DNA of 64,000 nucleotides, from the NCBI GenBank assembly GCA_030427245.1, contig JAUHXA010000007.1, positions 62,001 through 126,000 of the forward strand, read 5' to 3'. The notes beneath the pieces were generated by a model that saw only the letters and a program-made list of their open reading frames with translations, had not been told where the DNA came from and did not search any database. Within the stretch, counting starts at the first letter, position 1. Each line of letters opens with the position of its first letter. Source of the DNA: Bacteroidia bacterium. Its GTDB lineage: Bacteria > Bacteroidota > Bacteroidia > Chitinophagales > UBA2359. Both the position numbers and the translations under genes were made by a program. Below are positions 1-64,000 of the stretch, one piece after another.

Positions 1-1133
1 TCGTAAAATGACCCCATGAACTTCAATTTCAAACGAGCATCATCAGAAGTATAATTGAGGCTCAAACCATTCATCCAGTTAGTATATCTGTCCCGTTCTT
101 GTCCTTCAAAAAACACACGCAATTCCAGCGCATCGTTGAATGTACCAAAGCTCGTGCGAGAAGAATCGGGGGCCAATTCGTAGCGATTTCGGGCATAATT
201 GGTAAGCCATTGCAGTTCCCAAGCTTCGTCAAATTTGTAGGTCACCAAAGCCTGAAAATCGGTAAAAGAAGGATTGTAAGCTCCTTGTACGGGTAGAGAG
301 TTCAATAAATACTTGTTGGATTTGTGGCGAACCCCTGCTAAATAAGACAGGTTGCCGCCTGAGTTTGCGCCTTCTATATGCGCTCCAACGCCCAACAAAC
401 TTGCATAAGCTGACCCACTTGAAGTGCCTGCTTTTGGATTTTTGTATCTCACATCCAATACCGAAGACAATTTGTCCCCGTATTTCGCTTCAAAACCGCC
501 TGCCGAAAACTCTAATCCTTGCACCAAATCGGGATTGATAAAACTCAATCCTTCTTGCTGCCCTGCTCGCACCAAAAACGGACGATACACTTGAAAGTCA
601 TTGACATACACTAAGTTTTCATCGTAATTTCCTCCACGAACCGAATACTGCGAACTCAATTCATTGTTAGAAACTGTTCCACCAAGCATAGGTAGAATAT
701 CTTCAATGTTGCCACTGACGGTTGGAATGGATTCAAATTCGCGGGGATTCAGTTTGACTGCTGTTCTCGTAGGAGGACGATAAATCGTACTTCTTACCAC
801 TACTTCATCCAAGACAATATCTAAGTCCCAAAAGGTGACATTAATTTCACGAACATCCCCTCTACGAAGGTAAAACTCCTCTATCTGTGTTTCTTTCCCT
901 ATATAACTAAACTCGACTACATTCATCCTTCCAGGAGTCATATAGAGCGTAAAGTTGCCATTGAAGTCCGTAGTCGTACCTGCTCCTGTATAACGGTTTA
1001 CAATACTTACTCCATAAACAGGCTTGTCGTTTCTATCCGTCACCTTGCCATAGATATGCTCATCTTGTGCCGAAAGATTGAAGCTGACACATGCCAGGAA
1101 TAGGAAAATATATAATTGTAGGTATTTGTTCAT
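1..1133 (-). CDS. TonB-dependent outer-membrane receptor, N-terminal part (runs off the left edge)
   Basis: An open frame begins at an ATG (complement of 1131-1133) and stays open to base 1, so only the first ~377 residues are visible. It starts with a signal peptide (residues 1-23, ending NLSAQ), followed by a carboxypeptidase-regulatory-like beta-sandwich (IYGKVTDRNDKP near residue 27, then VEFSYIGKETQIEEFYLRRG). A TonB plug follows, with a segment reading SVRGGNYDENLVYVNDFQVY that is typical of SusC/CirA-like plugs. Such receptors import bulky ligands through the outer membrane using ExbBD-TonB energy. The substrate cannot be told because the barrel is outside the window. The first ~103 residues align without gaps with the separate small gene at 1380-1814. 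Confidence 0.9.
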   Translation of the reverse strand, partial: MNKYLQLYIFLFLACVSFNLSAQDEHIYGKVTDRNDKPVYGVSIVNRYTGAGTTTDFNGNFTLYMTPGRMNVVEFSYIGKETQIEEFYLRRGDVREINVTFWDLDIVLDEVVVRSTIYRPPTRTAVKLNPREFESIPTVSGNIEDILPMLGGTVSNNELSSQYSVRGGNYDENLVYVNDFQVYRPFLVRAGQQEGLSFINPDLVQGLEFSAGGFEAKYGDKLSSVLDVRYKNPKAGTSSGSAYASLLGVGAHIEGANSGGNLSYLAGVRHKSNKYLLNSLPVQGAYNPSFTDFQALVTYKFDEAWELQWLTNYARNRYELAPDSSRTSFGTFNDALELRVFFEGQERDRYTNWMNGLSLNYTSDDARLKLKFMGSFY

Positions 1134-1193
1134 TGCTGATTCTTTAGCAGAATTTTATTTTAATGTTGTTGAGCATTAACTTCTTAATTGGGA

Positions 1194-1359
1194 AAGTCCG
1201 TTGGGACTTAAATATCTGTAGAAAATGACGAGCATAATGACAGAACTCCATTAGGAGTTCAACCCATATATATAAGATTGGCAATGATATCCCACTCCTA
1301 ATGGAGTTTATATAATTACTCTTGTATGGTTTCTACAAATATTGTACTCCTCTGGAGTA
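1194..1359. repeat. Cluster of four short REP-like palindromes
   Basis: The gap between the receptor and the small paralogous gene holds four hairpins of one design, a TCC...GGA core with a 3-4 nt loop: AAGTCC/GGACTT at 1194-1209, GAACTCC/GGAGTTC at 1243-1260, ACTCC/GGAGT at 1294-1307 and TACTCC/GGAGTA at 1345-1359. None is followed by a T-run, so a terminator role is unlikely. Short palindromes of this look recur between genes in many Bacteroidota genomes and resemble REP elements; that identification is an inference. Confidence 0.6.
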
Positions 1360-1379
1360 AACTCAACTAAAACAATTGC

Positions 1380-1814
1380 TTACTTTTGTTCTGGAAGCAG
1401 TTCAACTTGTTTAACTGGAATTTTTTGCATCATTAAGGGTCTACTCTTAGAATTTAGTTGGGGAATTTGTCCTCTTGGACATCCATAAATTTTGTTCCCA
1501 TGCGAATCCCAAAAAACAACATTTATTTCTCGCTTATTTCCTTCTCTTAAATAAAACTCTTCAATTTGGGTTTCCATCCCTTCAATGCTGAACTCGACAA
1601 TACTCATACGTTTTGCCTTCAAATAAAGCCTATAATTACCTTCAATATCTGTAAATGTAAAATTACCTTCGTATCGGTTTTCTACTTTCACATTTGCCAT
1701 TGGTTTCTCATTTTTGTCCATCACCTTTCCATAGATGTATTCATCTTGTGCGGAGACATTGAAGGTGATAAATGTCAAAAGTAGAAAAATGGGGAATTGA
1801 AGGTATCTTTTCAT
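1380..1814 (-). CDS. Small exported carboxypeptidase-like regulatory domain protein, copy of the neighbouring receptor's N-terminus
   Basis: 144 residues. Signal peptide 1-22 (ends FNVSAQ), then one CarboxypepD_reg-like beta-sandwich (IYGKVMDKNEKP, VEFSIEGMETQIEEFYLREG, REINVVFWD). Residues 1-103 match the N-terminus of the TonB receptor at 1-1133 almost position by position, then the sequence turns into an unrelated ~40-residue tail with one Cys (YGCPRGQIPQ) and no plug or barrel. It reads in the same direction as the receptor and lies upstream of it. It could be a real soluble periplasmic protein, or the leftover 5' end of a duplicated receptor gene that acquired a new stop. The frame is intact and the substitutions look conservative, so I call it a gene. 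Its function is unknown. Confidence 0.7.
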   Translation of the reverse strand: MKRYLQFPIFLLLTFITFNVSAQDEYIYGKVMDKNEKPMANVKVENRYEGNFTFTDIEGNYRLYLKAKRMSIVEFSIEGMETQIEEFYLREGNKREINVVFWDSHGNKIYGCPRGQIPQLNSKSRPLMMQKIPVKQVELLPEQK

Positions 1815-1943
1815 GGGTGATTATCTTTGGTTTACAGCTTTGAATAGGAATCTTCTATAAAAGAATCTCGTGTAGCGTAAACATAACAAGTACATACATC
1901 CAGTGCGACAAATTCCTTTCAGTAGTAGATTCTTGTTCAAGGC

Positions 1944-2624
1944 TTACACCACCGAAACGGACACATCCACCGCCTTCAATTGCCGAACAGTCTCCATTGG
2001 ATTCTCCGATTTGAAAACACTACTTCCTGCCACCAATACATCTACTCCTGCTCGCAATATTTCCTCTGCATTGTTCATACTCACCCCACCATCAATTTCA
2101 ATCAAGGCTTTAGAGTTAGTACGAAGAATAAGGGCTTTCAGTTGTCGGACTTTGTTGATTGTGTGGGGAATAAATTTTTGACCACCAAAACCAGGGTTAA
2201 CCGACATCAAACAAACCAAGTCAAGATCCGCAATGATGTCCTCCAGAAGTGCAACTGGAGTATGTGGATTAAGAGCGACTCCCGCCTTCATGCCCAATTG
2301 TTTGATTCGCTGAATGGTGCGGTGCAAATGATTGCAGGCTTCGTAGTGGACCGTCAATACATCTGCTCCTGCTTTTTGGAAATCCTCCAAATAATCGTCA
2401 GGTGTGGCAATCATTAGATGCACATCAAAAACTTTGTTGCTCAAAGGTCGAATTGCCTTGATAATTGGAAAGCCAAATGAAATATTGGGAACGAACTGTC
2501 CGTCCATGATGTCAATGTGAAACCAATCGGCTTCGCTCTCATGCACCATTGCTACATCTGCCTGCAAGTTGGCAAAGTTAGCAGCTAAGATAGAAGGTGC
2601 GACTAAATGTTGGTTGTTGCTCAT
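1944..2624 (-). CDS. rpe: Ribulose-phosphate 3-epimerase
   Basis: 226 residues, the normal length. It interconverts D-ribulose 5-phosphate and D-xylulose 5-phosphate in the pentose phosphate pathway, in the cytoplasm. The TIM-barrel signatures are all present: APSILAANFANL at the start, HIDIMDGQFVPNISFG (metal and acid/base residues), DVHLMI, MSVNPGFGGQKF (phosphate loop) and EIDGGV near the end. The ATG at 2624 sits five bases downstream of a TAnnTTTG box on the same strand, which suggests a very short or absent leader. Confidence 0.96.
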   Translation of the reverse strand: MSNNQHLVAPSILAANFANLQADVAMVHESEADWFHIDIMDGQFVPNISFGFPIIKAIRPLSNKVFDVHLMIATPDDYLEDFQKAGADVLTVHYEACNHLHRTIQRIKQLGMKAGVALNPHTPVALLEDIIADLDLVCLMSVNPGFGGQKFIPHTINKVRQLKALILRTNSKALIEIDGGVSMNNAEEILRAGVDVLVAGSSVFKSENPMETVRQLKAVDVSVSVV

Positions 2625-2629
2625 GCCTG

Positions 2630-2637
2630 CAAAGATA
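2630..2637 (-). promoter_or_regulatory. Putative -7 box of rpe
   Basis: On the minus strand the sequence reads TATCTTTG, an exact match to the Bacteroidota -7 consensus TAnnTTTG, ending five bases before the rpe ATG. Transcription would begin at or within a base or two of the start codon. No TTG box was found at the usual distance, so this is a half-site call. Confidence 0.45.
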
Positions 2638-2840
2638 ATACCTCTATGGTCAATAAAAAATGAATTTCTTGAACTATCGTTTGATTTAAGGTCGTATCCA
2701 CGAAAACTCCAATTTTACTTTCTTCTGACAATAACTTGTTCCGCAACTCCTACTTCCACTACAATATGCTTTTAGTTGAACCTATTGAAATAAGGCAATT
2801 TTGAAGTCTTCGTCTACGTGGGTTTGTAATTTTGTATAAC

Positions 2841-2877
2841 AAAAAAGGTGTGCCAGCAATTTTTTCGCTAACACACC
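2841..2877 (-). terminator. Intrinsic terminator of glmS
   Basis: Read on the minus strand: a stem GGTGTG...CACACC, with an extra AGC/GCT pairing inside, followed at once by a run of six T. It lies ~90 bases past the glmS stop and serves the leftward glmS transcript. The rest of the 343-base gap 2625-2967 shows only the rpe promoter side and no further gene. Confidence 0.8.
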
Positions 2878-2967
2878 TCAGTCTAAAATATTTTTTGCCC
2901 CCCAACCAAAAAGGATTTTGGAGCTTAGTTCAATTCGTCCAATTTGACTTATTCCTTTTCTTCAATA

Positions 2968-4806
2968 TCACTCCACTGTCACCGACTTCGCCAAATTCCG
3001 AGGTTGGTCGACATTGCAGCCCCTCATGAGCGCAATGTGGTAGGCCAACAATTGAAGGGGAATCGTTGAAAGGATTGGGGTAAGGGGTTCGGCTGTTTCG
3101 GGTATTTTTACCACAAATTCTGCCAAACCTTCAATGATGGTATCTTTTTCGGTCGTAATCGCAATGATGCGCCCGCCTCTCGCTTTGACCTCCTGAATAT
3201 TGCTGACAATTTTTTCGTAAGCACTTTCGTTGGTAGCCATCACGACCACAGGCATTTGTTCGTCAATCAAGGCAATTGGTCCATGTTTCATTTCAGCGGC
3301 AGGATAACCTTCGGCGTGAATGTAGGATATTTCTTTCAATTTGAGTGCGCCTTCCAAAGCAACAGGGAAGTTGTAGCCACGTCCCAAATACAAGAAATGA
3401 TGAACATCTTTGAATTCACCTGCAATGAACTCCAATTGTTCTTCAAGTTTCAATGCTTGTTCGACCTTAGTAGGAATTTGTTCCAACTCGGTTAATAATT
3501 GATGATAACGAGCTTCGGGAATTGTGCCTTTTTGTTGCGCCAATCGTAGAGCCATCAAGGTTAAGATGGTCAACTGTGCGGTGAAGGCCTTTGTAGAAGC
3601 CACACCAATTTCGGGTCCTGCATGAGTGTAAATCCCTGCATCTGTTACCCTTGAAATCGTAGATCCGACTACATTGCAGATACCCAAAATGGTTGCCCCT
3701 TTGGATTTTGCCAATTCCAGAGCCGCCAAAGTATCTGCCGTTTCGCCTGATTGAGAAATAGCAATCACTACATCGTCTTCATTGATAATGGGATTTCGGT
3801 AGCGAAATTCTGACGCATATTCTACCTCCACAGGTATTCTTGCCAAGTCTTCAAACAAGTATTCGCCGACTAAACCTGCATGCCACGAAGTACCACAAGC
3901 GACAATGATGATGCGTTTGGCATTTACCAATTTTTGTTCGTAGTCTTTGATGCCTCCCAACATAATTAGGTTTTTATCAATGTTAAGACGACCACGCATA
4001 CTGTCGTGAATGGACTTAGACTGTTCGTTGATTTCCTTGAGCATAAAATGGTCATACCCTCCCTTTTCAAGCATCTCCAAATTCCACATCAACTCTTCCA
4101 CCACAGGAGTTTGGATTTGATTGTCTATTGTTTTGATTGTCAACCCTTCATTGAGGTCTAAAACCGCCATTTCTTCGTCCTTCAAATAAACCACCTTGCG
4201 AGTGTGTTCGATAATAGGAGTAGCATCAGAAGCCAAAAAATATTCTCCTTCGCCAATGCCTACGACTAAAGGGCTACTCTTGCGAGCTGCTACCAATCTG
4301 CCAGGTTCATCTATTGAAGCGACTACAATTGCATACGCTCCAATGACTCCTTGCAGGGCGATTCTCACCGCTTGCTCCAAGGGTGCTTTTATTAATGTTT
4401 GAATTTCTTCAATAAAATGCACCAAGACTTCGGTGTCTGTTTCGGTTTGGAAAACGTGTCCTCTTCCTTCGAGTTCTTTCTTCAATACAGCGTAGTTTTC
4501 AATGATTCCGTTGTGAATCAAAGCCAATTTACCATTGCCTGAAGTATGTGGATGTGCGTTGATGTTATTGGGTGCGCCATGTGTTGCCCATCGGGTATGC
4601 CCCATTCCTGTAGTTCCCTCCACTGCTTTTCCTTCTACAAACTTGCCCAATGCCTTGACCTTGCCTTTTTGTTTGTAAATCTTTAGGTCGCCATTCAAGA
4701 TAGCAACGCCTGTACTGTCATAACCTCTGTATTCAAGTCTTTGAAGACCCTTCATCAAAATGGGAAAAACGGGTTGATGTCCCACATATCCAACGATTCC
4801 ACACAT
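2968..4806 (-). CDS. glmS: Glutamine-fructose-6-phosphate aminotransferase (isomerizing)
   Basis: 612 residues, the standard length. It makes glucosamine 6-phosphate from fructose 6-phosphate and glutamine, the first step to UDP-GlcNAc for peptidoglycan and LPS. The protein begins MCGIVGYVG, with Cys2 as the N-terminal nucleophile of the class II glutaminase domain (about 1-230), including HTRWATHG and HNGIIENY. Two SIS sugar-isomerase domains follow (SQSGETADT near 350; LGRGYNFPVALEGALKLKEISYIHAEGYPAAEMKHGP near 475), and the C-terminus QPRNLAKSVTVE is canonical. No ribozyme-like leader is evident. It sits downstream of the DUF4270 and starch-synthase-like genes on the same strand, a neighbourhood I know from other Bacteroidota. 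Confidence 0.98.
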   Translation of the reverse strand: MCGIVGYVGHQPVFPILMKGLQRLEYRGYDSTGVAILNGDLKIYKQKGKVKALGKFVEGKAVEGTTGMGHTRWATHGAPNNINAHPHTSGNGKLALIHNGIIENYAVLKKELEGRGHVFQTETDTEVLVHFIEEIQTLIKAPLEQAVRIALQGVIGAYAIVVASIDEPGRLVAARKSSPLVVGIGEGEYFLASDATPIIEHTRKVVYLKDEEMAVLDLNEGLTIKTIDNQIQTPVVEELMWNLEMLEKGGYDHFMLKEINEQSKSIHDSMRGRLNIDKNLIMLGGIKDYEQKLVNAKRIIIVACGTSWHAGLVGEYLFEDLARIPVEVEYASEFRYRNPIINEDDVVIAISQSGETADTLAALELAKSKGATILGICNVVGSTISRVTDAGIYTHAGPEIGVASTKAFTAQLTILTLMALRLAQQKGTIPEARYHQLLTELEQIPTKVEQALKLEEQLEFIAGEFKDVHHFLYLGRGYNFPVALEGALKLKEISYIHAEGYPAAEMKHGPIALIDEQMPVVVMATNESAYEKIVSNIQEVKARGGRIIAITTEKDTIIEGLAEFVVKIPETAEPLTPILSTIPLQLLAYHIALMRGCNVDQPRNLAKSVTVE

Positions 4807-4943
4807 AATCGAATTGGTTTATTTAATTAATATTGTTTGTAGTTTGAGATGTGCTTTATTACCCTTAGTTTAACTAAAGGTTCATTCAACGTTGACTAAA
4901 CAGTAAGTTTAAGTCTAAAGTTTTGGCAGTTGTATCTTTCGAC

Positions 4944-6284
4944 TTACTGATCAATCACAGTGTAAATCAATCGAAGTTTCATAGGGAATTTCGGGTGATT
5001 CGGTCCTCCAACGACCATCCTATTAGCGGTTGTGAAAGGATTACTGGGCAATAAGGAGAATGTTTGCAGATCGGGTTCATCTAAGAAATCTTCTAAACGT
5101 TGGAGATCAATATCAATTTTATACCTGACTCCCATTTCTCCATCTACAGTAAGCGTATCTCCACGCAAACCTGTTGAATTAGAAGACATAACTGTTATGG
5201 TTCCATCTACGCTGTGTTCTGCAATAAGTCCCAATGCAATCGGAGCAGGAAATAAGGCGTTGCCATCTGCTTCAACCTGAAAAACATCCAATTCTGCTTT
5301 GTTTATCGCAATGTTACCCAATAGCGTTTTATTCAGTGACGGAATGTCTAAATCAATATCCAATCCCGACATTGCCTGTATATACGCAAGTGTAGATTCG
5401 CTACTCGGAGCTTGCTTGAGTACTTCTTCGACAGGAGTTGAAGTATAGTCGTGTTCAAAATGATTGACAACTGCTGTACTGAGATTCATTGGGAAATCAA
5501 GTGTGCCTAAACCTCCAAGATCAGAGGTATAGTAAAGCGTCATTTTGGTTTCGCTATTAATGATGTCAAAAAATGAAATGGCATTGTTAGATCCAGTAGG
5601 AACAATGTATAAGCCCTTAAAAAACTGCTGAAAGTTTTTATCATTTTCGAAGGCTACATCTCCAATTTGATTCATAAGGCGGAGTCCCAATTCATCATTG
5701 AGTCGTATTCTCAAATGCGGAACTACCTTTGTCTTAATATGCGTTCCTGTAGTGTCAATTCCCGTTGTAATCAAAACACTATCAAGAGGCTCGTATTGAA
5801 AATTTCTTTTCTCACCAATAACTCTTGGATTGTGGATAATATTTTGATTAGAGTAATAGGTATCTCCTGAGTTCAGTACTTCTTCTACCTCATGTACCAA
5901 AATTGAATTATTGGAAACAGCATTGCCATAGATGCCGCTATTATTGTAGGCAAGGGTCAGTACCAACGAATCGAAGACAGGCATTTCTCCAATATTGGGA
6001 TTGCTGGCACGAAGCAAAAACTGTGTGTAAATACTCGCTTTGGCTTTGCCAAAAACGGGGTCATTTACTGTTCCAAAGAGATAAGCGCGCAATCTGTCAG
6101 AAGAATTAATAGAGTCAGCAGAAACAGTAGCTACCTTTATCGAAAAGCTGTCAATTACAGAAGTCGTGAGTAAATCTTCATCACCAATGATATTAGAACC
6201 AATTGGGGTAGTCTCATTACAAGAAATGGTGCAGATGCCTATACATAACATCATACACCATACTATCAAATATTTTTGAATCAT
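4944..6284 (-). CDS. DUF4270 family lipoprotein
   Basis: The open frame extends upstream to a TTG at 6365, but that would overlap the next gene. The ATG at 6284 gives 446 residues beginning with a hydrophobic leader and a lipobox (IGICTISC, Cys at residue 22 of this start), followed by NETTPIGSNIIGDEDLL, the typical opening of DUF4270 proteins. The family is widespread in Bacteroidota, predicted to be a surface or periplasmic beta-rich lipoprotein, and has no established function. It is 16 bases downstream of the starch-synthase-like gene and probably co-transcribed with it. Confidence 0.85.
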   Translation of the reverse strand: MIQKYLIVWCMMLCIGICTISCNETTPIGSNIIGDEDLLTTSVIDSFSIKVATVSADSINSSDRLRAYLFGTVNDPVFGKAKASIYTQFLLRASNPNIGEMPVFDSLVLTLAYNNSGIYGNAVSNNSILVHEVEEVLNSGDTYYSNQNIIHNPRVIGEKRNFQYEPLDSVLITTGIDTTGTHIKTKVVPHLRIRLNDELGLRLMNQIGDVAFENDKNFQQFFKGLYIVPTGSNNAISFFDIINSETKMTLYYTSDLGGLGTLDFPMNLSTAVVNHFEHDYTSTPVEEVLKQAPSSESTLAYIQAMSGLDIDLDIPSLNKTLLGNIAINKAELDVFQVEADGNALFPAPIALGLIAEHSVDGTITVMSSNSTGLRGDTLTVDGEMGVRYKIDIDLQRLEDFLDEPDLQTFSLLPSNPFTTANRMVVGGPNHPKFPMKLRLIYTVIDQ

Positions 6285-6300
6285 AAGAGGAAAGCGTTGA

Positions 6301-7128
6301 TTACTCTTCTTCAAGTAATTGTGCATAGAAATTTTTATGAGCTTCTTTGAATTCATCACCTTCAAAGTAATCTAAAATAGGTTTGTTTTCGGCAACGCCG
6401 TTTTGTAAGGTTTTTTCTACTTCTTCATCTAATGTAGCAGAACCTCTTACTACTGCATCAGAATAATGAATCGCGCCTTTGTGCAATCCATTGTTGTTCA
6501 AGTCCATATAAGGAGAAATATCCTTATCTGAGACTTTTTTGATCATTGCTTTTTGCTTAAAAATATCACCAAATCCATCGGTAAATGAATTTTCATAAGC
6601 GGTATAAATAATTTTGGAGTTGGTAAACAGCGCATCGTTTTTATAGGCTGTTCGAATATAAAGAGGGATTAAACTAGTCATCCATCCTTGACAGTGAATA
6701 ACATCGGGTGCCCATCCAAATTTTTTCACCGTCTCTATCACTCCTTTGCAAAAGAAAACCATGCGTTCTACATTGTCTTTGTAAAACTTGCCGTTTTTGT
6801 CATTGAAAACATATTTCCTTTTGAAAAAATCCTCATTGTCCAAAAAATATACCTGCATTCTTGCTTGTGGCAAAGATGCAACTTTAATAATGAGTGGGTA
6901 ATCATCTTCATCAATAATAATATTGATACCCGATAAACGTACAACTTCGTGTAAACGATGCCTACGCTCATTAATAGTTCCAAAACGGGGCATTAAAATA
7001 CGCAACTCCATTTTACCTTTTGTTTTCAAATACTCGGGTAGCTGACGTGAAACTTTTGCCGTAGGACTATCAGGTAGATAGGGAAGCATTTCTTGAGTGA
7101 CAATCAATACTTTCTTTTTATTACTCAT
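6301..7128 (-). CDS. Starch/glycogen synthase N-terminal (GT5-like) domain protein
   Basis: 275 residues. It matches only the N-terminal Rossmann half of GT5 starch synthases: KVLIVTQEMLPYLPDSPTAKVSRQLPEYL at the start and PDVIHCQGWMTSLIPLYIRT near 150 (the PDVVHxHDW position of the family). Full GT5 enzymes are ~480 residues with a second GT-B domain that binds ADP-glucose; that half is absent here and the frame ends cleanly. The lysine of the usual KTGGL loop is replaced by a different context (SPTAKVS). Catalysis alone is therefore doubtful. The stand-alone form next to DUF4270 and panC recurs in Bacteroidota. A separate full-length GT3 glycogen synthase lies at 12901-14724. Confidence 0.82.
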   Translation of the reverse strand: MSNKKKVLIVTQEMLPYLPDSPTAKVSRQLPEYLKTKGKMELRILMPRFGTINERRHRLHEVVRLSGINIIIDEDDYPLIIKVASLPQARMQVYFLDNEDFFKRKYVFNDKNGKFYKDNVERMVFFCKGVIETVKKFGWAPDVIHCQGWMTSLIPLYIRTAYKNDALFTNSKIIYTAYENSFTDGFGDIFKQKAMIKKVSDKDISPYMDLNNNGLHKGAIHYSDAVVRGSATLDEEVEKTLQNGVAENKPILDYFEGDEFKEAHKNFYAQLLEEE

Positions 7129-7206
7129 ATTATAGGTTATATATTTTAATTATTTATGGAGAGTTTTTATTGGCAATGTTTTAGAAGGGCTTCGATTTTT
7201 GAGGTG

Positions 7207-7214
7207 CAAAATTA
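7207..7214 (-). promoter_or_regulatory. Putative -7 box for the starch-synthase-like/DUF4270/glmS direction
   Basis: The minus strand reads TAATTTTG here (TAnnTTTG consensus), about 80 bases upstream of the 7128 start. No convincing TTG box at 17-23 bases was found. The gap to panC is divergent, so both promoters must lie in it. Confidence 0.35.
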
Positions 7215-7309
7215 ATAAAAATTTATAAAATTTCATAGGTTTTGAGCTATTGTATTGTAGGCTTATTCCTATATTCGCAGTTTTATTTTGTAATTTTTAT
7301 CTTTTTATT

Positions 7310-8158
7310 GTGCAGATATTTAACAAAGTAGCTGGTTTACAGGTTTTTTTAAAAACAAAAAAAGTTGAAAATAAGCGAATAGGCTTTGTTCCTACCATGG
7401 GAGCTTTACATAATGGGCATTTATCATTGATTGCCCAATCCAAAGCTGCAACAGATGTGACAGTTTGCAGTATTTTTGTCAATCCTACCCAATTTGATGA
7501 TGCAGGAGACTTAAAAAAATATCCAAGAACAACCGAAAACGATATTGCCTTATTGAAGGAAAAAGCGTGTGATGTCTTGTTTTTACCTACCGTTGAAGAA
7601 ATTTATCCTCCTAATATGACCATAGCATCCGATTACGATTTTGGCTATTTAGAAAAACCCATGGAGGGGGCACATCGTCAAGGTCACTTCAAAGGAGTTG
7701 CACAAGTTGTCAATCGTTTGTTAGATATTGTACAGCCCAATCAATTGTTTATGGGACAGAAAGACTATCAACAGTTCAAAATTATTGGAAAATTATTGGA
7801 GCTAACCAAAAGTGACGTGAAACTCGTCAAGTGCGATATTGTACGAGAAAAAGATGGATTGGCAATGAGTTCTCGAAATGCTCGACTGTCTGCTGAACAA
7901 CGCCAAAAAGCCCCCTTTATCTACCAAACCCTTCAATGGGTGAAAAGTCAATATGATGTTGATACACCTAAATCTATTGAAGTAGAGGCTATTCAAAAGT
8001 TGAATCAAGTAGAAGGTTTTGATACGGACTATTTGAAGATAGTAAATGCTGAAACTCTTCAAGAAGTAGCGTCTTGGCAAGAGACCGACCAACTCATTGT
8101 TTGTACAGCCGTAAGATTGGGCGAAATTCGTTTGATAGACAATATCTTGTTCCAATAG
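7310..8158 (+). CDS. panC: Pantoate-beta-alanine ligase (pantothenate synthetase)
   Basis: ATP-dependent condensation of pantoate with beta-alanine to pantothenate, the last step of vitamin B5 synthesis. Motifs: FVPTMGALHNGHLSL (HxGH nucleotide-binding), FVNPTQFD, GQKDYQQ and REKDGLAMSSRNARLS. The longest frame opens at a TTG (7250), which adds a hydrophobic extension not found in PanC. I prefer the GTG at 7310 (VQIFNKVAGLQVFLK), giving 282 residues, the family length. There is no ATG before the first conserved block. panD follows 161 bases downstream and supplies the beta-alanine. Confidence 0.94.
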   Translation: MQIFNKVAGLQVFLKTKKVENKRIGFVPTMGALHNGHLSLIAQSKAATDVTVCSIFVNPTQFDDAGDLKKYPRTTENDIALLKEKACDVLFLPTVEEIYPPNMTIASDYDFGYLEKPMEGAHRQGHFKGVAQVVNRLLDIVQPNQLFMGQKDYQQFKIIGKLLELTKSDVKLVKCDIVREKDGLAMSSRNARLSAEQRQKAPFIYQTLQWVKSQYDVDTPKSIEVEAIQKLNQVEGFDTDYLKIVNAETLQEVASWQETDQLIVCTAVRLGEIRLIDNILFQ

Positions 8159-8283
8159 GTGAAAAATTAGTAGCTAAAATTGGCAAAGATTTTGATTGAT
8201 TTAATATCATTCACTCTTTTTATCCAACCCTGCCAACTACCAAACCTTTAATCACCTATTCCTATCCTCAACCTAAACAGGTA

Positions 8284-8312
8284 TTGTTTATTATTTTAAT
8301 TTTGTAATTTTG
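8284..8312 (+). promoter_or_regulatory. Putative promoter of panD
   Basis: TTG at 8284-8286, an 18-base spacer, then TAATTTTG at 8305-8312 (exact TAnnTTTG). A second TAATTTTG directly abuts it at 8297-8304. The proximal box ends only seven bases before the panD ATG, so the start site would fall at or next to the start codon. Confidence 0.55.
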
Positions 8313-8319
8313 CAGCCTT

Positions 8320-8700
8320 ATGTTTATTGAAGTATTCAAATCTAAAATTCATCGAGCTTCGGTCACACAAGCGGACCTAAACTATATTGGTAGTATCACT
8401 ATTGATGAAGCCTTGATGGAAGCGGCAAATATGATAGAAGGGGAAAAAGTCCAAATTGTTAATTGCAATAACGGTGAACGACTTGAAACCTACACCATTA
8501 AGGGCGAACGCAATTCTGGTGTAATTTGTCTCAATGGTGCTGCTGCTCGCAAAGTAGCAGTAGGCGACATCGTCATCATCATTGGCTATGGCTTCATGGA
8601 TTTTGAAGAAGCTAAAAATTATAAAGGTGGTACAGCTATCTTTGTAAACGAAAAGAATGAAATCATCCAACAACAACAATTGGCAGAAGTATTTGCTTGA
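8320..8700 (+). CDS. panD: Aspartate 1-decarboxylase
   Basis: 126 residues, the family length. It decarboxylates L-aspartate to beta-alanine, the substrate of PanC. It is a pyruvoyl enzyme: the precursor cleaves itself between Gly24 and Ser25 (YIGS here), and Ser25 becomes the pyruvoyl group. Lys9, His11 and Tyr22 of the active site are in place, as is the NGAAAR loop. The last 44 bases overlap the start of the next membrane-protein gene in another frame. Confidence 0.97.
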
Positions 8701-9739
8701 CATCATCAAGTTTGCCATCTTTTTAGGTTTAGGGATTCTTCTTGTATGGTTGGCAGTCAAAGACTTCTCTCCCAAAGATATAGAAGAAATGAAAACGTCT
8801 TTGAGTGAAGCCAAATATGGATGGCTGTTGCTATCCTGTTGTTTCGCTATTATGAGTCATTTGGTCAGGGCATTGCGTTGGCAAATGATGATTGTCACTT
8901 TTGCCCACAAACCTCGGTTTTCGATTACGACCTTATCTTTAATGATTGGGTACATCGCTAACTTGGCTTTTCCTCGTTTGGGAGAAGTGACGAAGTGTGG
9001 TATTATGACCAAATACGAAGACGTGCCAATAGACAAAATATTTGGTACAGTTGTAACCGATCGCATTATTGATGTACTCCTTCTTTTAATACTCACCGTC
9101 ACCGTTATTTTCCTTCAATTCAATACACTGGGCAACTATTTTATTAAAAACGTTTGGACTCCATTACAGGAAAAAATCGGTTACTTATTAGTTGCCGACA
9201 ATCTTTTTCCTAAAATCTTGGTTATTTTGGTGGCTGTTTTTAGTGCTATTATAGTGTGGTATCTTGCTCGCAACTTCAAAAAAACATCACTTTACCAAAA
9301 AATCTTGAATTTAGTAAAAGGTGTTTGGGTAGGAGTTGTTTCGGTCAAAGAGGTAAGCAATATGCCTCTGTTCATTTTTTACTCCTTGTTTATTTGGGTC
9401 ATGTATTTCTTCATGATTTACTCCTGCTTCTTTTCTCTTTCTGCTACTGAAAATTTAGGAGTTGGTGCAGCTTTGGCTTGTTTGGTATTCGGAACTTTCG
9501 GATTCTTGACCACACAAGGAGGCATTGGAGCATATCCTTTAGCGATTGCAGGAACGCTTGCTTTGTATGGCATTGACTTCAATCCTGCTTATGCTTTTGG
9601 ATGGATTGCTTGGTTGTCTCAAACGGTGTTGATTCTCTTTGCAGGTTTGGTGGCTTTGGGGGTCTTACCACTTTTTAAGATGAGGAATGAAGTAATTGGT
9701 ATCAAGGGCGAAGAATTGAAGGTGGGAGGTCAAATTTAA
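8657..9739 (+). CDS. Flippase-like integral membrane protein (UPF0104 / lysylphosphatidylglycerol synthase TM-region family)
   Basis: 360 residues with about eight hydrophobic membrane segments (first at ~14-33, [16 protein letters not shown]). The family signature region is seen: [43 protein letters not shown] and [10 protein letters not shown]. Members include the membrane half of MprF and YbhN-like proteins; the lipid moved by this one is unknown. The ATG at 8657 lies inside panD, so the two genes overlap by 44 bases and are probably translationally linked. The N-terminal [10 protein letters not shown] fits a short cytoplasmic tail. Confidence 0.85.
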
Positions 9740-9762
9740 AATCAAGCATAAAAATTCACAAA

Positions 9763-9864
9763 TCAAATATCGTCTATCATAAATCGTAAATCCTTACCAT
9801 AAGTTTCTCCTGAAAAATGCACGGATTTAAGAGGTTGGATTACATGATTTGTGATATTTGATTT
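9763..9864. repeat. Intergenic inverted repeat related to the one at 39285
   Basis: AAATCAAATATC at 9760-9771 is the reverse complement of GATATTTGATTT at 9853-9864, and GATTTGTG/CACAAATC pair as well. The left arm, TCAAATATCGTCTATC (9763-9778), reappears with one change at 39285-39300, also just past the stop of a rightward gene. Its function is unknown; it may be a small dispersed intergenic repeat. Confidence 0.4.
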
Positions 9865-9929
9865 TCACACACAAGTACCAACCCAAACACACCTATCAAC
9901 ACAAGCACATAAACACAACAAAAAGTAAA

Positions 9930-10406
9930 ATGCTCTCTTACCTCCAACAAAAAACACTTTCCCCATCTCAACTTCAAACAAAACTGTCTCGTTGGCGTTT
10001 TCAAGACCGAAAAATCGTGTTTACCAACGGCTGTTTCGACCTCATTCACAAAGGACATATTCACAACCTCGCTACTGCAAGAGCCTTGGGAGACAAGTTG
10101 ATAGTGGGATTGAACAGCGATGCATCTGTCAAAAGATTGAAAGGGGAAAGTCGTCCTCTTCAGTCCGAAAACGACCGAGCTTTGATTTTGGCTGCAATGG
10201 TGTTTGTGGATGCAGTGGTAATTTTTGAAGAAGACACTCCCTTCAATTTGATACAATTGGTTCAGCCCGATGTATTGGCGAAAGGTGGTGACTACCAAAA
10301 ACATGAAGTCGTTGGAGCAGATATTGTAGAAGCCAAAGGTGGAGAAGTCGTTTTGATTCCTTTTGTGAAAGGACATTCTACTACTCAGATATTGCAGAAG
10401 AGGTGA
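9930..10406 (+). CDS. rfaE2: D-glycero-beta-D-manno-heptose 1-phosphate adenylyltransferase
   Basis: 158 residues from the ATG at 9930. The frame can be extended to a TTG at 9858, but that only adds a low-complexity basic stretch. It transfers AMP to heptose 1-phosphate to give ADP-heptose for the LPS inner core. It has the nucleotidyltransferase motif [17 protein letters not shown] (HxGH) and [14 protein letters not shown], as in the C-terminal domain of E. coli HldE. Here that domain is separate, and no kinase domain (RfaE1) is in the window. Confidence 0.93.
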
Positions 10407-10579
10407 GAAATCATGTAACTTTGTAGAAAAAAGGAATTAAACGTTATTTAAAACACTTTACCTATTTCAAATTTCGTCTAACTCATCCACAGGATTCTTA
10501 CAGAATGACAAATTAAAGAGTATGTCATATTGTAAATATCGTGTGAGGAAATATCAATAAATTGCATTTAGTAAAAAAG

Positions 10580-10660
10580 AAAAAATAACTCATCGACCAA
10601 TATTCCCCTTTTGAAAGGGGATGGGGTATGTTAGCAAAAGAAAACGAGGAGTTATTTTTT
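10580..10660. repeat. 81-bp nested stem-loop with perfect 12-bp terminal inverted repeats
   Basis: AAAAAATAACTC (10580-10591) pairs perfectly with GAGTTATTTTTT (10649-10660). Inside is a second hairpin CCCCTT/AAGGGG (10605-10620), whose flank (ATTCCCC, GGGGATGGGGT) resembles the inverted repeat at 56055-56134. The right arm ends in a T-run, so on the plus strand it can act as a terminator for rfaE2; the perfect ends would also fit a tiny MITE. The remaining sequence of the 365-base gap 10407-10771 holds no gene; an A/T-rich pgk leader lies at its right end. Confidence 0.55.
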
Positions 10661-10771
10661 TACCCTTACTTAATGGATAAACTTTGATAAAAAACATTCA
10701 ATTAATTTTTAAATGTCAATAATTCCATCCTACTTTTAACTTAAAACAAACATAAAACCAATTAAATTAGA

Positions 10772-11965
10772 ATGCGAACCATTAACAATCACAATTTTAA
10801 GAATCAAAAAGCATTGATGAGAGTGGACTTCAATGTGCCACTTAATGACAGTCTTGAAGTCACCGACAACAACCGCATACAAGGTGCATTGCCGAGCATC
10901 CAAAAAATATTGAAGGATGGCGGAGCTGTTGTTTTGATGTCTCATTTGGGGCGACCAAAGGGCAAAGCCTCCGACAAATATTCGCTCAAACATGTTGTAG
11001 AAGAAGCTTCTAAACTGCTTGGTCAGGAAGTTAAATTTGTAGCTGAATGTGTAGGAGAGGAGGTGCAAAAAGCCGTTTCTGCACTGCAAAAAGGAGAGGT
11101 ATTATTGTTGGAAAATTTACGATTTCATGCTGAGGAAGAAAAAGGCGAGACAGCTTTTGCAAAGCAATTGGCAGATTTGGGCTGTGATGTGTATGTGAAC
11201 GATGCTTTTGGAACAGCACACCGAGCGCACGCTTCAACGCACACAGTTGCCCAGTTTTTTGATGCCGACAAACGCATGTTTGGCTTGTTGATGGCAGCGG
11301 AGCTGGAAAATGCCCAAAAGGTGATGCACAATCCTGCCCGACCATTTACCGCTATTCTCGGAGGTGCAAAGGTTTCGGACAAAATCCTATTGATTGAAAA
11401 CATGCTCGACAAGGTGGACAAACTCATCATTGGCGGCGGTATGGCATATACTTTTCACAAGGCGCAAGGTGGCAGAATCGGCAGTTCGCTTTGTGAGGAT
11501 GACAAATTGGACTTGGCAAAAGAGCTCTTGCAGAAAGCAGCCGAAGCGGGTGTGGAATTGTTAATTCCCTACGATTCAGTGATTGCAGATGCATTCTCAA
11601 ATGAGGCAAATATCGAAATGGCTTCGAGTCAAAGCATTCCCGATGGTTGGATGGGGTTGGACATTGGTACGAATGCCCGACAACATTTTGCGAAGGTGAT
11701 TGAAGAATCCAAAACGATTTTGTGGAATGGACCAATGGGCGTTTTTGAGATGTCCAATTTTGAAGCAGGTACTAAGACTGTTGCAGAAGCAGTAGTCCGA
11801 GCTACTCAAAATGGGGCTTACTCCTTGATTGGCGGTGGTGATTCGGCTGCTGCAATTCGACAGTTTGGTTTTGAGGATGAGGTAAGCTATGTTTCGACTG
11901 GCGGCGGGGCAATGTTGGAATTGTTGGAGGGGAAAGAATTACCTGGGATAAAGGCGATGGGCTAA
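10772..11965 (+). CDS. pgk: Phosphoglycerate kinase
   Basis: 397 residues, the standard length. It catalyses 1,3-bisphosphoglycerate + ADP to 3-phosphoglycerate + ATP in glycolysis. Signatures: RVDFNVPL near residue 17, SHLGRPKG near 57, [39 protein letters not shown] (hinge) and [13 protein letters not shown] near the C-terminus (nucleotide phosphate loop). It is transcribed alone; a strong terminator follows 55 bases past the stop. Confidence 0.98.
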
Positions 11966-12019
11966 TTTGGTGGACTGGTGACTCGTTTTTAATAGACAAA
12001 AAAATGAAATGAAATTTGG

Positions 12020-12057
12020 AAATCGAACAATGCGAATGGGTGTTGTTCGATTTTTTT
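12020..12057 (+). terminator. Intrinsic terminator of pgk
   Basis: An 11-bp perfect stem, AAATCGAACAA (12020-12030) with TTGTTCGATTT (12043-12053), runs into seven T. It lies in the convergent gap between pgk and the thioredoxin-like gene. Confidence 0.88.
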
Positions 12058-12126
12058 ATTAAAAAAGGCAACAACCTCTATAACCATGATTGTCACCTTT
12101 TTATTTTGTGAATTTCATTAAAATAC

Positions 12127-12741
12127 CTACTTATTCCACTCCTTCAATAAGTCCTCCAATTCCTGTTGAGTAGTCTGCGTTTTATCCCTTGCATACCAAA
12201 TCTGCAAACGTTTGCCAAACTCGGCATAAGTTTCATCGGGATTTGCTTTGAATTCGTACAAAAGTTCTTGGGCAGGAGTAGGACGAGGTCCCCAAGTGCC
12301 GATTTCCTCCAAAGTAGCTGCTTCCAAAACAATCAATTTTGGAATACCCCTTGCGCCATCGGTCAAATAAGCATCCATCACCTCCAAATTGTCGTCTCTC
12401 AGAATGAACTTCAAGTCAATATTGGAGCTTTCATTTGCCATTGCAGCCAAAATCGGTACAGTTTGAGCTGCATCACCACACCAACCTTCCGAAATAACCA
12501 ACCAAATTTGAGGAGTATCGATTGCAGTCAATTGCTCTTTTAGACTCTCATTTAGTTTGGCACGCTTATCCAATCGGTTCATGCGGGTTACATTCAGTTC
12601 GGTGTAATTGGTCATAGCTTCTGACTGATTTGGCCCTGTTGTTTTACCCTCTGCCAATAAGTCGTCTATCAATTGACGGTAGCCTTCGTAGGTCATTGCA
12701 TTTTCGATGACTTTGGGTGTGATTACATTCGTTTGAATCAT
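12127..12741 (-). CDS. Thioredoxin-fold family protein (single-cysteine type)
   Basis: 204 residues, cytoplasmic (no signal peptide). The central part (about 75-175) has the thioredoxin fold pattern: QIWLVISEGWCGDAAQTVPIL with one catalytic-position Cys (WCGDA instead of WCxxC), and the cis-proline segment RGIPKLIVL. It resembles the thioredoxin_9 group, whose members keep only the first Cys. The N-terminal ~70 residues are helical and charged. Its reaction is unknown; a monothiol or peroxiredoxin-partner role is possible. It reads leftward, convergent with pgk, with its own upstream gap of 159 bases. Confidence 0.8.
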   Translation of the reverse strand: MIQTNVITPKVIENAMTYEGYRQLIDDLLAEGKTTGPNQSEAMTNYTELNVTRMNRLDKRAKLNESLKEQLTAIDTPQIWLVISEGWCGDAAQTVPILAAMANESSNIDLKFILRDDNLEVMDAYLTDGARGIPKLIVLEAATLEEIGTWGPRPTPAQELLYEFKANPDETYAEFGKRLQIWYARDKTQTTQQELEDLLKEWNK

Positions 12742-12830
12742 GTTAATGTTTTACGGTGAAAATTAAATTCAACAGCTTAACAAGGCAATGGAATGAATGT
12801 TCCTAATCAATTGGAGAAAAGAGGGATTGT

Positions 12831-12869
12831 AAAAAAACCGACAAATAGAACTTGCTATTTGTCGGTTTT
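12831..12869 (-). terminator. Intrinsic terminator of the GT3 glycogen synthase gene
   Basis: On the minus strand: stem CCGACAAATAG/CTATTTGTCGG (extended by AAAA/TTTT) with a 6-base loop, followed by a T-run. It lies 32 bases past the glycogen synthase stop. Confidence 0.88.
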
Positions 12870-12900
12870 GAATTTGTAGTTGAAGCGTGTATTTGAATTC

Positions 12901-14724
12901 TTAGAATCCTTTTCGTTCCATCGCCAATCGGTAGGCATTGAAGTATTTTTGACCGAGTGTATTCCATGAGAAATTTTCGGTCAATCCTTCTGCATGATTA
13001 CGTTGAGCGATTCGTTCACGACGAGTTTGTTTCACAAAATCAAATAGCACATCTGTCAGTTGTTCAGCCGCTTCGTCAAAAGTTTGATTGCGTCGTCGAA
13101 TCACAAATACGCCATTGTCTTCTAAGTTTCGGACATTGCGTTTGGCATAATCTCCAAAGCCTGCTAAGTCGCTTGTCACTGCAGGAACTCCTCGCGCCAA
13201 ACATTCCACAGGTGTATAACCCCATGGCTCGTAATAACTTGGGAAAATGCCTAAGTGACAGCCCCTTACAAACTGCTCGTAATCCATTTTGAACAATGGA
13301 TTGGTCGAATCAATAAAATCGGGGTGATAGACAATCTTGACAGGATCTTGTTCGTAGTTGAACATTTTACGAGCCCTAATGGACTGCAATATTTGGTCAT
13401 TGGCATCGTCAATGAGGTTGTGTGTCACTAAAATTGGTAGATGGTCACTTTTCCAACTCTGTACTGTTTTCTTGTAACGAAACTGCCAATAATCATCTAC
13501 AAAATCTCGAAGTTCGGGCAAATTGGGGTCGGTACTCGTTGCTGCTTCGTAAAACAGTTTTTCTCCAATCTTTTCTTGAATGGCATTGCAGGTTTGTTTG
13601 ATTTCTTCCATGAACGCACGCAATTCCAAAACTCTTGGATTGATGCTCGTAAAAGGCTGTTTTGTAACAAAAAAGGTGACAATATTGATGTCCACTTTTG
13701 CCTTTTTCATTCGCTGATTGAGGCGGGAGAGAGCCTCTAAGGTCAAATCATAGCCCTTGTTTTCAAATTCAAAACGACCAGAAGTGAAAAAATACAAAGT
13801 TTTGTCGAGGTCGAAAGTATAGTTATTGAAGAAATGTCCCATGACAAATTCATGGATTTTCTTTTTAAAGAGCAAATGATAGTTTTGAAATTCGTGAAGA
13901 GCCGCAAAGCGGGTGTGATTGATGCCGTTGGGGAGCATCAAGTCCGATTTTCGACCCAAAAGATGCTCACATTCTACATCCGTTACTCGACTTACAGTGG
14001 TCATAACATCCGCATTTTGGGCTGCCAATCGCTCCATCTGCACTTGCGGAACAATTTGTCGTTTTTGAGATTCTGTATGCCAATCCGTTTGAGAAATGCG
14101 TTTGTAAAAGTTTTTGTCGCTCATGGCCATATAGCGACCCAGTTTGGTGGCGTGAGTTGTAAAAACGGTCGCAATGTTCTTCAATCCCAAACGTTTGATG
14201 TCTGCAATAGGCAAACCTGCCATCCATTCGTGAAAATGGGCAATGATTGGACGTTCTGTTACCTCTGGATTGGCGAGATGTTGGATAAAAGTTCTGATCA
14301 AATAGCTGAAGGCGACTACTTCATGCACCAAGTCCGATTCGTAACCGCTGTCTGGAATATAGAGTTGATAATGTGCTGCCAATTCCTGTTTGATGGCATA
14401 CATTTTAGCGAATGCTTGCTTTATGTTGATGAGAATCGCCTTGGGTTTGCCGTCAATGAGCCAATGACCATAATGGACTTCATAGCCCGCAGCCCGCATG
14501 TTCAAGACAGCCTTACCGTAGGAGTCCGAAAAATCATCGGTAGCTTGAAATTCAAACGGAATTTTATTATTTAACACGGGCCCCAATACACAGTATTGCT
14601 CTTGCCACCGCTTGATGATGTAAGGAGTTTTAGATTGAATAACAGTGTAAATCCCGCCCACTTTATTGCAGACTTCCCAAGCAATTTCTAGAAGTAAAGG
14701 TTCGTAAAGAGTGTTGGTTTTCAA
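12901..14724 (-). CDS. Glycogen synthase, animal/fungal type (GT3)
   Basis: 607 residues. The start LLLEIAWEVCNKVGGIYTVIQSK is nearly identical to the opening of eukaryotic glycogen synthases, and ARGVPAVTSDLAGFGDYA and the downstream NGVFVIRRR are the GT3 C-terminal donor-site region. GT3 enzymes elongate alpha-1,4-glucan chains from a sugar nucleotide and are well known in Bacteroidota besides eukaryotes. The frame begins at TTG 14724 (complement CAA); no in-frame ATG exists before the conserved block, so TTG is the likely start. Whether the donor is UDP- or ADP-glucose cannot be read. No branching or debranching enzyme is nearby. Confidence 0.92.
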   Translation of the reverse strand: MKTNTLYEPLLLEIAWEVCNKVGGIYTVIQSKTPYIIKRWQEQYCVLGPVLNNKIPFEFQATDDFSDSYGKAVLNMRAAGYEVHYGHWLIDGKPKAILINIKQAFAKMYAIKQELAAHYQLYIPDSGYESDLVHEVVAFSYLIRTFIQHLANPEVTERPIIAHFHEWMAGLPIADIKRLGLKNIATVFTTHATKLGRYMAMSDKNFYKRISQTDWHTESQKRQIVPQVQMERLAAQNADVMTTVSRVTDVECEHLLGRKSDLMLPNGINHTRFAALHEFQNYHLLFKKKIHEFVMGHFFNNYTFDLDKTLYFFTSGRFEFENKGYDLTLEALSRLNQRMKKAKVDINIVTFFVTKQPFTSINPRVLELRAFMEEIKQTCNAIQEKIGEKLFYEAATSTDPNLPELRDFVDDYWQFRYKKTVQSWKSDHLPILVTHNLIDDANDQILQSIRARKMFNYEQDPVKIVYHPDFIDSTNPLFKMDYEQFVRGCHLGIFPSYYEPWGYTPVECLARGVPAVTSDLAGFGDYAKRNVRNLEDNGVFVIRRRNQTFDEAAEQLTDVLFDFVKQTRRERIAQRNHAEGLTENFSWNTLGQKYFNAYRLAMERKGF

Positions 14725-14832
14725 TGTGATATATTTTTAAAATTAAAAATCTATTTTAGCATTAGAAGAGAGAGGTATGAAGGAATTTACCAATTTTTTT
14801 TTCGCTTCTTACTTCCCTCTTCTCACCTTCGT

Positions 14833-15828
14833 TTAGCAAGGTGACATTGCCATTGAAGTGAAAGTTTTTCCTTTCCATTTAAATTGGATATGAGGTGTTT
14901 GGGTATCGTCTTCTTCGAATATTTTTGAAGTAAAAAGGACATCGTAGCGATCTCCATTTTGGTCAAATAAGGCAATGTTTTCTCCTTTGATTTCCCAAGT
15001 CCAATTCATTTCGGACAATACAGTGCGCTCACCATCCGGACTTACTTCAATATCTCTAAACACAACCTTGCCCTGTTCGACTCGCCACCATTCGGGTTCA
15101 AAATCAAATTCCATCAAGTGTTGTCCTTCTTTTGTTTCTTCTTCGTAGTTGGTGAACAATCCGTACTGAATGAATTGTACCAAAGTCGCATCTGCCCAAA
15201 AACCGTCTCCTGTAAAGTGAATAGGTTCTAAGCGCACCATTTCAGGTACTTGTAAACTATCCGTTGCTTCCAATCGAAAAGTTAGGCTTGGAAATAACTT
15301 GTCTATAATCTCTCGGTCTGTATAAGTGCCTTCCTCAAATTGTAGCTTCAATCCTTGAATACATTTTGTGCAATCGTAAAAAGGAAAGGCTTCGGAAGAA
15401 GTCAATACAACATTTTCATTGTTGGCGGTATAACTAAAAGTAGTTGCTGTTTGATCTCCACAAGGCTCTAATGGGTCGGTCATTTCAATGCTAAAATCGA
15501 AAGGCAGTGGCTCTTGTAGCAATATTTCGGTGATTTTGATAAACTCATCAGCTCCTACCAAACGCCATTCTAAACCATAGACATGGGTTTGAACGCCTTC
15601 TGTGACAGTAAAATTTTCTGCATCAAAAGTCCTACTAATGATTAAGCCCTCTATTGCCTCCGCATTTTCTACCGTTTTGGGTTGGTCAGTAGTGTTTTTT
15701 GAACCCTCCGTAGTCAATTTGTTTTGCTCTGCTATTTTTGCATCCTCCGTAGCAGCGGTTTCGCTACTGTCACTGACACAGGCAAATAAGAGTAGGGTCA
15801 TCAAAAGACAAGGAAATATTCTTAGCAT
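14833..15828 (-). CDS. Lipoprotein of unknown function
   Basis: 331 residues. Type II signal peptide with lipobox LLFAC (Cys17), then a Ser/Thr/Glu-rich linker (about 20-60) and a mostly beta, acidic domain with paired cysteines (CTKC near 152, further single Cys at the end MAMSPC). I do not recognise a family. Periplasmic or surface-anchored by its leader. It has its own ~110-base gap to the glycogen synthase downstream and no obvious functional partner. Confidence 0.7.
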   Translation of the reverse strand: MLRIFPCLLMTLLLFACVSDSSETAATEDAKIAEQNKLTTEGSKNTTDQPKTVENAEAIEGLIISRTFDAENFTVTEGVQTHVYGLEWRLVGADEFIKITEILLQEPLPFDFSIEMTDPLEPCGDQTATTFSYTANNENVVLTSSEAFPFYDCTKCIQGLKLQFEEGTYTDREIIDKLFPSLTFRLEATDSLQVPEMVRLEPIHFTGDGFWADATLVQFIQYGLFTNYEEETKEGQHLMEFDFEPEWWRVEQGKVVFRDIEVSPDGERTVLSEMNWTWEIKGENIALFDQNGDRYDVLFTSKIFEEDDTQTPHIQFKWKGKTFTSMAMSPC

Positions 15829-15947
15829 AATTTGCGTCTTTTTTTAATCATGAATGTAAAGTAAACAAAAAAATAATTATTAACACCAATTTTGAATGAA
15901 TAATGTTGGGCTATAAAATAAACATATATTATTTTTTTGTCACAAAA

Positions 15948-15987
15948 AAAATAGGGCAGTAAGTATCAAAACTTACTGCCCTATTTT
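15948..15987 (-). terminator. Intrinsic terminator of the protease gene
   Basis: A 17-bp perfect stem: AAAATAGGGCAGTAAGT (15948-15964) with ACTTACTGCCCTATTTT (15971-15987), loop of 6. Read leftward it ends in a run of T. It lies 23 bases past the stop of the 16011-20888 gene. Confidence 0.92.
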
Positions 15988-16010
15988 AGATTGTATAATG
16001 CTTGATTTTT

Positions 16011-19000
16011 CTATTCCTTCACCACCTTCTTCGTCACTGTCCAATCACTTGAAGTCAATCGAACCATATAAACACCTGTTGCAAAGTTAGATAAATCCAC
16101 CGTTGCAGTAGTTTTTGTTTCGGAAGAAGTCAAGTCACGCTTTGAAATCTGTTGTCCATTCACTTCAAAAACTTCTATGGTTACCGACATTTGTACCGAA
16201 GTATCGAAGTCAATATTCAGAAAATCATTGGTTGGATTCGGGAAGAATCGAATCAGATTATTTGCCAAAATCGGATCAATAGCGGTGTCAATAATTTCGA
16301 CATCTTGGCAAGAAGTATTTTCCCCAACCGAATTGACAACAGTCAAACAAATAGTGTAATTGCCGGGAGCAGCATAGGTATGTATAGGTGGATTTTGACC
16401 ATCGAAGGTTGTTCCATCACCAAAATCCCATAGCCATGATTCGGCATTGTCGGACTTATCCGAAACAAAAACATCAAATTCGTCAATTCCTACAGTGAAG
16501 TCTGCCACAGGCATGAGCAGCTCTTGAGGTTCTACACACAAATCCAAACGCCAATTGTTCAAAGCACCTCCATCTATTTCCGCATCGTCTCGCACTTGAA
16601 GCGTCCAGGTTCCGAATGACAATTCTTCATTGAAGACACTCAGTCCATTTTCGGGTAGATAGATACCGCCATCATCGTAAGGACAAGGAGGTGTTGTAGT
16701 AGCTGCATCGTCGAAAGTAATATTAAAACTCTCACTCTCCCCACATTCACCCGCAATCAAGACCACCTCTGTTCCCAAAGGACTAATCAAACTAAAGGTC
16801 AAGTCACCAATAAAATCGTGGACTCCCTCTACGCTTATATTGACATCTTTGATGATTCCTTGTTCGGTAATATTGAGTGTGCTGGTATAAGTTTGTGGAT
16901 TTCCATCATCAATCGTAATAGGAATGTCTATACTTTGGGTTTGTGTACAAACCATGTTTGGAGTAGTAAAACGGAAAGTTTCCGACCAATCTCCGACTCC
17001 ACATTCGTTTGCGCCACGTACTCGCCAATAGTAGGTCGTCATTCCGTCTAATAAAGGTGTATCGTAAAGGTTCGTACCAACAAGGGTTTCCGATAATACT
17101 ACATTAGTGAAATCTTGGGTAGTAGAGACTTCCAGTTGGTGTGTATCCAATCCTTCAATGCCCAACCATCGTAAAGTAGTCGAAAGACCAGAGAGGGTGG
17201 TGCCATTGATAGGTGCAGACAAAGGAGTTATGCCCGTAATCGCTCCCAATACAGAAATGGTCACTTCCAAGTTGCTTGTTTCAGTTCCATCTGTTGCCGA
17301 AATAACAACGGTGTAATTCCCTTCGGTAGTCAATCCATCTACGGTGACATCCACAATTGCACCAGGCGAAGTTGTGGATTCACTAAAGCCAACCACTGTA
17401 CCCATTGGCGCATCTTCAGTAGTCAAACTAACATTGGTAGCAAAGTCGGTTCCAATTGTCAGCGAGAAAGTAGCCGTTTCGTTGGGACAAGCTTCAATTA
17501 GTTCGGGCAAACTCGTCAGTGAAAAATCGGGGTTCGCACAAATCTGCAATTTCCAAGATTGAAGTGAACCACCATCAAAAAAGCCCGTATCTTCAACCCG
17601 CAAAGTCCACGTTCCCTGTGAATTTTCACCTATAAAATCGCTCAAATTTCCATCAGGACGGTGTGTATTTCCTAAGTTTATTGGGCAAGAAATGGGTGTA
17701 TCTGCATTGTCATCAAAACTGATGTTGAAGTTTTGTGATACATCACATTCACCTGACATCAATACGACTTCTGTTCCCATAGGGGAAATAAGAGTGAAGA
17801 CCAAATCTCCAACATAGCTGTGTAGTCCTGTAATGTTTAACACCTTTATATCTGCAATAAGGGAGGAGGCTGCAATTTCAATAGTTGAGTTGATAGTACT
17901 TGGTTCGAATGGATTGATTTCTAACATCTCTTCTGTGCTACCCGAAGTGCAAGAGATTCGTGGAGTGGTGAAACTAAATGTTTCTGACCAATCTCTATTA
18001 TCACAAACATTCACTCCACTTACTCGCCAATAGTAGGTTGTGTTGCCTGGTAGCTCGGGGCTGATAAAATCTACCGTAGGGATTATTTCCGAAACCACAA
18101 CATCATTGAAGTCTATGTCTGTTGCTATTTCGATGTGATAACCTGTGATTCCGCCCAAAATACCCCAATTCATAGTAGCATTGAGTCCTTCAATCGTGCT
18201 TTCATTTAGGGGTAGGTTGGGGGTAGGGGAAGCCGCAATAGGTGGCACCACTGTTAGGTTCACCTGTGTAAAGCTGTTGTGAGTTCCGTCAGTGGCCGAA
18301 ATGGTTAGTGAATAAATGCCGATAGTAGTAAGGTTGTCAATTGTTGCCGTTACGATACTTCCTGGGGTAGTAGGGTTTTCGCTGTACGTTACTGTCGCAT
18401 CTGTTGGCAAGCCAGCAATGTTCATATTTACTCCGCTGTCCTCAAAGGCTTCTCCTAATCGTATTGGAATTTCCAGTGGTTGATTGACACAGGCAGTTAT
18501 GTTTTCAGAAGCCAATAAAGCAAAATCAGGTGCCACACACAATTGCAGACCCCAACTTTCTAAACTGCCTCCGTCTCCATTGAAGTCATCTGTCACTCGC
18601 ATGGTCCATACTCCAAGAGGGCTTTCTCCATTGAAGGCAGCCAAAGGGTTGGCGGGCTGATAAGTATTGCCATCTGCATAAGGACAGGGTGGGAGAGAAG
18701 CCGCTCCATCATTGAAGTTTACATCAAAATTGGCAACACTTCCACATTGACCTGATATCAAAGTCACTTCTGTTCCAGCAGGACTGATCAAAACAAATTC
18801 TAAATCACCAAGGAAAGAGTGTGTGCCTTTTAAACCAATTACGTCAATATCTGAGATGATTCCCAATTGGTCAATTTCAAGTGTTGAAGTTATCGTTCCT
18901 GCAGGGAAATCTGGCATTTCAATCGGTAGGTCGTTGGCTTGTGGCAAGGTGCATCTAATGTCGGCAGTCGTAAAACGGAAGGTTTCCGACCATTCTCCTG

Positions 19001-20888
19001 CGCCACATATATTGATGGCTCTCGTTCGCCAATAATAAGTTGTTTCGGGCTCTAATGTAATACCCGTAAAACTGGCATCTTCCAAATTATCAGAATCAAT
19101 CACAAGTGTTTGAAAATCCTCTACTAAAGATACTTGTATGTCATACATTGCATCTGCAATCACCTGCCATTCATAAATTGGGTTGGTGGTGACACTGACT
19201 GCTTCATGTGGAGGATCCATTAAAGTCGGTGTTTCGGGGATGTCTTCTACAATGCTCAGGGTGAACAAACTACTTCCTGTATCAAAGCCATCAGAGCCGA
19301 AAAATTCTATGCTGTAAGTACCTGTCGACAATGCAGATAGATTGGTGAGTGTCACCATTGATGTACCGCCTGTTGGAACAGGATTGTTGCTAAATTCGAC
19401 TAATAGACCTTCGGGAAGGTCGCCTGTGAAAAAGCCCACATTTCCAACAAAATTGTCGGTGATAGATAAGTCGAAGGCAAAACTATCCAAGTTTTGATTG
19501 CAGATTTCGATAAAACTTTCGGTGAGACTCAGTCCGTAGCTGCAATCTTTCCCTTCAATGCCTGTTTCTACAATGTTGTCAGGATCCAACCAATCTTTGA
19601 GGCGAGTCTGGGGACTTCCTCCGCCTTCCCACGATTTATGAATCCAACCATATTCGTCGTATTCGTCATTGCCACAAGCCGCCAAACCACCTGATAATTG
19701 CCCAACAATCTGCTTGTCCAAATTGAACAAAGGAGAGCCTGAAGAACCTCCTTCTGTTGTGCCTGTATCCCAGTCGTTTACTCTCAAATGTGTTTCGGGA
19801 ACAACTCCTCCAAAACTACTAAGCGTGCAAGCGTCGTTTTCAAAACTGATGCGCTTTTCTTCAACACCTGGATGGTGAATTCCGATAACTCCAGTGGGAA
19901 TCTCTGGGCTTTTGTTCCAGCCTGCAAAATAAGCTTGGGCGGTTTCCGAAACAGGGTCGTCCAATTCTATTAAGGTGAAATCGGTGGGTTGGTAAGTAGC
20001 CCTCAAAGTACTTCCTGTATTGAAGTCGTCCAAGCTACCATCTCCTCCTGTACCACTTTCGGGAGAGTTGGGTTGTCGGCAATAGCTGTTTTGGTAGTTC
20101 CAATAAACGACTACAGAGGCAGCATTATTATTGCGAATACCGCAGTGGTCAGCCGTTAAAAAATAAGGGGTGCAATCGTTTCGAGCAGTGTTGATCAATG
20201 CACCCGAACAGGCAAGATTCCCGCCTATCGAGTAGGCTCCTGCTGCTCGAATAATATCTCTGTAGTCATCTACTCTTGGAAATCCATCAGGTGCGCCACA
20301 AATTACATCCAAATTACAAGAACCTGAAAGCAATTTTTGACCAAAACCCATAAAATCGTGATTGACTGTACCCAACTCCAATGCAAGTTCTGTTAAGTTT
20401 TCACGAGCAATTTGAAGCTCCAACACTATTTCTTCGCCTTCAATGATGGGAGTCCACAATTGCTTGTGAAGATCATTATCATTTGCGGTGAATGGACCCA
20501 AGATTTTTTTGTAATCAGGCGTATAGATAAAAAACTGACTGTTTTTGGGCAAGAAAAATTGGTGGAAACCCAAATTCAAAGACAAGGCGTTGGCAGAATA
20601 TAGTTTCAATCGCCATACTGCATTTCCTTTTTTGAGATTCTCCCAAGTACCGTGTGTTTGGGGTGTGATACTGACTTCAATAGGTTCTGCAAACTGTATT
20701 GCCCTCGATTTAGTCTTTTCTCTCTCTGCCAACTCTTTTGTTTTCAAGAGTTTGTTGTTTACTTTTGGAAGAATAATTCGCTCTACTTTGGAAAGAGGAA
20801 GTGCTGTTTTAGCCAATTGTTGATTGTTTTGTGCATACGTATAAGAGCACAGAAAAAGGGCTAAAAAGCACAGTGTAAAATTTCTCAT
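16011..20888 (-). CDS. Secreted lysyl-endopeptidase-like serine protease with three P domains, PKD domain and T9SS sorting domain
   Basis: 1625 residues. Signal peptide 1-19 (ends SYTYAQ), propeptide to about 186, then a trypsin-fold domain (about 187-450) very like Achromobacter protease I. SGSCNLDV opens the mature part; His248 (LTADHCG), Asp303 (TDFTLIEL) and Ser383 (GGSSGSP) form the triad, and Asp411 (YDEYG) sits where the lysine-specificity Asp225 lies. The pocket His210 is a Ser here (GQLSGG). The rest is a threefold repeat of an Ig/cadherin-like segment, an FN3-like segment (TYYWRTR, TYYWRVS, TYYWRVR) and a proprotein-convertase P domain. A PKD domain (WLWDFGDGTTFDGQNP) and a C-terminal type A sorting domain (FFPNPTNDFLNIDF ... 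VYMVRLTSSDWTVTKKVVKE) finish the protein. It is exported by Sec, then by the T9SS encoded at 28-35 kb. Confidence 0.93.
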   Translation of the reverse strand: MRNFTLCFLALFLCSYTYAQNNQQLAKTALPLSKVERIILPKVNNKLLKTKELAEREKTKSRAIQFAEPIEVSITPQTHGTWENLKKGNAVWRLKLYSANALSLNLGFHQFFLPKNSQFFIYTPDYKKILGPFTANDNDLHKQLWTPIIEGEEIVLELQIARENLTELALELGTVNHDFMGFGQKLLSGSCNLDVICGAPDGFPRVDDYRDIIRAAGAYSIGGNLACSGALINTARNDCTPYFLTADHCGIRNNNAASVVVYWNYQNSYCRQPNSPESGTGGDGSLDDFNTGSTLRATYQPTDFTLIELDDPVSETAQAYFAGWNKSPEIPTGVIGIHHPGVEEKRISFENDACTLSSFGGVVPETHLRVNDWDTGTTEGGSSGSPLFNLDKQIVGQLSGGLAACGNDEYDEYGWIHKSWEGGGSPQTRLKDWLDPDNIVETGIEGKDCSYGLSLTESFIEICNQNLDSFAFDLSITDNFVGNVGFFTGDLPEGLLVEFSNNPVPTGGTSMVTLTNLSALSTGTYSIEFFGSDGFDTGSSLFTLSIVEDIPETPTLMDPPHEAVSVTTNPIYEWQVIADAMYDIQVSLVEDFQTLVIDSDNLEDASFTGITLEPETTYYWRTRAINICGAGEWSETFRFTTADIRCTLPQANDLPIEMPDFPAGTITSTLEIDQLGIISDIDVIGLKGTHSFLGDLEFVLISPAGTEVTLISGQCGSVANFDVNFNDGAASLPPCPYADGNTYQPANPLAAFNGESPLGVWTMRVTDDFNGDGGSLESWGLQLCVAPDFALLASENITACVNQPLEIPIRLGEAFEDSGVNMNIAGLPTDATVTYSENPTTPGSIVTATIDNLTTIGIYSLTISATDGTHNSFTQVNLTVVPPIAASPTPNLPLNESTIEGLNATMNWGILGGITGYHIEIATDIDFNDVVVSEIIPTVDFISPELPGNTTYYWRVSGVNVCDNRDWSETFSFTTPRISCTSGSTEEMLEINPFEPSTINSTIEIAASSLIADIKVLNITGLHSYVGDLVFTLISPMGTEVVLMSGECDVSQNFNISFDDNADTPISCPINLGNTHRPDGNLSDFIGENSQGTWTLRVEDTGFFDGGSLQSWKLQICANPDFSLTSLPELIEACPNETATFSLTIGTDFATNVSLTTEDAPMGTVVGFSESTTSPGAIVDVTVDGLTTEGNYTVVISATDGTETSNLEVTISVLGAITGITPLSAPINGTTLSGLSTTLRWLGIEGLDTHQLEVSTTQDFTNVVLSETLVGTNLYDTPLLDGMTTYYWRVRGANECGVGDWSETFRFTTPNMVCTQTQSIDIPITIDDGNPQTYTSTLNITEQGIIKDVNISVEGVHDFIGDLTFSLISPLGTEVVLIAGECGESESFNITFDDAATTTPPCPYDDGGIYLPENGLSVFNEELSFGTWTLQVRDDAEIDGGALNNWRLDLCVEPQELLMPVADFTVGIDEFDVFVSDKSDNAESWLWDFGDGTTFDGQNPPIHTYAAPGNYTICLTVVNSVGENTSCQDVEIIDTAIDPILANNLIRFFPNPTNDFLNIDFDTSVQMSVTIEVFEVNGQQISKRDLTSSETKTTATVDLSNFATGVYMVRLTSSDWTVTKKVVKE

Positions 20889-21010
20889 GTATGATGGATG
20901 TTTTATATGGGCTTAAAATTAAGCATTTATCACATCACAATGATTTTTTTTTTATGTGGATAATCTGACTTGTAAGGTAAGTGACGCTTGATAGCGAATA
21001 TTAAGTAAAA

Positions 21011-21397
21011 TTAATGAGCGATGATGAAAGATAGTATATTGCTTTGTGTGCCTCTCAAAGTCACATCAAAAATCTTTGATTCTACGTTGATTGTAGAAAC
21101 CTCTACTTCATCAATGATCTCTTGATGGGAATCCAACAACAACAATCGGTATTTGCTTTCGGGCTGAAGTCTAAACCAAAAACCTCCGTCCTGACGAGTA
21201 AAGGTTTTTAATTGGCAGCCGCTTTGAACCTCTTCAAGTAGCACAAGTGCATTGGTGATAGGTTGTTGAGTGTCTTCGTCTAAGACAGAGCCTATAACTG
21301 CTAAGTTGTAGCTTTGTAAGCTAATGGGTTGAAGTAGTATGAGGATTAGACATACTATTCCTGCTAGAAATAAAATTAAAATTATTTGAAATAGCAT
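21011..21397 (-). CDS. Small membrane-anchored carboxypeptidase-regulatory-like domain protein
   Basis: 128 residues: one N-terminal membrane segment (3-25) and a beta-sandwich of the CarboxypepD_reg type (IGSVLDEDTQQPITNALVLLEE, RQDGGFWFRL, YRLLLLDSHQEIIDEVEV). It has no lipobox, so it is probably an inner-membrane protein with a periplasmic domain. It reads leftward, 122 bases upstream of the protease gene. Its function is unknown. Confidence 0.6.
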   Translation of the reverse strand: MLFQIILILFLAGIVCLILILLQPISLQSYNLAVIGSVLDEDTQQPITNALVLLEEVQSGCQLKTFTRQDGGFWFRLQPESKYRLLLLDSHQEIIDEVEVSTINVESKIFDVTLRGTQSNILSFIIAH

Positions 21398-21939
21398 AGT
21401 TTTATAAGGTGAATTTGGGTGTATAGAAAAAGTATTCGTGGTGCTTGTTTTGGTTTCTAATCATTTTTCTTACAAAAACAATACCTAAGCTACTTTTTTA
21501 AAGACAATGACTCACTTTATTAAATTTTCCTCCCAATAATTCATTTTTTTGACAATCAACTGACAAAAATGTTTTTCCTCAAAACTGCTGTTATATTCTG
21601 TTGGTCAGTTCAATAAGTAGGGTTTTGCACTCTAAAAGAAGGTCAAGCTTATTTCTTCAAAACATGACTGTTTTACGCATGTTTTGAAAATAGAAAGTCA
21701 TTTTTGCTTGACTAAGGACAATACCATGAGTGATAACAGAAAGGAAACTCATTATACACTTTTATTCTACGTTCTATGAACTTCTTTTTCGGTAAAGTTT
21801 TTTAGCCTTTAGTTTTCACACAGCTAGTTCAGAACTTAGCCCCGCTCAACTGTTGGCAAAGCCTCGCTATTACTGCTACATCACCACCGACTTACTTGCC
21901 TCACTCTTCCCACTTTTCGTACTCAATTTCACCGCATAA

Positions 21940-22143
21940 ATCCCTCTTTACGAATATTTTACCTTCAAAATCAAAACCAAAGCCTCTGTTTTGGGTGGCA
22001 AGTTCAAGGGAATGTATGTGATTTTATCTCGAAAACCTGTTGAAAACGATGCTTGGCACATGATGGTTTTGGATGGGGAGAATAAGAAAGGTTTTGACGA
22101 TACGATGGCTTTGGTGCGAATGAGTTTGAATTTTGGGAAGTAG
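21940..22143 (+). pseudogene. C-terminal remnant of an unidentified gene
   Basis: An open stretch of 67 codons without a usable ATG start reads IPLYEYFTFKIKTKASVLGG and ends MALVRMSLNFGK before TAG. The same frame continues upstream (about 21795-21936) as plausible protein, interrupted by a TAA at 21937-21939. Codon choice looks coding, and a hairpin follows directly after the stop. I do not recognise the family. The rest of the 854-base gap 21398-22251 is A/T-rich with nothing I can name. Confidence 0.4.
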
Positions 22144-22146
22144 CAT

Positions 22147-22181
22147 AAATGTCGCCGACACCTTTAGGTTTGGCGACATTT
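22147..22181 (+). terminator. Hairpin after the gene remnant
   Basis: A 10-bp perfect stem, AAATGTCGCC (22147-22156) with GGCGACATTT (22172-22181), starts 4 bases past the remnant's stop. There is no clean T-run, so termination is probable but not certain. Its position supports the remnant having once been a real gene end. Confidence 0.5.
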
Positions 22182-22251
22182 GAAGCGGCTTTTAAGAAAA
22201 GCAAGGCGAAATTCCCTAACTTGTGCCATTATTTTACCTTGTATCTAAACT

Positions 22252-25215
22252 ATGCAACGCCAACTTCAAAGACTGCAAAAATCACTGGTAGGAGAATTGT
22301 ATTTTGACGACATGATGCGGGCGATATACGCTACCGATGCATCTGTTTACAGAGAATTGCCGCTTGCAGTAGCGATTCCGAAAAATACGGACGACCTCAA
22401 AACAATTATCCAATTTGCCCACCAAAATAAAACCTCTATCATACCCCGAACCGCAGGAACTTCATTGGCGGGGCAGTGTGTGGGTGATGGCATTGTGGTA
22501 GATGTCTCCAAACATTTCACCAAAATAATAGAAGTCAATTCCGAACAAAATTGGGTGCGTGTTCAGCCTGGCGTGATTCGAAACGACCTCAACAAACACC
22601 TCAAACCTTACAGTTTGCATTTCGGTCCGCTTACCTCAACGGCAAGTCGAGCGATGATTGGCGGTATGGTCGGTAACAATTCTTGTGGCACATACTCAAC
22701 TGTTTATGGAAATACCCGTGACCATTTGTTGGAGGTCAAGGCTATATTAAGCGATGGTTCGGAAGTGGAGTTTAAGGCATTGCCGAAAGACGAATTTCGC
22801 AAAAAGTGCATTGGCAGCAGTCTTGAAAGTCAGATTTACCGACACATCAGCCAAACACTGAATCACCCCGAAAAACAGCGTGAAATTCGGGAGCAGTTTC
22901 CCAAACCAAGTATTCGCCGCCGCAATACAGGCTATGCTTTGGATGAACTCTTGAAGAGCAATATGTTCACTTCGGGAGGCGACAACTTCAATTTTTGCAA
23001 ACTCATTGCAGGTTCGGAAGGCACTTTGGCATTTATCACCGAAATTAAAATCCACCTCAACCCACTTCCACCGCCCGAAATTGGTTTGTTGTGCGCTCAT
23101 TTTGAATCAATTGATGAGGCATTGAAGGCGGTAGTTTTGGTGATGAAGCACGAGGTGAGAGCTGTGGAGTTGATGGACAAAATCGTGTTGGACTGCACAA
23201 AGGCAAATATTGAGCAGCAAAAAAACCGTTTTTTCATTGAAGGTGCCCCCAAAGCCATTTTGATTATTGAAGTAGGAGCAGAGCGGAGTTCAGAAGTTGC
23301 TCGAAAACTCAATGCGATTGAAAAAGACTTGGAAGACAATCGAATGGGGTATCACTATCCGCGTGTTCTTCCGCCAGATGTGGGTAGAGTTTGGGCTTTG
23401 CGGTCAGCGGGTTTGGGCGTTTTGGCGAATATTCCTGGTGACAAAGCACCTGTGGCAGTCATTGAAGATACTGCCGTAGAATTGCAGGATTTACCTGCTT
23501 ACATTGCAGAGTTTACCGAAATCATGGACAAATTTGAGCAGCAATCGGTCTATTATGCCCATGCTGATGCGGGAGAATTGCACTTGCGTCCGATTTTGGA
23601 TTTGAAGAAGACAGAAGACCGTCGGATGTTTCGGGAGATAGGGGAGGCTTCTGCAAAGTTGGTCAAAAAATACGATGGTTCTTTGAGTGGTGAACATGGC
23701 GACGGTCGTGTGCGAGCGGAGTTTATACCGATTATGGTGGGCGCAAAAAACTACCAACTCTTTCGGGAACTCAAACAAACGTGGGACCCTCAAAATATCT
23801 TCAATCCTGGCAAAATTGTCAATGCTGCGCCAATGGACACTTCGCTGCGCTACGAAGCAGAACAAGAAACACCTGAACTGGACACCGTTTTTGACTTTTC
23901 CGAAACGGGCGGCATTTTGCGAATGGCAGAAAAATGCAATGGTACAGGCGATTGCCGCAAAACGCATTTGTCGGGCGGAACGATGTGTCCGAGCTATATG
24001 GCGACTCGAAACGAACAGGACAGCACACGGGCAAGGGCAAATATTTTGCGGGAATTTTTGACCCGAAACAAGGACTACGAAAATCCCTTCAATCAGCAAG
24101 AGATTTACGATGTGTTGGACTTGTGTTTGTCCTGCAAAGGTTGTACTTCCGAATGTCCTTCAAATGTAGATATGGCAACGATGAAAGCCGAATTTTTGCA
24201 CCAATACTACAAAAGCAACGGTATTCCGAAACGAGCCAAACTGTTCGCCAACTTTGGAAAACTGAATGGCATGGCTGCCATGTTGCCAACCATCAGTAAT
24301 TTGTTTACTTCGAGCCGATTAACTGCGCCTTTGCTCAAAAAAATGATGGGCGTTGCCCCAGAGCGTTCCTTACCTTCACTCTACAAAACGACCTTGCGAA
24401 AATGGTACAAAAAAGAGTACTCGAAAGTGGCTGCAAAAGCGCACACACATTTTGGTGGAATCGAAAAACGATTGAAAGGAAAGGTTTATTTTTTCTGTGA
24501 TGAATTTACCAATCTCACTGACACCAAAGTGGGCATTGATGCGGTTCAATTGTTGGCGCATTTGGGCTATGAAGTGGAAATGATAGAACATGAAGAAAGT
24601 GGTCGGGCGCATTTGTCGAAAGGTTTTGTGGAAGAGGCACAGCAAATGGCGCAAAGGAATGTGGCGATTTTCAAGGATTTGGTGAGTGAAGAAGTCCCCT
24701 TGGTCGGCATTGAACCTTCTGCAATTTTGGGTTTTCGGGATGAATATCCAAAATTGGTCAAAAAAGAGAACCAAGAAGCGGCTAAGACTTTGGGTAAAAA
24801 TGCCTTGATGATTGAGGAGTTCCTTTATCGAGAGCTGCAAAACGGCAATATCAGTTCGGAGCAATTCACCGATGAGACGCTCTACATCAAACTGCATGGG
24901 CATTGTCACCAAAAATCCCTTTCTTCTACCGATTTTTCAGCTTTTGCTTTGTCTTTGCCCCGCAACTATATGGTGGAAGTGATTCCTTCGGGTTGTTGTG
25001 GAATGGCGGGTTCGTTTGGTTATGAGGCGGAACATTATGAGGTGAGTATGCAGGTCGGCGAATTGGTGCTGTTTCCTGCAGTGCGGAGTGCGGGCGAAAA
25101 AATGGTGATTGCTGCGCCTGGCACGAGTTGTCGACATCAGATTTGGGATGGTACTGGACGAGAGGCGAAACATCCTGTGGAGGTGCTTTGGGAGGCTTTG
25201 AAGAAGGATAGTTGA
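22252..25215 (+). CDS. FAD-binding and Fe-S-cluster oxidoreductase (D-2-hydroxyacid dehydrogenase, YdiJ/Dld type)
   Basis: 987 residues, two fused parts. The N-terminal FAD-linked oxidase (about 20-530) shows the PCMH-type motif PRTAGTSLAGQCVGDGIVVD and MIGGMVGNNSCGTYSTVYG, then SLSGEHGDGRVRAEF and WDPQNIFNPGKI of the C-terminal cap. The second part has 4Fe-4S ligands (CNGTGDCRK...MCPSY and CLSCKGCTSECPSNVDM) and a CCG-type domain (HGHCHQKSL; SGCCGMAGSFGYE). Such enzymes oxidise D-lactate, D-2-hydroxyglutarate or similar acids and pass electrons to the membrane. The substrate cannot be assigned. It has no signal peptide and stands alone. Confidence 0.9.
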   Translation: MQRQLQRLQKSLVGELYFDDMMRAIYATDASVYRELPLAVAIPKNTDDLKTIIQFAHQNKTSIIPRTAGTSLAGQCVGDGIVVDVSKHFTKIIEVNSEQNWVRVQPGVIRNDLNKHLKPYSLHFGPLTSTASRAMIGGMVGNNSCGTYSTVYGNTRDHLLEVKAILSDGSEVEFKALPKDEFRKKCIGSSLESQIYRHISQTLNHPEKQREIREQFPKPSIRRRNTGYALDELLKSNMFTSGGDNFNFCKLIAGSEGTLAFITEIKIHLNPLPPPEIGLLCAHFESIDEALKAVVLVMKHEVRAVELMDKIVLDCTKANIEQQKNRFFIEGAPKAILIIEVGAERSSEVARKLNAIEKDLEDNRMGYHYPRVLPPDVGRVWALRSAGLGVLANIPGDKAPVAVIEDTAVELQDLPAYIAEFTEIMDKFEQQSVYYAHADAGELHLRPILDLKKTEDRRMFREIGEASAKLVKKYDGSLSGEHGDGRVRAEFIPIMVGAKNYQLFRELKQTWDPQNIFNPGKIVNAAPMDTSLRYEAEQETPELDTVFDFSETGGILRMAEKCNGTGDCRKTHLSGGTMCPSYMATRNEQDSTRARANILREFLTRNKDYENPFNQQEIYDVLDLCLSCKGCTSECPSNVDMATMKAEFLHQYYKSNGIPKRAKLFANFGKLNGMAAMLPTISNLFTSSRLTAPLLKKMMGVAPERSLPSLYKTTLRKWYKKEYSKVAAKAHTHFGGIEKRLKGKVYFFCDEFTNLTDTKVGIDAVQLLAHLGYEVEMIEHEESGRAHLSKGFVEEAQQMAQRNVAIFKDLVSEEVPLVGIEPSAILGFRDEYPKLVKKENQEAAKTLGKNALMIEEFLYRELQNGNISSEQFTDETLYIKLHGHCHQKSLSSTDFSAFALSLPRNYMVEVIPSGCCGMAGSFGYEAEHYEVSMQVGELVLFPAVRSAGEKMVIAAPGTSCRHQIWDGTGREAKHPVEVLWEALKKDS

Positions 25216-25278
25216 TATTGCTTACTTGGTTTTGGAAATTGAACGGAGAGATGGAGAGATTTTTTTGAAAGAATGAAT

Positions 25279-25322
25279 GGAAACCTTGACAACACTTGAA
25301 AAGTTTGTCAACGGTTGGAGTG
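25279..25322 (-). repeat. Copy E5 of the 44-bp hairpin element (opposite strand), plus a half copy at 25379-25403
   Basis: Read on the minus strand this is the same 44-bp element as at 48166, 48353, 49540 and 49775: ends CACTCC...GGTTTCC, stem AACC-(g)-TTGACAA-ACTT, loop TTC, AAGT-(g)-TTGTCAA-GGTT. Relative to the other copies the stem has exchanged T:A for A:T and G:C for C:G on both sides, so pairing is preserved. A half element (GGAAAC then TTTGGCAACGATTGG) follows at 25379-25403. The surrounding 25216-25458 also carries an imperfect duplication (ACGGAGAGAT, TTGGTT.TGGAAATT). Confidence 0.8.
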
Positions 25323-25458
25323 GTGATTGAACATAGGGGCACGGAGAGATTTTCTGCACTTGGTTATGGAAATTCAACGGAAACTTTGGCAACGATTGGG
25401 GTGATGATGGAACACAGGCAAAGAGGGTTTTACTCAACTCAACGATAAAAGATTAGCC

Positions 25459-25875
25459 ATGCACATAATAAAAAACGAAGACGAATTCAAGCTTCAAATC
25501 GTTGATAATCATCAACTGGTTGTATTTATTTTTCATAATTGGTCAGGACCTTCTCGTACGGCAAAGAAGGTTATTGAAGAATGGGAAAAAGAGAGTGAGC
25601 GACAAATATATTTACTGGATGCTTCTTCCATATATTTGGAAAAGGAAGATTACCTCTTTCAATGGCTTTATGAACAAGAAAAGGGCGATTGGTCAAAAGA
25701 AGGAATTATGACAATCAATAGATACAGTCCCAGAAGCAGGGTTCATGCTTATGGTGAAACAATATGGATAAGGAATCAAAAAGTGATTGGTTTTGAGGGC
25801 GTTTTTGGTTCTTTTGATTCCAATGAATTAGAAGCAAGAACCAAAGCATTATTTAAGGAAACCACAAACACCTAA
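25459..25875 (+). CDS. Thioredoxin-like protein lacking the redox cysteines
   Basis: 138 residues, cytoplasmic. The sequence [23 protein letters not shown] (residues 20-42) matches the beta-strand/active-site/helix of thioredoxin, but WCGPC reads WSGPS (residues 28-32), so both redox cysteines are serines. The protein has no Cys at all. A segment near 100 ([17 protein letters not shown]) takes the place of the last two strands. It cannot do disulfide exchange; a binding or scaffold role is more likely. It lies 23 bases upstream of the DUF255 thioredoxin-domain protein and is probably co-transcribed. Confidence 0.65.
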
Positions 25876-25898
25876 AAACAATTATCAACTCAAACATA

Positions 25899-27935
25899 AT
25901 GAATACAAATAGTTTAATCCACGAAAGCAGTCCTTACCTTCTCCAACACGCCCACAATCCAGTCGACTGGCATCCGTGGGGAACAGCAGCATTGGAGAAA
26001 GCACAGAAAGAGGACAAACCGATATTGGTGAGTATTGGCTATGCGGCTTGTCATTGGTGTCATGTGATGGAACGAGAATCGTTTGAGTCGGAAGAAGTGG
26101 CGGCGTATATGAATGAGCATTTTGTGAATGTCAAGGTGGATAGAGAGGAACGCCCCGATGTTGACCAGATTTATATGGATGCGGTTCAGATGTTGTCGGG
26201 TTCGGGTGGATGGCCCTTGAATTGTTTTTTGACTCCCGATGGACGACCTTTTTATGGGGGTACATACTATCCTCCCAAACCGATGTACAATCGACCGAGT
26301 TGGCTGCAAATATTGGAGCAGATTTCCAACGTTTTCAAAACTCGGAGAAAGGATGTAGAGGAACAGGCAAATCAATTGACCTATCACATTGCGACAAGTG
26401 ACCAAGGCAAAAGTCAAAACACACTGATTGGATTGGATTTTGAGCAGCCTTTTGAAGCCGAAGAGTTGGAGGGGATTTTTCAGAAGGTGACCAAATATTT
26501 TGATGCCGTTGATGGTGGTTTTGGAGGTGCGCCCAAGTTTCCTGGTACAATGAGTTTGCAGTTTTTGCTGAATTATTATCACTATACACAAACAGAGGCT
26601 GCAAAAGAACACGCCTTGTTTTCGATTGACAAGATGATTTTTGGTGGGATTTACGACCAAATTGGAGGCGGTTTTGCTCGTTATACAGTAGATAAAAAAT
26701 GGTTGGTGCCGCATTTTGAGAAGATGTTGTACGACAATGCTTTGCTGATTGGAGTCATGACGGATGCCTACAAATTGACCAAACGGGACTTGTATCGAGA
26801 AACGATTGAAGATACTTTGGCTTTTGTGGAGCGAGAAATGTTGCATCCCGATGGTGGTTTTTATGCTTCGTATGATGCGGACTCGGAGGGCGTTGAAGGG
26901 AAATTTTATGTTTGGGATAAGTCGGAGATTGATGAAATATTGAAGGAAGAGGCTGCAATGTTTAACCGTTTTTATGAGGTGACGGAGGACGGAAATTGGG
27001 AGCATAAGAATATTTTGAACAGAGAAATGACTTATCGTGATTTTGCAGCGAAGGAAAATATGCCCGTTGAAGCATTGAAGGAAAAATTGCAAAAGGCACG
27101 ACAACAGCTTTTTGAAGTGAGGGAAAAACGGGTGAAGCCTGGGCTGGATGATAAAATTATTTTGTCTTGGAATGCCATGATGGTTACTGCTTTTGCGAAA
27201 GCATATCAAGCCTTGCTGCAGGCGCACTACAAGGATATTGCAGTGGAGAATCTTCAATTTTTGTTTGACAAATTTGCAGTGGGTGAAAATGGAGAATTGA
27301 AGCATACTTATAAAAATGGCAAGGCGCAGTTTCCTGCATTTTTGGACGATTATGCTTTGTTGTTGGAAGCTATTATTGAAGTATTTCAAATTAGTTTTGA
27401 CGAAAAGTTATTGGAGTGGGCTGCAAAATTGACGAATTACGTTTTTGCGAATTTTGAAGATTCCAAAAGTTTTTTGTTTTACTATACGCCTAAAGGTCAG
27501 CAAGACATCGTGCTTCGCAAAAAGGAATTTTACGACAATGCGACTCCGTCGGGCAATTCTACAATGGCGCACAATTTATTGAAGTTGTCGGTATTGTTGG
27601 ATGAACCAAAATACCACGAAAGGGCGGTTCAGATGGTGAAAAGTATGGAGGAATCTATATCAAAATACCCGACTTCTTTTGCTCGTTGGCTCAATGCCAT
27701 GACCTTTTTGGTGTTTCCACTTCAAGAAATCGCTGTGGTGGGCAAAAATGCAGAGGTTTTGATTGCAGAACTTCAGCAATTGTTTACGCCCAATAAATTG
27801 TTGATAATGGATGAGAAAGGTGAAAGCATGCATCCATTAGTGGTAAATAGGTATATGGAAGGGAAGACTTTAATTTATCGCTGTCAGAATTTTGTGTGTG
27901 AACGTCCTGTGGAAACAGTGGCAGAGCTTTTTTGA
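25899..27935 (+). CDS. DUF255 thioredoxin-domain protein (YyaL / SPATA20 family)
   Basis: 678 residues, full length. N-terminal thioredoxin-like DUF255 domain (1-165): [25 protein letters not shown] and [17 protein letters not shown], with the CxxC at Cys51-Cys54. Then an (alpha/alpha)6 glycosidase-like barrel with [58 protein letters not shown] and [15 protein letters not shown]. The family is found from bacteria to animals; the molecular reaction is not established, although the barrel is related to cellobiose 2-epimerase-like enzymes. Confidence 0.93.
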
Positions 27936-28417
27936 ATTCAAATTCAACACGTTTCTCTTGTGTTTCAATTGGAATTCAATAATGTGAGGATGAAACTTTA
28001 GAGTGAAATTGGGCAGTTTGTTTTTTTGATGCAAGTGTTTGGTTTTTAATATGTTGTTGTGTGTATGCAAATTCTAAACTTCCATCGTTGATGTCACTGT
28101 TAAAATTGTTTCAGACGAATATCGATTTTTGATAGCAGGCTTCTATCTTCTGGATTATGATGCCTATTTCCGCAACTTTTATGACATATTAGGGAACTTG
28201 TAACCCATATTACCGATTTATTTTTGCTATATTTGTGAGCAATGCCCCTGTGGACATTTTTAATTAGGTTTAAAAAATTTAACTCATCAAAATTCTTCTT
28301 CTAACTAATATAATAAATAACACACTAAGAGTGTGTTGTTTAAAATCTCCTTCGAATATTGAAAAAAAAAATTACCCTACTCAATAATTTCATTTCATAG
28401 CCGTTTTTAGTTAGTAT
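27936..28417. other. 482-base gap before the T9SS locus: weak hairpins and a -7 box
   Basis: An imperfect stem GAATTCAAATTCAACAC/GTGTTTCAATTGGAATTC (27934-27977) straddles the DUF255 stop without a T-run. TATATTTG at 28228-28235 matches the -7 consensus on the plus strand and could start the porP transcript. A small perfect hairpin ACACACT/AGTGTGT lies at about 28321-28337 in the resulting leader. An open stretch at 28078-28203 with no start codon looks faintly protein-like but is not called. Confidence 0.4.
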
Positions 28418-29404
28418 ATGAATCCTCTGCAAAAAACAATTACATTTTTGGCAATGAGTTGGTTTTGCTGCGCTACAACAAGTTTGGCACAACAATTCAC
28501 TCAGCTTACTCAATACATGAACAATCAATTGACTTATAATCCTGCCTATGCAGGAAGTAAGGAGGATGTGAATGTAGAAGCAGGCATTAGAATGCAATGG
28601 TTGGGCATTGAAGGAAGTCCTATGACACAAGTTGTAGGAGTTCACTTGCCTGTTGCAGGGATTAAAAGCGGTATTGGACTGAATATTGTCAATGATTTGT
28701 TGGGAGCTGAACGCAATACTGGCTTGATGCTCTCGTATGCTTATCGAGCTAAGCTCGGAGCAAAGTCAAGACTGGCTATTGGCTTCAATATTGGAGGTAT
28801 TCAAAAGAGTCTCAACGGTGATAAGTTGCGTTCACCAAATGGTGATTATATAGGAGGTATTGATCATGGTGATGATTTTATACCTATCGGTGTAGCGTCA
28901 GGATTTTCGCCTGATGCAGGATTTGGTATATACCTCGAAGCAGACAAACTAACGATTGGGTTGTCTGCTCAACATCTATTAGAACCCACAATTAGCTTTG
29001 ATGCACCTTCAAGTGGAAGTTATGACATACACTTCAAACGTCATTTTTTCTTCTTTGGTGCGTATGAAATGGAAATAGGCAATATACTTTTGTATCCCTC
29101 GTTATTGCTAAAGTCTGATTTGGTGAAACTGCAAGGAGAGGTAAGCGCAATTGCTGCATTTGGAGATATTTTCAAAGCAGGCTTGGCATTTAGAGGACTC
29201 GAACCCGATTCTTTTGATGCTATTTCCATATTAGGTGGCATAGATATAAGCAGGCAATTGACGTTCATGTATTCTTACGATTTTACCTTATCTAACCTAA
29301 GAGATGCTAGTTCTGGCTCACATGAATTATCGGTGCATTACAAGATTCAAGATTTACTTCCGACAAAAAAGGGAAAGGCGACCTATACACCGAGATTTTT
29401 GTAA
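28418..29404 (+). CDS. PorP/SprF family type IX secretion outer-membrane protein
   Basis: 328 residues. Signal peptide 1-24 (ends TSLAQQ), followed by the family opening FTQLTQYMNNQLTYNPAYAGSKEDVNVEAGIRMQW and a predicted outer-membrane beta-barrel, with IGGIDISRQLTFMYSYDFTLS near the end. PorP/SprF proteins work with the T9SS, some anchoring it at the outer membrane, others handling type B-sorted cargo. Its place directly before gldK matches the porP-porK-porL-porM-porN order of Porphyromonas, which favours the PorP role over a cargo-specific SprF. Confidence 0.9.
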   Translation: MNPLQKTITFLAMSWFCCATTSLAQQFTQLTQYMNNQLTYNPAYAGSKEDVNVEAGIRMQWLGIEGSPMTQVVGVHLPVAGIKSGIGLNIVNDLLGAERNTGLMLSYAYRAKLGAKSRLAIGFNIGGIQKSLNGDKLRSPNGDYIGGIDHGDDFIPIGVASGFSPDAGFGIYLEADKLTIGLSAQHLLEPTISFDAPSSGSYDIHFKRHFFFFGAYEMEIGNILLYPSLLLKSDLVKLQGEVSAIAAFGDIFKAGLAFRGLEPDSFDAISILGGIDISRQLTFMYSYDFTLSNLRDASSGSHELSVHYKIQDLLPTKKGKATYTPRFL

Positions 29405-29484
29405 GCGAAATTTTGAAAGAAAAACAAATTGAACTAATTTTGCGACTCAAAAATATTTTTTATTTTTTAATATAACTTGTGTTT

Positions 29485-29492
29485 TAAATTTG
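29485..29492 (+). promoter_or_regulatory. Putative -7 box before gldK
   Basis: TAAATTTG (TAnnTTTG consensus) ends eight bases before the gldK ATG at 29501. If used, the message would be almost leaderless. There is no clear TTG partner at 17-23 bases. Confidence 0.4.
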
Positions 29493-29500
29493 CTCTTCGT

Positions 29501-30769
29501 ATGAAAAGATTTGCATTAGGCTGTACTTTGATATTACTTGTATGCGTGAACTTTAGCTGTCAACGCTCCAAACAAGTCAATGATACTGGGCAGGTAATGG
29601 GGGTTTTAGATAGACCTGATTGGAATCATATTAATCCACATGGCATGTCTTACATTCCCTCAGGAACGTTCCACACTGGACCGAGTGATCAAGATGTAAA
29701 CAACTCGCTGGTTCAAAGAAGTAAGTCAAAATCCATCCAAGGATTTTACATGGATGAAACGGAAATTACCAACAACGAATACCGAGAGTTCGTCTATTAT
29801 GTACGTGACTCCATCGGACATACTCTTCTCGATCACTTTGAAGAAGATGATAGTGGAAAACAAAAAATTGATTGGACTTATGATATAGATTGGTCTCCTG
29901 ACTCAGAAGATGCAGGTGCATTGGATAGAATGTTCTATCAAGGAGATGATCAATTTTGGGGTAGAAGAGACATCAATACTGGTGAATTGGTGTTTGAATA
30001 CGATTGGTACGATTGGAAAGCTGCGGCTAAACCTGCCAATAGAAATCAAGCCAGAAGTTCTTTTATCAAAACTGAAAAAGCAAAAATTTATCCTGATACG
30101 TTGGCTTGGGTAAGCGACTTCTCTTACTCTTACAATGAGCCAATGACTCGTAATTATTTTTCTCACCCTGCATTTGATGACTATCCTGTTGTTGGTGTAA
30201 ACTGGAATCAAGCTGCAGCTTTCTGTGCATGGAGAACCAAGTTTTGGAACGACCATGCTAATGTAGAAACAATGAGTGAAGAATTCCGTCTTCCCTTCGA
30301 ACATGAGTGGGAATATGCTGCAAGAGGTGGTCTGGAAAATGCTCCTTATCCTTGGGGTGGACCTTATGTAAGAAACCAAAGAGGTTGTCTTCTTGCCAAC
30401 TTCAAACCTGGTAGAGGTAACTATCCAGAAGATGGTGGTTTCTATACAGTTCGTGCAGATTCTTATCACCCAAATGATTATGGTCTTTACAATATGGCAG
30501 GAAACGTGTCAGAGTGGACTTCAACGGCTTTCTACGAAAATGCCTATTCCTTTGACCATGACATGAACCCTGACATTCGTTACGATGTAAAAGAAGAAGA
30601 TACCCCTACAATGAGAAGAAAAGTAATCAGAGGTGGTTCTTGGAAAGACATCGCATATTATATACAAACAGGTACCCGTCACTGGGAATATCAAGATACT
30701 TCAAAATCTTACATCGGTTTCCGTTCAGCGTTAACCTTCCTAGGTCGTTCTATTGACGATAAATACTAA
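29501..30769 (+). CDS. gldK: Type IX secretion lipoprotein GldK/PorK (formylglycine-generating-enzyme fold)
   Basis: 422 residues from the ATG at 29501 (the open frame begins eight codons earlier, before the signal peptide). Lipobox VNFSC anchors it to the outer membrane. A sulfatase-modifying-factor (FGE-sulfatase) fold follows: MSYIPSGTFHTGPSD, FYMDETEITNNEYREFVYY, PVVGVNWNQAAAFCAWR, EFRLPFEHEWEYAARGG, PWGG, YGLYNMAGNVSEWTS, IRGGSWKD and GFRSAL. It forms the periplasmic ring with GldN/PorN. GldJ is a paralogue, but the gldLMN genes directly downstream identify this one as GldK. Confidence 0.93.
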   Translation: MKRFALGCTLILLVCVNFSCQRSKQVNDTGQVMGVLDRPDWNHINPHGMSYIPSGTFHTGPSDQDVNNSLVQRSKSKSIQGFYMDETEITNNEYREFVYYVRDSIGHTLLDHFEEDDSGKQKIDWTYDIDWSPDSEDAGALDRMFYQGDDQFWGRRDINTGELVFEYDWYDWKAAAKPANRNQARSSFIKTEKAKIYPDTLAWVSDFSYSYNEPMTRNYFSHPAFDDYPVVGVNWNQAAAFCAWRTKFWNDHANVETMSEEFRLPFEHEWEYAARGGLENAPYPWGGPYVRNQRGCLLANFKPGRGNYPEDGGFYTVRADSYHPNDYGLYNMAGNVSEWTSTAFYENAYSFDHDMNPDIRYDVKEEDTPTMRRKVIRGGSWKDIAYYIQTGTRHWEYQDTSKSYIGFRSALTFLGRSIDDKY

Positions 30770-30816
30770 TTTAGCGTTTTTTACTGAACGAATAGCGTTA
30801 CAATTTTTTATCCTAC

Positions 30817-30864
30817 GAAGTTTTCACTACATTGCAATCTCTTTTTGTTGGTAGTGAAAACTTC
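30817..30864 (+). promoter_or_regulatory. Perfect 14-bp hairpin between gldK and gldL
   Basis: GAAGTTTTCACTAC (30817-30830) pairs perfectly with GTAGTGAAAACTTC (30851-30864), loop 20. No T-run follows, so full termination is unlikely. A partial terminator, an RNA-processing site or a 3'-end stabiliser inside the operon would fit and could set the ratio of GldK to the GldLM motor. Confidence 0.6.
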
Positions 30865-30927
30865 CTATGTTGATTTGTTTCAACTAAACTATTTTCTTTT
30901 TAAAAACTTAAAAACTTATTCAACACT

Positions 30928-31734
30928 ATGGCTTGGTATCATTCGCAAGGCTTTCAAAGATTTAAAAACTGGTGGATTGGTTTTGGAGCTGGTATGATTA
31001 TTCTCGGCGCAATGTTCAAGATCCTGCACTGGAAAGGTGCAAACGAAGTATTGATGTTCTCAATGATTTGGGAAGCTTCAATTTTCTTCCTTCAAGGATT
31101 CTTGCCTCCTCACAAGGAGTACTTCTGGGAAAAATTATATCCAGGTTTAGACGACCACAAAGCAAAAGTACAAGCAATTAGTTCAACAGCCGCACCTGTG
31201 GACAATGTAACTAATGAGCTAAACAAACAATTGAACGAGAGTGGTGTAAACCAAAATCTTATTAAAAGATTGGGTGGACACTTAGGAGAATTGGGTAAAA
31301 ACCTTGAATCTCTCTCAGGTGTAACTGGCACTGCTGGTGCAACAAGTGAATATGCTAAAAATGCGAAAGCAGCAGCAGAATCACTTGGTAAAGTAAAGGT
31401 GGCATATGACAAAGCGGCAAACGTTGCTGGAGAGTTGGAAGTAGCTACAGAACATACTCGCAAATATCAAGAGCAAGTTTCTGCAGTTTCTAAAAACTTG
31501 GCGGCATTAAACGCAGTGTATGAATTGGAGTTGCAAGACACCAACAATCACTTGAAAGCAATGAACAAATTCTATGGCAATTTGACCAATGCAATTGAAA
31601 ACTTGAACGAATCTGTAGAAGATACGAAAAAGTACAAAACGCAAATGGCTGGATTGGCTAAGAATCTAAGCTCATTGAACAATGTTTATGGCAACATGCT
31701 TTCTGCAATGTCAATGGGAGCCAAAGGCAAATAG
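30928..31734 (+). CDS. gldL: Type IX secretion / gliding motor protein GldL (PorL)
   Basis: 268 residues. Two N-terminal membrane helices (about 13-35 and 40-60: WWIGFGAGMIILGAMFKILHWKG; EVLMFSMIWEASIFFLQGF), then a long cytoplasmic coiled-coil-like tail. The Glu in IWEASIFF corresponds to the membrane glutamate essential for proton use in characterised GldL. GldL5-GldM2 form the proton-driven rotary motor that powers T9SS secretion and gliding. It lies 158 bases after gldK and 152 before gldM. Confidence 0.94.
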   Translation: MAWYHSQGFQRFKNWWIGFGAGMIILGAMFKILHWKGANEVLMFSMIWEASIFFLQGFLPPHKEYFWEKLYPGLDDHKAKVQAISSTAAPVDNVTNELNKQLNESGVNQNLIKRLGGHLGELGKNLESLSGVTGTAGATSEYAKNAKAAAESLGKVKVAYDKAANVAGELEVATEHTRKYQEQVSAVSKNLAALNAVYELELQDTNNHLKAMNKFYGNLTNAIENLNESVEDTKKYKTQMAGLAKNLSSLNNVYGNMLSAMSMGAKGK

Positions 31735-31886
31735 ACAGTATTACGTAGGAAACTTCAAATTCAAAGAACAAATTCGAGTAATTGTTTAGCTGCAATTGAA
31801 CTTGGATTAGTACAGCGAGCATGGATTTTCCTTAATAGTACGAGCATTGGTAATTTTATTATGTAACCTAAAAAATTAAGTAATAT

Positions 31887-33428
31887 ATGTCTATTCCAAA
31901 GGAACCCCGGCAGCAGATGATCAATATCATGTACTTGGTACTGATTGCACTGCTAGCACTAAACGTGTCCGCCGAAATCCTTAATGCCTTCAAATTATTA
32001 CGTGAAGGCATCCAAACCTCTGAAAATGCCTTGAATACAAAGGTTAATAACACTATGTTATCCTTTGAAGCAAAGGTAGAGAAAGAAAAAAGAGGACAAG
32101 AATATTTAGACGCAGCTAACGTTGCAAGGACTTACTCTAAACAATTTAGAGACTATATTAAGTCTATTGATGCTAAATTAGTAGCAGAAGTAGGTACTGA
32201 CGAGAAGACAGGTGAGTTAATGAAAAAGGACGACTTGGATACTCCAAACAAAATGTTTGTAGAAGAAGGCTTAGGAATGCAACTGCATGATACAATTCAA
32301 GCCTATCGCCAAAAGTTTCTGAGTCTATTAACTGATACTGCTGATAGACGAGTAGCTGAACCTGGTATTACACTTCAAGTGAGTAAAGTTCCGCAGGAGG
32401 CCTTAGATGGTCCTGGCAAAGTGAATTGGGGAACTTATACATTTGGCTCTATTCCAGCTTTGGCTGTAAGAACACTTTTAAGTAAGTATAGCAATGATGC
32501 CGTTGCAAGTGAAGCCGCAATCGTTGATGTATTGTTTGGTAAAGTTGGAGCTAAAACTATTTTGTATGATAAGTTCAAAGTAGCAGCAATTCCAAATTCT
32601 ACCAAATTGATAAAGGGTGAAGATTTTGAAGCTCAAATTTATTTGGCGGCAACAAGTTCGATGTCGCGCCCAAGAATTAGTGCTGGTGGTAGAGGTTTGA
32701 GTCTTGATAGTGATGGTATGGCTGTTTACAAAACAAAAGCATCTTCTGTTGGTAAGCAATCATTGAATATCAGCATTACTACTGAAACGGGCACGGGAGA
32801 GACTAAAACTTATACAGATGTATTAGAATATGAAGTAGTTAATCCTCCTGATCACGTTGCTGTCGTTTCTGCTGATAAGATGAATGTATTTTACATAGGA
32901 GTACCAAATCCGGTTTCTGCTTCTATTACAGGTATTCGTAAAGATCAAACAAAGGTTTCTATGTCTGGCGGTACGATTACTGGTAACGGTGGAAGTTACA
33001 CTGTGACTGTAAACAGTCCTGGTGAAGCTACAGTAAATGTTTCTGGTCCTAAAGCAACAGGCGGAACATATAGTGGTAGTGTTAAATTCCGTGTAAAACG
33101 TATTCCTGACCCGACTGCAAAACTGGGTAATAAAGCTGGTGGAGCAATGGGATCTGGTGAGATGCGTGCTCAACGAGGGGTATTGGCAGTTTTGGAAGAT
33201 TTCGATTTTGATGCAAGATTCAATGTATTGGGCTTCGAAATGACCTACGCTAAACCTCGTCAAGATTTGCAAGTAATCACCAATCAGGGACCTACATTTG
33301 GAGGCCCTGCACAAGGAATGATTAATCAGGCAAGTGTTGGTGATATTTACTACTTTGATAATATTCGAGTAAAAGGACCAGATGGAACTACTCGTAAATT
33401 ACCTACCATGTCTTTTAAGATTAAGTAA
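31887..33428 (+). CDS. gldM: Type IX secretion / gliding motor protein GldM (PorM)
   Basis: 513 residues. One membrane helix near the N-terminus (MSIPKEPRQQMINIMYLVLIALLALNVSAEIL), then a helical D1 domain and three periplasmic Ig-like domains (D2-D4), ending GPDGTTRKLPTMSFKIK. The dimer spans the periplasm and passes motor rotation from GldL to the GldKN ring. An intrinsic terminator follows within ~45 bases of the stop. Confidence 0.95.
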   Translation: MSIPKEPRQQMINIMYLVLIALLALNVSAEILNAFKLLREGIQTSENALNTKVNNTMLSFEAKVEKEKRGQEYLDAANVARTYSKQFRDYIKSIDAKLVAEVGTDEKTGELMKKDDLDTPNKMFVEEGLGMQLHDTIQAYRQKFLSLLTDTADRRVAEPGITLQVSKVPQEALDGPGKVNWGTYTFGSIPALAVRTLLSKYSNDAVASEAAIVDVLFGKVGAKTILYDKFKVAAIPNSTKLIKGEDFEAQIYLAATSSMSRPRISAGGRGLSLDSDGMAVYKTKASSVGKQSLNISITTETGTGETKTYTDVLEYEVVNPPDHVAVVSADKMNVFYIGVPNPVSASITGIRKDQTKVSMSGGTITGNGGSYTVTVNSPGEATVNVSGPKATGGTYSGSVKFRVKRIPDPTAKLGNKAGGAMGSGEMRAQRGVLAVLEDFDFDARFNVLGFEMTYAKPRQDLQVITNQGPTFGGPAQGMINQASVGDIYYFDNIRVKGPDGTTRKLPTMSFKIK

Positions 33429-33471
33429 TTTACTAGAAGAATCATTGGTTTGTATTCCAATATAAAGAACA

Positions 33472-33540
33472 GGGTGCGATAAAATGCTATTCACGTCATA
33501 TTAACTGCTGTGGATGTAAGTTTTATCTCGCCCTTTTTTT
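33472..33540 (+). terminator. Intrinsic terminator between gldM and gldN
   Basis: GGGTGCGATAAAA (from 33472) pairs with TTTTATCTCGCCC (33521-33533) with one G.U and one mismatch, long loop, followed by seven T and an A/T-rich tail. It splits gldN from gldKLM, or reduces read-through. The remaining ~240 bases to gldN are A/T-rich with no gene; a gldN promoter is expected there but no exact TAnnTTTG box was found. Confidence 0.75.
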
Positions 33541-33777
33541 ATTTTTGCAAAGCCAAAAAAATAACGCCATATTTATACTACAATTGATAATTTAGGCGTT
33601 TTTTATAATAACTGACGAACAAGGAAAACAACTCTCTTTTTTAACGACCTTCTCACCTATTCAACTGAAAAGCAATTTCAATTATTTTGGATAATGAAAT
33701 TATCTAAAATGGAAATTGCATAATATATTTTTTAATTTTAATTGTCTTTATTCAAACTTCAAAAATTTTTGGATACA

Positions 33778-34668
33778 ATGAAATACTTCTTATTGCTTGC
33801 AAGCATTTTGTGTTTATGCCTAATAGTTACTCCTGACGTTGCTTTTGCTCAAGAAGATGGCAAAGAAGGTTACGGAGAAGAAGGTGGGGGTGCACCCGCA
33901 GAACCTTCTAATGAACCTGTACCTCTTGTTAGGGATGGTGTTTACGACAAGATTTCGGTAAAAGAGAAAAAAATCTTGGCGTATGATGATATTCGTGAAG
34001 CAGATGTATTCTGGCAAAAACGTATTTGGAGAGTAATTGATACGCAGCAAAAAATGAATTTGCCATTTATATACCCTGAACAACCTTTTATTCAGGTACT
34101 ATTGGATATAATCAAAAAGAATTCTGATGCTCGAATGTTTTTAGATGATAGCTTTGTGACTATCACAACTCAAGCAGACATGGATCAACGTTTAAACTCA
34201 GTAGATACCATTTTTGTGATTGACCCTGTTACTTACGAAGAAAAACAAGAAATTGTTAGAAATGAATTTAACTGGACGGCAGTTAAACAATTCCGTTTGA
34301 AAGAAGATTGGGTTTTTGACGAAGAATCTGCTACAATGCAAACACGTATATTAGGTTTGGCACCAATTCGTGATGTAATTGACGACAACGGTAACTATCG
34401 AGGACAAGAAGCGATGTTTTGGATTTATTACCCAGAATTTCGTAAATACTTCATCAACTACGAAACCTTCAATCCGCAAAACGATGCGATGCGTTTGACT
34501 TGGGATGATATTTTTGAAATGCGCTTTTTTGCGAGTTACATCATGAAAGAGTCCAACATTCAAGATCGTCGTATCAAGGACTATGCTACTGGTCGTGATG
34601 CTTTGATTGAATCTGAAAGAATTAAGATGGAATTATTTGAACAAGAACACAATTTGTGGTCTTATTAA
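33778..34668 (+). CDS. gldN: Type IX secretion / gliding protein GldN (PorN)
   Basis: 296 residues from the ATG at 33778; the frame opens 12 codons earlier, but the signal peptide (MKYFLLLASILCLCLIVTPDVAFAQ) starts here. A Gly/Glu/Pro-rich linker follows, then the GldN family core (DDIREADVFWQKRIWRVIDTQQKMNLPF, MFWIYYPEFRKYFINYETFNPQNDAMRLTWDDIFEMRFFASYIMKESN). It forms the periplasmic ring with GldK. The terminator at 34721 ends the unit. Confidence 0.94.
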   Translation: MKYFLLLASILCLCLIVTPDVAFAQEDGKEGYGEEGGGAPAEPSNEPVPLVRDGVYDKISVKEKKILAYDDIREADVFWQKRIWRVIDTQQKMNLPFIYPEQPFIQVLLDIIKKNSDARMFLDDSFVTITTQADMDQRLNSVDTIFVIDPVTYEEKQEIVRNEFNWTAVKQFRLKEDWVFDEESATMQTRILGLAPIRDVIDDNGNYRGQEAMFWIYYPEFRKYFINYETFNPQNDAMRLTWDDIFEMRFFASYIMKESNIQDRRIKDYATGRDALIESERIKMELFEQEHNLWSY

Positions 34669-34720
34669 TTAATAGACATCTGAAAATGCTTCCGTAGGAA
34701 AAGAAGATTTTTCTATATAC

Positions 34721-34760
34721 AAAAGCCTCAACTTGCTAAAAGTTGGGGCTTTTGTTGTTT
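34721..34760 (+). terminator. Intrinsic terminator of gldN
   Basis: AAAAGCCTCAACTT (34721-34734) pairs with AAGTTGGGGCTTTT (34740-34753) with one G.U, 5-base loop, followed by GTTGTTTTG. Confidence 0.85.
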
Positions 34761-34857
34761 TGTTGAACCAAAATCATTGTAAAGGGTAATACGGGACAAG
34801 GCAAATATGCTTACTTTTACAGTTCAAATTATTAAGGGTTTAAATTATACTTGTACT

Positions 34858-35121
34858 ATGAGTCTCCCAAACAAAATGCTTTTTGGAAAGAAAAATTATA
34901 TGTATGTTCTGATTGGAATCGGATTGATTCTTCTGGGTTTTATTCTAATGAATGTAGGCCCTTCCGAAAACCCAATAGAAAATTACGATGTAGACAAAAT
35001 CTATGGAGTACGTGCAACAATCATTGCCCCCATAGTTATTCTCGCAGGTTTTGGAATGCAGGTAATAGCCATTTTTCTCAAGCCCGAGGAGGCGATAACA
35101 GAGGAAGCTCAAAATCTTTGA
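34858..35121 (+). CDS. DUF3098 small membrane protein
   Basis: 87 residues from ATG 34858; an in-frame ATG at 34807 would add a poorly conserved extension. LFGKKNYMYVLIGIGLILLGFILM and VRATIIAPIVILAGFGMQVIAIFLKP are the two membrane helices and the conserved FGKKNY start of DUF3098. The family is usually found next to ftsX and uppP in Bacteroidota, as here with uppP 211 bases downstream. No specific function is established; a cell-envelope role is inferred from the context. Confidence 0.85.
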   Translation: MSLPNKMLFGKKNYMYVLIGIGLILLGFILMNVGPSENPIENYDVDKIYGVRATIIAPIVILAGFGMQVIAIFLKPEEAITEEAQNL

Positions 35122-35332
35122 TAAGATTGGCATAGTTTTGATGAATAGAAAGCTAATTAAGGCAAGTGTAAAATCAAATAAATGTATGTGAAGCAAATAT
35201 TTGAATTTTACGAAAGGCTAATTTAAGACGTTAGTTTGTCAAATTTATCTATTATTCATCAGTTATACTTCATTTCCGAGGTTTTCCCGAGTTTTCGGGG
35301 CAGGCTGAGGTAAACTATTTATCCTTTCTTTT

Positions 35333-36136
35333 ATGTCTATAATTGAAGCCATCATTTTAGGTGTTTTACAGGGATTGACAGAGTTTTTACCTGTAAGTAG
35401 CAGTGGACACATTGAATTGGGAAAAGCACTCTTGGATGTCAAAGGGGCAGACGATGCTACGTTTACAATTCTCGTTCATGGAGCCACAGTTTTGAGTATC
35501 ATGGTTGTATTTTGGAAAACGATATGGGAACTTATTCAAGGACTCTTTGGGTTTAAGTGGGATAAGGAAACTCAATACATAGCTAAGTTAGCTTTATCCA
35601 TGATTCCCGTAGGCTTAGTGGGGGTATTTTTTGAAGAAGAAATCAACGCTTTGTTTGAAGGGAGAATCGTGATGGTTGGATGTTTTTTAATTCTTACTGG
35701 GGGGATTTTATTTCTCACAAAACTCGAACGAAAAGAAACGAGAGAAGTAGGCTTTAAAGATGCCTTAATAATTGGATTGACACAAGCAATCGCCATTCTA
35801 CCAGGCATTTCTCGGTCAGGAACAACTATATCTACCGCATTGGCTTTGGGAATAAGCCGAGAAAGGGCCACAAGATTTTCCTTTTTGATGGTTTTAGCCC
35901 CTATTTTGGGCGCAACGATTTTGAAAGCCAAAGATTTAATGGAGGCTAGCACAGGAACGGGACAAGATATTGCTGCAATGTCCTATGTTGCAGGTTTTAT
36001 TGCTGCTTTTTTATCTGGAGTAATCGCTTGTAATTGGATGATTGCTTTGGTAAATAAAGGTAAAATTCTTTACTTCTCTATTTATTGCTTTGTTATTGGA
36101 GCAATAGCAATCGGCTATGGAATAATGATTGGATAA
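35333..36136 (+). CDS. uppP: Undecaprenyl-diphosphate phosphatase
   Basis: 267 residues, about eight membrane helices. It removes a phosphate from undecaprenyl diphosphate to recycle the lipid carrier for peptidoglycan and O-antigen. Signatures: GLTEFLPVSSSGHIELG (Glu17, Ser-rich loop, His26) and LPGISRSGTTISTALALG (the Arg-containing second motif). Bacitracin resistance is a known side effect of its overproduction. Convergent with the desaturase gene, only 19 bases apart, with no visible terminator between. Confidence 0.96.
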   Translation: MSIIEAIILGVLQGLTEFLPVSSSGHIELGKALLDVKGADDATFTILVHGATVLSIMVVFWKTIWELIQGLFGFKWDKETQYIAKLALSMIPVGLVGVFFEEEINALFEGRIVMVGCFLILTGGILFLTKLERKETREVGFKDALIIGLTQAIAILPGISRSGTTISTALALGISRERATRFSFLMVLAPILGATILKAKDLMEASTGTGQDIAAMSYVAGFIAAFLSGVIACNWMIALVNKGKILYFSIYCFVIGAIAIGYGIMIG

Positions 36137-36155
36137 GTGATAAACACAACACACA

Positions 36156-37346
36156 CTATACTCTGGCAGGCGCTGCCTTTAATTCCATTATTTGTTTTCC
36201 CTCACCTAATGCTTTCAAGTGATTAAAATGCGACTTCAATGCCCCTAGGAAAGTGGGATATTGATGATAAGGCAAACCAAATTCTTCCGCCGTTTGAGCC
36301 ACAATAGGTGCAATATTGGGATAGTGAATGTGGCAGATATTGGGGAAAAGATGATGTTCCACTTGTGTGTTCAATCCTCCGCATATAAAATTTGCCATCC
36401 AATTTTGAGTGGCAAAATTAGCCGTAGTAAGCATTTGGTGAACAGACCATGCGTGTGTCAAATGACCTGTTTCATCAGGTTCAGGAAAATCTACTTTCTC
36501 TACAATATGTGCCATTTGAAAAACAATCCCTAAGAATAACCCTTCTGTAAACATGGTTATAAGAAACAATCCAAAGACTTGCCACCACGGCAAAGACAAC
36601 AACCACATCGGTAAAAACAAGAAAACCACATAAAAGAATGAACGCCAGAAGAAAAGGTGAAAATATTCTGATTTTGGTGGTGGGGGAGGAGTTATGTGAT
36701 CTCCAAAATCTCTACTGAAAAAATTCTTGTATTCCTGTTTGAAACCACGAATCAACGCCGATAAGCCATACAAAAAGAAAGCATAATATTGTTGAAAGCG
36801 CATTTGAGGCGCATGAGGTCCTTGTGGAGAAAGGCGTAATATTTTTGGTGATACTTCAATATCAAAATCGTGTTCAGGGATGTTGGTATAGGTATGATGA
36901 ACCACGTTGTGTGTTATGTGCCATGCATAAGCGTTTAAGCCTAAAAAGTCAAAAACTCGTCCCAATATACCATTCCAAGTTTTAGAGGAACTGTAAGCAC
37001 CATGTATCGCATCGTGTCCAATGTTGACCCCCGTTAAAGCCTTGAACAAACCAAGTAATATTGCAATAGGAACCAATTGCCAAAAACTGAACCAGTCCGA
37101 AACAAACAATCCATAAAGTAATACCATACCACTGATAAAAAACAAGGATTTAAAAACCATGAATCCATTAGCATGTTTACTCTTCCCTTGTTCTTTAAAA
37201 TAATCATTTACCCTACGATTAAGGGTCTTGTAAAATCCAGCATCTTGATGCTGATCAAATTTGATACTACTCATTGATCTGTTTATTTTTCCCAAAAGTA
37301 GGGATTTTTTAGCCGACAATCTATGAACAGATGAATTATTTTTCAT
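36156..37346 (-). CDS. Membrane fatty acid desaturase (front-end / acyl-CoA desaturase type)
   Basis: 396 residues from ATG 37346; an internal ATG at 37274 (MSSIKFDQHQDAGFY) may be the real start. The three His boxes of di-iron desaturases are present: HDAIH (111-115), HNVVHH (146-151) and QVEHH (328-332), with four to six membrane helices. The Gln in the third box is the hallmark of delta-5/delta-6 front-end desaturases, but there is no fused cytochrome b5, as in other bacterial members. The position of the double bond cannot be predicted safely. Confidence 0.88.
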   Translation of the reverse strand: MKNNSSVHRLSAKKSLLLGKINRSMSSIKFDQHQDAGFYKTLNRRVNDYFKEQGKSKHANGFMVFKSLFFISGMVLLYGLFVSDWFSFWQLVPIAILLGLFKALTGVNIGHDAIHGAYSSSKTWNGILGRVFDFLGLNAYAWHITHNVVHHTYTNIPEHDFDIEVSPKILRLSPQGPHAPQMRFQQYYAFFLYGLSALIRGFKQEYKNFFSRDFGDHITPPPPPKSEYFHLFFWRSFFYVVFLFLPMWLLSLPWWQVFGLFLITMFTEGLFLGIVFQMAHIVEKVDFPEPDETGHLTHAWSVHQMLTTANFATQNWMANFICGGLNTQVEHHLFPNICHIHYPNIAPIVAQTAEEFGLPYHQYPTFLGALKSHFNHLKALGEGKQIMELKAAPARV

Positions 37347-37445
37347 ACAACAAGCACCAAAAGCAATGAGGGCTACATAGATTAAAGTAAAAGCGGATTC
37401 AACATAGAATCTTTTGAAGTCTATTAACTTATTTGTAGCGACAGA

Positions 37446-38417
37446 CTACCTTCTTCTACCTGTTGGCAGTTTTTTATTTCTTTCAAAAATCATCTCTGCC
37501 GCAATACTAAAAGCAATCTCCATCGCCGTTTTACTATATATTTTTACACCAATCGGTGCTGCAACATGTGATAATTGTTCAAGTGAGATACCTTCGGCTT
37601 CTAATTCTTGGTAAAGTGTCTGTATTTTGGCATCGCTTCCCATCATGCCGATGTAAGCGAAAGATTTATTGTACAATTGTTGAAGTATCAACTTATCTGT
37701 TCGATACGAAAAAGTTACAATCACTACTGAATCATCTTCACCCCAAAAAACGATATTCTCTACCTCTCCGTAATTCACCAAATGGATTTCATCTGCAAAT
37801 TCATTTTTTTGGAGCGTGTTCAACTCCCGACGATCATCATACACCATCACATAAAAACCCAATAGAGAAAGGACTTGAGACAACGCTAAACCCACATGAC
37901 CGCCTCCAAAAATATGCACACGTTTAGGGTTATTCAAAGAAACAATCACTTCAAATTGCTCTGTATCATCTAATTGGTACAACCGTTCACTTTCTTGAGG
38001 TTCTGCAATAGAAATTCCATTTTGAGTCAGTTTGATTTTGACAGAGTTGGTTGTTTTTTCTTTTGCTTCAAGAACTTTCTGTAAGAACTGTAAATCTTTT
38101 TTTTGAAGGGGGACAATTGCCACCATCTGTTCACCTGAACAAATCATACCCGATTGATTTTTAGCGTGTTTCTTATCATGATACTGTTTTTTAATCAATA
38201 CCTTCTCTGCCTTTTTCTGCAATTGTCGCCTTGCCAACTCTAAGAGTTTGACCTCCATAATCCCTCCTCCAATAGTACCCACAAATTCGCCATCTTCCGC
38301 TAAAGCCATTGAAAAACCTTTCCGTCCAGGTGAACTACCTTCATTATCTATGACATACAATAGAATTGCGGATTGATTTTGTTGGATTTTTTCTAAAAGG
38401 AAATCGAATACTTTCAT
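37446..38417 (-). CDS. XdhC/CoxI family protein
   Basis: 323 residues from ATG 38417; the longer frame starts at a TTG with a hydrophobic extension. N-terminal XdhC_CoxI domain (AILLYVIDNEGSSPGRKGFSMAL, GTIGGGIMEVKLLELA) and a C-terminal Rossmann domain (VHIFGGGHVGLALSQVL near 190; YIGMMGSDAK). XdhC proteins insert or sulfurate the molybdenum cofactor for xanthine-dehydrogenase-type enzymes. It is divergent from the mocA-like gene, which fits a shared molybdoenzyme-maturation role, but no molybdoenzyme is in the window. Confidence 0.9.
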   Translation of the reverse strand: MKVFDFLLEKIQQNQSAILLYVIDNEGSSPGRKGFSMALAEDGEFVGTIGGGIMEVKLLELARRQLQKKAEKVLIKKQYHDKKHAKNQSGMICSGEQMVAIVPLQKKDLQFLQKVLEAKEKTTNSVKIKLTQNGISIAEPQESERLYQLDDTEQFEVIVSLNNPKRVHIFGGGHVGLALSQVLSLLGFYVMVYDDRRELNTLQKNEFADEIHLVNYGEVENIVFWGEDDSVVIVTFSYRTDKLILQQLYNKSFAYIGMMGSDAKIQTLYQELEAEGISLEQLSHVAAPIGVKIYSKTAMEIAFSIAAEMIFERNKKLPTGRRR

Positions 38418-38571
38418 GAATAAGAAGATTAAAACGATTGTAATTTTAATCAAAAAAATATACTGCCACAAAAAAGATTCAACATTTTAGTACTATTGCA
38501 GGACAAGCTATCAAGCAAATAGACCGGCTTGATTTTGTATTGTACCAAAATCAATCAATCAAATCAGTGTT

Positions 38572-39264
38572 ATGAGTGATTCTACTACATCGAATACGAA
38601 TGAAACAAAGATTGCTTTCACTTCAATACCTTCCATCTCATTTCCCATTACCGCCATTGTCCTTGCCGCAGGGCTTTCCCGAAGAATGGGCAAACAAAAT
38701 AAACTACTCTTGAAAATAGAAGGGCAAACTTTGATTGAAAAAGTGGTTGAAACAGTTTTGAAGTCAAAAATTGAGGAGATAATTGTGGTTTTGGGACATG
38801 AAGCGATTAAGGTACAACATGTTTTGAAGGGAAAATCAATTACAATGGTCAAAAATCCAATGTACCAATTAGGTATGACTACCTCCATACAAGCGGGTGT
38901 TCAAGCAGCTTCAAAGGAGTCGAAAGGTTACATGATTGTCTTAGGTGATTTGGCACAAATTGAAGTTGCAACTCTTAATGCACTTATCGAAGCTTTCCAG
39001 AAAATAATGGAAGAAAAAGAAGAAGACAACCCAACGCCCATGCCTATTATCGTCCCTACCTTTGAAGGAAAAAGAGGCAATCCAGTCATTTTTTCCAGTC
39101 GTTTTCGAGCTGCAATTTTACAACATCCCGAGATGAACGGCTGCAAAGGTATCATAGAAGCAAATCTTGATTGTGTCATTACAGTCGAAATGGCCAATAA
39201 TCACATTTTGAAGGACATAGATACCCCCGAAGATTATGACGGTTTGATTAATCTTGAAGATTAA
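38572..39264 (+). CDS. MobA-like nucleotidyltransferase (molybdenum cofactor cytidylyltransferase type)
   Basis: 230 residues. ITAIVLAAGLSRRMGKQNKLLL (from residue 22) is the MobA/MocA nucleotide-binding start and GNPVIFSSRF is conserved; the family GDMP loop reads GDLAQ. The C-terminus DIDTPEDYDGL is typical. MocA adds CMP to the molybdenum cofactor for xanthine-dehydrogenase-class enzymes. It sits divergently next to xdhC (154-base gap), which favours MocA over MobA. Confidence 0.85.
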   Translation: MSDSTTSNTNETKIAFTSIPSISFPITAIVLAAGLSRRMGKQNKLLLKIEGQTLIEKVVETVLKSKIEEIIVVLGHEAIKVQHVLKGKSITMVKNPMYQLGMTTSIQAGVQAASKESKGYMIVLGDLAQIEVATLNALIEAFQKIMEEKEEDNPTPMPIIVPTFEGKRGNPVIFSSRFRAAILQHPEMNGCKGIIEANLDCVITVEMANNHILKDIDTPEDYDGLINLED

Positions 39265-39284
39265 AATATTGGGTAAATCAAGCT

Positions 39285-39359
39285 TCAAATATCATCTATC
39301 CTACATCCTACATCCTACATCCTACATCCACCCCTTACGCTCACGTTTAGATGGATGTA
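39285..39359. repeat. CCTACAT tandem heptamers and hairpin in a convergent gap
   Basis: After the mocA stop comes TCAAATATCATCTATC (one change from 9763-9778), then four tandem CCTACAT units (39300-39328). TACATCCA (39323-39330) pairs with TGGATGTA (39352-39359). It may act as a weak bidirectional terminator between mocA and the SDR gene, or be a decayed member of the dispersed repeat at 9763. Confidence 0.5.
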
Positions 39360-39377
39360 AGATGTATGATTCATGGT

Positions 39378-40094
39378 TTACTTCTGCGGTGGCTTTGACG
39401 GACGCACCTCCACCTTACTCGGCAATGTTCGGGCAGGCATTTTCAGCAAATCCACCACGATTTGGCCAATATCCTCCGACTGAATTTTCCAAGCATCTTT
39501 CTCGTTCGGAACATGGTCATTGAAGTAAGTAGCTACCGAGCCAGGCATCACCGTACTCACTTTGATATCCTCCTGTCTTACATCCAACATCAAAGCCTGG
39601 GTGAAACCCACTAAACCAAATTTACTTGCATTGTAAGCCGAGCCACTCGCAAAAAAGTTAGTGCCTGCCAAACTTGCAATGGTGATGATGTAACCTTTCG
39701 ACTTTTTCAATGCCTCTAAAGACGCTTTGACACTGTAAAAAACGCCTGTAAGATTTACATCAATCGTTTCGTTCCATTGGTCAATGGTCAAATCTTCAAT
39801 TTTGGCAAAATGTCCCAATCCCGCATTCGCAATCAGCACATCTAAAGTTCCCCATTCGTCTATCACCGCATCCACTGCTTGCTGCTGTTCTTCAAAATTT
39901 CGCACATCTGCAGCCATGCCAATGCAATGCCCTTCCTTCAATTCATTGAGCGCATTGACCGCCTCATCCACAGTCGTTTGTGTTCGACCCGTAATCGCCA
40001 CTTTCATGCCTTTTTTAATCATCGCTTCCGCAATGCCATATCCAATTCCTTTTGTTCCGCCCGTAATCAAGGCAGTTTTACCATCTAATTTCAT
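39378..40094 (-). CDS. Short-chain dehydrogenase/reductase (3-oxoacyl-ACP-reductase-like)
   Basis: 238 residues. Classical SDR: TGGTKGIG (11-18) binds NAD(P), NAG motif (90-92), catalytic Ser141, Tyr154 and Lys158 (YNASK). Arg37 after the second strand favours NADPH. The substrate is unknown; the nearest recognisable family is FabG-like, but no fatty-acid genes lie alongside. Confidence 0.9.
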   Translation of the reverse strand: MKLDGKTALITGGTKGIGYGIAEAMIKKGMKVAITGRTQTTVDEAVNALNELKEGHCIGMAADVRNFEEQQQAVDAVIDEWGTLDVLIANAGLGHFAKIEDLTIDQWNETIDVNLTGVFYSVKASLEALKKSKGYIITIASLAGTNFFASGSAYNASKFGLVGFTQALMLDVRQEDIKVSTVMPGSVATYFNDHVPNEKDAWKIQSEDIGQIVVDLLKMPARTLPSKVEVRPSKPPQK

Positions 40095-40180
40095 ACTTAT
40101 TCGTTGTGTTTAAGTGTTTGTGTTTTGTAAGTGTTTAGGTGAAATGAATCATTCCTCCGAAACCAAAATTCCTGTCCCTA

Positions 40181-40873
40181 TTACGCTAAGTTCAAAAATT
40201 CTCGCATCCATCCAACGAACAAATCTGCATCAATGTTCACTCCCAGGCTCTCAATTCCTTTCTCTGCCTTTTCGACTCCAATCCTTTCCCTTCTATCGGT
40301 TATCAAACCCCGTTCATATTCTTTCGGAAATTCGGGATGCCCTTGAATCCCAATCATGTTGTTTCCCACTTTGAACATAGCAATCGGGCAGTCCTTTGAA
40401 GTTGCCAACACCACGCCATTAGTCGGTAAAACCTGCACTTGGTCTTGGCACAACATAATGGTATTGAAGTGTTTTTGAAAAGGAATCATCCATTCTTCTT
40501 GCTGAATCACTTCAAAGGTGTGGACACCCACACACCAGCCATATTCATTTTTTTGCACCTTACCACCCAATGCCTCTGCCAACATCTGATGTCCAAAACA
40601 ATGACCAATGTACTTTTTTTGATGCTTATGAATTTTCCTTACAAATTCTCTCAATCGCACCACCCAATCCACTTCTTCATATACCGAAGAATGTGACCCT
40701 GTACACACATACATCTCACAATCATGCACCGATTCGGGAAAAACACCATCACAAACGGCATATACTTCAAAGTCAAAATAAGGATAAGTTGCCGCAAACA
40801 TTTCACCATAATTGGATGCAATGTCATGGTATTTTGAAGGGATATGGTCACAAAGCAAAAGTCCAGCTTTCAT
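40181..40873 (-). CDS. Class I glutamine amidotransferase-like protein
   Basis: 230 residues. The nucleophile elbow GHCFGHQ (Cys92) and GHPEF (His179, Glu181) form the GATase triad, as in the glutaminase part of GMP synthase. There is no fused synthetase domain, so it is one of the stand-alone GMP-synthase-like or gamma-glutamyl-peptidase-like amidotransferases. It reads in the same direction as the SDR gene, 86 bases upstream of it. Confidence 0.87.
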   Translation of the reverse strand: MKAGLLLCDHIPSKYHDIASNYGEMFAATYPYFDFEVYAVCDGVFPESVHDCEMYVCTGSHSSVYEEVDWVVRLREFVRKIHKHQKKYIGHCFGHQMLAEALGGKVQKNEYGWCVGVHTFEVIQQEEWMIPFQKHFNTIMLCQDQVQVLPTNGVVLATSKDCPIAMFKVGNNMIGIQGHPEFPKEYERGLITDRRERIGVEKAEKGIESLGVNIDADLFVGWMREFLNLA

Positions 40874-41212
40874 AGAGAAGATTATTTTTCTAAAATAGGA
40901 AAGATAACATATTGCGAATATCGCTCAAAAATGCTATATTGGATGTCGGATTTTGGAATTATTTCTCTTCAATAGACGTTGTTCACAAAGTCCTTTCTAC
41001 GTTTGGTAGATAATCAACTTAAAATTGTCGAATAGTTTAACACTCAAGTTCCTTTATTGGATAAAATTTTAGAGCGATTAATAATCAGCTAAATAAACTT
41101 GGCGATTACATTAATAATCCGATATTTTGTCCTTGAATAAGCTCTTAACCATTTACAATTTTGAAAGCTGAGAATCCGTTACAATATCAACAATTAAAAC
41201 CAACATACCCCT
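40874..41212. other. 339-base divergent gap before the macroglobulin gene
   Basis: Promoters for both the leftward amidotransferase and the rightward macroglobulin must lie here. The sequence is A/T-rich. I found no exact TAnnTTTG box with a TTG partner, no hairpin of note and no small gene. Confidence 0.4.
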
Positions 41213-44200
41213 ATGAACAAATTATCTTTAGTCGTTGCGCTTTGCCTATTATTTGTCATTCAATCCTGCAAATTTGGCGGAGGAACAGAAGTGACACTCG
41301 ACTCAACCAGCTTCGATGAAATCGTCCAACAAAAAGAAAATCTGACCTTTACCTTTAGTCAAGACATCGTTCCTGATTCCATTTCGCAAGACTGGCAAAC
41401 GACGGAATATATACAGTTTTCTCCCCCCATTTCAGGACGCTTCAAATGGAAAAGTAGCAATGAACTGATTTTCTCCCCCAATACGCCTTTTCCTCCCAAT
41501 ACCGATTTTACGGCAACACTTACAAAAGAATTGCTCAAACATGCCGACAAGAAATATTCTTTGGGTGGGAATAAAACAGTCGAATTTCACACCCCTTACC
41601 TACAAATCACCAATACCAATACCTTTTGGAAATTGGCAGAGAATGGCAAAGACCCTGTCATTGGCGCAAACTTAGGCTTCAACTATGCAGTCAAAGCAGA
41701 GGATTTAGCCAAAAACTTGAGCGTAGAAATAGATGGCGAAAACACGACTTACAATCTACTCAACACTGGCGCTACCTCCAATGTCCGCATTGAAATTCCC
41801 AATGTGACATTCAATGATGAAAGCGATATACGTTTTGTATTGGCAAGCGGTTTTCAACTGACCGAAAATAGTCGAGCGACTACCAAGCCTTTGGAAATGA
41901 AAGCAGTATTGGCTGCTCCAACGAGTGTCAGTATTTCGGGAGTAGAAGCCGAACATGATGGTGTTGAAGGTCGAGTAGTGGTGACTACCTCGCAGCAAGT
42001 AACGAAGGAGAATCTCCAAAAAATGATATTCTTCAAACCTTCTATTGCTTTTGAAGTCGTTCCCAACGCATCGGGTTTTATCATCACAAGTGAAAACTTC
42101 GATTCTGCAACGGCTTACGATATGACGCTTTCTAAAGATATTACAGGCGTTTTCAAAGGTAATTTGGGAGAAGACTTTCGACAGCAAGTGACCTTTGGAG
42201 ACCTCGAACCCAATATTGACATTTTAGCAGAAGGCTCGATGTATATGGGGTCAAGAGGAAAAAAGAACATGGCGGTTCGGATTGTGAATGTGGACAAAGT
42301 GAAAGTCAAAATCATCAAAATTTTTGAGAACAACATCATGTCTTTCATGGAACAAGGCTATAGTTGGGGCTGGGAAAGTTTTGAAGAAGATGGCGATTGG
42401 CAATATTACGATTACAAATACTACAATACCGAAAAATACGGAAAGCTGATTTACGAAGTCGAACACAATACCAAAGACCTTGACAAAGTGGGTAAAACCC
42501 GTTTGCTCAATATTGATTTTGCCGACAAATTACCTCAATTTGAGGGGATTTATGTGGTCAAACTTGAAGACATGGACCGCAATTTTGTGACCGCTTCTAC
42601 GGTGATGGCTTACTCTGATATTGGCCTGATGGTGAAGAAAGAAGACAATATGATGTATGTGTTTGCCAACTCACTGCAAACTGCACAGCCGCTTTCGGGT
42701 ACAAATGTTTCTTTTATCAGCCGCACCAATCAACAATTGTTTGCTACCACAACGGATGAAAACGGTTTGGCGACTTTCAAAAACATGAAAGACATTGCTC
42801 CTGATTTTGATGTATCAATAGTGACTGCCCAAAAAGGAAACGACTACAATTTCCTATCCCTTCAAAAAACAAATGTCAATACCTCTCGCTTTGAAGTAGG
42901 TGGAAAACTACCAAACCCTTCTGGTTTTGATGCCTTTATTTATGGCGAACGCAATCTATACCGACCTGGCGAAACGATTCATTCGAGTGCCATTGTACGT
43001 ACAAACAATTGGGAACTCCCACAAGATATTCCTGTGAAGATGACCCTCTTGCTGCCGAATGGTAAGGAGTTCAGAACGGCTCGAAAAACCCTCAACGAAC
43101 AAGGTGCTGCGGAGGCATCTTTTGGCCTACCTGACGGAACAGTGACAGGAACCTATCACCTCGAACTTTACACAGGTGATGATGTATTGTTGGGTTCACA
43201 GCCGATTAGCGTAGAAGAATTTATGCCCGACCGCATCAAAGTCGACATCAGCGCACCTGAAGAAGTGGGCGTAGATGAAAAAATAACATTGGAAGGAACC
43301 GCACTCAATCTGTTTGGGCCTCCTGCTGCTAATCGAAACTATCAGGTCGAAATGAGCTTGAAGCGCAAATACTTCACTCCCAAAGGTTTTGAAGACTACA
43401 ATTTCCATATCGAAAACGACAAGAATTTTGGCAATACCAACAAAGAGGGTAAAACAGACGAAAATGGAAAGTTTTCTGGAACGTTTGAGATTCCAAAAGC
43501 TTATGCGGATATGGGCGTATTGCAGGGACGATTTTACGCTACTGTATTTGACGAATCTGGAAGACCTGTCAATAGAGCTGCAAATTTTGAAGTGAATACC
43601 CAAAATGTCTTTTTAGGAATTGGACGTTTTGACCACTACGTTTCGACCCGCACAAGCATGGATATTCCTTTGGTGGCAGTGACAAAAGAAGGGCAAATTC
43701 AAAACGAAACCGCACAACTTCAAATTATTCGCTACAATTGGCGCACCGTTTTGGAAAGCACAGGTCGTGGTCGCTACCGCTACAAATCTCAAAAGGAAGA
43801 AATAGTAGAGGTGAACAAACCTGTGAAAGTGAGTGGTGAAAATACGGTTTACGCTTATACTCCGAGTCGCTCAGGGAGTTTTGAAGTGCGCTTGAGTAGC
43901 ACTGCAAACCCAAAAGCCTACGTTAGGCAGAATTTTTATGCTTATAGATACGGCGATACAGACAACAATTCTTTTGAAGTGAATCAAGAAGGAGAGGTTG
44001 CCATCAAATTTGACAAGGAAAAATACGAAGTAGGTGAATCGGCTAAAATATTGTTTACCACGCCTTTTGATGGGCGCTTATTGGTGACTTTGGAGCGTGA
44101 CCGAGTGATTCGACACCTCTACTTCAATACCACCAACAAAGCCAAAGAAGTAACCTTTGAAGTGACCAAAGACTATGTGCCGAATGTGTTTATTTCGGCT

Positions 44201-46639
44201 ACCTTGATTCGTCCGATGCAAGAACTGAGTGTGCCATTGACAGTAGCACATGGATATGCGCCTTTGATGGTCGAAAATTCTCGCAACAAGCTGCCATTGA
44301 AGGTGATAGCCAATCAATCAAGTCGTTCTAAAGAAAAGCAAAAAATCCTCATTGAAACTGCTCCAAATGCAGAAGTCACTTTGGCGATTGTGGATGAAGG
44401 GATTTTGCAGATTAAAAACTACCAAACGCCTGACCCTTATGGCTTTTTCTACCAAAAAAGAGGATTGCAGGTGACTTCTCACGATATTTATCCTTACCTC
44501 TTTCCCGAAATAGTGGCTTCAAGTCCATTGGTAGGAGGAGGTGATTTTGACCTCAGCAAGCGTACCAATCCCGTCACTAATAAACGGGTAAAATTGGTGC
44601 GTTATTGGAGTGGAATTTTGAAGGCAAATAGCAGCGGAAAACTGGACTATACGATTGATGTACCGCAGTTTTCGGGCGACTTGCGGGTGATGGCAGTGGC
44701 GTACAAAGACGAAAAATTTGCTTCGGAATCTGCTAATATGAAGGTGGCCGACCCTGTGGTCGTTACAGCAGGTTTGCCACGATTTTTTAGTCCGAATGAT
44801 GAGGTGACGATGCCTGTAACGCTTGCCAATACTACTGACAAAATGGGTTCAGCAAAAGTGACAGTCGAAACGGAAGGTCCGATTGAAATAATTGGTTTGA
44901 CGGATAATTCTGCGGAGTTGAAGCCGAATGTCGAAAATAGGGTAGAATTCAAAGTGCGAGCCAAAGAAGCAGTAGGTGCGGGGAAAGTAATAGTGACGGT
45001 CAATGCTTTGGGCGAAACATTTACGAATGTGACGGACATGACTGTGCGTCCTCCTGCATCCCTTCAAAAACGCTCTGGTTCGGGCATAGTGAAAGGCGGC
45101 AATGGAGAAAGCCTCAATATTGGCAGCGACTTTGTGCCTGAATCCATTGAAGGGCAACTGTTGGTCAGTAAGTCGCCGTTGGCAGAATTTGCAGGCTCAT
45201 TGGAGTATTTGGTAGGGTATCCACATGGATGTGTCGAACAAACGATTTCTAAGGCATTTCCTCAGTTGTACCTTTCTGAATTGACCAAAAGTATAGGTCA
45301 GAAAATGAGAACGGCAACAGGGCAAAATAGCAACAATCCGAACTACAATGTGCAGGAAGCAATTAAGAAATTGCAGTCTATGCAGTTGGCAAATGGCGGA
45401 ATGAGTTATTGGCCAGGGAATCAGGATGTGCATACTTTTGGTAGTGTATTTGCAGCGCATTTTTTGTATGAAGCGAAGAAGGCGGGTTTTGATGTAAACG
45501 AAAAGGCTTTGACGAGCCTCAACAAATACATGAAGCAGATGCTCCGCAAAAAGGAGACTTTTACTTACTATTACTATGATGCAAATGGTCAAACGCAGAC
45601 CCGTGAAATTGCCCCTAAAGATGTGCCGTATGCGCTTTATGTCTTGGCGATGATTGGCGAACCTGATGTGGCAACAATGAACTACTACAAGGCGAATCAA
45701 AACTTATTGGCAACGGATGGAAAGTATCTATTGGCTTCGGCTTATATGCTGGCTGGCGATAGGGCAAAATCGAGTCAGGTGCTTCCTGCAAACTTTACAG
45801 GCGAAACCTCCAAAAAAGTATTTGACCGCAGCTTTTATTCTCCTATTCGTGACCAAGCGATTGCGCTGAATGCCTTGGTGGAAGCCGACCCCGACCATCC
45901 GCAAGTGGGCATTTTGGCGAAACAGTTGGCAGGTGATTTTAGGCGCAGTCGTTGGCTGAATACGCAGGAAAGAGTGTGGACACTTTTGGCACTCGGCAAG
46001 GTAGCAAAGGCTGCTAACAAAGGCACTGTTTCGGCAACGGTACAGGCGGGCGGCAAAACGGTCGGCACGTTTTCGGGTAAGGAGGACTTGGTCTTGTCTT
46101 ATGCGGATTTGAAGAATGATAAAGTAAACATCAATGCAACTGGCGATGGTCAACTGTACTATTTCTGGGGTATTGAGGGCTTAACGGCTGATGGCAGCTA
46201 CAAAGAGGAGGACAGTTTCTTGAAGGTTCGCAAGACATTTTATGACCGTTCGGGTCGTGTCATCAACGATTTGACCGTGAATCAAAACGACTTGGTGGTG
46301 GTGAAATTGACGCTGGCTTCAACGGGTGCGGCTTCGGTGGAAAATGTGGTGGTGACGGACATCCTTCCTGCTGGGTTTGAAATCGAAAATCCCCGCTTGA
46401 ATGCACTACCCAACATGGATTGGGCAAAGGATGCTGCTACGCCTGACCACCAAGATTTTCGGGACGACCGTGTGAACTTCTTCGTGACGGCGACTGCGAA
46501 GCCTAAAAACTTTTATTATATGGTGCGTGCGGTGAGTCCTGGGGAGTTTGTTATGGGACCTGTTTCGGCGGATGCGATGTATGATGGGGAGTATCATAGT
46601 TATCATGGGAGTGGGGTTGTGATGGTGGAGAAGAAGTAA
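41213..46639 (+). CDS. Alpha-2-macroglobulin family lipoprotein
   Basis: 1808 residues. Lipobox VIQSC (Cys19) anchors it in a membrane, facing the periplasm or surface. The order of domains is that of bacterial macroglobulins: an N-terminal Big-like/MG1 region, MG domains (YGERNLYRPGETIHSSAIV near 580 is the MG2 signature), the alpha-2-macroglobulin core (VRYWSGILKANSSGKLDYTIDVPQFSGDLRVMAVAYKD), then the thioester domain with PHGCVEQT, Cys1340 and Gln1343 forming the internal thioester. A C-terminal receptor-binding-like domain ends the protein. These proteins trap and inactivate attacking proteases. E. coli-type loci pair it with pbpC; no such gene is adjacent here. Confidence 0.93.
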   Translation: MNKLSLVVALCLLFVIQSCKFGGGTEVTLDSTSFDEIVQQKENLTFTFSQDIVPDSISQDWQTTEYIQFSPPISGRFKWKSSNELIFSPNTPFPPNTDFTATLTKELLKHADKKYSLGGNKTVEFHTPYLQITNTNTFWKLAENGKDPVIGANLGFNYAVKAEDLAKNLSVEIDGENTTYNLLNTGATSNVRIEIPNVTFNDESDIRFVLASGFQLTENSRATTKPLEMKAVLAAPTSVSISGVEAEHDGVEGRVVVTTSQQVTKENLQKMIFFKPSIAFEVVPNASGFIITSENFDSATAYDMTLSKDITGVFKGNLGEDFRQQVTFGDLEPNIDILAEGSMYMGSRGKKNMAVRIVNVDKVKVKIIKIFENNIMSFMEQGYSWGWESFEEDGDWQYYDYKYYNTEKYGKLIYEVEHNTKDLDKVGKTRLLNIDFADKLPQFEGIYVVKLEDMDRNFVTASTVMAYSDIGLMVKKEDNMMYVFANSLQTAQPLSGTNVSFISRTNQQLFATTTDENGLATFKNMKDIAPDFDVSIVTAQKGNDYNFLSLQKTNVNTSRFEVGGKLPNPSGFDAFIYGERNLYRPGETIHSSAIVRTNNWELPQDIPVKMTLLLPNGKEFRTARKTLNEQGAAEASFGLPDGTVTGTYHLELYTGDDVLLGSQPISVEEFMPDRIKVDISAPEEVGVDEKITLEGTALNLFGPPAANRNYQVEMSLKRKYFTPKGFEDYNFHIENDKNFGNTNKEGKTDENGKFSGTFEIPKAYADMGVLQGRFYATVFDESGRPVNRAANFEVNTQNVFLGIGRFDHYVSTRTSMDIPLVAVTKEGQIQNETAQLQIIRYNWRTVLESTGRGRYRYKSQKEEIVEVNKPVKVSGENTVYAYTPSRSGSFEVRLSSTANPKAYVRQNFYAYRYGDTDNNSFEVNQEGEVAIKFDKEKYEVGESAKILFTTPFDGRLLVTLERDRVIRHLYFNTTNKAKEVTFEVTKDYVPNVFISATLIRPMQELSVPLTVAHGYAPLMVENSRNKLPLKVIANQSSRSKEKQKILIETAPNAEVTLAIVDEGILQIKNYQTPDPYGFFYQKRGLQVTSHDIYPYLFPEIVASSPLVGGGDFDLSKRTNPVTNKRVKLVRYWSGILKANSSGKLDYTIDVPQFSGDLRVMAVAYKDEKFASESANMKVADPVVVTAGLPRFFSPNDEVTMPVTLANTTDKMGSAKVTVETEGPIEIIGLTDNSAELKPNVENRVEFKVRAKEAVGAGKVIVTVNALGETFTNVTDMTVRPPASLQKRSGSGIVKGGNGESLNIGSDFVPESIEGQLLVSKSPLAEFAGSLEYLVGYPHGCVEQTISKAFPQLYLSELTKSIGQKMRTATGQNSNNPNYNVQEAIKKLQSMQLANGGMSYWPGNQDVHTFGSVFAAHFLYEAKKAGFDVNEKALTSLNKYMKQMLRKKETFTYYYYDANGQTQTREIAPKDVPYALYVLAMIGEPDVATMNYYKANQNLLATDGKYLLASAYMLAGDRAKSSQVLPANFTGETSKKVFDRSFYSPIRDQAIALNALVEADPDHPQVGILAKQLAGDFRRSRWLNTQERVWTLLALGKVAKAANKGTVSATVQAGGKTVGTFSGKEDLVLSYADLKNDKVNINATGDGQLYYFWGIEGLTADGSYKEEDSFLKVRKTFYDRSGRVINDLTVNQNDLVVVKLTLASTGAASVENVVVTDILPAGFEIENPRLNALPNMDWAKDAATPDHQDFRDDRVNFFVTATAKPKNFYYMVRAVSPGEFVMGPVSADAMYDGEYHSYHGSGVVMVEKK

Positions 46640-46674
46640 TTTGATATTGAAGATATTACGATAATTGATATTGA

Positions 46675-46712
46675 AGCCTCTGAGAATTTTGGAATTCTTG
46701 GGGGCTTTTTTA
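46675..46712 (+). terminator. Intrinsic terminator of the macroglobulin gene
   Basis: AGCCTCTGAGAATT pairs with AATTCTTGGGGGCT (several G.U pairs), followed by six T and TATG. It lies ~35 bases past the stop. Confidence 0.7.
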
Positions 46713-46800
46713 TGATTTCGAAAAAAGGAAATTGCTTTTACATGACAATAAAATTGTCATTTATGTATATATTTAGAAATAAATATTTTTACAAAAAACT

Positions 46801-48162
46801 ATGTGGAAGCTTATAAAATATACGTTTTTTCTTTTTATTCTATTCTTATTCTTATTCTTATTCATAACTTTTTTTACATTAAATAAGGGTGTAAGCTCAT
46901 CTACAAGAGATGGTGAGTATAATGAATTTCTTGTTAAAGGAAATATAGCTTTTTCTAGAGGAGATTTTAACGATGCAATAAATTATTATGAAATGGCTTG
47001 GCTATATAATAAAACTGATTTAATACAAAAAAAACTTATAGAATGTCGAAACAGAATAGCACTTACAAAAGAAGAAACTCCGTTGCTTCAACAAATAAAT
47101 AGAGAGGTTGAACTAATCCCAAAAGAAATCCATGACTTAGGAATAGTGACTCCTATCTTTAGTGATACAATAATGCTTTTGGATAGTATTTATTATGCGA
47201 AGTTAAGAATAGGCAAACCTAATACATTCTCTCATTTAGAACCTTTTTTTGAAAAAAAATTAAGTAAAAAAGAAAAGCAAATTTCAATTACATCTGCAGA
47301 TGTAATTGAAATAACTTCTGAGATGAAAGCAGAGCTAAGAGATGTATATAAAGCATTTGAAATTGAGGCATTATCTGAATCAATACAAGGTATTGATACC
47401 ATAGAATATACACAATGGGAATGGGCTATTAAGCCTATAAAAGAAGGCAACTATCCTCTAAAAATTGTTGTTGCAGCAATTAAGACCATTGAAGGAAAAG
47501 AATATCGAAATACAATACCCGTTTATGAAACAAGTATCAATATTCAGAGTAAGGCTAATTACTTTAACCTGTCTATGTATGCTTCTGGGGGAATGGCTAT
47601 ATTGGCACTAATTTTTCTTTTTGTAAAAAAAAGAATGACAAAAGATAAGATTGAACAAAGGGCTACTTTTTGGAAAGCTGCAACTCAAGATAGCCCCAAA
47701 AATATTTTTGTGATTTATGCCGATGAAGATTCCAATTTTGCAGATAAGTTCTATACCAATCTATATAGTCTGATTAGGGGAGGGTTTATTACACTTTGGT
47801 ATGAAAAAATGATAATGGCATCAGAATTGAGAGCTAAAAAAGTGAATAAACATTTGAATGAAGCAGATATGATAGTTCTATTAATGAGTGGTAATTTCTT
47901 TGCTTCTGATTATTGTGATGAATTATTAGAAAAGGCTATTGAGAGAGAAAAACAAGAGAATGTAATCATCATTCCTGTTTTGATTCGATATTGTACTTGG
48001 GAGATAAGTAAATTGGCGAATTACGAAGTCTTACCTAAAAATAAAGAGCCTATCTCAAGCAATCAATGGAACTCACAAGAACAGGCAATTTATCAAGTTA
48101 TTACGGAAATGGAAGGGATTTTGAATAGTAGAAGTGTGATGAGAGCAAAGTCAGAAAAGTGA
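46801..48162 (+). CDS. Membrane protein with periplasmic domain and C-terminal cytoplasmic TIR domain
   Basis: 453 residues. TM1 5-27; residues 28-256 probably periplasmic, with a TPR-like helical pair (KGNIAFSRGDFNDAINYYEMA, 46-66) and a beta-rich segment whose WEWAIKPIKEGNYPLKI (206-222) resembles extracytoplasmic domains seen in other bacterial TIR and conflict proteins. TM2 257-277; TIR domain 302-440 (NIFVIYADEDSNFADKFYTNL, ADMIVLLMSGNFFASDYCDELLEKAIE), with Glu374 at the usual NADase catalytic position. The domain could cleave NAD or act as a scaffold. The gene is visibly richer in A+T than the macroglobulin gene upstream, a sign of transfer. The duplicated cassette region follows it directly. 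Confidence 0.85.
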   Translation: MWKLIKYTFFLFILFLFLFLFITFFTLNKGVSSSTRDGEYNEFLVKGNIAFSRGDFNDAINYYEMAWLYNKTDLIQKKLIECRNRIALTKEETPLLQQINREVELIPKEIHDLGIVTPIFSDTIMLLDSIYYAKLRIGKPNTFSHLEPFFEKKLSKKEKQISITSADVIEITSEMKAELRDVYKAFEIEALSESIQGIDTIEYTQWEWAIKPIKEGNYPLKIVVAAIKTIEGKEYRNTIPVYETSINIQSKANYFNLSMYASGGMAILALIFLFVKKRMTKDKIEQRATFWKAATQDSPKNIFVIYADEDSNFADKFYTNLYSLIRGGFITLWYEKMIMASELRAKKVNKHLNEADMIVLLMSGNFFASDYCDELLEKAIEREKQENVIIIPVLIRYCTWEISKLANYEVLPKNKEPISSNQWNSQEQAIYQVITEMEGILNSRSVMRAKSEK

Positions 48163-48165
48163 GTT

Positions 48166-48209
48166 CACTTCAACCGTTGTCAAAGTTTGCAACTGTTGAC
48201 AAGGTTTCC
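48166..48209 (+). repeat. Copy E1 of the 44-bp hairpin element
   Basis: Starts CACTTCAACCG and ends GGTTTCC. Hairpin AACC-(g)-TTGTCAA-AGTT, loop TGC, AACT-(g)-TTGACAA-GGTT, with one unpaired G on each side of the stem. It is identical over all 44 bases to E2 (48353-48396). It begins three bases after the TIR gene's stop and sits at the left edge of a broken DUF2281-like module. Confidence 0.88.
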
Positions 48210-48352
48210 ATTATTTCGGTCTTTATTATTAGAAATCAACCAATTGAAGTCTTTGGCTACTGTTCCTTCTCTATCTGCTATTGAAAAATACCAACAACTT
48301 CCCAAAGAATTACAGCAGCAAGTAGCTGATTATATTGATTTTGTGGCGGGGT
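48210..48352 (+). pseudogene. Tail fragment of the TPR-like/DUF2281 gene, bracketed by E1 and E2
   Basis: Reads RSLLLEINQLKSLATVPSL then SAIEKYQQLPKELQQQVADY and IDFVAG. This is the C-terminal half of the intact protein at 50433-50897 (SPIEKYQQLPKELQEQVADF) with several substitutions. It has no start of its own: the open frame only begins inside E1 and runs on through E2. The DUF2281-like tail (LPKELQxQVADxIDFV) resembles antitoxin-like small proteins. A displaced module rather than a gene. Confidence 0.75.
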
Positions 48353-48396
48353 CACTTCAACCGTTGTCAAAGTTTGCAACTGTTGACAAGGTTTCC
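48353..48396 (+). repeat. Copy E2 of the 44-bp hairpin element
   Basis: Identical to E1. It is placed directly after the GATTTTGTGGCGG end of the DUF2281-like module, the same relative site at which E4 lies after the second module. Confidence 0.88.
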
Positions 48397-48400
48397 GTTA

Positions 48401-48499
48401 TTGCGGTCTTTGTTGGTAGAAATCAATCAATTGAAATCTTTTACTACTTTTGTAAAACTCTCGCCTATTGAGGGGTTAATGAAAATGCTGACCAAGTGA
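48401..48499 (+). pseudogene. Second tail fragment of a TPR-like cassette gene, with a different C-terminus
   Basis: Directly after E2 another reading frame gives LRSLLVEINQLKSFTTFVKL, then SPIEGLMKMLTK and a stop. Its first half matches the same LRSLLLEINQLK segment, but the tail replaces the DUF2281-like end by a shorter one. The stop lies one base before the ATG of the next gene, the spacing expected if a complete TPR-like gene once preceded that cassette. Confidence 0.6.
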
Positions 48500-48500
48500 T

Positions 48501-49043
48501 ATGAAACAACTGCGAGACTTTCTAATCGAACAACTAAAAAATCTGATACCCACCTTATCCGCTGCCCAATGTGATTATTATGCAGAAGCCTGTATTATCG
48601 CTTTAGAAAACCAAAGACATCAATCAAATGTTGAGTTAAAAGTTATTGGAGATTTTCAAGACCGCTTTAGGTTGAAATGGGAAACGACTCCCAATAAGAA
48701 GGGGTGGTCAGAACCAAGAGTGATTGCAGAGAATGGCAGTATTGCGATTGCCTTCTTTTTGATAGTCGAACTTACCGATTATCAAGTAATTCAACAGTCC
48801 ATCATTGGGACAGGATTTGATTACTGGTTGGGATATAAAGAAACACACCCTGATTATGACCCCAATAATTTTTTGAATGCAAGATTGGAAATTTCTGGAA
48901 TCAACAGAGGAAGTCGAGGAGAGTTGAATCAAAGGGTAAAACAGAAACTACAGCAAGTAGGTGTAACGGATTACCTCAAAATTCCCGCTTATATTGTTGT
49001 TACTGAATTTAGTCGTCCAATTTGTAAAATTGTAAAAAAATGA
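48501..49043 (+). CDS. Cassette protein A, copy 1 (unknown family, GTGFDYWLG motif)
   Basis: 180 residues, soluble. Homologous along its length to the 177-residue protein at 49903-50436. Shared features: Cys-Tyr-Ala-Glu near residue 27 (YYAEACIIALENQ), VELKVIGDF, an acidic-aromatic strand (RLKWETTP), a hydrophobic helix (IAIAFFLIVELTDYQVI), GTGFDYWLG (109-117), RLEISGI and, at the end, LKIPAYIVVTEFSRPICKIVKK. I recall similar pairs in cyanobacteria but know no named function; the fold looks alpha/beta. Its stop overlaps the next start by ATGA, so the two are translationally coupled. Confidence 0.72.
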   Translation: MKQLRDFLIEQLKNLIPTLSAAQCDYYAEACIIALENQRHQSNVELKVIGDFQDRFRLKWETTPNKKGWSEPRVIAENGSIAIAFFLIVELTDYQVIQQSIIGTGFDYWLGYKETHPDYDPNNFLNARLEISGINRGSRGELNQRVKQKLQQVGVTDYLKIPAYIVVTEFSRPICKIVKK

Positions 49044-49381
49044 GCCAAGCACAAAATTTACACATCGAAGCTATGCAAAAAGCAGCAGATGCTTTTGCAG
49101 CACAACGTTCTGGTAACTACCACGAATACCTGCAATTGACAAAAGAAGCCTTTGAAAAGGAAAAAGAAGCTGCTTGGTTGCTGTTTCACAAGACAAAAGC
49201 AGAACCTACTCGCTCTGTATTGTTTCGTAGTGCTGCTCAGTTGGCATTTAATTGTGGTAAAATGCGAGAAGCAGAGCAGTTGATTTCAGCAGCCTTAGCA
49301 GGAAACCCGCCATTGGAAATATTGCGAGAATTGCGTTTGTTGTATAGAGAAGTATTGGATACATTTGAGTTAGCTGCATGA
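49040..49381 (+). CDS. Cassette protein B, copy 1 (small helical TPR-like protein)
   Basis: 113 residues, all helical. NLHIEAMQKAADAFAAQRSG, YLQLTKEAFEKEKEAAWLL, EPTRSVLFRSAAQLAFNCG, KMREAEQLISAALAGNPPLE: two to three TPR-like helical hairpins, with the EPTRSVLxRSAA and AGNPP signatures shared with the B protein at 50433. The starting ATG overlaps the A stop by four bases. This copy ends soon after the AGNPP segment and lacks the DUF2281-like tail. It may be an adaptor for protein A. Confidence 0.75.
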   Translation: MSQAQNLHIEAMQKAADAFAAQRSGNYHEYLQLTKEAFEKEKEAAWLLFHKTKAEPTRSVLFRSAAQLAFNCGKMREAEQLISAALAGNPPLEILRELRLLYREVLDTFELAA

Positions 49382-49393
49382 AATAGCAATACG

Positions 49394-49774
49394 ATGAACA
49401 ATCCCGAAAAGTCAATAACTTACACGAACAAGCAATGACAATTGCAGATGAAGCCTTTTTAGCAGAAAGAGCTAAGGAAACAGATAAAGTAGTTGGGTTG
49501 TACCAACAAGCTTTTGAGTTGGAAAAACAAGCAGAGAATCACTCCAACCGTTGCCAAAGTTTCCAACTGTTGACAAGGTTTCCGTTTAGTTTTTGGCTTT
49601 GTCGGGTAATCCTCCTATTCAGATTGGAGAAGAATTGCGGTCTTTATTGTTGGAAATCAATCAACTGAAAGCTTCGGAGAACCTTCCTTCTTTGTCTCCA
49701 ATCGAAAAATACCAACAGCTTCCTAAAGAACTGCAAGAGCAGGTAGCGGATTTTATTGATTTTGTGGTGGATTC
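49394..49774 (+). pseudogene. Broken cassette gene B (frameshift, internal deletion, element E3 inserted)
   Basis: The first ~145 bases repeat 50433-50574 (start ATGAACAATCCCGAAAA, versus ATGAAAAATCCCGAAAAA in the intact copy). One A is missing in the A-run, shifting the frame after codon 5. About 115 bases of the intact gene (helices around AMTMVLDYEIEPSRSVLFKG) are absent, and the 44-bp element E3 stands in their place. After E3 the sequence resumes as LALSGNPPIQIGEEL and runs to the DUF2281-like IDFVVD, nearly identical to the intact copy. Even the five last codons of a gene A copy precede it, so this is a segmental duplicate. Confidence 0.85.
49540..49583 (+). repeat. Copy E3 of the 44-bp hairpin element
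   Basis: Same length and ends as E1 with three substitutions (CTCC for CTTC, TTGCC for TTGTC, loop TCC for TGC). One stem pair is lost, so it is slightly weaker. It lies inside the broken gene B. Confidence 0.87.
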
Positions 49775-49818
49775 CACTTCAACCGTTGTCAAAGTTTGCA
49801 ACTCTTGACAAGGTTTTC
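49775..49818 (+). repeat. Copy E4 of the 44-bp hairpin element
   Basis: Differs from E1 at two positions only: the unpaired base (G to C) on the right side and one base of the terminal GGTTTCC. The stem is intact. It lies immediately after the DUF2281-like end of the broken gene B, as E2 does. Confidence 0.87.
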
Positions 49819-49902
49819 GTTTAAATATTTTCTCTTTGCATCCAATTTTGAAAATCCAAATAGAAAATCTATTTTCAGCCTTTCTAAACCAATCTACAAC
49901 AA

Positions 49903-50436
49903 ATGTCCATTGACAAAATCAATATCTACTCGCTAAAAGACCAGAGTTATATTCCCTCTCCTCGTGTGAGTGATTGTTATGCAGAGACAGCTTCTGTTTG
50001 TTTAGAAAATCAAAACCATAAAAAGGGGGTAGAAATTGAAGTTTCGGGGGATGTATCTGCAAAGGTTCAACTCGAATGGGAAGATGTTGACCAACAAATT
50101 CGAGACAATTGGAGGGATTTGCAAGAAGCAACAGAATATGGTGCTACTTGTTTGGCAATATTATTGGTTCAGATTTTAACAGATTACAAAGTCATACGAC
50201 GTTCTCCCAAAAGGACAGGTTTTGATTATTGGTTGGGCGAAAAGAAGGATACTTTTCCCTTTCAAGAAAAAGCAAGGCTCGAAATATCAGGAATTTTGAA
50301 AGGAACAAATGCCCAAATCAACCAAAGATTAAAAGAAAAATTGGAGCAAACCAAAAAAAGTGATGCTCTGAACTTACCCGCCTATGTAGTTGTTGTAGAG
50401 TTTAGTAAACCTGTCTGTAAAATAGCAATACGATGA
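49903..50436 (+). CDS. Cassette protein A, copy 2 (unknown family, GTGFDYWLG-type motif)
   Basis: 177 residues. Homologue of the protein at 48501-49043: DCYAETASVCLENQNHKKG, VEIEVSGDV, QLEWEDVDQQ, TCLAILLVQILTDYKVI, RTGFDYWLG, ARLEISGILKGTNAQINQRL, NLPAYVVVVEFSKPVCKIAIR. The two copies are clearly diverged in sequence, so the duplication is old, unlike the near-identical B fragments. Conserved Cys-Tyr-Ala-Glu and Asp-Tyr-Trp-Leu-Gly are the best candidates for functional residues. Function unknown. The stop overlaps the next start by ATGA. Confidence 0.72.
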   Translation: MSIDKINIYSLKDQSYIPSPRVSDCYAETASVCLENQNHKKGVEIEVSGDVSAKVQLEWEDVDQQIRDNWRDLQEATEYGATCLAILLVQILTDYKVIRRSPKRTGFDYWLGEKKDTFPFQEKARLEISGILKGTNAQINQRLKEKLEQTKKSDALNLPAYVVVVEFSKPVCKIAIR

Positions 50437-50897
50437 AAAATCCCGAAAAAGTCAATAACTTACACGAACAAGCAATGACAATTGCAGATGAAGCCTTTTT
50501 AGCAGAAAGAGCTAAAAAGACAGATAAAGCAGTTGAATTGTACCAACAAGCTTTTGAGTTGGAAAAACAAGCGGCTATGACAATGGTTTTGGACTATGAA
50601 ATAGAGCCAAGCCGTTCGGTTTTGTTCAAAGGCGCAGCTTGTTTGGCGTTGAATGGGAAAAATTACCGAGAGGCAGAACGCATGGTATTTTTGGCTTTGT
50701 CGGGTAATCCTCCTATTCAGATTGGAGAAGAATTGCGGTCTTTATTGTTGGAAATCAATCAACTGAAAGCTTCGGAGAACCTTCCTTCTTTGTCTCCAAT
50801 CGAAAAATACCAACAGCTGCCTAAAGAACTGCAAGAGCAGGTAGCGGATTTTATTGATTTTGTGGTGGTGAAGCGAGGGCTTGTAATGGAGATTTAA
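50433..50897 (+). CDS. Cassette protein B, copy 2 (TPR-like helices plus DUF2281-like tail)
   Basis: 154 residues. Residues 1-105 are the same helical unit as copy 1 (VNNLHEQAMTIADEAFLAER, LYQQAFELEKQAAMTM, EPSRSVLFKGAACLALNG, YREAERMVFLALSGNPPIQ). Residues 108-150 add LRSLLLEINQLKASENLPSL and SPIEKYQQLPKELQEQVADF with IDFVVV, a DUF2281-like helix pair known from small VapB-type antitoxin families. It is the only complete example of this long form in the window and the parent of the fragments at 48210 and 49394. Four-base overlap with gene A. Confidence 0.75.
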   Translation: MKNPEKVNNLHEQAMTIADEAFLAERAKKTDKAVELYQQAFELEKQAAMTMVLDYEIEPSRSVLFKGAACLALNGKNYREAERMVFLALSGNPPIQIGEELRSLLLEINQLKASENLPSLSPIEKYQQLPKELQEQVADFIDFVVVKRGLVMEI

Positions 50898-50942
50898 GAT
50901 AGACTATAACTCGTTAAAACTCTTTACAACGTTTTCTAATAA

Positions 50943-51155
50943 ATGTACATCAATCAGATAATGAACAAGTATCGTCAAGCAAAAAATTTAGAAGACTTAC
51001 TTCAAATAGAATATGGCAAAAGAGGAACTGAAAAACGAGAAGCTTTTGAAGCGAGGTCTAAAGCATTTTATTTCTGTGAAATGCTGAAAGAAAAACGGAA
51101 AGAAGCCAAGTTGTCTCAAAAGTCTTTGGCGGAAAAAGCCGATGTGAAAAATTGA
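50943..51155 (+). pseudogene. Truncated HigA/XRE-type antitoxin remnant
   Basis: 70 codons. EARSKAFYFCEMLKEKRKEA and KLSQKSLAEKADVKN match the start of a HigA-type helix-turn-helix domain (helices 1 and 2), then the frame stops exactly where the recognition helix should begin. No toxin gene precedes it. The stop overlaps the TTG of the following open frame, so the join may be a deletion scar. Confidence 0.6.
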
Positions 51156-51469
51156 AATCAACAACGAAAAATTACAATGAACATATTATCAAAGATTTAT
51201 TACTGCAAATTCAAGCTGTTAATAAAATGATTGACCTTCATCAAGACGATGATTTTATGCAAGACCAATATAAAGCTTTGAAAATGAACTTTATGAAAAA
51301 CCTTACTAATGAATTAATGGCTTCCAGTTTAGACTCACCCCAAGTTTTTCATGTTTTAAAGATTATTTTCAACCAATTGGAAGAAAACACTATTGGTACA
51401 GACGACATACATTTCTCCCGAAAGATTACCGACCAATTGCAGGAGATTGAGCGAATGATTGCTGCCTAA
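51152..51469 (+). CDS. Small helical protein of unknown function
   Basis: 105 residues from a TTG at 51152 (no ATG before the conserved-looking part; an internal ATG lies at codon 31). Predicted all-helical and acidic: IIKDLLLQIQAVNKMIDLHQ, KMNFMKNLTNELMASSLDS, VFHVLKIIFNQLEE, KITDQLQEIERMIAA. I recognise no family. It lies among the broken cassette genes and may be a fragment of a larger protein. Confidence 0.45.
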   Translation: MKSTTKNYNEHIIKDLLLQIQAVNKMIDLHQDDDFMQDQYKALKMNFMKNLTNELMASSLDSPQVFHVLKIIFNQLEENTIGTDDIHFSRKITDQLQEIERMIAA

Positions 51470-51480
51470 AATAGCACCCC

Positions 51481-51564
51481 ATGAACAATCCCAAAAAAGT
51501 CAATAACTTACACGAACAAGCAATGACAATTGCAGATGAAGTCTTTGCAAGAAATTCGTTATGA
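51481..51564 (+). pseudogene. 5' fragment of cassette gene B, third copy
   Basis: Begins with the same leader (AAAATAGCA...ATGAACAATCCC) and reads MNNPKKVNNLHEQAMTIADE, then leaves homology at VFARNSL and stops. Unrelated sequence in another frame (SLQEIRYEDILNQDLS, stop at about 51592) is joined here. It marks the right end of the duplicated region. Confidence 0.7.
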
Positions 51565-51739
51565 GGATATTTTGAATCAAGACCTAAGTTGAATGGACGA
51601 TAAAAAATTACGATGAACATATTGATTGCTGCTATTGAAAAAAAATCCTCCAACCCCTTGTTTACATTTCCCTGCTCACTGCCATTAACAAATGTAAGTC
51701 AATTAGTCATACACTTTTCTCAATCTAAAAACAATCGTC

Positions 51740-52111
51740 ATGCAACACACAACTGCAACTATCCCTGCCAAATTATCCTCTACTATTTTGATGATGACGA
51801 TAACGATGATTGTTTTGATGTTGGTGAGTGCGAATGTAGATGCTCGCCCCAATTTCAAGATGAAAACCAAACAAGCCGAAACAACTGCGGAAATAACCTT
51901 CAAAGTGCCTCAAAATACAAAAGTCTGGATGAATGTCTATAACGAAGAAGGTCGCTATGTGGCAGAATTGATGAACGAAAAGCGAGTCAAAAAAGGAAAA
52001 TCACAAACAGTCGAAGTGAATACAAGTAATTGGGAGGAGGGAAATTATACTGTTGAGGTACGTACCGCTACTGGCAGCGTTTGGACAAAAAGTTTGGTGA
52101 TTGAAGAGTAA
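51740..52111 (+). CDS. Small secreted protein with Ig-like / sorting-domain-like fold
   Basis: 123 residues. Hydrophobic leader 14-32 (TILMMTITMIVLMLVSANVDA), then about 75 residues that look like a FlgD/T9SS-tail type beta-sandwich: AEITFKVPQNTKVWMNVYNEEGRYV, WEEGNYTVEVRTATGSVWTKSLVIEE. It resembles a T9SS sorting domain without cargo. It is small enough to be a stand-alone periplasmic protein. Start uncertain: codon 18 is another ATG that would shorten the leader. Confidence 0.6.
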   Translation: MQHTTATIPAKLSSTILMMTITMIVLMLVSANVDARPNFKMKTKQAETTAEITFKVPQNTKVWMNVYNEEGRYVAELMNEKRVKKGKSQTVEVNTSNWEEGNYTVEVRTATGSVWTKSLVIEE

Positions 52112-52137
52112 AAATCCCATTTCTTGCTTCTGACCTC

Positions 52138-52653
52138 CTACTTCTTGTTTCCCAAGAGTTTCATAAACGAATTGACCATCCAATTTCTATCAGAGGTCGC
52201 TACAGTATCCAAGGTTTTGTCTGCAAAATTTGAAAATTCGGCCAGGTCGTCAATCATTTTTTTGAAGGAATCAACCTCTTCTCCTTCTCCTTCAATTTGT
52301 TGCAACTCACTCAAAACCGATTGAATCGGAGTCAGTTCCCGTTTTTTGCGTTCAGCGATGATTTGTTGAGCGACCTTCCAAATGTCTTTTTCGGCAAAGT
52401 AATACTCTTTGCGGTGGCCCAGTTTGTGTTCCTTTCTAATCAAACCCCAATCAATCAAGGCTCGTAGGTTCATATTGGCATTGCCCATAGAAATGCCTAA
52501 AGTTTCCTTGACCTCAGAAGCCGTCAAAGCTTCGGGTGAAATCAATAACAAGGCATGCACCTGCGCCATTGTGCGATTGATGCCCCATTTAGAACCCAAA
52601 GCACCCCATGTTTGGACAAACTGTTCTTTCCCTTCTTGTAGTGTCATTTCCAT
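52138..52653 (-). CDS. GbsR/MarR-family transcriptional regulator
   Basis: 171 residues. Winged helix-turn-helix of the GbsR type: GKEQFVQTWGALGSKWGINRTMAQVHALLLISPEALTASEV, LGISMGNANMNLRALIDWGLIRKEHKLGHRKEYYFAEKDIWK. C-terminal ~70 residues helical, for dimerisation. Targets unknown; such regulators in Bacteroidota often sit beside transporters or membrane-lipid genes, but none is next to it here. Confidence 0.88.
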   Translation of the reverse strand: MEMTLQEGKEQFVQTWGALGSKWGINRTMAQVHALLLISPEALTASEVKETLGISMGNANMNLRALIDWGLIRKEHKLGHRKEYYFAEKDIWKVAQQIIAERKKRELTPIQSVLSELQQIEGEGEEVDSFKKMIDDLAEFSNFADKTLDTVATSDRNWMVNSFMKLLGNKK

Positions 52654-52763
52654 TTACAAATTTAATCAAGTTTTCAGAACTTTCAAAAAATATTGAAAAT
52701 TCAGTTTTGGCTGTTCTATCAACATAATAAGTAATTCTTTGCAGAATTGTTGGTGTTTTGGAC

Positions 52764-52806
52764 AAAAAAATAACCCACAACGTATAATTTGTTGTGGGTT
52801 GTTTTT
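52764..52806 (-). terminator. Intrinsic terminator of the outer-membrane protein gene
   Basis: AACCCACAAC (52772-52781) pairs perfectly with GTTGTGGGTT (52791-52800). A-run on the left and T-run on the right make it usable in both directions. It lies ~100 bases past the stop of the 52908 gene. Confidence 0.82.
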
Positions 52807-52907
52807 CATCATTTGTTAATTTTTGGATGAAGTAAGCAGGAACGGGAGGCGAGAGGAAATAAATTTCTAATTGTCAATAATTTGAAGTCTTACACCTGTC
52901 ACCCCGC

Positions 52908-53699
52908 TTACCATCCAAACTGATATTGCAGCCCTAAACTGATGGCATTGGTACTTGAAACGATGTTGTTTTTGCCACCATGTACGATTTGCATACCAAC
53001 TCCCAGCTGAGTTTCAGCGGTGAAGGTGATTCCTTTCAAAACTCTAAGTGACAAACCTGCTTCTCCATATAATCGGGTGTAGATGCTTGCACTTGCCTTA
53101 GAGTCAAAGAATTCTATATCGCTTCCCCATGCCAACATCTGATTGTCGAAAGTCGTTCCGATATTTGCGCCGGGGCCTGCGTAAACGCTGATGTGTCTGC
53201 CAATGTGTTTTTTGAAAAGATAGGTAGCAGATACCATAAATTCGTTTTCTACTAAACAATAGGTCAAGTTGTGTCTTTGTCTATTTTCATCAAAACCATA
53301 ATAATCCAGCATCAATTCCCTATCCAAAGTCATACTCAAACCCAATCGAAGTTCTTGGTTAAAATTGCGGTTTCCTTGTTCAAAATTGAAGGGATTCAAA
53401 GAAATGTAAGCACTCAATCTGCCGCCTTCCATTGCAGCATAGTAATCGCTATTTTCTTTCAAATCAACGAGTACCATTGGAACGACATTTCCTCTAATCA
53501 TACTTTGCAGTCCCTGTTGAGTGATATTGGAGTAATTGTCAATGTAACTTCCTGTCTGTACGCCTACATTTGCAATTTTCCATTTTTTGATTTTGGGAGT
53601 GCTGTTCCCCAAATTTGGAACAGTTTGCTGAGCATGAATAGATGGAAGGGAAATAAAAATACAAAAAGTCCAAAGTAAAAGTTTGTAGGATGTTTTCAT
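52908..53699 (-). CDS. Outer-membrane beta-barrel protein of unknown function
   Basis: 263 residues. Signal peptide 1-23 (ends SIHAQQ). The rest alternates polar and hydrophobic residues (ELRLGLSMTLDRELMLDYYGF, HISVYAGPGANIGTTF, FTAETQLGVGMQIVHG) and ends in the barrel-type SLGLQYQFGW with a terminal aromatic. It is consistent with a 10- to 12-stranded barrel. It is transcribed alone; no family was recognised. Confidence 0.72.
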   Translation of the reverse strand: MKTSYKLLLWTFCIFISLPSIHAQQTVPNLGNSTPKIKKWKIANVGVQTGSYIDNYSNITQQGLQSMIRGNVVPMVLVDLKENSDYYAAMEGGRLSAYISLNPFNFEQGNRNFNQELRLGLSMTLDRELMLDYYGFDENRQRHNLTYCLVENEFMVSATYLFKKHIGRHISVYAGPGANIGTTFDNQMLAWGSDIEFFDSKASASIYTRLYGEAGLSLRVLKGITFTAETQLGVGMQIVHGGKNNIVSSTNAISLGLQYQFGW

Positions 53700-53830
53700 T
53701 TGTCGATTGATTTTAAATTGAAGGAAAAAGATGTTTGTTTAAAATGTAAAACGCAAAGGCTTGAAAATCCGTTGCTGTCTTTATACCTTCAAAGTTATAT
53801 TACTTCAATCAGAGGTGCAATTACATTTTT

Positions 53831-54667
53831 TTACCAATATTCTTTACAAACTCTACGGGGATGTAGGAATAAGGACTCGAAAATACCAGAGCCATATTGT
53901 TCCTTTTCCATCAATTCTTTGTGCCATTCTGTTATTTCAAACTGTTCCAGATTGATACTTCCTTTATAAGGTGTAGAATACAAAATATGTTCGCCAGTCC
54001 TCAACTTCAATCTTAGTTGTGTTTCGTAATTGCCTGTATATTTTAAAATACTGCCTGTCAAATAACTATTAGGAGGAAGTTTGGTTTCATGATCTGAATT
54101 ACCACATCCTAAAATGCCAATATGTTCAATAGGTTTCCACCTTCCCGATGTATCCATAGCTTCTTGTATGAGTAGTGGAATGTAGGAAGACATTGTGAGA
54201 GGAACCCCATAAGTTTGCCGATTGATAATGTAAAAAGCAACCGTACTTATTGGAGGATATTTCTCTGGATGGTTCACCTTACCCGCTCGATGATAATCTT
54301 CATCCAAATGTAGATTTCCTCGAATATAGTAACTTTCAGTAGGCATGCCATAAGACTGCGTAGTATCTACAATGAGTGCCAAGCCAGTTCGAGTATGACT
54401 GCTATCATAATAAGCCCTTCGAGGTAATATAGTATCTTGATTATAGGAAAAATGCTTACAACTACCATTATCTCCAAAAAAAGACAGACTCCAAATCCAA
54501 GGCGTTGATTCTAACATTTTACATACAGAAATAGGCTGATGCGGAAAGGCTATTTTATCGTTTACTATGGAAACATCAATAAAACAAAGGTCTTGTTCTT
54601 CTTGTGTATTTTCAATGCAACCATTTGCTGACAAGAAGAAGATGAATAAGAGAATCAGTAATCTCAT
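53831..54667 (-). CDS. Lipoprotein, tandem paralogue 2 (unknown family)
   Basis: 278 residues. Lipobox SANGC (Cys17). It shares a colinear core with the next gene upstream: PHQPISVCKMLESTPW versus PNAPFSTKEMINALTTSW, FYIINRQTYGVPLTM versus FYLINAQKRSILLST, PLLIQEAMDTSGRWKPIE versus PLIIQEAIDTNGNWRPIE, SYLTGSILKYTGNYETQLRLKL versus SYLTGGVVKYTGDFETKLRLKL. Mostly beta, periplasmic. Its function is unknown. The pair is probably one transcript (24-base gap). Confidence 0.7.
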   Translation of the reverse strand: MRLLILLFIFFLSANGCIENTQEEQDLCFIDVSIVNDKIAFPHQPISVCKMLESTPWIWSLSFFGDNGSCKHFSYNQDTILPRRAYYDSSHTRTGLALIVDTTQSYGMPTESYYIRGNLHLDEDYHRAGKVNHPEKYPPISTVAFYIINRQTYGVPLTMSSYIPLLIQEAMDTSGRWKPIEHIGILGCGNSDHETKLPPNSYLTGSILKYTGNYETQLRLKLRTGEHILYSTPYKGSINLEQFEITEWHKELMEKEQYGSGIFESLFLHPRRVCKEYW

Positions 54668-54691
54668 TTTGTAATTGGGTTTAGTTTAGAT

Positions 54692-55501
54692 TTACCTTAC
54701 ACATCTTTCGTTTGGAGTAAGAAATAAATAGTCTTTACTTTCTTTTAATATTTGATGTTCTTCTCTCAACTCAAATTGCTCCAAATTGATTTTTCCTTTG
54801 AAGATAGGAGAATAGAATATTTTCTCCCTATCCTTCAACTTCAATCTCAATTTTGTTTCAAAATCACCAGTATATTTTACCACACCACCAGTCAGATAAC
54901 TCATTGGAGGCATCTTTATTGGGTAATAGGCATTTCCACAAAAAGAACCTTGCCAGTATTCTATAGGTCGCCAGTTTCCATTCGTATCTATTGCCTCTTG
55001 AATGATAAGAGGTATGCCAGCCATTGTAGAAAGCAAAATGCTGCGCTTTTGGGCATTTATCAAGTAAAAAGTAGTGGAACTTACATGCGTAATATCTGTT
55101 TTCCGAATGCGAATTAGCTGATTATTAATCGTGTCTTTTTTGTACTTGATAGGTTCTAACATATTCAATGAGATGCTATAATTGGTTGTAGTGTCAATTC
55201 TAATCTCTATGTTGTTAGGCTCACAAAATTCTCCCCTGTTTGGAAAATAGATAAGTGTGTCATTCCACCCATATAAATAAGGATAATGTTCACATTTGTT
55301 GACATCTGTCATTTTAGATAAAGCCCAACTTGTAGTGAGGGCATTTATCATTTCTTTTGTAGAAAAAGGAGCATTGGGATGATTTGCAAGAGGATTTATT
55401 GTAGAAATATCTCCAAAACAAATGATTTCCTTATTTATATCTGTTTTTATGAGAAACAAAAAACTGATTAACAGCACAATGAGTAGAGCAACCGATTTCA
55501 T
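54692..55501 (-). CDS. Exported protein, tandem paralogue 1 (unknown family)
   Basis: 269 residues. N-terminal hydrophobic segment 4-18, but no lipobox Cys, so it is membrane-anchored or cleaved, unlike its paralogue downstream. Same core with conserved SYLTGG...KYTG and GKINLEQFELREEH. The two differ mainly in the first 100 residues. The proteins have no neighbours that hint at a role. Confidence 0.7.
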   Translation of the reverse strand: MKSVALLIVLLISFLFLIKTDINKEIICFGDISTINPLANHPNAPFSTKEMINALTTSWALSKMTDVNKCEHYPYLYGWNDTLIYFPNRGEFCEPNNIEIRIDTTTNYSISLNMLEPIKYKKDTINNQLIRIRKTDITHVSSTTFYLINAQKRSILLSTMAGIPLIIQEAIDTNGNWRPIEYWQGSFCGNAYYPIKMPPMSYLTGGVVKYTGDFETKLRLKLKDREKIFYSPIFKGKINLEQFELREEHQILKESKDYLFLTPNERCVR

Positions 55502-55543
55502 AACAAAAATTAATTTTAGCCTAAAACATACATAATCATTATT

Positions 55544-55954
55544 TTATGAATCACAAATCTCCTGACACAACTCCACCAAAACCCCACTGCAATCTTTGGG
55601 ATGCACAAAACACACCAACTTATTATCCGCTCCTCGTTTTGGTTTTTCGTTCAGCAATCTAAAGCCATCTGCTTTCAATTGCTCCATAGCCGCTTCAATA
55701 TCTTCAACAGCATAGGCAATGTGGTGCATTCCTTCCCCTTTTCGAGCCACAAATTTGCCAATCGCACTATCGGGATTGGTGGACTCCAACAATTCAATTT
55801 TATTAGGCCCAACTTGGAAAAAAGATGTGCGAACCGATTCACTTTCCACTACTTCAATCTTGTAGTGAGGCGCACCCAATAATTTGGCATACAATTCATT
55901 TGCAGCTTCTAAGTCCTTTACTGCAATACCGATGTGTTCTATTTTGTCAAACAT
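55544..55954 (-). CDS. mce: Methylmalonyl-CoA epimerase
   Basis: 136 residues from the ATG at 55954; the frame extends to 56035 with no family match. It interconverts (R)- and (S)-methylmalonyl-CoA in propionate metabolism. Glyoxalase/VOC fold: FDKIEHIGIAVKDLEAANELY (metal His), MHHIAYAVEDIEAAMEQLKADG and CSGVLVELCQE with the last metal Glu. No mutase gene is in the window. Confidence 0.92.
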   Translation of the reverse strand: MFDKIEHIGIAVKDLEAANELYAKLLGAPHYKIEVVESESVRTSFFQVGPNKIELLESTNPDSAIGKFVARKGEGMHHIAYAVEDIEAAMEQLKADGFRLLNEKPKRGADNKLVCFVHPKDCSGVLVELCQEICDS

Positions 55955-56054
55955 ATATTTACGATTTTGAAAATTCAAATACAAAAAATAAATCCCCTTT
56001 ATTTTCCCAAAGGAAGAAAATATAGGATCGCACATTGACTGCTTATACTACTCA

Positions 56055-56134
56055 AACCCACCCCTTGCCCCTCCCAAGAGGGGAATCTCGTATATAGTGG
56101 AAAATTCCCCTCCTCGGAGGGGTTGGGGTGGGTT
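56055..56134. repeat. Long G/C-rich inverted repeat
   Basis: The left arm, 56055-56086 (starts AACCCACCCC, ends GAGGGGAAT), is the near-perfect reverse complement of 56104-56134 (ATTCCCCTCC ... GGGGTGGGTT). Each arm also folds on itself (CCCCTCCCAAGAGGGG; CCCCTCCTCGGAGGGG). A related half-site is inside 10580-10660. Similar C/G-rich palindromes are scattered between genes in Bacteroidota genomes. It lies between mce and iscS promoters. Confidence 0.65.
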
Positions 56135-56192
56135 ACACTATATGCTTGTTTAATGCGGAGACCTATAAAGGGTGATTTATTTTTTGCAACAC

Positions 56193-56215
56193 TTATTTAG
56201 AAAGTTTCTAAATAA
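56193..56215. promoter_or_regulatory. Perfect 23-bp palindrome upstream of iscS (probable operator)
   Basis: Arms TTATTTAGAAA (56193-56203) and TTTCTAAATAA (56205-56215) around a single G. It ends 27 bases before the TAnnTTTG box at 56243, so it is centred near -50 relative to the likely start site. This geometry suits a dimeric regulator acting on the isc operon. No regulator gene of the Rrf2/IscR type is adjacent. Confidence 0.65.
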
Positions 56216-56242
56216 AAACGAACTATTTAATTAGAAAACTGT

Positions 56243-56250
56243 TACTTTTG
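56243..56250 (+). promoter_or_regulatory. Putative -7 box of the iscSUA operon
   Basis: TACTTTTG, exact TAnnTTTG consensus, 43 bases before the iscS ATG at 56294. No TTG box at the usual distance was found, which fits a promoter that needs an activator. Confidence 0.5.
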
Positions 56251-56293
56251 TAGTTTGAAAGTGGTAAAAACAATACTAAATCAATACAAAAAT

Positions 56294-57520
56294 ATGTCAG
56301 GTTTAAAGTTACCGATTTATTTAGACAATAGCGCTACAACTCCAACCGACCCGCGAGTTGTGGAAGCAATGATACCTTATTTTTACGAAAAAATGGGGAA
56401 TGCTGCAAGCCGAAACCATCCTTTTGGTTGGGTAGCAGAGGAAGCAGTGGACTACGCTCGTGAGCAAATCGCTCAGTTGATTGGCGCAAGCAGTTCTAAA
56501 GAAATCATCTTTACTTCTGGTGCGACAGAAGCCGACAACTTGGCTCTCAAAGGCGTGGCAGAAATGTATGCTCGTCGAGGCAATCACATCATCACTGTCA
56601 AAACCGAACACAAAGCGATTTTAGACACTTGCAAGCAGTTGGAAAAACAAGGTTGTACGGTGTCTTACTTAGAAGTGGGTTCAGATGGTTTGATTACACC
56701 TGAGCAAGTACGAGAAGCAATGACCGACAAAACAATTTTGGTGTCGGTAATGATGGTCAACAATGAGTTGGGTGTTCGTCAGCCAATTGAAGAAATCGCC
56801 AAAGTAGCACACGAAGGTGGTGCTTTGTTTATGAGTGATGCGACACAAGCAGTGGGTAAAATTCCCGTAGATGTTGAAGCAATGGGTATTGACCTAATGG
56901 CTTTTACGGCTCACAAAATGTACGGTCCTAAAGGAGTAGGTGCATTGTATGTTCGTCGTAAACGTCCGAGAGTAAAAGTAACCGCACAAATGGATGGCGG
57001 CGGTCATGAGAGAGGCATGCGTTCTGGAACTTTAAATGTGCCTGGGATTGTTGGCTTTGGTAAAGCGGCTGAATTGGCTCGCTTAGAAATGGATGAAGAA
57101 AGCAAAAGATTGCGGTACTTGCGTGACAAATTGGAGAATGAATTGATGCAAATGGAGGAAACCTACTTGAATGGACATCCTGAGCATCGTGTTCCTCATA
57201 TTTCCAATATTTCCTTCAAATATGTGGAAGGTGAAGGTTTGATGATGGGCTTCAATCAAGAAATTGCGGTTTCTTCTGGTTCGGCTTGTACATCTGCTTC
57301 TTTAGAGCCTTCTTATGTATTGATAGCTTTGGGATTGGACGACGAATTGGCGCACTCTTCTCTTCGATTCAGTTTGGGGCGTTTTACGACCGAAGAACAA
57401 ATTGACTACGCTATCGAAAAAGTAAGAAATGCAGTGAACCGTATGAGAGATTTGAGTCCACTTTGGGAAATGTACAAAGAAGGAATTGACGTTTCGACGG
57501 TTGAGTGGGCGGAACATTAG
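56294..57520 (+). CDS. iscS: Cysteine desulfurase
   Basis: 408 residues from ATG 56294; a TTG 39 bases upstream opens the frame, but the ATG gives the family start ([20 protein letters not shown]). PLP enzyme that takes sulfur from cysteine for Fe-S clusters. Motifs: [14 protein letters not shown], the PLP lysine in [11 protein letters not shown] and the sulfur-relay Cys in [17 protein letters not shown]. First gene of the operon iscS-iscU-iscA, with 101 and 115 base gaps. Confidence 0.96.
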
Positions 57521-57621
57521 TTTAGTGACTGGTGGATTGGTGATTTGTAATTAGTTAGGAATCATTGGTTTACTTGTTTTTATTAGAAAAAATAATTTAA
57601 CAAAAATAAAATAACAATATC

Positions 57622-58041
57622 ATGGCATATTCAGAAAAGGTATTAGACCATTACAACAATCCTCGCAACGTAGGAACTTTGGACAAAGGCAGTAAAAATG
57701 TCGGTACAGGGTTGGTTGGTGCGCCCGAATGTGGTGACGTGATGCGTCTGCAAATTGAAGTAGAGGAAACTACTGGTTTGATTAAAGATGCAAAATTCAA
57801 AACATTTGGTTGCGGTTCTGCAATTGCTTCTTCTTCTTTGGCTACGGAGTGGTTGAAGGGAAAAACAGTGGACGAAGCGATTGGCATTGACAACATGGAC
57901 ATCGTGGAAGAATTGGAGTTGCCTCCTGTAAAAATCCACTGTTCTGTTTTGGCAGAAGATGCGATTAAAGCAGCTATCAACGACTACCGAGTAAAGCAAG
58001 GTTTAGAGCCTATTGTGCAGGAACATTCTATTGTTCACTAA
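57622..58041 (+). CDS. iscU: Fe-S cluster assembly scaffold
   Basis: 139 residues. Scaffold on which IscS sulfur and iron form a cluster. Cluster ligands Cys37, Asp39, Cys64 and Cys107 are in place (PECGDV, FGCGSA, KIHCSVL). LPPVK (100-104) is the site recognised by HscA-type chaperones, though no hscA/hscB is in this window. Confidence 0.96.
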   Translation: MAYSEKVLDHYNNPRNVGTLDKGSKNVGTGLVGAPECGDVMRLQIEVEETTGLIKDAKFKTFGCGSAIASSSLATEWLKGKTVDEAIGIDNMDIVEELELPPVKIHCSVLAEDAIKAAINDYRVKQGLEPIVQEHSIVH

Positions 58042-58156
58042 ATTGTTCTATGGCTGTATGGTTATATTGCTGTATTGTTGGATGGTTTACAATAACACTG
58101 CGACAATAATAGCAATCAAACAGTAGAGCAATTCAACAATAAAACAATTTAAAAGT

Positions 58157-58483
58157 ATGATTTTCATTAGCGAAGAAGCAAAGAAGCAGGTTAAAAAATT
58201 GAAGGAAGAAGCGGGTGTTGGAGAAGATTATTTTATTCGAGTATCCGTAGTGGGTGGAGGCTGTTCGGGCTTGACCTACAAAATGGATTTCGACAACGAA
58301 TCAAAACCCAATGACCAAGTTTTTGAAGACAAAGGCGAAAAATTGGTGACAGACCTTCGCAGCTTCCTGTATGTTTGTGGAACAACTTTGGAGTTTTCTC
58401 GTGGTTTGGACGGCAAAGGTTTTTACTTTAGCAATCCAAACGCTTCTCGTTCTTGCGGTTGCGGAGAAAGTTTTGCAGTTTAG
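58157..58483 (+). CDS. iscA: A-type Fe-S cluster carrier
   Basis: 108 residues. HesB/IscA fold with the three ligand cysteines Cys36 (GGGCSGL), Cys100 and Cys102 (SCGCGESF). It receives clusters from IscU and passes them to apoproteins. Last gene of the isc operon; a strong terminator follows. ErpA-type naming cannot be excluded. Confidence 0.94.
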   Translation: MIFISEEAKKQVKKLKEEAGVGEDYFIRVSVVGGGCSGLTYKMDFDNESKPNDQVFEDKGEKLVTDLRSFLYVCGTTLEFSRGLDGKGFYFSNPNASRSCGCGESFAV

Positions 58484-58580
58484 GTTGTGATAGTGATTCG
58501 TTCTCTTTATGCGTAAAGCAATTTCTGTAACTTTGTTTTTGAAGCAGAAGGAAATATAAACAACAAAATATTTGAAGTGC

Positions 58581-58627
58581 AAAGGCACGGATTGGGAAGA
58601 TGTTATTTTCCTAATCCGTGCCTTTTT
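58581..58627 (+). terminator. Intrinsic terminator of the isc operon
   Basis: AAAGGCACGGATTGGGAA (58581-58598) pairs with TTCCTAATCCGTGCCTTT (58608-58625) with one G.U, 9-base loop, followed by TTCG. It lies in the convergent gap before the mechanosensitive channel gene. Confidence 0.88.
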
Positions 58628-58722
58628 CGTTTACCAATTCTTTTATCCAAACCCATTCCTCTTTTTGTAGTTTAGGTGGAGGCGGATATAGTGTAGTATT
58701 GAGTTTGAAACCTTGTATTTTT

Positions 58723-60450
58723 CTACTTCCGTTTCTCCTCCACATTTTCTCCAATAGACGTTTCGTCCGCCGTTTGTTTGTGGTCTTCATCCTCCCTTAT
58801 ATCAGCACGGTATTTCTCGATAAAATCTTCAAGGCGTTTCTCCAATTCACCTTCTCCCATCTCGTAGCTTGGAGTGAGGCTTTTTTTATCGGGAAACTGC
58901 TCTATATAAATGGTCTGACTTGGGAAAGCAAAACGAATGCCTAAAGTGTGTGCCAGCTCCAAAATGCCCGTAATAATTTCCTGTCGAGCGTGTAGCTCAT
59001 CGTCCCATGTCGAAACTTTGAAGTAAACATTGAAGTAAATAGTGATGGAAGAAGAATCCAAATCGTTGAGATATACATGGTAGTATTCTTTGTGGGTATT
59101 GGGATGATTGGTAATGACCTTTCGCAGACCTTTCACAAATTTTAGAATCAAAAGAGGAGGCGTTTCGTAAGTTACGCCCAAATCTGATTCAAATCTTCTA
59201 TAGACCCGTAAGCCCAAATTATTGATGGTCATATCTGCCAAACGAGCATTGGGAACATAAATCAGGGAATTGTCCCGAGTTCGCAGCCTCGTAGAACGAA
59301 AACCTACATTTTCGACCCGCCCTTCCAATGTTTCAAAGGTAATTCTATCGCCAACTTTAAAAGGTTGGTCTAAGAAAATCATCATTGAACCAAACACATT
59401 TTTGATGGTGTCTTGTGCTGCCAAAGCTACTGCAAGCCCTCCAATAGAAATACCTGCCAACAATGCGGTGACATTGATTTCTAAATCTTTCAAAATAAAG
59501 AAAATACCTATGATTACCGCTAAGGCTTTGAAGAGTTTTCGTAGAAGAGGGAGGAGTTGTTTGCCAATAACAGGATTACCCTTCAATGCAAATTGGTCAA
59601 TATAAGCCTCCGCAAGATTGACTATTCTGATGGCAAAAATGGTACAAAAAACAATGAAAACAATGTGAATAGCAGGGAGTAAATAGTAAGTTACTGAAGA
59701 GCTGAAATTCATTTCTGGAAAAAACCATATAATCAGCTTCACAATAATCATCAAACTCAATACATTTCCTGCCTGAGATATTAAATCCTTTTGGATGTAA
59801 AGCTTTCCAAATTTGGTGTCAGATAGGCGATGAACAGTTTTTCGAAACAGAAACTTCAAAAATTTGTGGAAAACCATGCTCAACAATATCAGTAGAAAAA
59901 TACCCATCAATTGCCATAGCTCCAAACCTAAGAAAGTGTTGTGAAAAAAAGGAGGTAATTTTTTTGTATATTGCTTTAAATCAAAAGGATACAATTCATT
60001 GTATAAATCAGGGATTTTTTCAACAGACTCTGCAGAATAGTACCAATAACTCCCTTTTTTTTCGAGGTAAATGACCTTCAAATCTGCAAAGGGAACATAG
60101 ACAGCTTTATTATTTCGAGTACTATCCGTATAATTTTCTTTTGTGGGTACTTCATCCCAATCAACTGCAAGGCCTTTGGCTGCAAATATTTTTTTGAGCT
60201 GAATAACCAATTCCTCCCGTTCAGGCAAATTGCCTTCTCGTATAACTTTGGCTGCAATAGAAGGTTCGTATGTTTTGGCTTGTAGGTAATGCAAATGCGT
60301 GTAAAGCGTGCGGGCAGGACTTCTCAAACTATAGCTTCCTTCGGGAATATCGGGTTGTGCATGGGCAGAGGGTAAGACCAGTAATTGCAGTAAAAGCAAA
60401 ATCAGCAAAGAGCCCAGATAAAAAGAAGTCTTGTAAATTTTTGAAGGCAT
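58723..60450 (-). CDS. MscS-family mechanosensitive ion channel with periplasmic N-terminal domain
   Basis: 575 residues from ATG 60450 (the frame opens at TTG 60465). Signal peptide 1-34 (ends SAHAQ), periplasmic domain to ~165, then about five membrane helices and the MscS pore/beta domain: GGLAVALAAQDTIKNVFGSMMIFLDQPFKVGDRI and VGFRSTRLRTRDNSLIYVPNARLADMTINN. It opens when membrane tension rises and releases osmolytes. The C-terminal tail is strongly acidic. Confidence 0.92.
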   Translation of the reverse strand: MPSKIYKTSFYLGSLLILLLLQLLVLPSAHAQPDIPEGSYSLRSPARTLYTHLHYLQAKTYEPSIAAKVIREGNLPEREELVIQLKKIFAAKGLAVDWDEVPTKENYTDSTRNNKAVYVPFADLKVIYLEKKGSYWYYSAESVEKIPDLYNELYPFDLKQYTKKLPPFFHNTFLGLELWQLMGIFLLILLSMVFHKFLKFLFRKTVHRLSDTKFGKLYIQKDLISQAGNVLSLMIIVKLIIWFFPEMNFSSSVTYYLLPAIHIVFIVFCTIFAIRIVNLAEAYIDQFALKGNPVIGKQLLPLLRKLFKALAVIIGIFFILKDLEINVTALLAGISIGGLAVALAAQDTIKNVFGSMMIFLDQPFKVGDRITFETLEGRVENVGFRSTRLRTRDNSLIYVPNARLADMTINNLGLRVYRRFESDLGVTYETPPLLILKFVKGLRKVITNHPNTHKEYYHVYLNDLDSSSITIYFNVYFKVSTWDDELHARQEIITGILELAHTLGIRFAFPSQTIYIEQFPDKKSLTPSYEMGEGELEKRLEDFIEKYRADIREDEDHKQTADETSIGENVEEKRK

Positions 60451-60521
60451 GGAAATAATTGTCAATGGTCGTGAAAATCAAAGTAAAAGTAAGAACCTTC
60501 ATTTTAACCTTCAAATGGTTT

Positions 60522-61262
60522 TTAAGTTTGAGAAATACAACTCAAATCTACCAAATTTAGCGGATTTATGCGTTTGTCCATAATATAAGCCCCCAAATTG
60601 AACCATTTTTTTGCACCCTCCAAAACCATACTGTCTGCCGAAACGACAATGTTGTCAATGGAAGGAGGTCGAATTAGTTCTCTGTCGGGGTTATAAACCA
60701 ACTGAACATCCCAATCAAATCCTTTTCCTTCAATGACTTCGTATATCAAAACCTTCAATCGTCCACTATTGGAAACAGGTTGGTCAAAATACCAAGTCGC
60801 TTTTTTGACCTGCAAAAACTCCAATTCTACACCCACCAATTCAATTGCTGCAATGGTTTCCGACACTCTTCTGTAAGTGCCATGCACACTTGCCAAATCT
60901 CGTCGACTGCCATCTCTTCCCTTAAAAATGAATCCGCCTGACAATGCACTTTCTATGGTTATCAACAAATTGAAACCGTCAATGAATACATGACCGCCCT
61001 TCAACGCTTCTATACTGCAATGTTTGGCATTTCGACTTTGAAGAGAAGCATCCGAACAAGCAGCCCCTTGTATGGCTTTTCGCTGGCGTTCGGTGAGTTT
61101 GAAGCGGTCGCCTACGAGTTTTAAGGAAGCTCTTTCGGCGTATCCTTTGGAGAGTAGCCACGACAAATCGCTTGTCGCCCTTTGCAGAATAGGAATAAAT
61201 TTGGGTGCAAAGAGTTTTTGGTCGTTGGGGTGTTGTCCTCGGTGTTTTTGTTTGTTGGGCAT
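60522..61262 (-). CDS. DUF434 domain-containing protein
   Basis: 246 residues, cytoplasmic. N-terminal DUF434 (FIPILQRATSDLSWLLSKGYAERASLKLVGDRFKLTERQRKAI) and a second domain with FIDGFNLLITIESALSGGFIFKGRDGSRRD and NIVVSADSMVLEGA, whose conserved acidic residues resemble a PIN-like nuclease arrangement. No function has been established. The small open frame at 61267 lies four bases upstream in the same direction. Confidence 0.85.
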   Translation of the reverse strand: MPNKQKHRGQHPNDQKLFAPKFIPILQRATSDLSWLLSKGYAERASLKLVGDRFKLTERQRKAIQGAACSDASLQSRNAKHCSIEALKGGHVFIDGFNLLITIESALSGGFIFKGRDGSRRDLASVHGTYRRVSETIAAIELVGVELEFLQVKKATWYFDQPVSNSGRLKVLIYEVIEGKGFDWDVQLVYNPDRELIRPPSIDNIVVSADSMVLEGAKKWFNLGAYIMDKRINPLNLVDLSCISQT

Positions 61263-61266
61263 AATG

Positions 61267-61563
61267 TTATTTCAATCTACGGCTTACCATCGTCACATTT
61301 TTGTCCTGCTCATCGTCTTCGTATTCCATACCGAAATCTTCCAAGCGAAGCAAAGGAGTCAATTCGGTTTCATAGTAAATGCTTCGCCAAGATAGGCACT
61401 TTTTGCAGAGAAGGAGGACCTGTTTTATCGGAGGCATTGGGAGTATTGTTATTTTAAGGGCTTTCTCAAAAAACTCTTTTGGCAGTGAAATAGTTTTACG
61501 AATAAATAGTAATATGAAGTAAAACATTTTTATATTTCTCTTTGAGGGATTTTGACATCTCAT
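61267..61563 (-). CDS. Possible small protein upstream of the DUF434 gene
   Basis: 98 codons ending with an acidic, protein-like tail (LRLEDFGMEYEDDEQDKNVT). It has a CxxC (LLCKKCLSW) and a hydrophobic start. Spacing of four bases to the next gene suggests co-translation. The internal ATG at codon 13 is another start. Could be a remnant; no family recognised. Confidence 0.4.
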   Translation of the reverse strand: MRCQNPSKRNIKMFYFILLFIRKTISLPKEFFEKALKITILPMPPIKQVLLLCKKCLSWRSIYYETELTPLLRLEDFGMEYEDDEQDKNVTMVSRRLK

Positions 61564-61639
61564 CTAATACAAAAGTGTCATTTCATAGCATTTCAAAAGG
61601 TAGTAACTTTGAATCATTGGAAAATAAAATTAATTTATT

Positions 61640-62161
61640 ATGAAATTCTATCACCTTTTATTTGTTCTATTATTTTTATCAATTAACTTCAATATCATGG
61701 GTCAAAATCATAAAGAAACGCTTGTTCAACAAATTGAAGAAGAATCCAATTGGCTCGATGCTCAGGTAATCGAAACATTGGCTACTTTGAATTTTTCGGA
61801 AAGTATATGGGAAAAAGTGCTCAGTAACCAAATGTATCCAAAAGGACTCTCTACATTTGGCCGTATGGGTGGTGCTTTCGATGACTTGTCGGATAAATTC
61901 GGCGATACTTATTTGAATAAAAAATGCGGATTTGGTGAGGCAGTTGATGTAGATAACCGACAATATTGTACAAACACCATTGAAGATTTGAGTGGCAAAT
62001 ACTCTATCACTGTGAATGCACAGAATGTTCAGGGAAGTAAAGATGCCTTCAAAATGGTATTGAGCTATGCACAAGCCTTACGAATAGCCAAAGAACAACT
62101 CATTCAGCAGCTAAATGCTATGCCTAAGACTTGGGCGAGTTTTATGTTGGTGAGTGGATAA
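61640..62161 (+). CDS. Small secreted protein of unknown function
   Basis: 173 residues. Signal peptide 1-21 (ends NIMGQ). The mature part is mainly helical with two cysteines (KKCGFGEA, RQYCTNT) that could form a disulfide. It stands 42 bases before the ankyrin/kelch-like gene, so the two may be one transcript. No family recognised. Confidence 0.65.
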   Translation: MKFYHLLFVLLFLSINFNIMGQNHKETLVQQIEEESNWLDAQVIETLATLNFSESIWEKVLSNQMYPKGLSTFGRMGGAFDDLSDKFGDTYLNKKCGFGEAVDVDNRQYCTNTIEDLSGKYSITVNAQNVQGSKDAFKMVLSYAQALRIAKEQLIQQLNAMPKTWASFMLVSG

Positions 62162-62203
62162 AAACAATTTTGTTACAAATACAATGTATGAAATCTTAAA
62201 ACT

Positions 62204-63328
62204 ATGGAAAACGCACTAAAAAAACACGAAGCTCAAATAGAACTTAATAAAGAACTTAGGCTACTTGTTGAACAAGAAGGATTGCAAGCTATCGGAAAAA
62301 TAACCAACCTCTTGTATAAAGGTGCCGACCCAAACCATCGACCAAAGTTTGGTGATAGCCTCATTTGTTCGGTATTGTACGGATGGCCATCTGACGTACA
62401 AGCAATTGGAATTGAATTGCTTACCAATTTTGGCGGAAATGTAAATTTACCTGATGGGCAAGGACAAACAGCTTTGTCTATTTGTTTGGAGAACGATTAT
62501 TCAGCAGAAATTCAAGCCCTTTTGTTGTCCAAAGGAGCGGTTGTTATTGAGTTTTCAAAGGAAGATTTTACATCTTCAGATGTGAACTGCCGAGAAGGTC
62601 GTGACAATCCAGAAAAAGTACCCGATGCCTATCATAAATATATGATTGCGACGGGGAAACGGGCTTGTGATATAGGCTCATCTTTTTTCAATAATTTGTT
62701 GGCATCTGGAAAAATCAAAGACTTTGAAAAAGATTTTGAAGAGCTGACAAGTCAGGTGAAAGCAGGAAATCTATCTGCTGAAGCGGGAGCTGGCTTTTTT
62801 AATTACTTGATAAATGGGAAGCCCAAATGGTGCAACAATCGTTTTGGAAGTTCCCATCATTTTTTGAAAGATGGTACTTTGATTCAAATTGGAGGGGAAC
62901 ATGAAGATTATTACGACCCAGAATTCAATATATACAATGATGTCATTCGAATCACTTCAGATGGTTCGGTTGATTTGTTCTTCTATCCAAAAGATGTCTT
63001 TCCTCCAACCGATTTTCATAGTTCGATTCAGTTGGGGAACGAAATTCTAATTATTGGAGGTTTGGGATATCAGAAAGAGAGGAGAGCCAACCAAACCAAT
63101 ATGTATGCTTTGAATCTAGGTGATTTTTCAATAAAACCAGTAGCTTCTTCAGGGAACAAACCAGGTTGGGTTTTCGAGCATACTACATTCCTCGATGAAC
63201 AGAATAATTGCCTGTATTTGATAAATGGAAAAAAATGGATGAATGGAAAAATAGTTGAAAATAAAGATTCTTATAGATTGGATTTGAAAAATATGCATTG
63301 GAGTCGTGCTAAGGCAAATTCAAATTAA
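62204..63328 (+). CDS. Ankyrin-repeat and kelch-like protein
   Basis: 374 residues, no signal peptide. N-terminal ankyrin-like repeats (LLYKGADPNHRPKFGDSLIC, LLTNFGGNVNLPDGQGQTALSICLENDYSAEIQALLLSKGA, about 35-115). Residues 200-370 contain repeated strand patterns (HHFLKDGTLIQIGGEHED, NEILIIGGLGYQKERR, NNCLYLINGKKWMNG) like kelch blades. This combination in one polypeptide is unusual. Its role is unknown; both parts bind other proteins in known families. Confidence 0.65.
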   Translation: MENALKKHEAQIELNKELRLLVEQEGLQAIGKITNLLYKGADPNHRPKFGDSLICSVLYGWPSDVQAIGIELLTNFGGNVNLPDGQGQTALSICLENDYSAEIQALLLSKGAVVIEFSKEDFTSSDVNCREGRDNPEKVPDAYHKYMIATGKRACDIGSSFFNNLLASGKIKDFEKDFEELTSQVKAGNLSAEAGAGFFNYLINGKPKWCNNRFGSSHHFLKDGTLIQIGGEHEDYYDPEFNIYNDVIRITSDGSVDLFFYPKDVFPPTDFHSSIQLGNEILIIGGLGYQKERRANQTNMYALNLGDFSIKPVASSGNKPGWVFEHTTFLDEQNNCLYLINGKKWMNGKIVENKDSYRLDLKNMHWSRAKANSN

Positions 63329-63539
63329 AAACTCAAATGCAAATTCAAACAATACTTTGTAAGCGAGCAAAGTAAATTGCAGAAATGCCTAATTTAATAT
63401 TTTAGTTTGCCTAAGTAAAAGCAATAGCGATTTCATGTAGTTTTCTTTTATTTATTTTTCAAATACTTATGGAAAATAGGAAAATAAACTATTTTTACTT
63501 CCATGAAGCCGAATTTACCCCTCTTAAAATAGCGCATAA

Positions 63540-64000
63540 ATGAAAAAAATAAATTGGAAAAAATTAGGTTTTGAATTTTTATCAATATTTATTGCTGTTA
63601 TTTCGGCGTTTGCCTTAAATAATTGGAATGAAAACCGTAGAGCTAGTGATGCTGCAAACAAGATATTAGCTGAAATTTCAAATGGATTAAAGAAAGATAT
63701 AGAAGATGTAAGGGTCAATAAACAGGGACATGAAGACGGGATATTGGCCTGCAAATTTTGGCGTCAAATACTTGAAGGGCAGGAGGTGAATTTGGATACT
63801 CTTCCATTGCATTATTCTAATTTAACTCGAGATTTTATTTCAATACAAAATATTTCAGGTTACGAATCTTTGAAGTCTAAGGGCTTAGAATTAATTGAAG
63901 ATGATTCTTTGAGGTTTGAAATAATTACCCTTTACGAATATGATTATAATATGCTGCAGAAATTTGAGGAAGAGTACAATGAGATGCAGTTTCAAGAAAA
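63540..64000 (+). CDS. DUF6090-like membrane protein, N-terminal part (runs off the right edge)
   Basis: An open frame from ATG 63540 continues to the window end (153 codons). One membrane helix at 8-27 (KLGFEFLSIFIAVISAFALNNW) followed by NENR, the hallmark start of DUF6090 proteins, then a helical soluble part. Function unknown. The 211-base gap upstream holds no other gene. Confidence 0.7.
   Translation, partial: MKKINWKKLGFEFLSIFIAVISAFALNNWNENRRASDAANKILAEISNGLKKDIEDVRVNKQGHEDGILACKFWRQILEGQEVNLDTLPLHYSNLTRDFISIQNISGYESLKSKGLELIEDDSLRFEIITLYEYDYNMLQKFEEEYNEMQFQE

Follow-up and report, generated by a model that had tools for sequence, protein, structure and literature searches.

The window, by which we mean the whole stretch of 64,000 nucleotides analyzed here, belongs to a 7.58-Mb Bacteroidota genome (187 contigs) and carries two pairs of small adjoining genes, A1/B1 and A2/B2 (Table 1). 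An ORF check found a 4-base overlap, ATGA, in both pairs (at 49040 and 50433) and the motifs FDYWLG and PAY(I/V)VVxEFS in both A1 and A2, which confirms the two coupled cassettes described in the initial annotation. A1 and A2 are 41–46% identical. The genome holds a third A–B pair on contig C36 (locus L036, 7787–9913), where 4-base overlaps run onward into a gene of the uracil-DNA glycosylase family and a small unknown gene. The antitoxin-like remnant reported downstream of the second pair corresponds to a truncated HTH_3 match; it falls below the cut-off and is probably unrelated to A and B.

Table 1. Features of the A–B locus (positions in the window).
Feature	Position	Strand	Description
TIR-domain protein with hydrophobic segments	46801-48162	+	453 aa; neighbour, probably outside the A–B module
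Two decayed B2-type C-terminal tails, each preceded by a palindromic repeat	48169-48471 (48169-48349, 48352-48471)	+	Repeat families D1, D2, D5
A1	48501-49043	+	180 aa; A-profile E 1.5e-68; fold inferred from the model of the homologue A2
B1	49040-49381	+	113 aa; TPR-like partner, short form; B-profile E 2e-44; ATGA overlap with A1
B2-like pseudogene: B start and tail, palindromic repeat replacing the middle	49393-49770	+	Repeats D1, D3, D4; split B-profile hits
A2	49903-50436	+	177 aa; predicted restriction-endonuclease-like fold (AF2, structure matches, conservation)
B2	50433-50897	+	154 aa; TPR-like partner with DUF2281/VapB-like tail; B-profile E 2.6e-41
DUF2281-like tail of B2	50775-50894	+	Tail form over the Pfam cut-off in the close relative L145
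Truncated HTH_3 (HigA-like) ORF	50943-51155	+	First 22 of 55 profile positions, below cut-off; probably an unrelated remnant
Fragment of a B start, 95% identical to B2	51481-51546	+	Repeat D3

At least three decayed B fragments surround the window pairs, with identities to the B2 tail of up to 99%, which points to local copying of B. We conclude from these sequences that the site is a spot of B copying and breakage. Tandem duplication of one cassette was rejected as the origin of the intact pairs: A1 and A2 are 41% identical to each other, whereas A1 is 57% identical to its nearest relative (the A of locus L068) and A2 76% to its own (the A of L145). On this comparison the window pairs are two distinct lineages of one family lying side by side, with no recent duplication. 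A palindromic repeat of 26 bases, TTGTCAAAGTTTGCAACTGTTGACAA, occurs four times in the window (48177–48202, 48364–48389, 49551–49576 and 49786–49811), one copy lying inside a decayed B gene. Genome-wide it has 21 copies, against 2 for a reversed control, and in several distant copies both stem arms are altered together (TTGACAA/TTGTCAA, TTGCCAA/TTGGCAA).

Searches of Pfam, NCBIfam and PADLOC gave no family match above cut-off for A or B, and PADLOC 2.0.0 returned no family at E values up to 1 for A1, A2, B1 or B2. PHROGs gave no convincing match for A or for a long relative of B. TPR repeat models matched the N-terminal domain (N-domain) of B below cut-off only, and an NCBIfam model of VapB type matched the B2 tail weakly. 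The absence of an assigned function, noted in the initial annotation, holds in every library tried. Sequence kinship of A or B to a solved structure was likewise rejected, the weak TPR match of B being generic. A phage origin of the genes was rejected as well: none of 50,697 phage records matched A or B, and viral contigs gave two hits, one of them a predicted prophage of Phocaeicola vulgatus that ends 3 bases past A.

We modelled A alone, using A2 and an alignment of 20 sequences from which plasmid sequences were left out (pLDDT 94.5, pTM 0.90). The model runs from a helix (residues 73–92) through three strands (95–100, 109–113, 124–131) and a second helix (136–156) to a last strand (160–166), the alpha-beta-beta-beta-alpha-beta core of restriction-endonuclease-like nucleases. 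In Foldseek the leading matches included tRNA splicing endonucleases, nuclease subunits of SPARDA and Holliday junction resolvases, all at marginal E values (best 1.2e-3). The best VIA match was LHK-Exo (Z 7.0, 3.0 Å over 96 residues), followed by SPARDA, Hjc, tRNA splicing endonuclease, lambda exonuclease and EcoRV, all with Z below 8; among viral models, the matches included PD-(D/E)XK, Hjc and RecU proteins. Each of these Z values is middling, yet the matches agree on one fold, and on that agreement we assign A to the restriction-endonuclease-like fold.

W59, D108, S129, G130, K146 and F167 are invariant across the 32 intact A proteins, whose median identity is 33%, while E127 and R142 are each present in 31 and Q149 in 30; the one A without E127, at L161, retains an intact reading frame. 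In the A2 model D108 and E127 occupy the places of the acidic pair of the fold. The canonical D...(D/E)xK motif is absent from A, position 129 being a serine in 32/32. According to the model, A is therefore a member of the restriction-endonuclease-like fold with a variant motif and not a canonical PD-(D/E)XK enzyme. The ExK lysine can change position within this superfamily, and K146, on the next helix, may be its stand-in in A. Such lysine migration is reportedly the subject of Steczkiewicz et al. 2012.

The initial annotation had described B as a small TPR-like helical protein. A full-length relative (366 aa, from L014) was modelled alone with a pLDDT of 89; its N-domain consists of five helices, its middle domain is alpha/beta and its C-terminal domain is built of strands. 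No structure match to the middle domain was singled out from this full-length model. The N-domain matched Sec17 in VIA (Z 14.3, 2.7 Å over 105 residues), a score that helical repeats reach easily. The description would suit the modelled N-domain, whose predicted fold resembles TPR and SNAP proteins; by sequence, B matches TPR models below their cut-offs. A comparison of tails in 54 B proteins found the N-domain to be the sole constant part, followed by no tail or a short one, an OB fold, a middle domain plus OB fold, a DUF2281-like tail or others. The OB fold is predicted for the C-terminal domain of the L014 model, for which Foldseek returned SilF/CusF, IF-1, cold-shock, RPA and Rim1 structures. 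Scored against Pfam, the DUF2281 tail is above cut-off in the L145 protein and just under it in that of L144, and the B of L119 has a weak RelB/ParD-like stretch in its tail; most B proteins carry no antitoxin-family domain. The B of L019 (8528–9433), on a Hymenobacter plasmid, joins the N-domain to a bacterial sugar transferase domain (Pfam E 2.8e-52). We also read an HNH-like stretch in the tail of the L114 protein, by eye and with no Pfam match behind it.

To relate the two genes across genomes we used a survey set of about 50 loci from Bacteroidota and Cyanobacteria. Each of the 32 intact A genes is followed immediately by an intact B, with an exact 4-base overlap in 19 pairs, and no A gene without an adjacent B was found in 395 genomes of one order. 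This constant adjacency, together with the overlaps, argues that the coupling is not due to chance. A and B distances correlate (r 0.49, a value that none of 2000 permutations reached), and both genes are under purifying selection (omega between sister loci 0.125 for A and 0.075 for B). The joint function proposed from the window is therefore strongly supported, pairing being obligate on the side of A. Homologues living mostly apart, which the initial annotation had named as counter-evidence, were not observed for A, and B stands alone in a minority of loci.

Decay of the pair is asymmetric. A is broken beside an intact B at 13 loci, both are broken at one (L044), and an intact A beside a broken B was found at none. 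These counts mix ascertainment, since some loci were collected by searching with B, a procedure biased towards intact B. Among loci found by A query only, broken A outnumbers broken B by 6 to 0 (p ~0.06 by N-domain length, 0.01 by full B length); here the loci are partly related and hence not independent, and assembly errors may account for some of the breaks. When the loci are mapped on the B tree, well-supported branches demand at least 8 separate changes for broken A and at least 7 for absent A, which indicates repeated loss of A with retention of B. A candidate case of selection on B persisting after loss of A was not upheld: the B genes of L046 and L153 give a low omega of 0.09, yet the lesions differ between these loci.

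The reading that we favour, to which we give about an even chance, is that A is a nuclease restrained by its obligate partner B, in a toxin–antitoxin-like or abortive-defence module. It builds on features obtained by computation, namely the pairing, gene order and coupling, the predicted folds, the conservation, the asymmetric decay and the antitoxin-family tail of some B proteins. We infer that A would act as a small nuclease with a variant active site formed by D108, E127-x-S129, K146 (replacing the ExK lysine) and Q149, and that B, made in step with A through translational coupling, would bind A by its TPR-like N-domain and keep it inactive. Anchoring, regulation or sensing would fall to the exchangeable tail of B (an OB fold, a DUF2281-like stretch or others). 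If B were removed, degraded or captured, as might happen when a phage attacks or the locus is lost, A would be freed and could cut nucleic acid. Restraint fits better than recruitment because B outlasts A, A is never found without B, the genes are translationally coupled and some B proteins end in an antitoxin-family tail.

Its main rival, which we regard as rather unlikely, is that B recruits or activates A: the TPR-like domain would dock A while the OB fold or another tail leads it to single-stranded DNA or RNA, B serving as an adaptor in a defence or repair nuclease. Many B proteins do end in a predicted OB fold and exceed A in size, some by far (up to 434 aa), features that a recruiter would readily have and that are unusual in an antitoxin. 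Against this stand the several forms of B without any C-terminal domain and the 13 loci with a broken A, where a recruiter dedicated to A would be needless; the DUF2281 and RelB/ParD-like tails, too, suggest antitoxins. The recruiter reading also gains from the other nucleases that B adjoins, as expected of an adaptor, although the solo B genes behind PIN_12 and REase-NACHT proteins count for restraint too. On the contig of the window, ~16 kb upstream of it (L118), B follows by 66 bases a gene for a 1263-aa NACHT-like protein (8024–12292), whose NACHT match is weak (Pfam E 2e-4, below cut-off) and whose N-terminus appears restriction-endonuclease-like in our own reading, to which no Pfam match corresponds. 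Elsewhere B lies behind a PIN_12 protein (L143, E 8e-29), at L115 after an unknown gene and one resembling EEP nucleases (a Pfam match below cut-off), and, in broken form, between type I RM hsdS and AbiLi/AbiLii (L117). A single well-supported clade of B has directly upstream an intact A (L150), a broken A (L159), the EEP-nuclease operon (L115) or the REase-NACHT gene (L118). It is possible, if doubtful, that the B N-domain is a mobile control unit exchanged between nucleases of unrelated kinds (the A fold, PIN_12, REase-NACHT and EEP), so that one family of helical domains restrains or aims several nuclease folds in bacterial conflict systems.

Restraint of a nuclease has also to be weighed against a patchy accessory role in repair or housekeeping, in which A is either inactive as a nuclease or takes part in ordinary DNA or RNA processing, like Hjc or an exonuclease. 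It would accord with the missing ExK lysine, with Hjc, RecU and lambda-type exonucleases among the structure matches of A, and with the overlap of the third pair of the genome with a uracil-DNA glycosylase-family gene. We nevertheless judge this role improbable, as the D/E/K/Q set is near-invariant and persists in A proteins down to 16% identity, and the distribution of A also speaks against it. A is rare (11/395 genomes of one order, 4/395 in a phylum-wide draw, 4/295 in another order), decays often, and is found in three plasmid lineages (Anabaena, Leptolyngbya and Hymenobacter) and at the edge of the predicted P. vulgatus prophage. B was found in 22/204 genomes of one family.

The genomic surroundings bear on the same alternative. 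Neighbours of the pairs are mostly housekeeping genes, as an accessory role would have it, and do not recur between loci. The conflict or signalling setting suggested by the initial annotation is borne out in part: it finds some support at other loci, with the REase-NACHT, PIN and type I RM/AbiL neighbours of B and the DUF2281 tail, an AbiV gene just upstream of A–B at L035 and an Mrr-nSTAND3 gene downstream of A–B at L070, and is weakened by the housekeeping majority. As separate observations, a divergent stand-alone Hsp70-like gene adjoins B at L119 (2292–5575) and A–B at L068 (10171–12696), and at L153 (1025–2551) an A lacking its N-terminus is immediately preceded by UPF0175 and PIN-like genes, an arrangement that would result if a toxin–antitoxin pair had recombined into the A–B locus.

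The TIR protein upstream of A1 had been read as a membrane protein and as a marker of this setting. Its TIR domain is confirmed (Pfam TIR_2, E 6.7e-12; ThsB-type TIR of PADLOC, E 9e-22), and its hydrophobic segments, at the N-terminus and centre, are read from the sequence; the protein also contains a TPR-like stretch. The domain match recalls ThsB of Thoeris; no ThsA or SIR2-type gene was found among the flanking proteins tested beside the TIR gene. A neighbourhood survey did not bear out the link to A–B: a phmmer search with the window TIR domain found no TIR near A–B in the first 28 loci, none was seen by eye in later loci, and TIR as a recurrent partner was rejected. That TIR, A1, B1, A2 and B2 form one TIR-signalling operon is very improbable: the genes lie near each other on one strand in the window, but between TIR and A1 lie ~340 bases with repeats and remnants of B, the other loci scanned have no TIR near A–B, and the third pair of the genome has none among its neighbours.

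Under the favoured reading, in which B restrains A, the pair would work like a type II toxin–antitoxin or a nuclease–antidote pair such as CinA–CinB. Compared with restriction-endonuclease-like/PD-(D/E)XK nucleases (LHK-Exo, SPARDA, Hjc, tRNA splicing endonuclease), A shares the predicted core, with D opening the second core strand, E on the third and Q on the next helix. It differs by the serine in place of the ExK lysine, the candidate K146 on the helix and an extra N-terminal part, and A found no sequence match in Pfam or the PDB. In Wolbachia CinA–CinB, a helical protein is the antidote of a paired PD-(D/E)XK nuclease. This system serves here as a lead: it resembles A–B in joining a helical partner to a protein of nuclease fold, whereas its proteins are far larger, the helical gene comes first, it acts on host insects and no sequence relation is shown; a CinA–CinB chain (7esz) was a weak Foldseek match to A (E 0.32).

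Type II toxin–antitoxin systems, and VapC/DUF2281 in particular, resemble A–B in their small overlapping genes (which suggest co-translation) and in a partner kept after loss of the putative toxin. A DUF2281 protein neutralizes a VapC in E. coli, where the gene order is inverted with the toxin first (PMC12654330), and a Synechocystis listing places DUF2281 proteins together with PIN toxins (PMC4963859). With the putative toxin A first, A–B has the gene order of that VapC/DUF2281 pair, and B2-type partners carry a DUF2281-like tail. In contrast, the putative toxin A is restriction-endonuclease-like and not PIN, and B is TPR-like and often multi-domain, without a recognized HTH or RHH. The TPR-GreA/B-C-PIN conflict system also combines a TPR module with a nuclease and occurs in cyanobacteria (eLife 2021, PMC8195603). 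It is a single polypeptide with PIN and GreA/B-C domains, both absent from A and B, and a variable N-terminal effector.

If nuclease restraint by B is true, it would name the likely biochemistry of a pair present in ~3% of the sampled genomes of one Bacteroidota order and in Cyanobacteria, and of B in ~11% of one family, for which no curated model was reached in the libraries tried. The toxin–antitoxin and anti-phage repertoire would then gain a nuclease whose active site is a variant one, together with helical partners of a new class.
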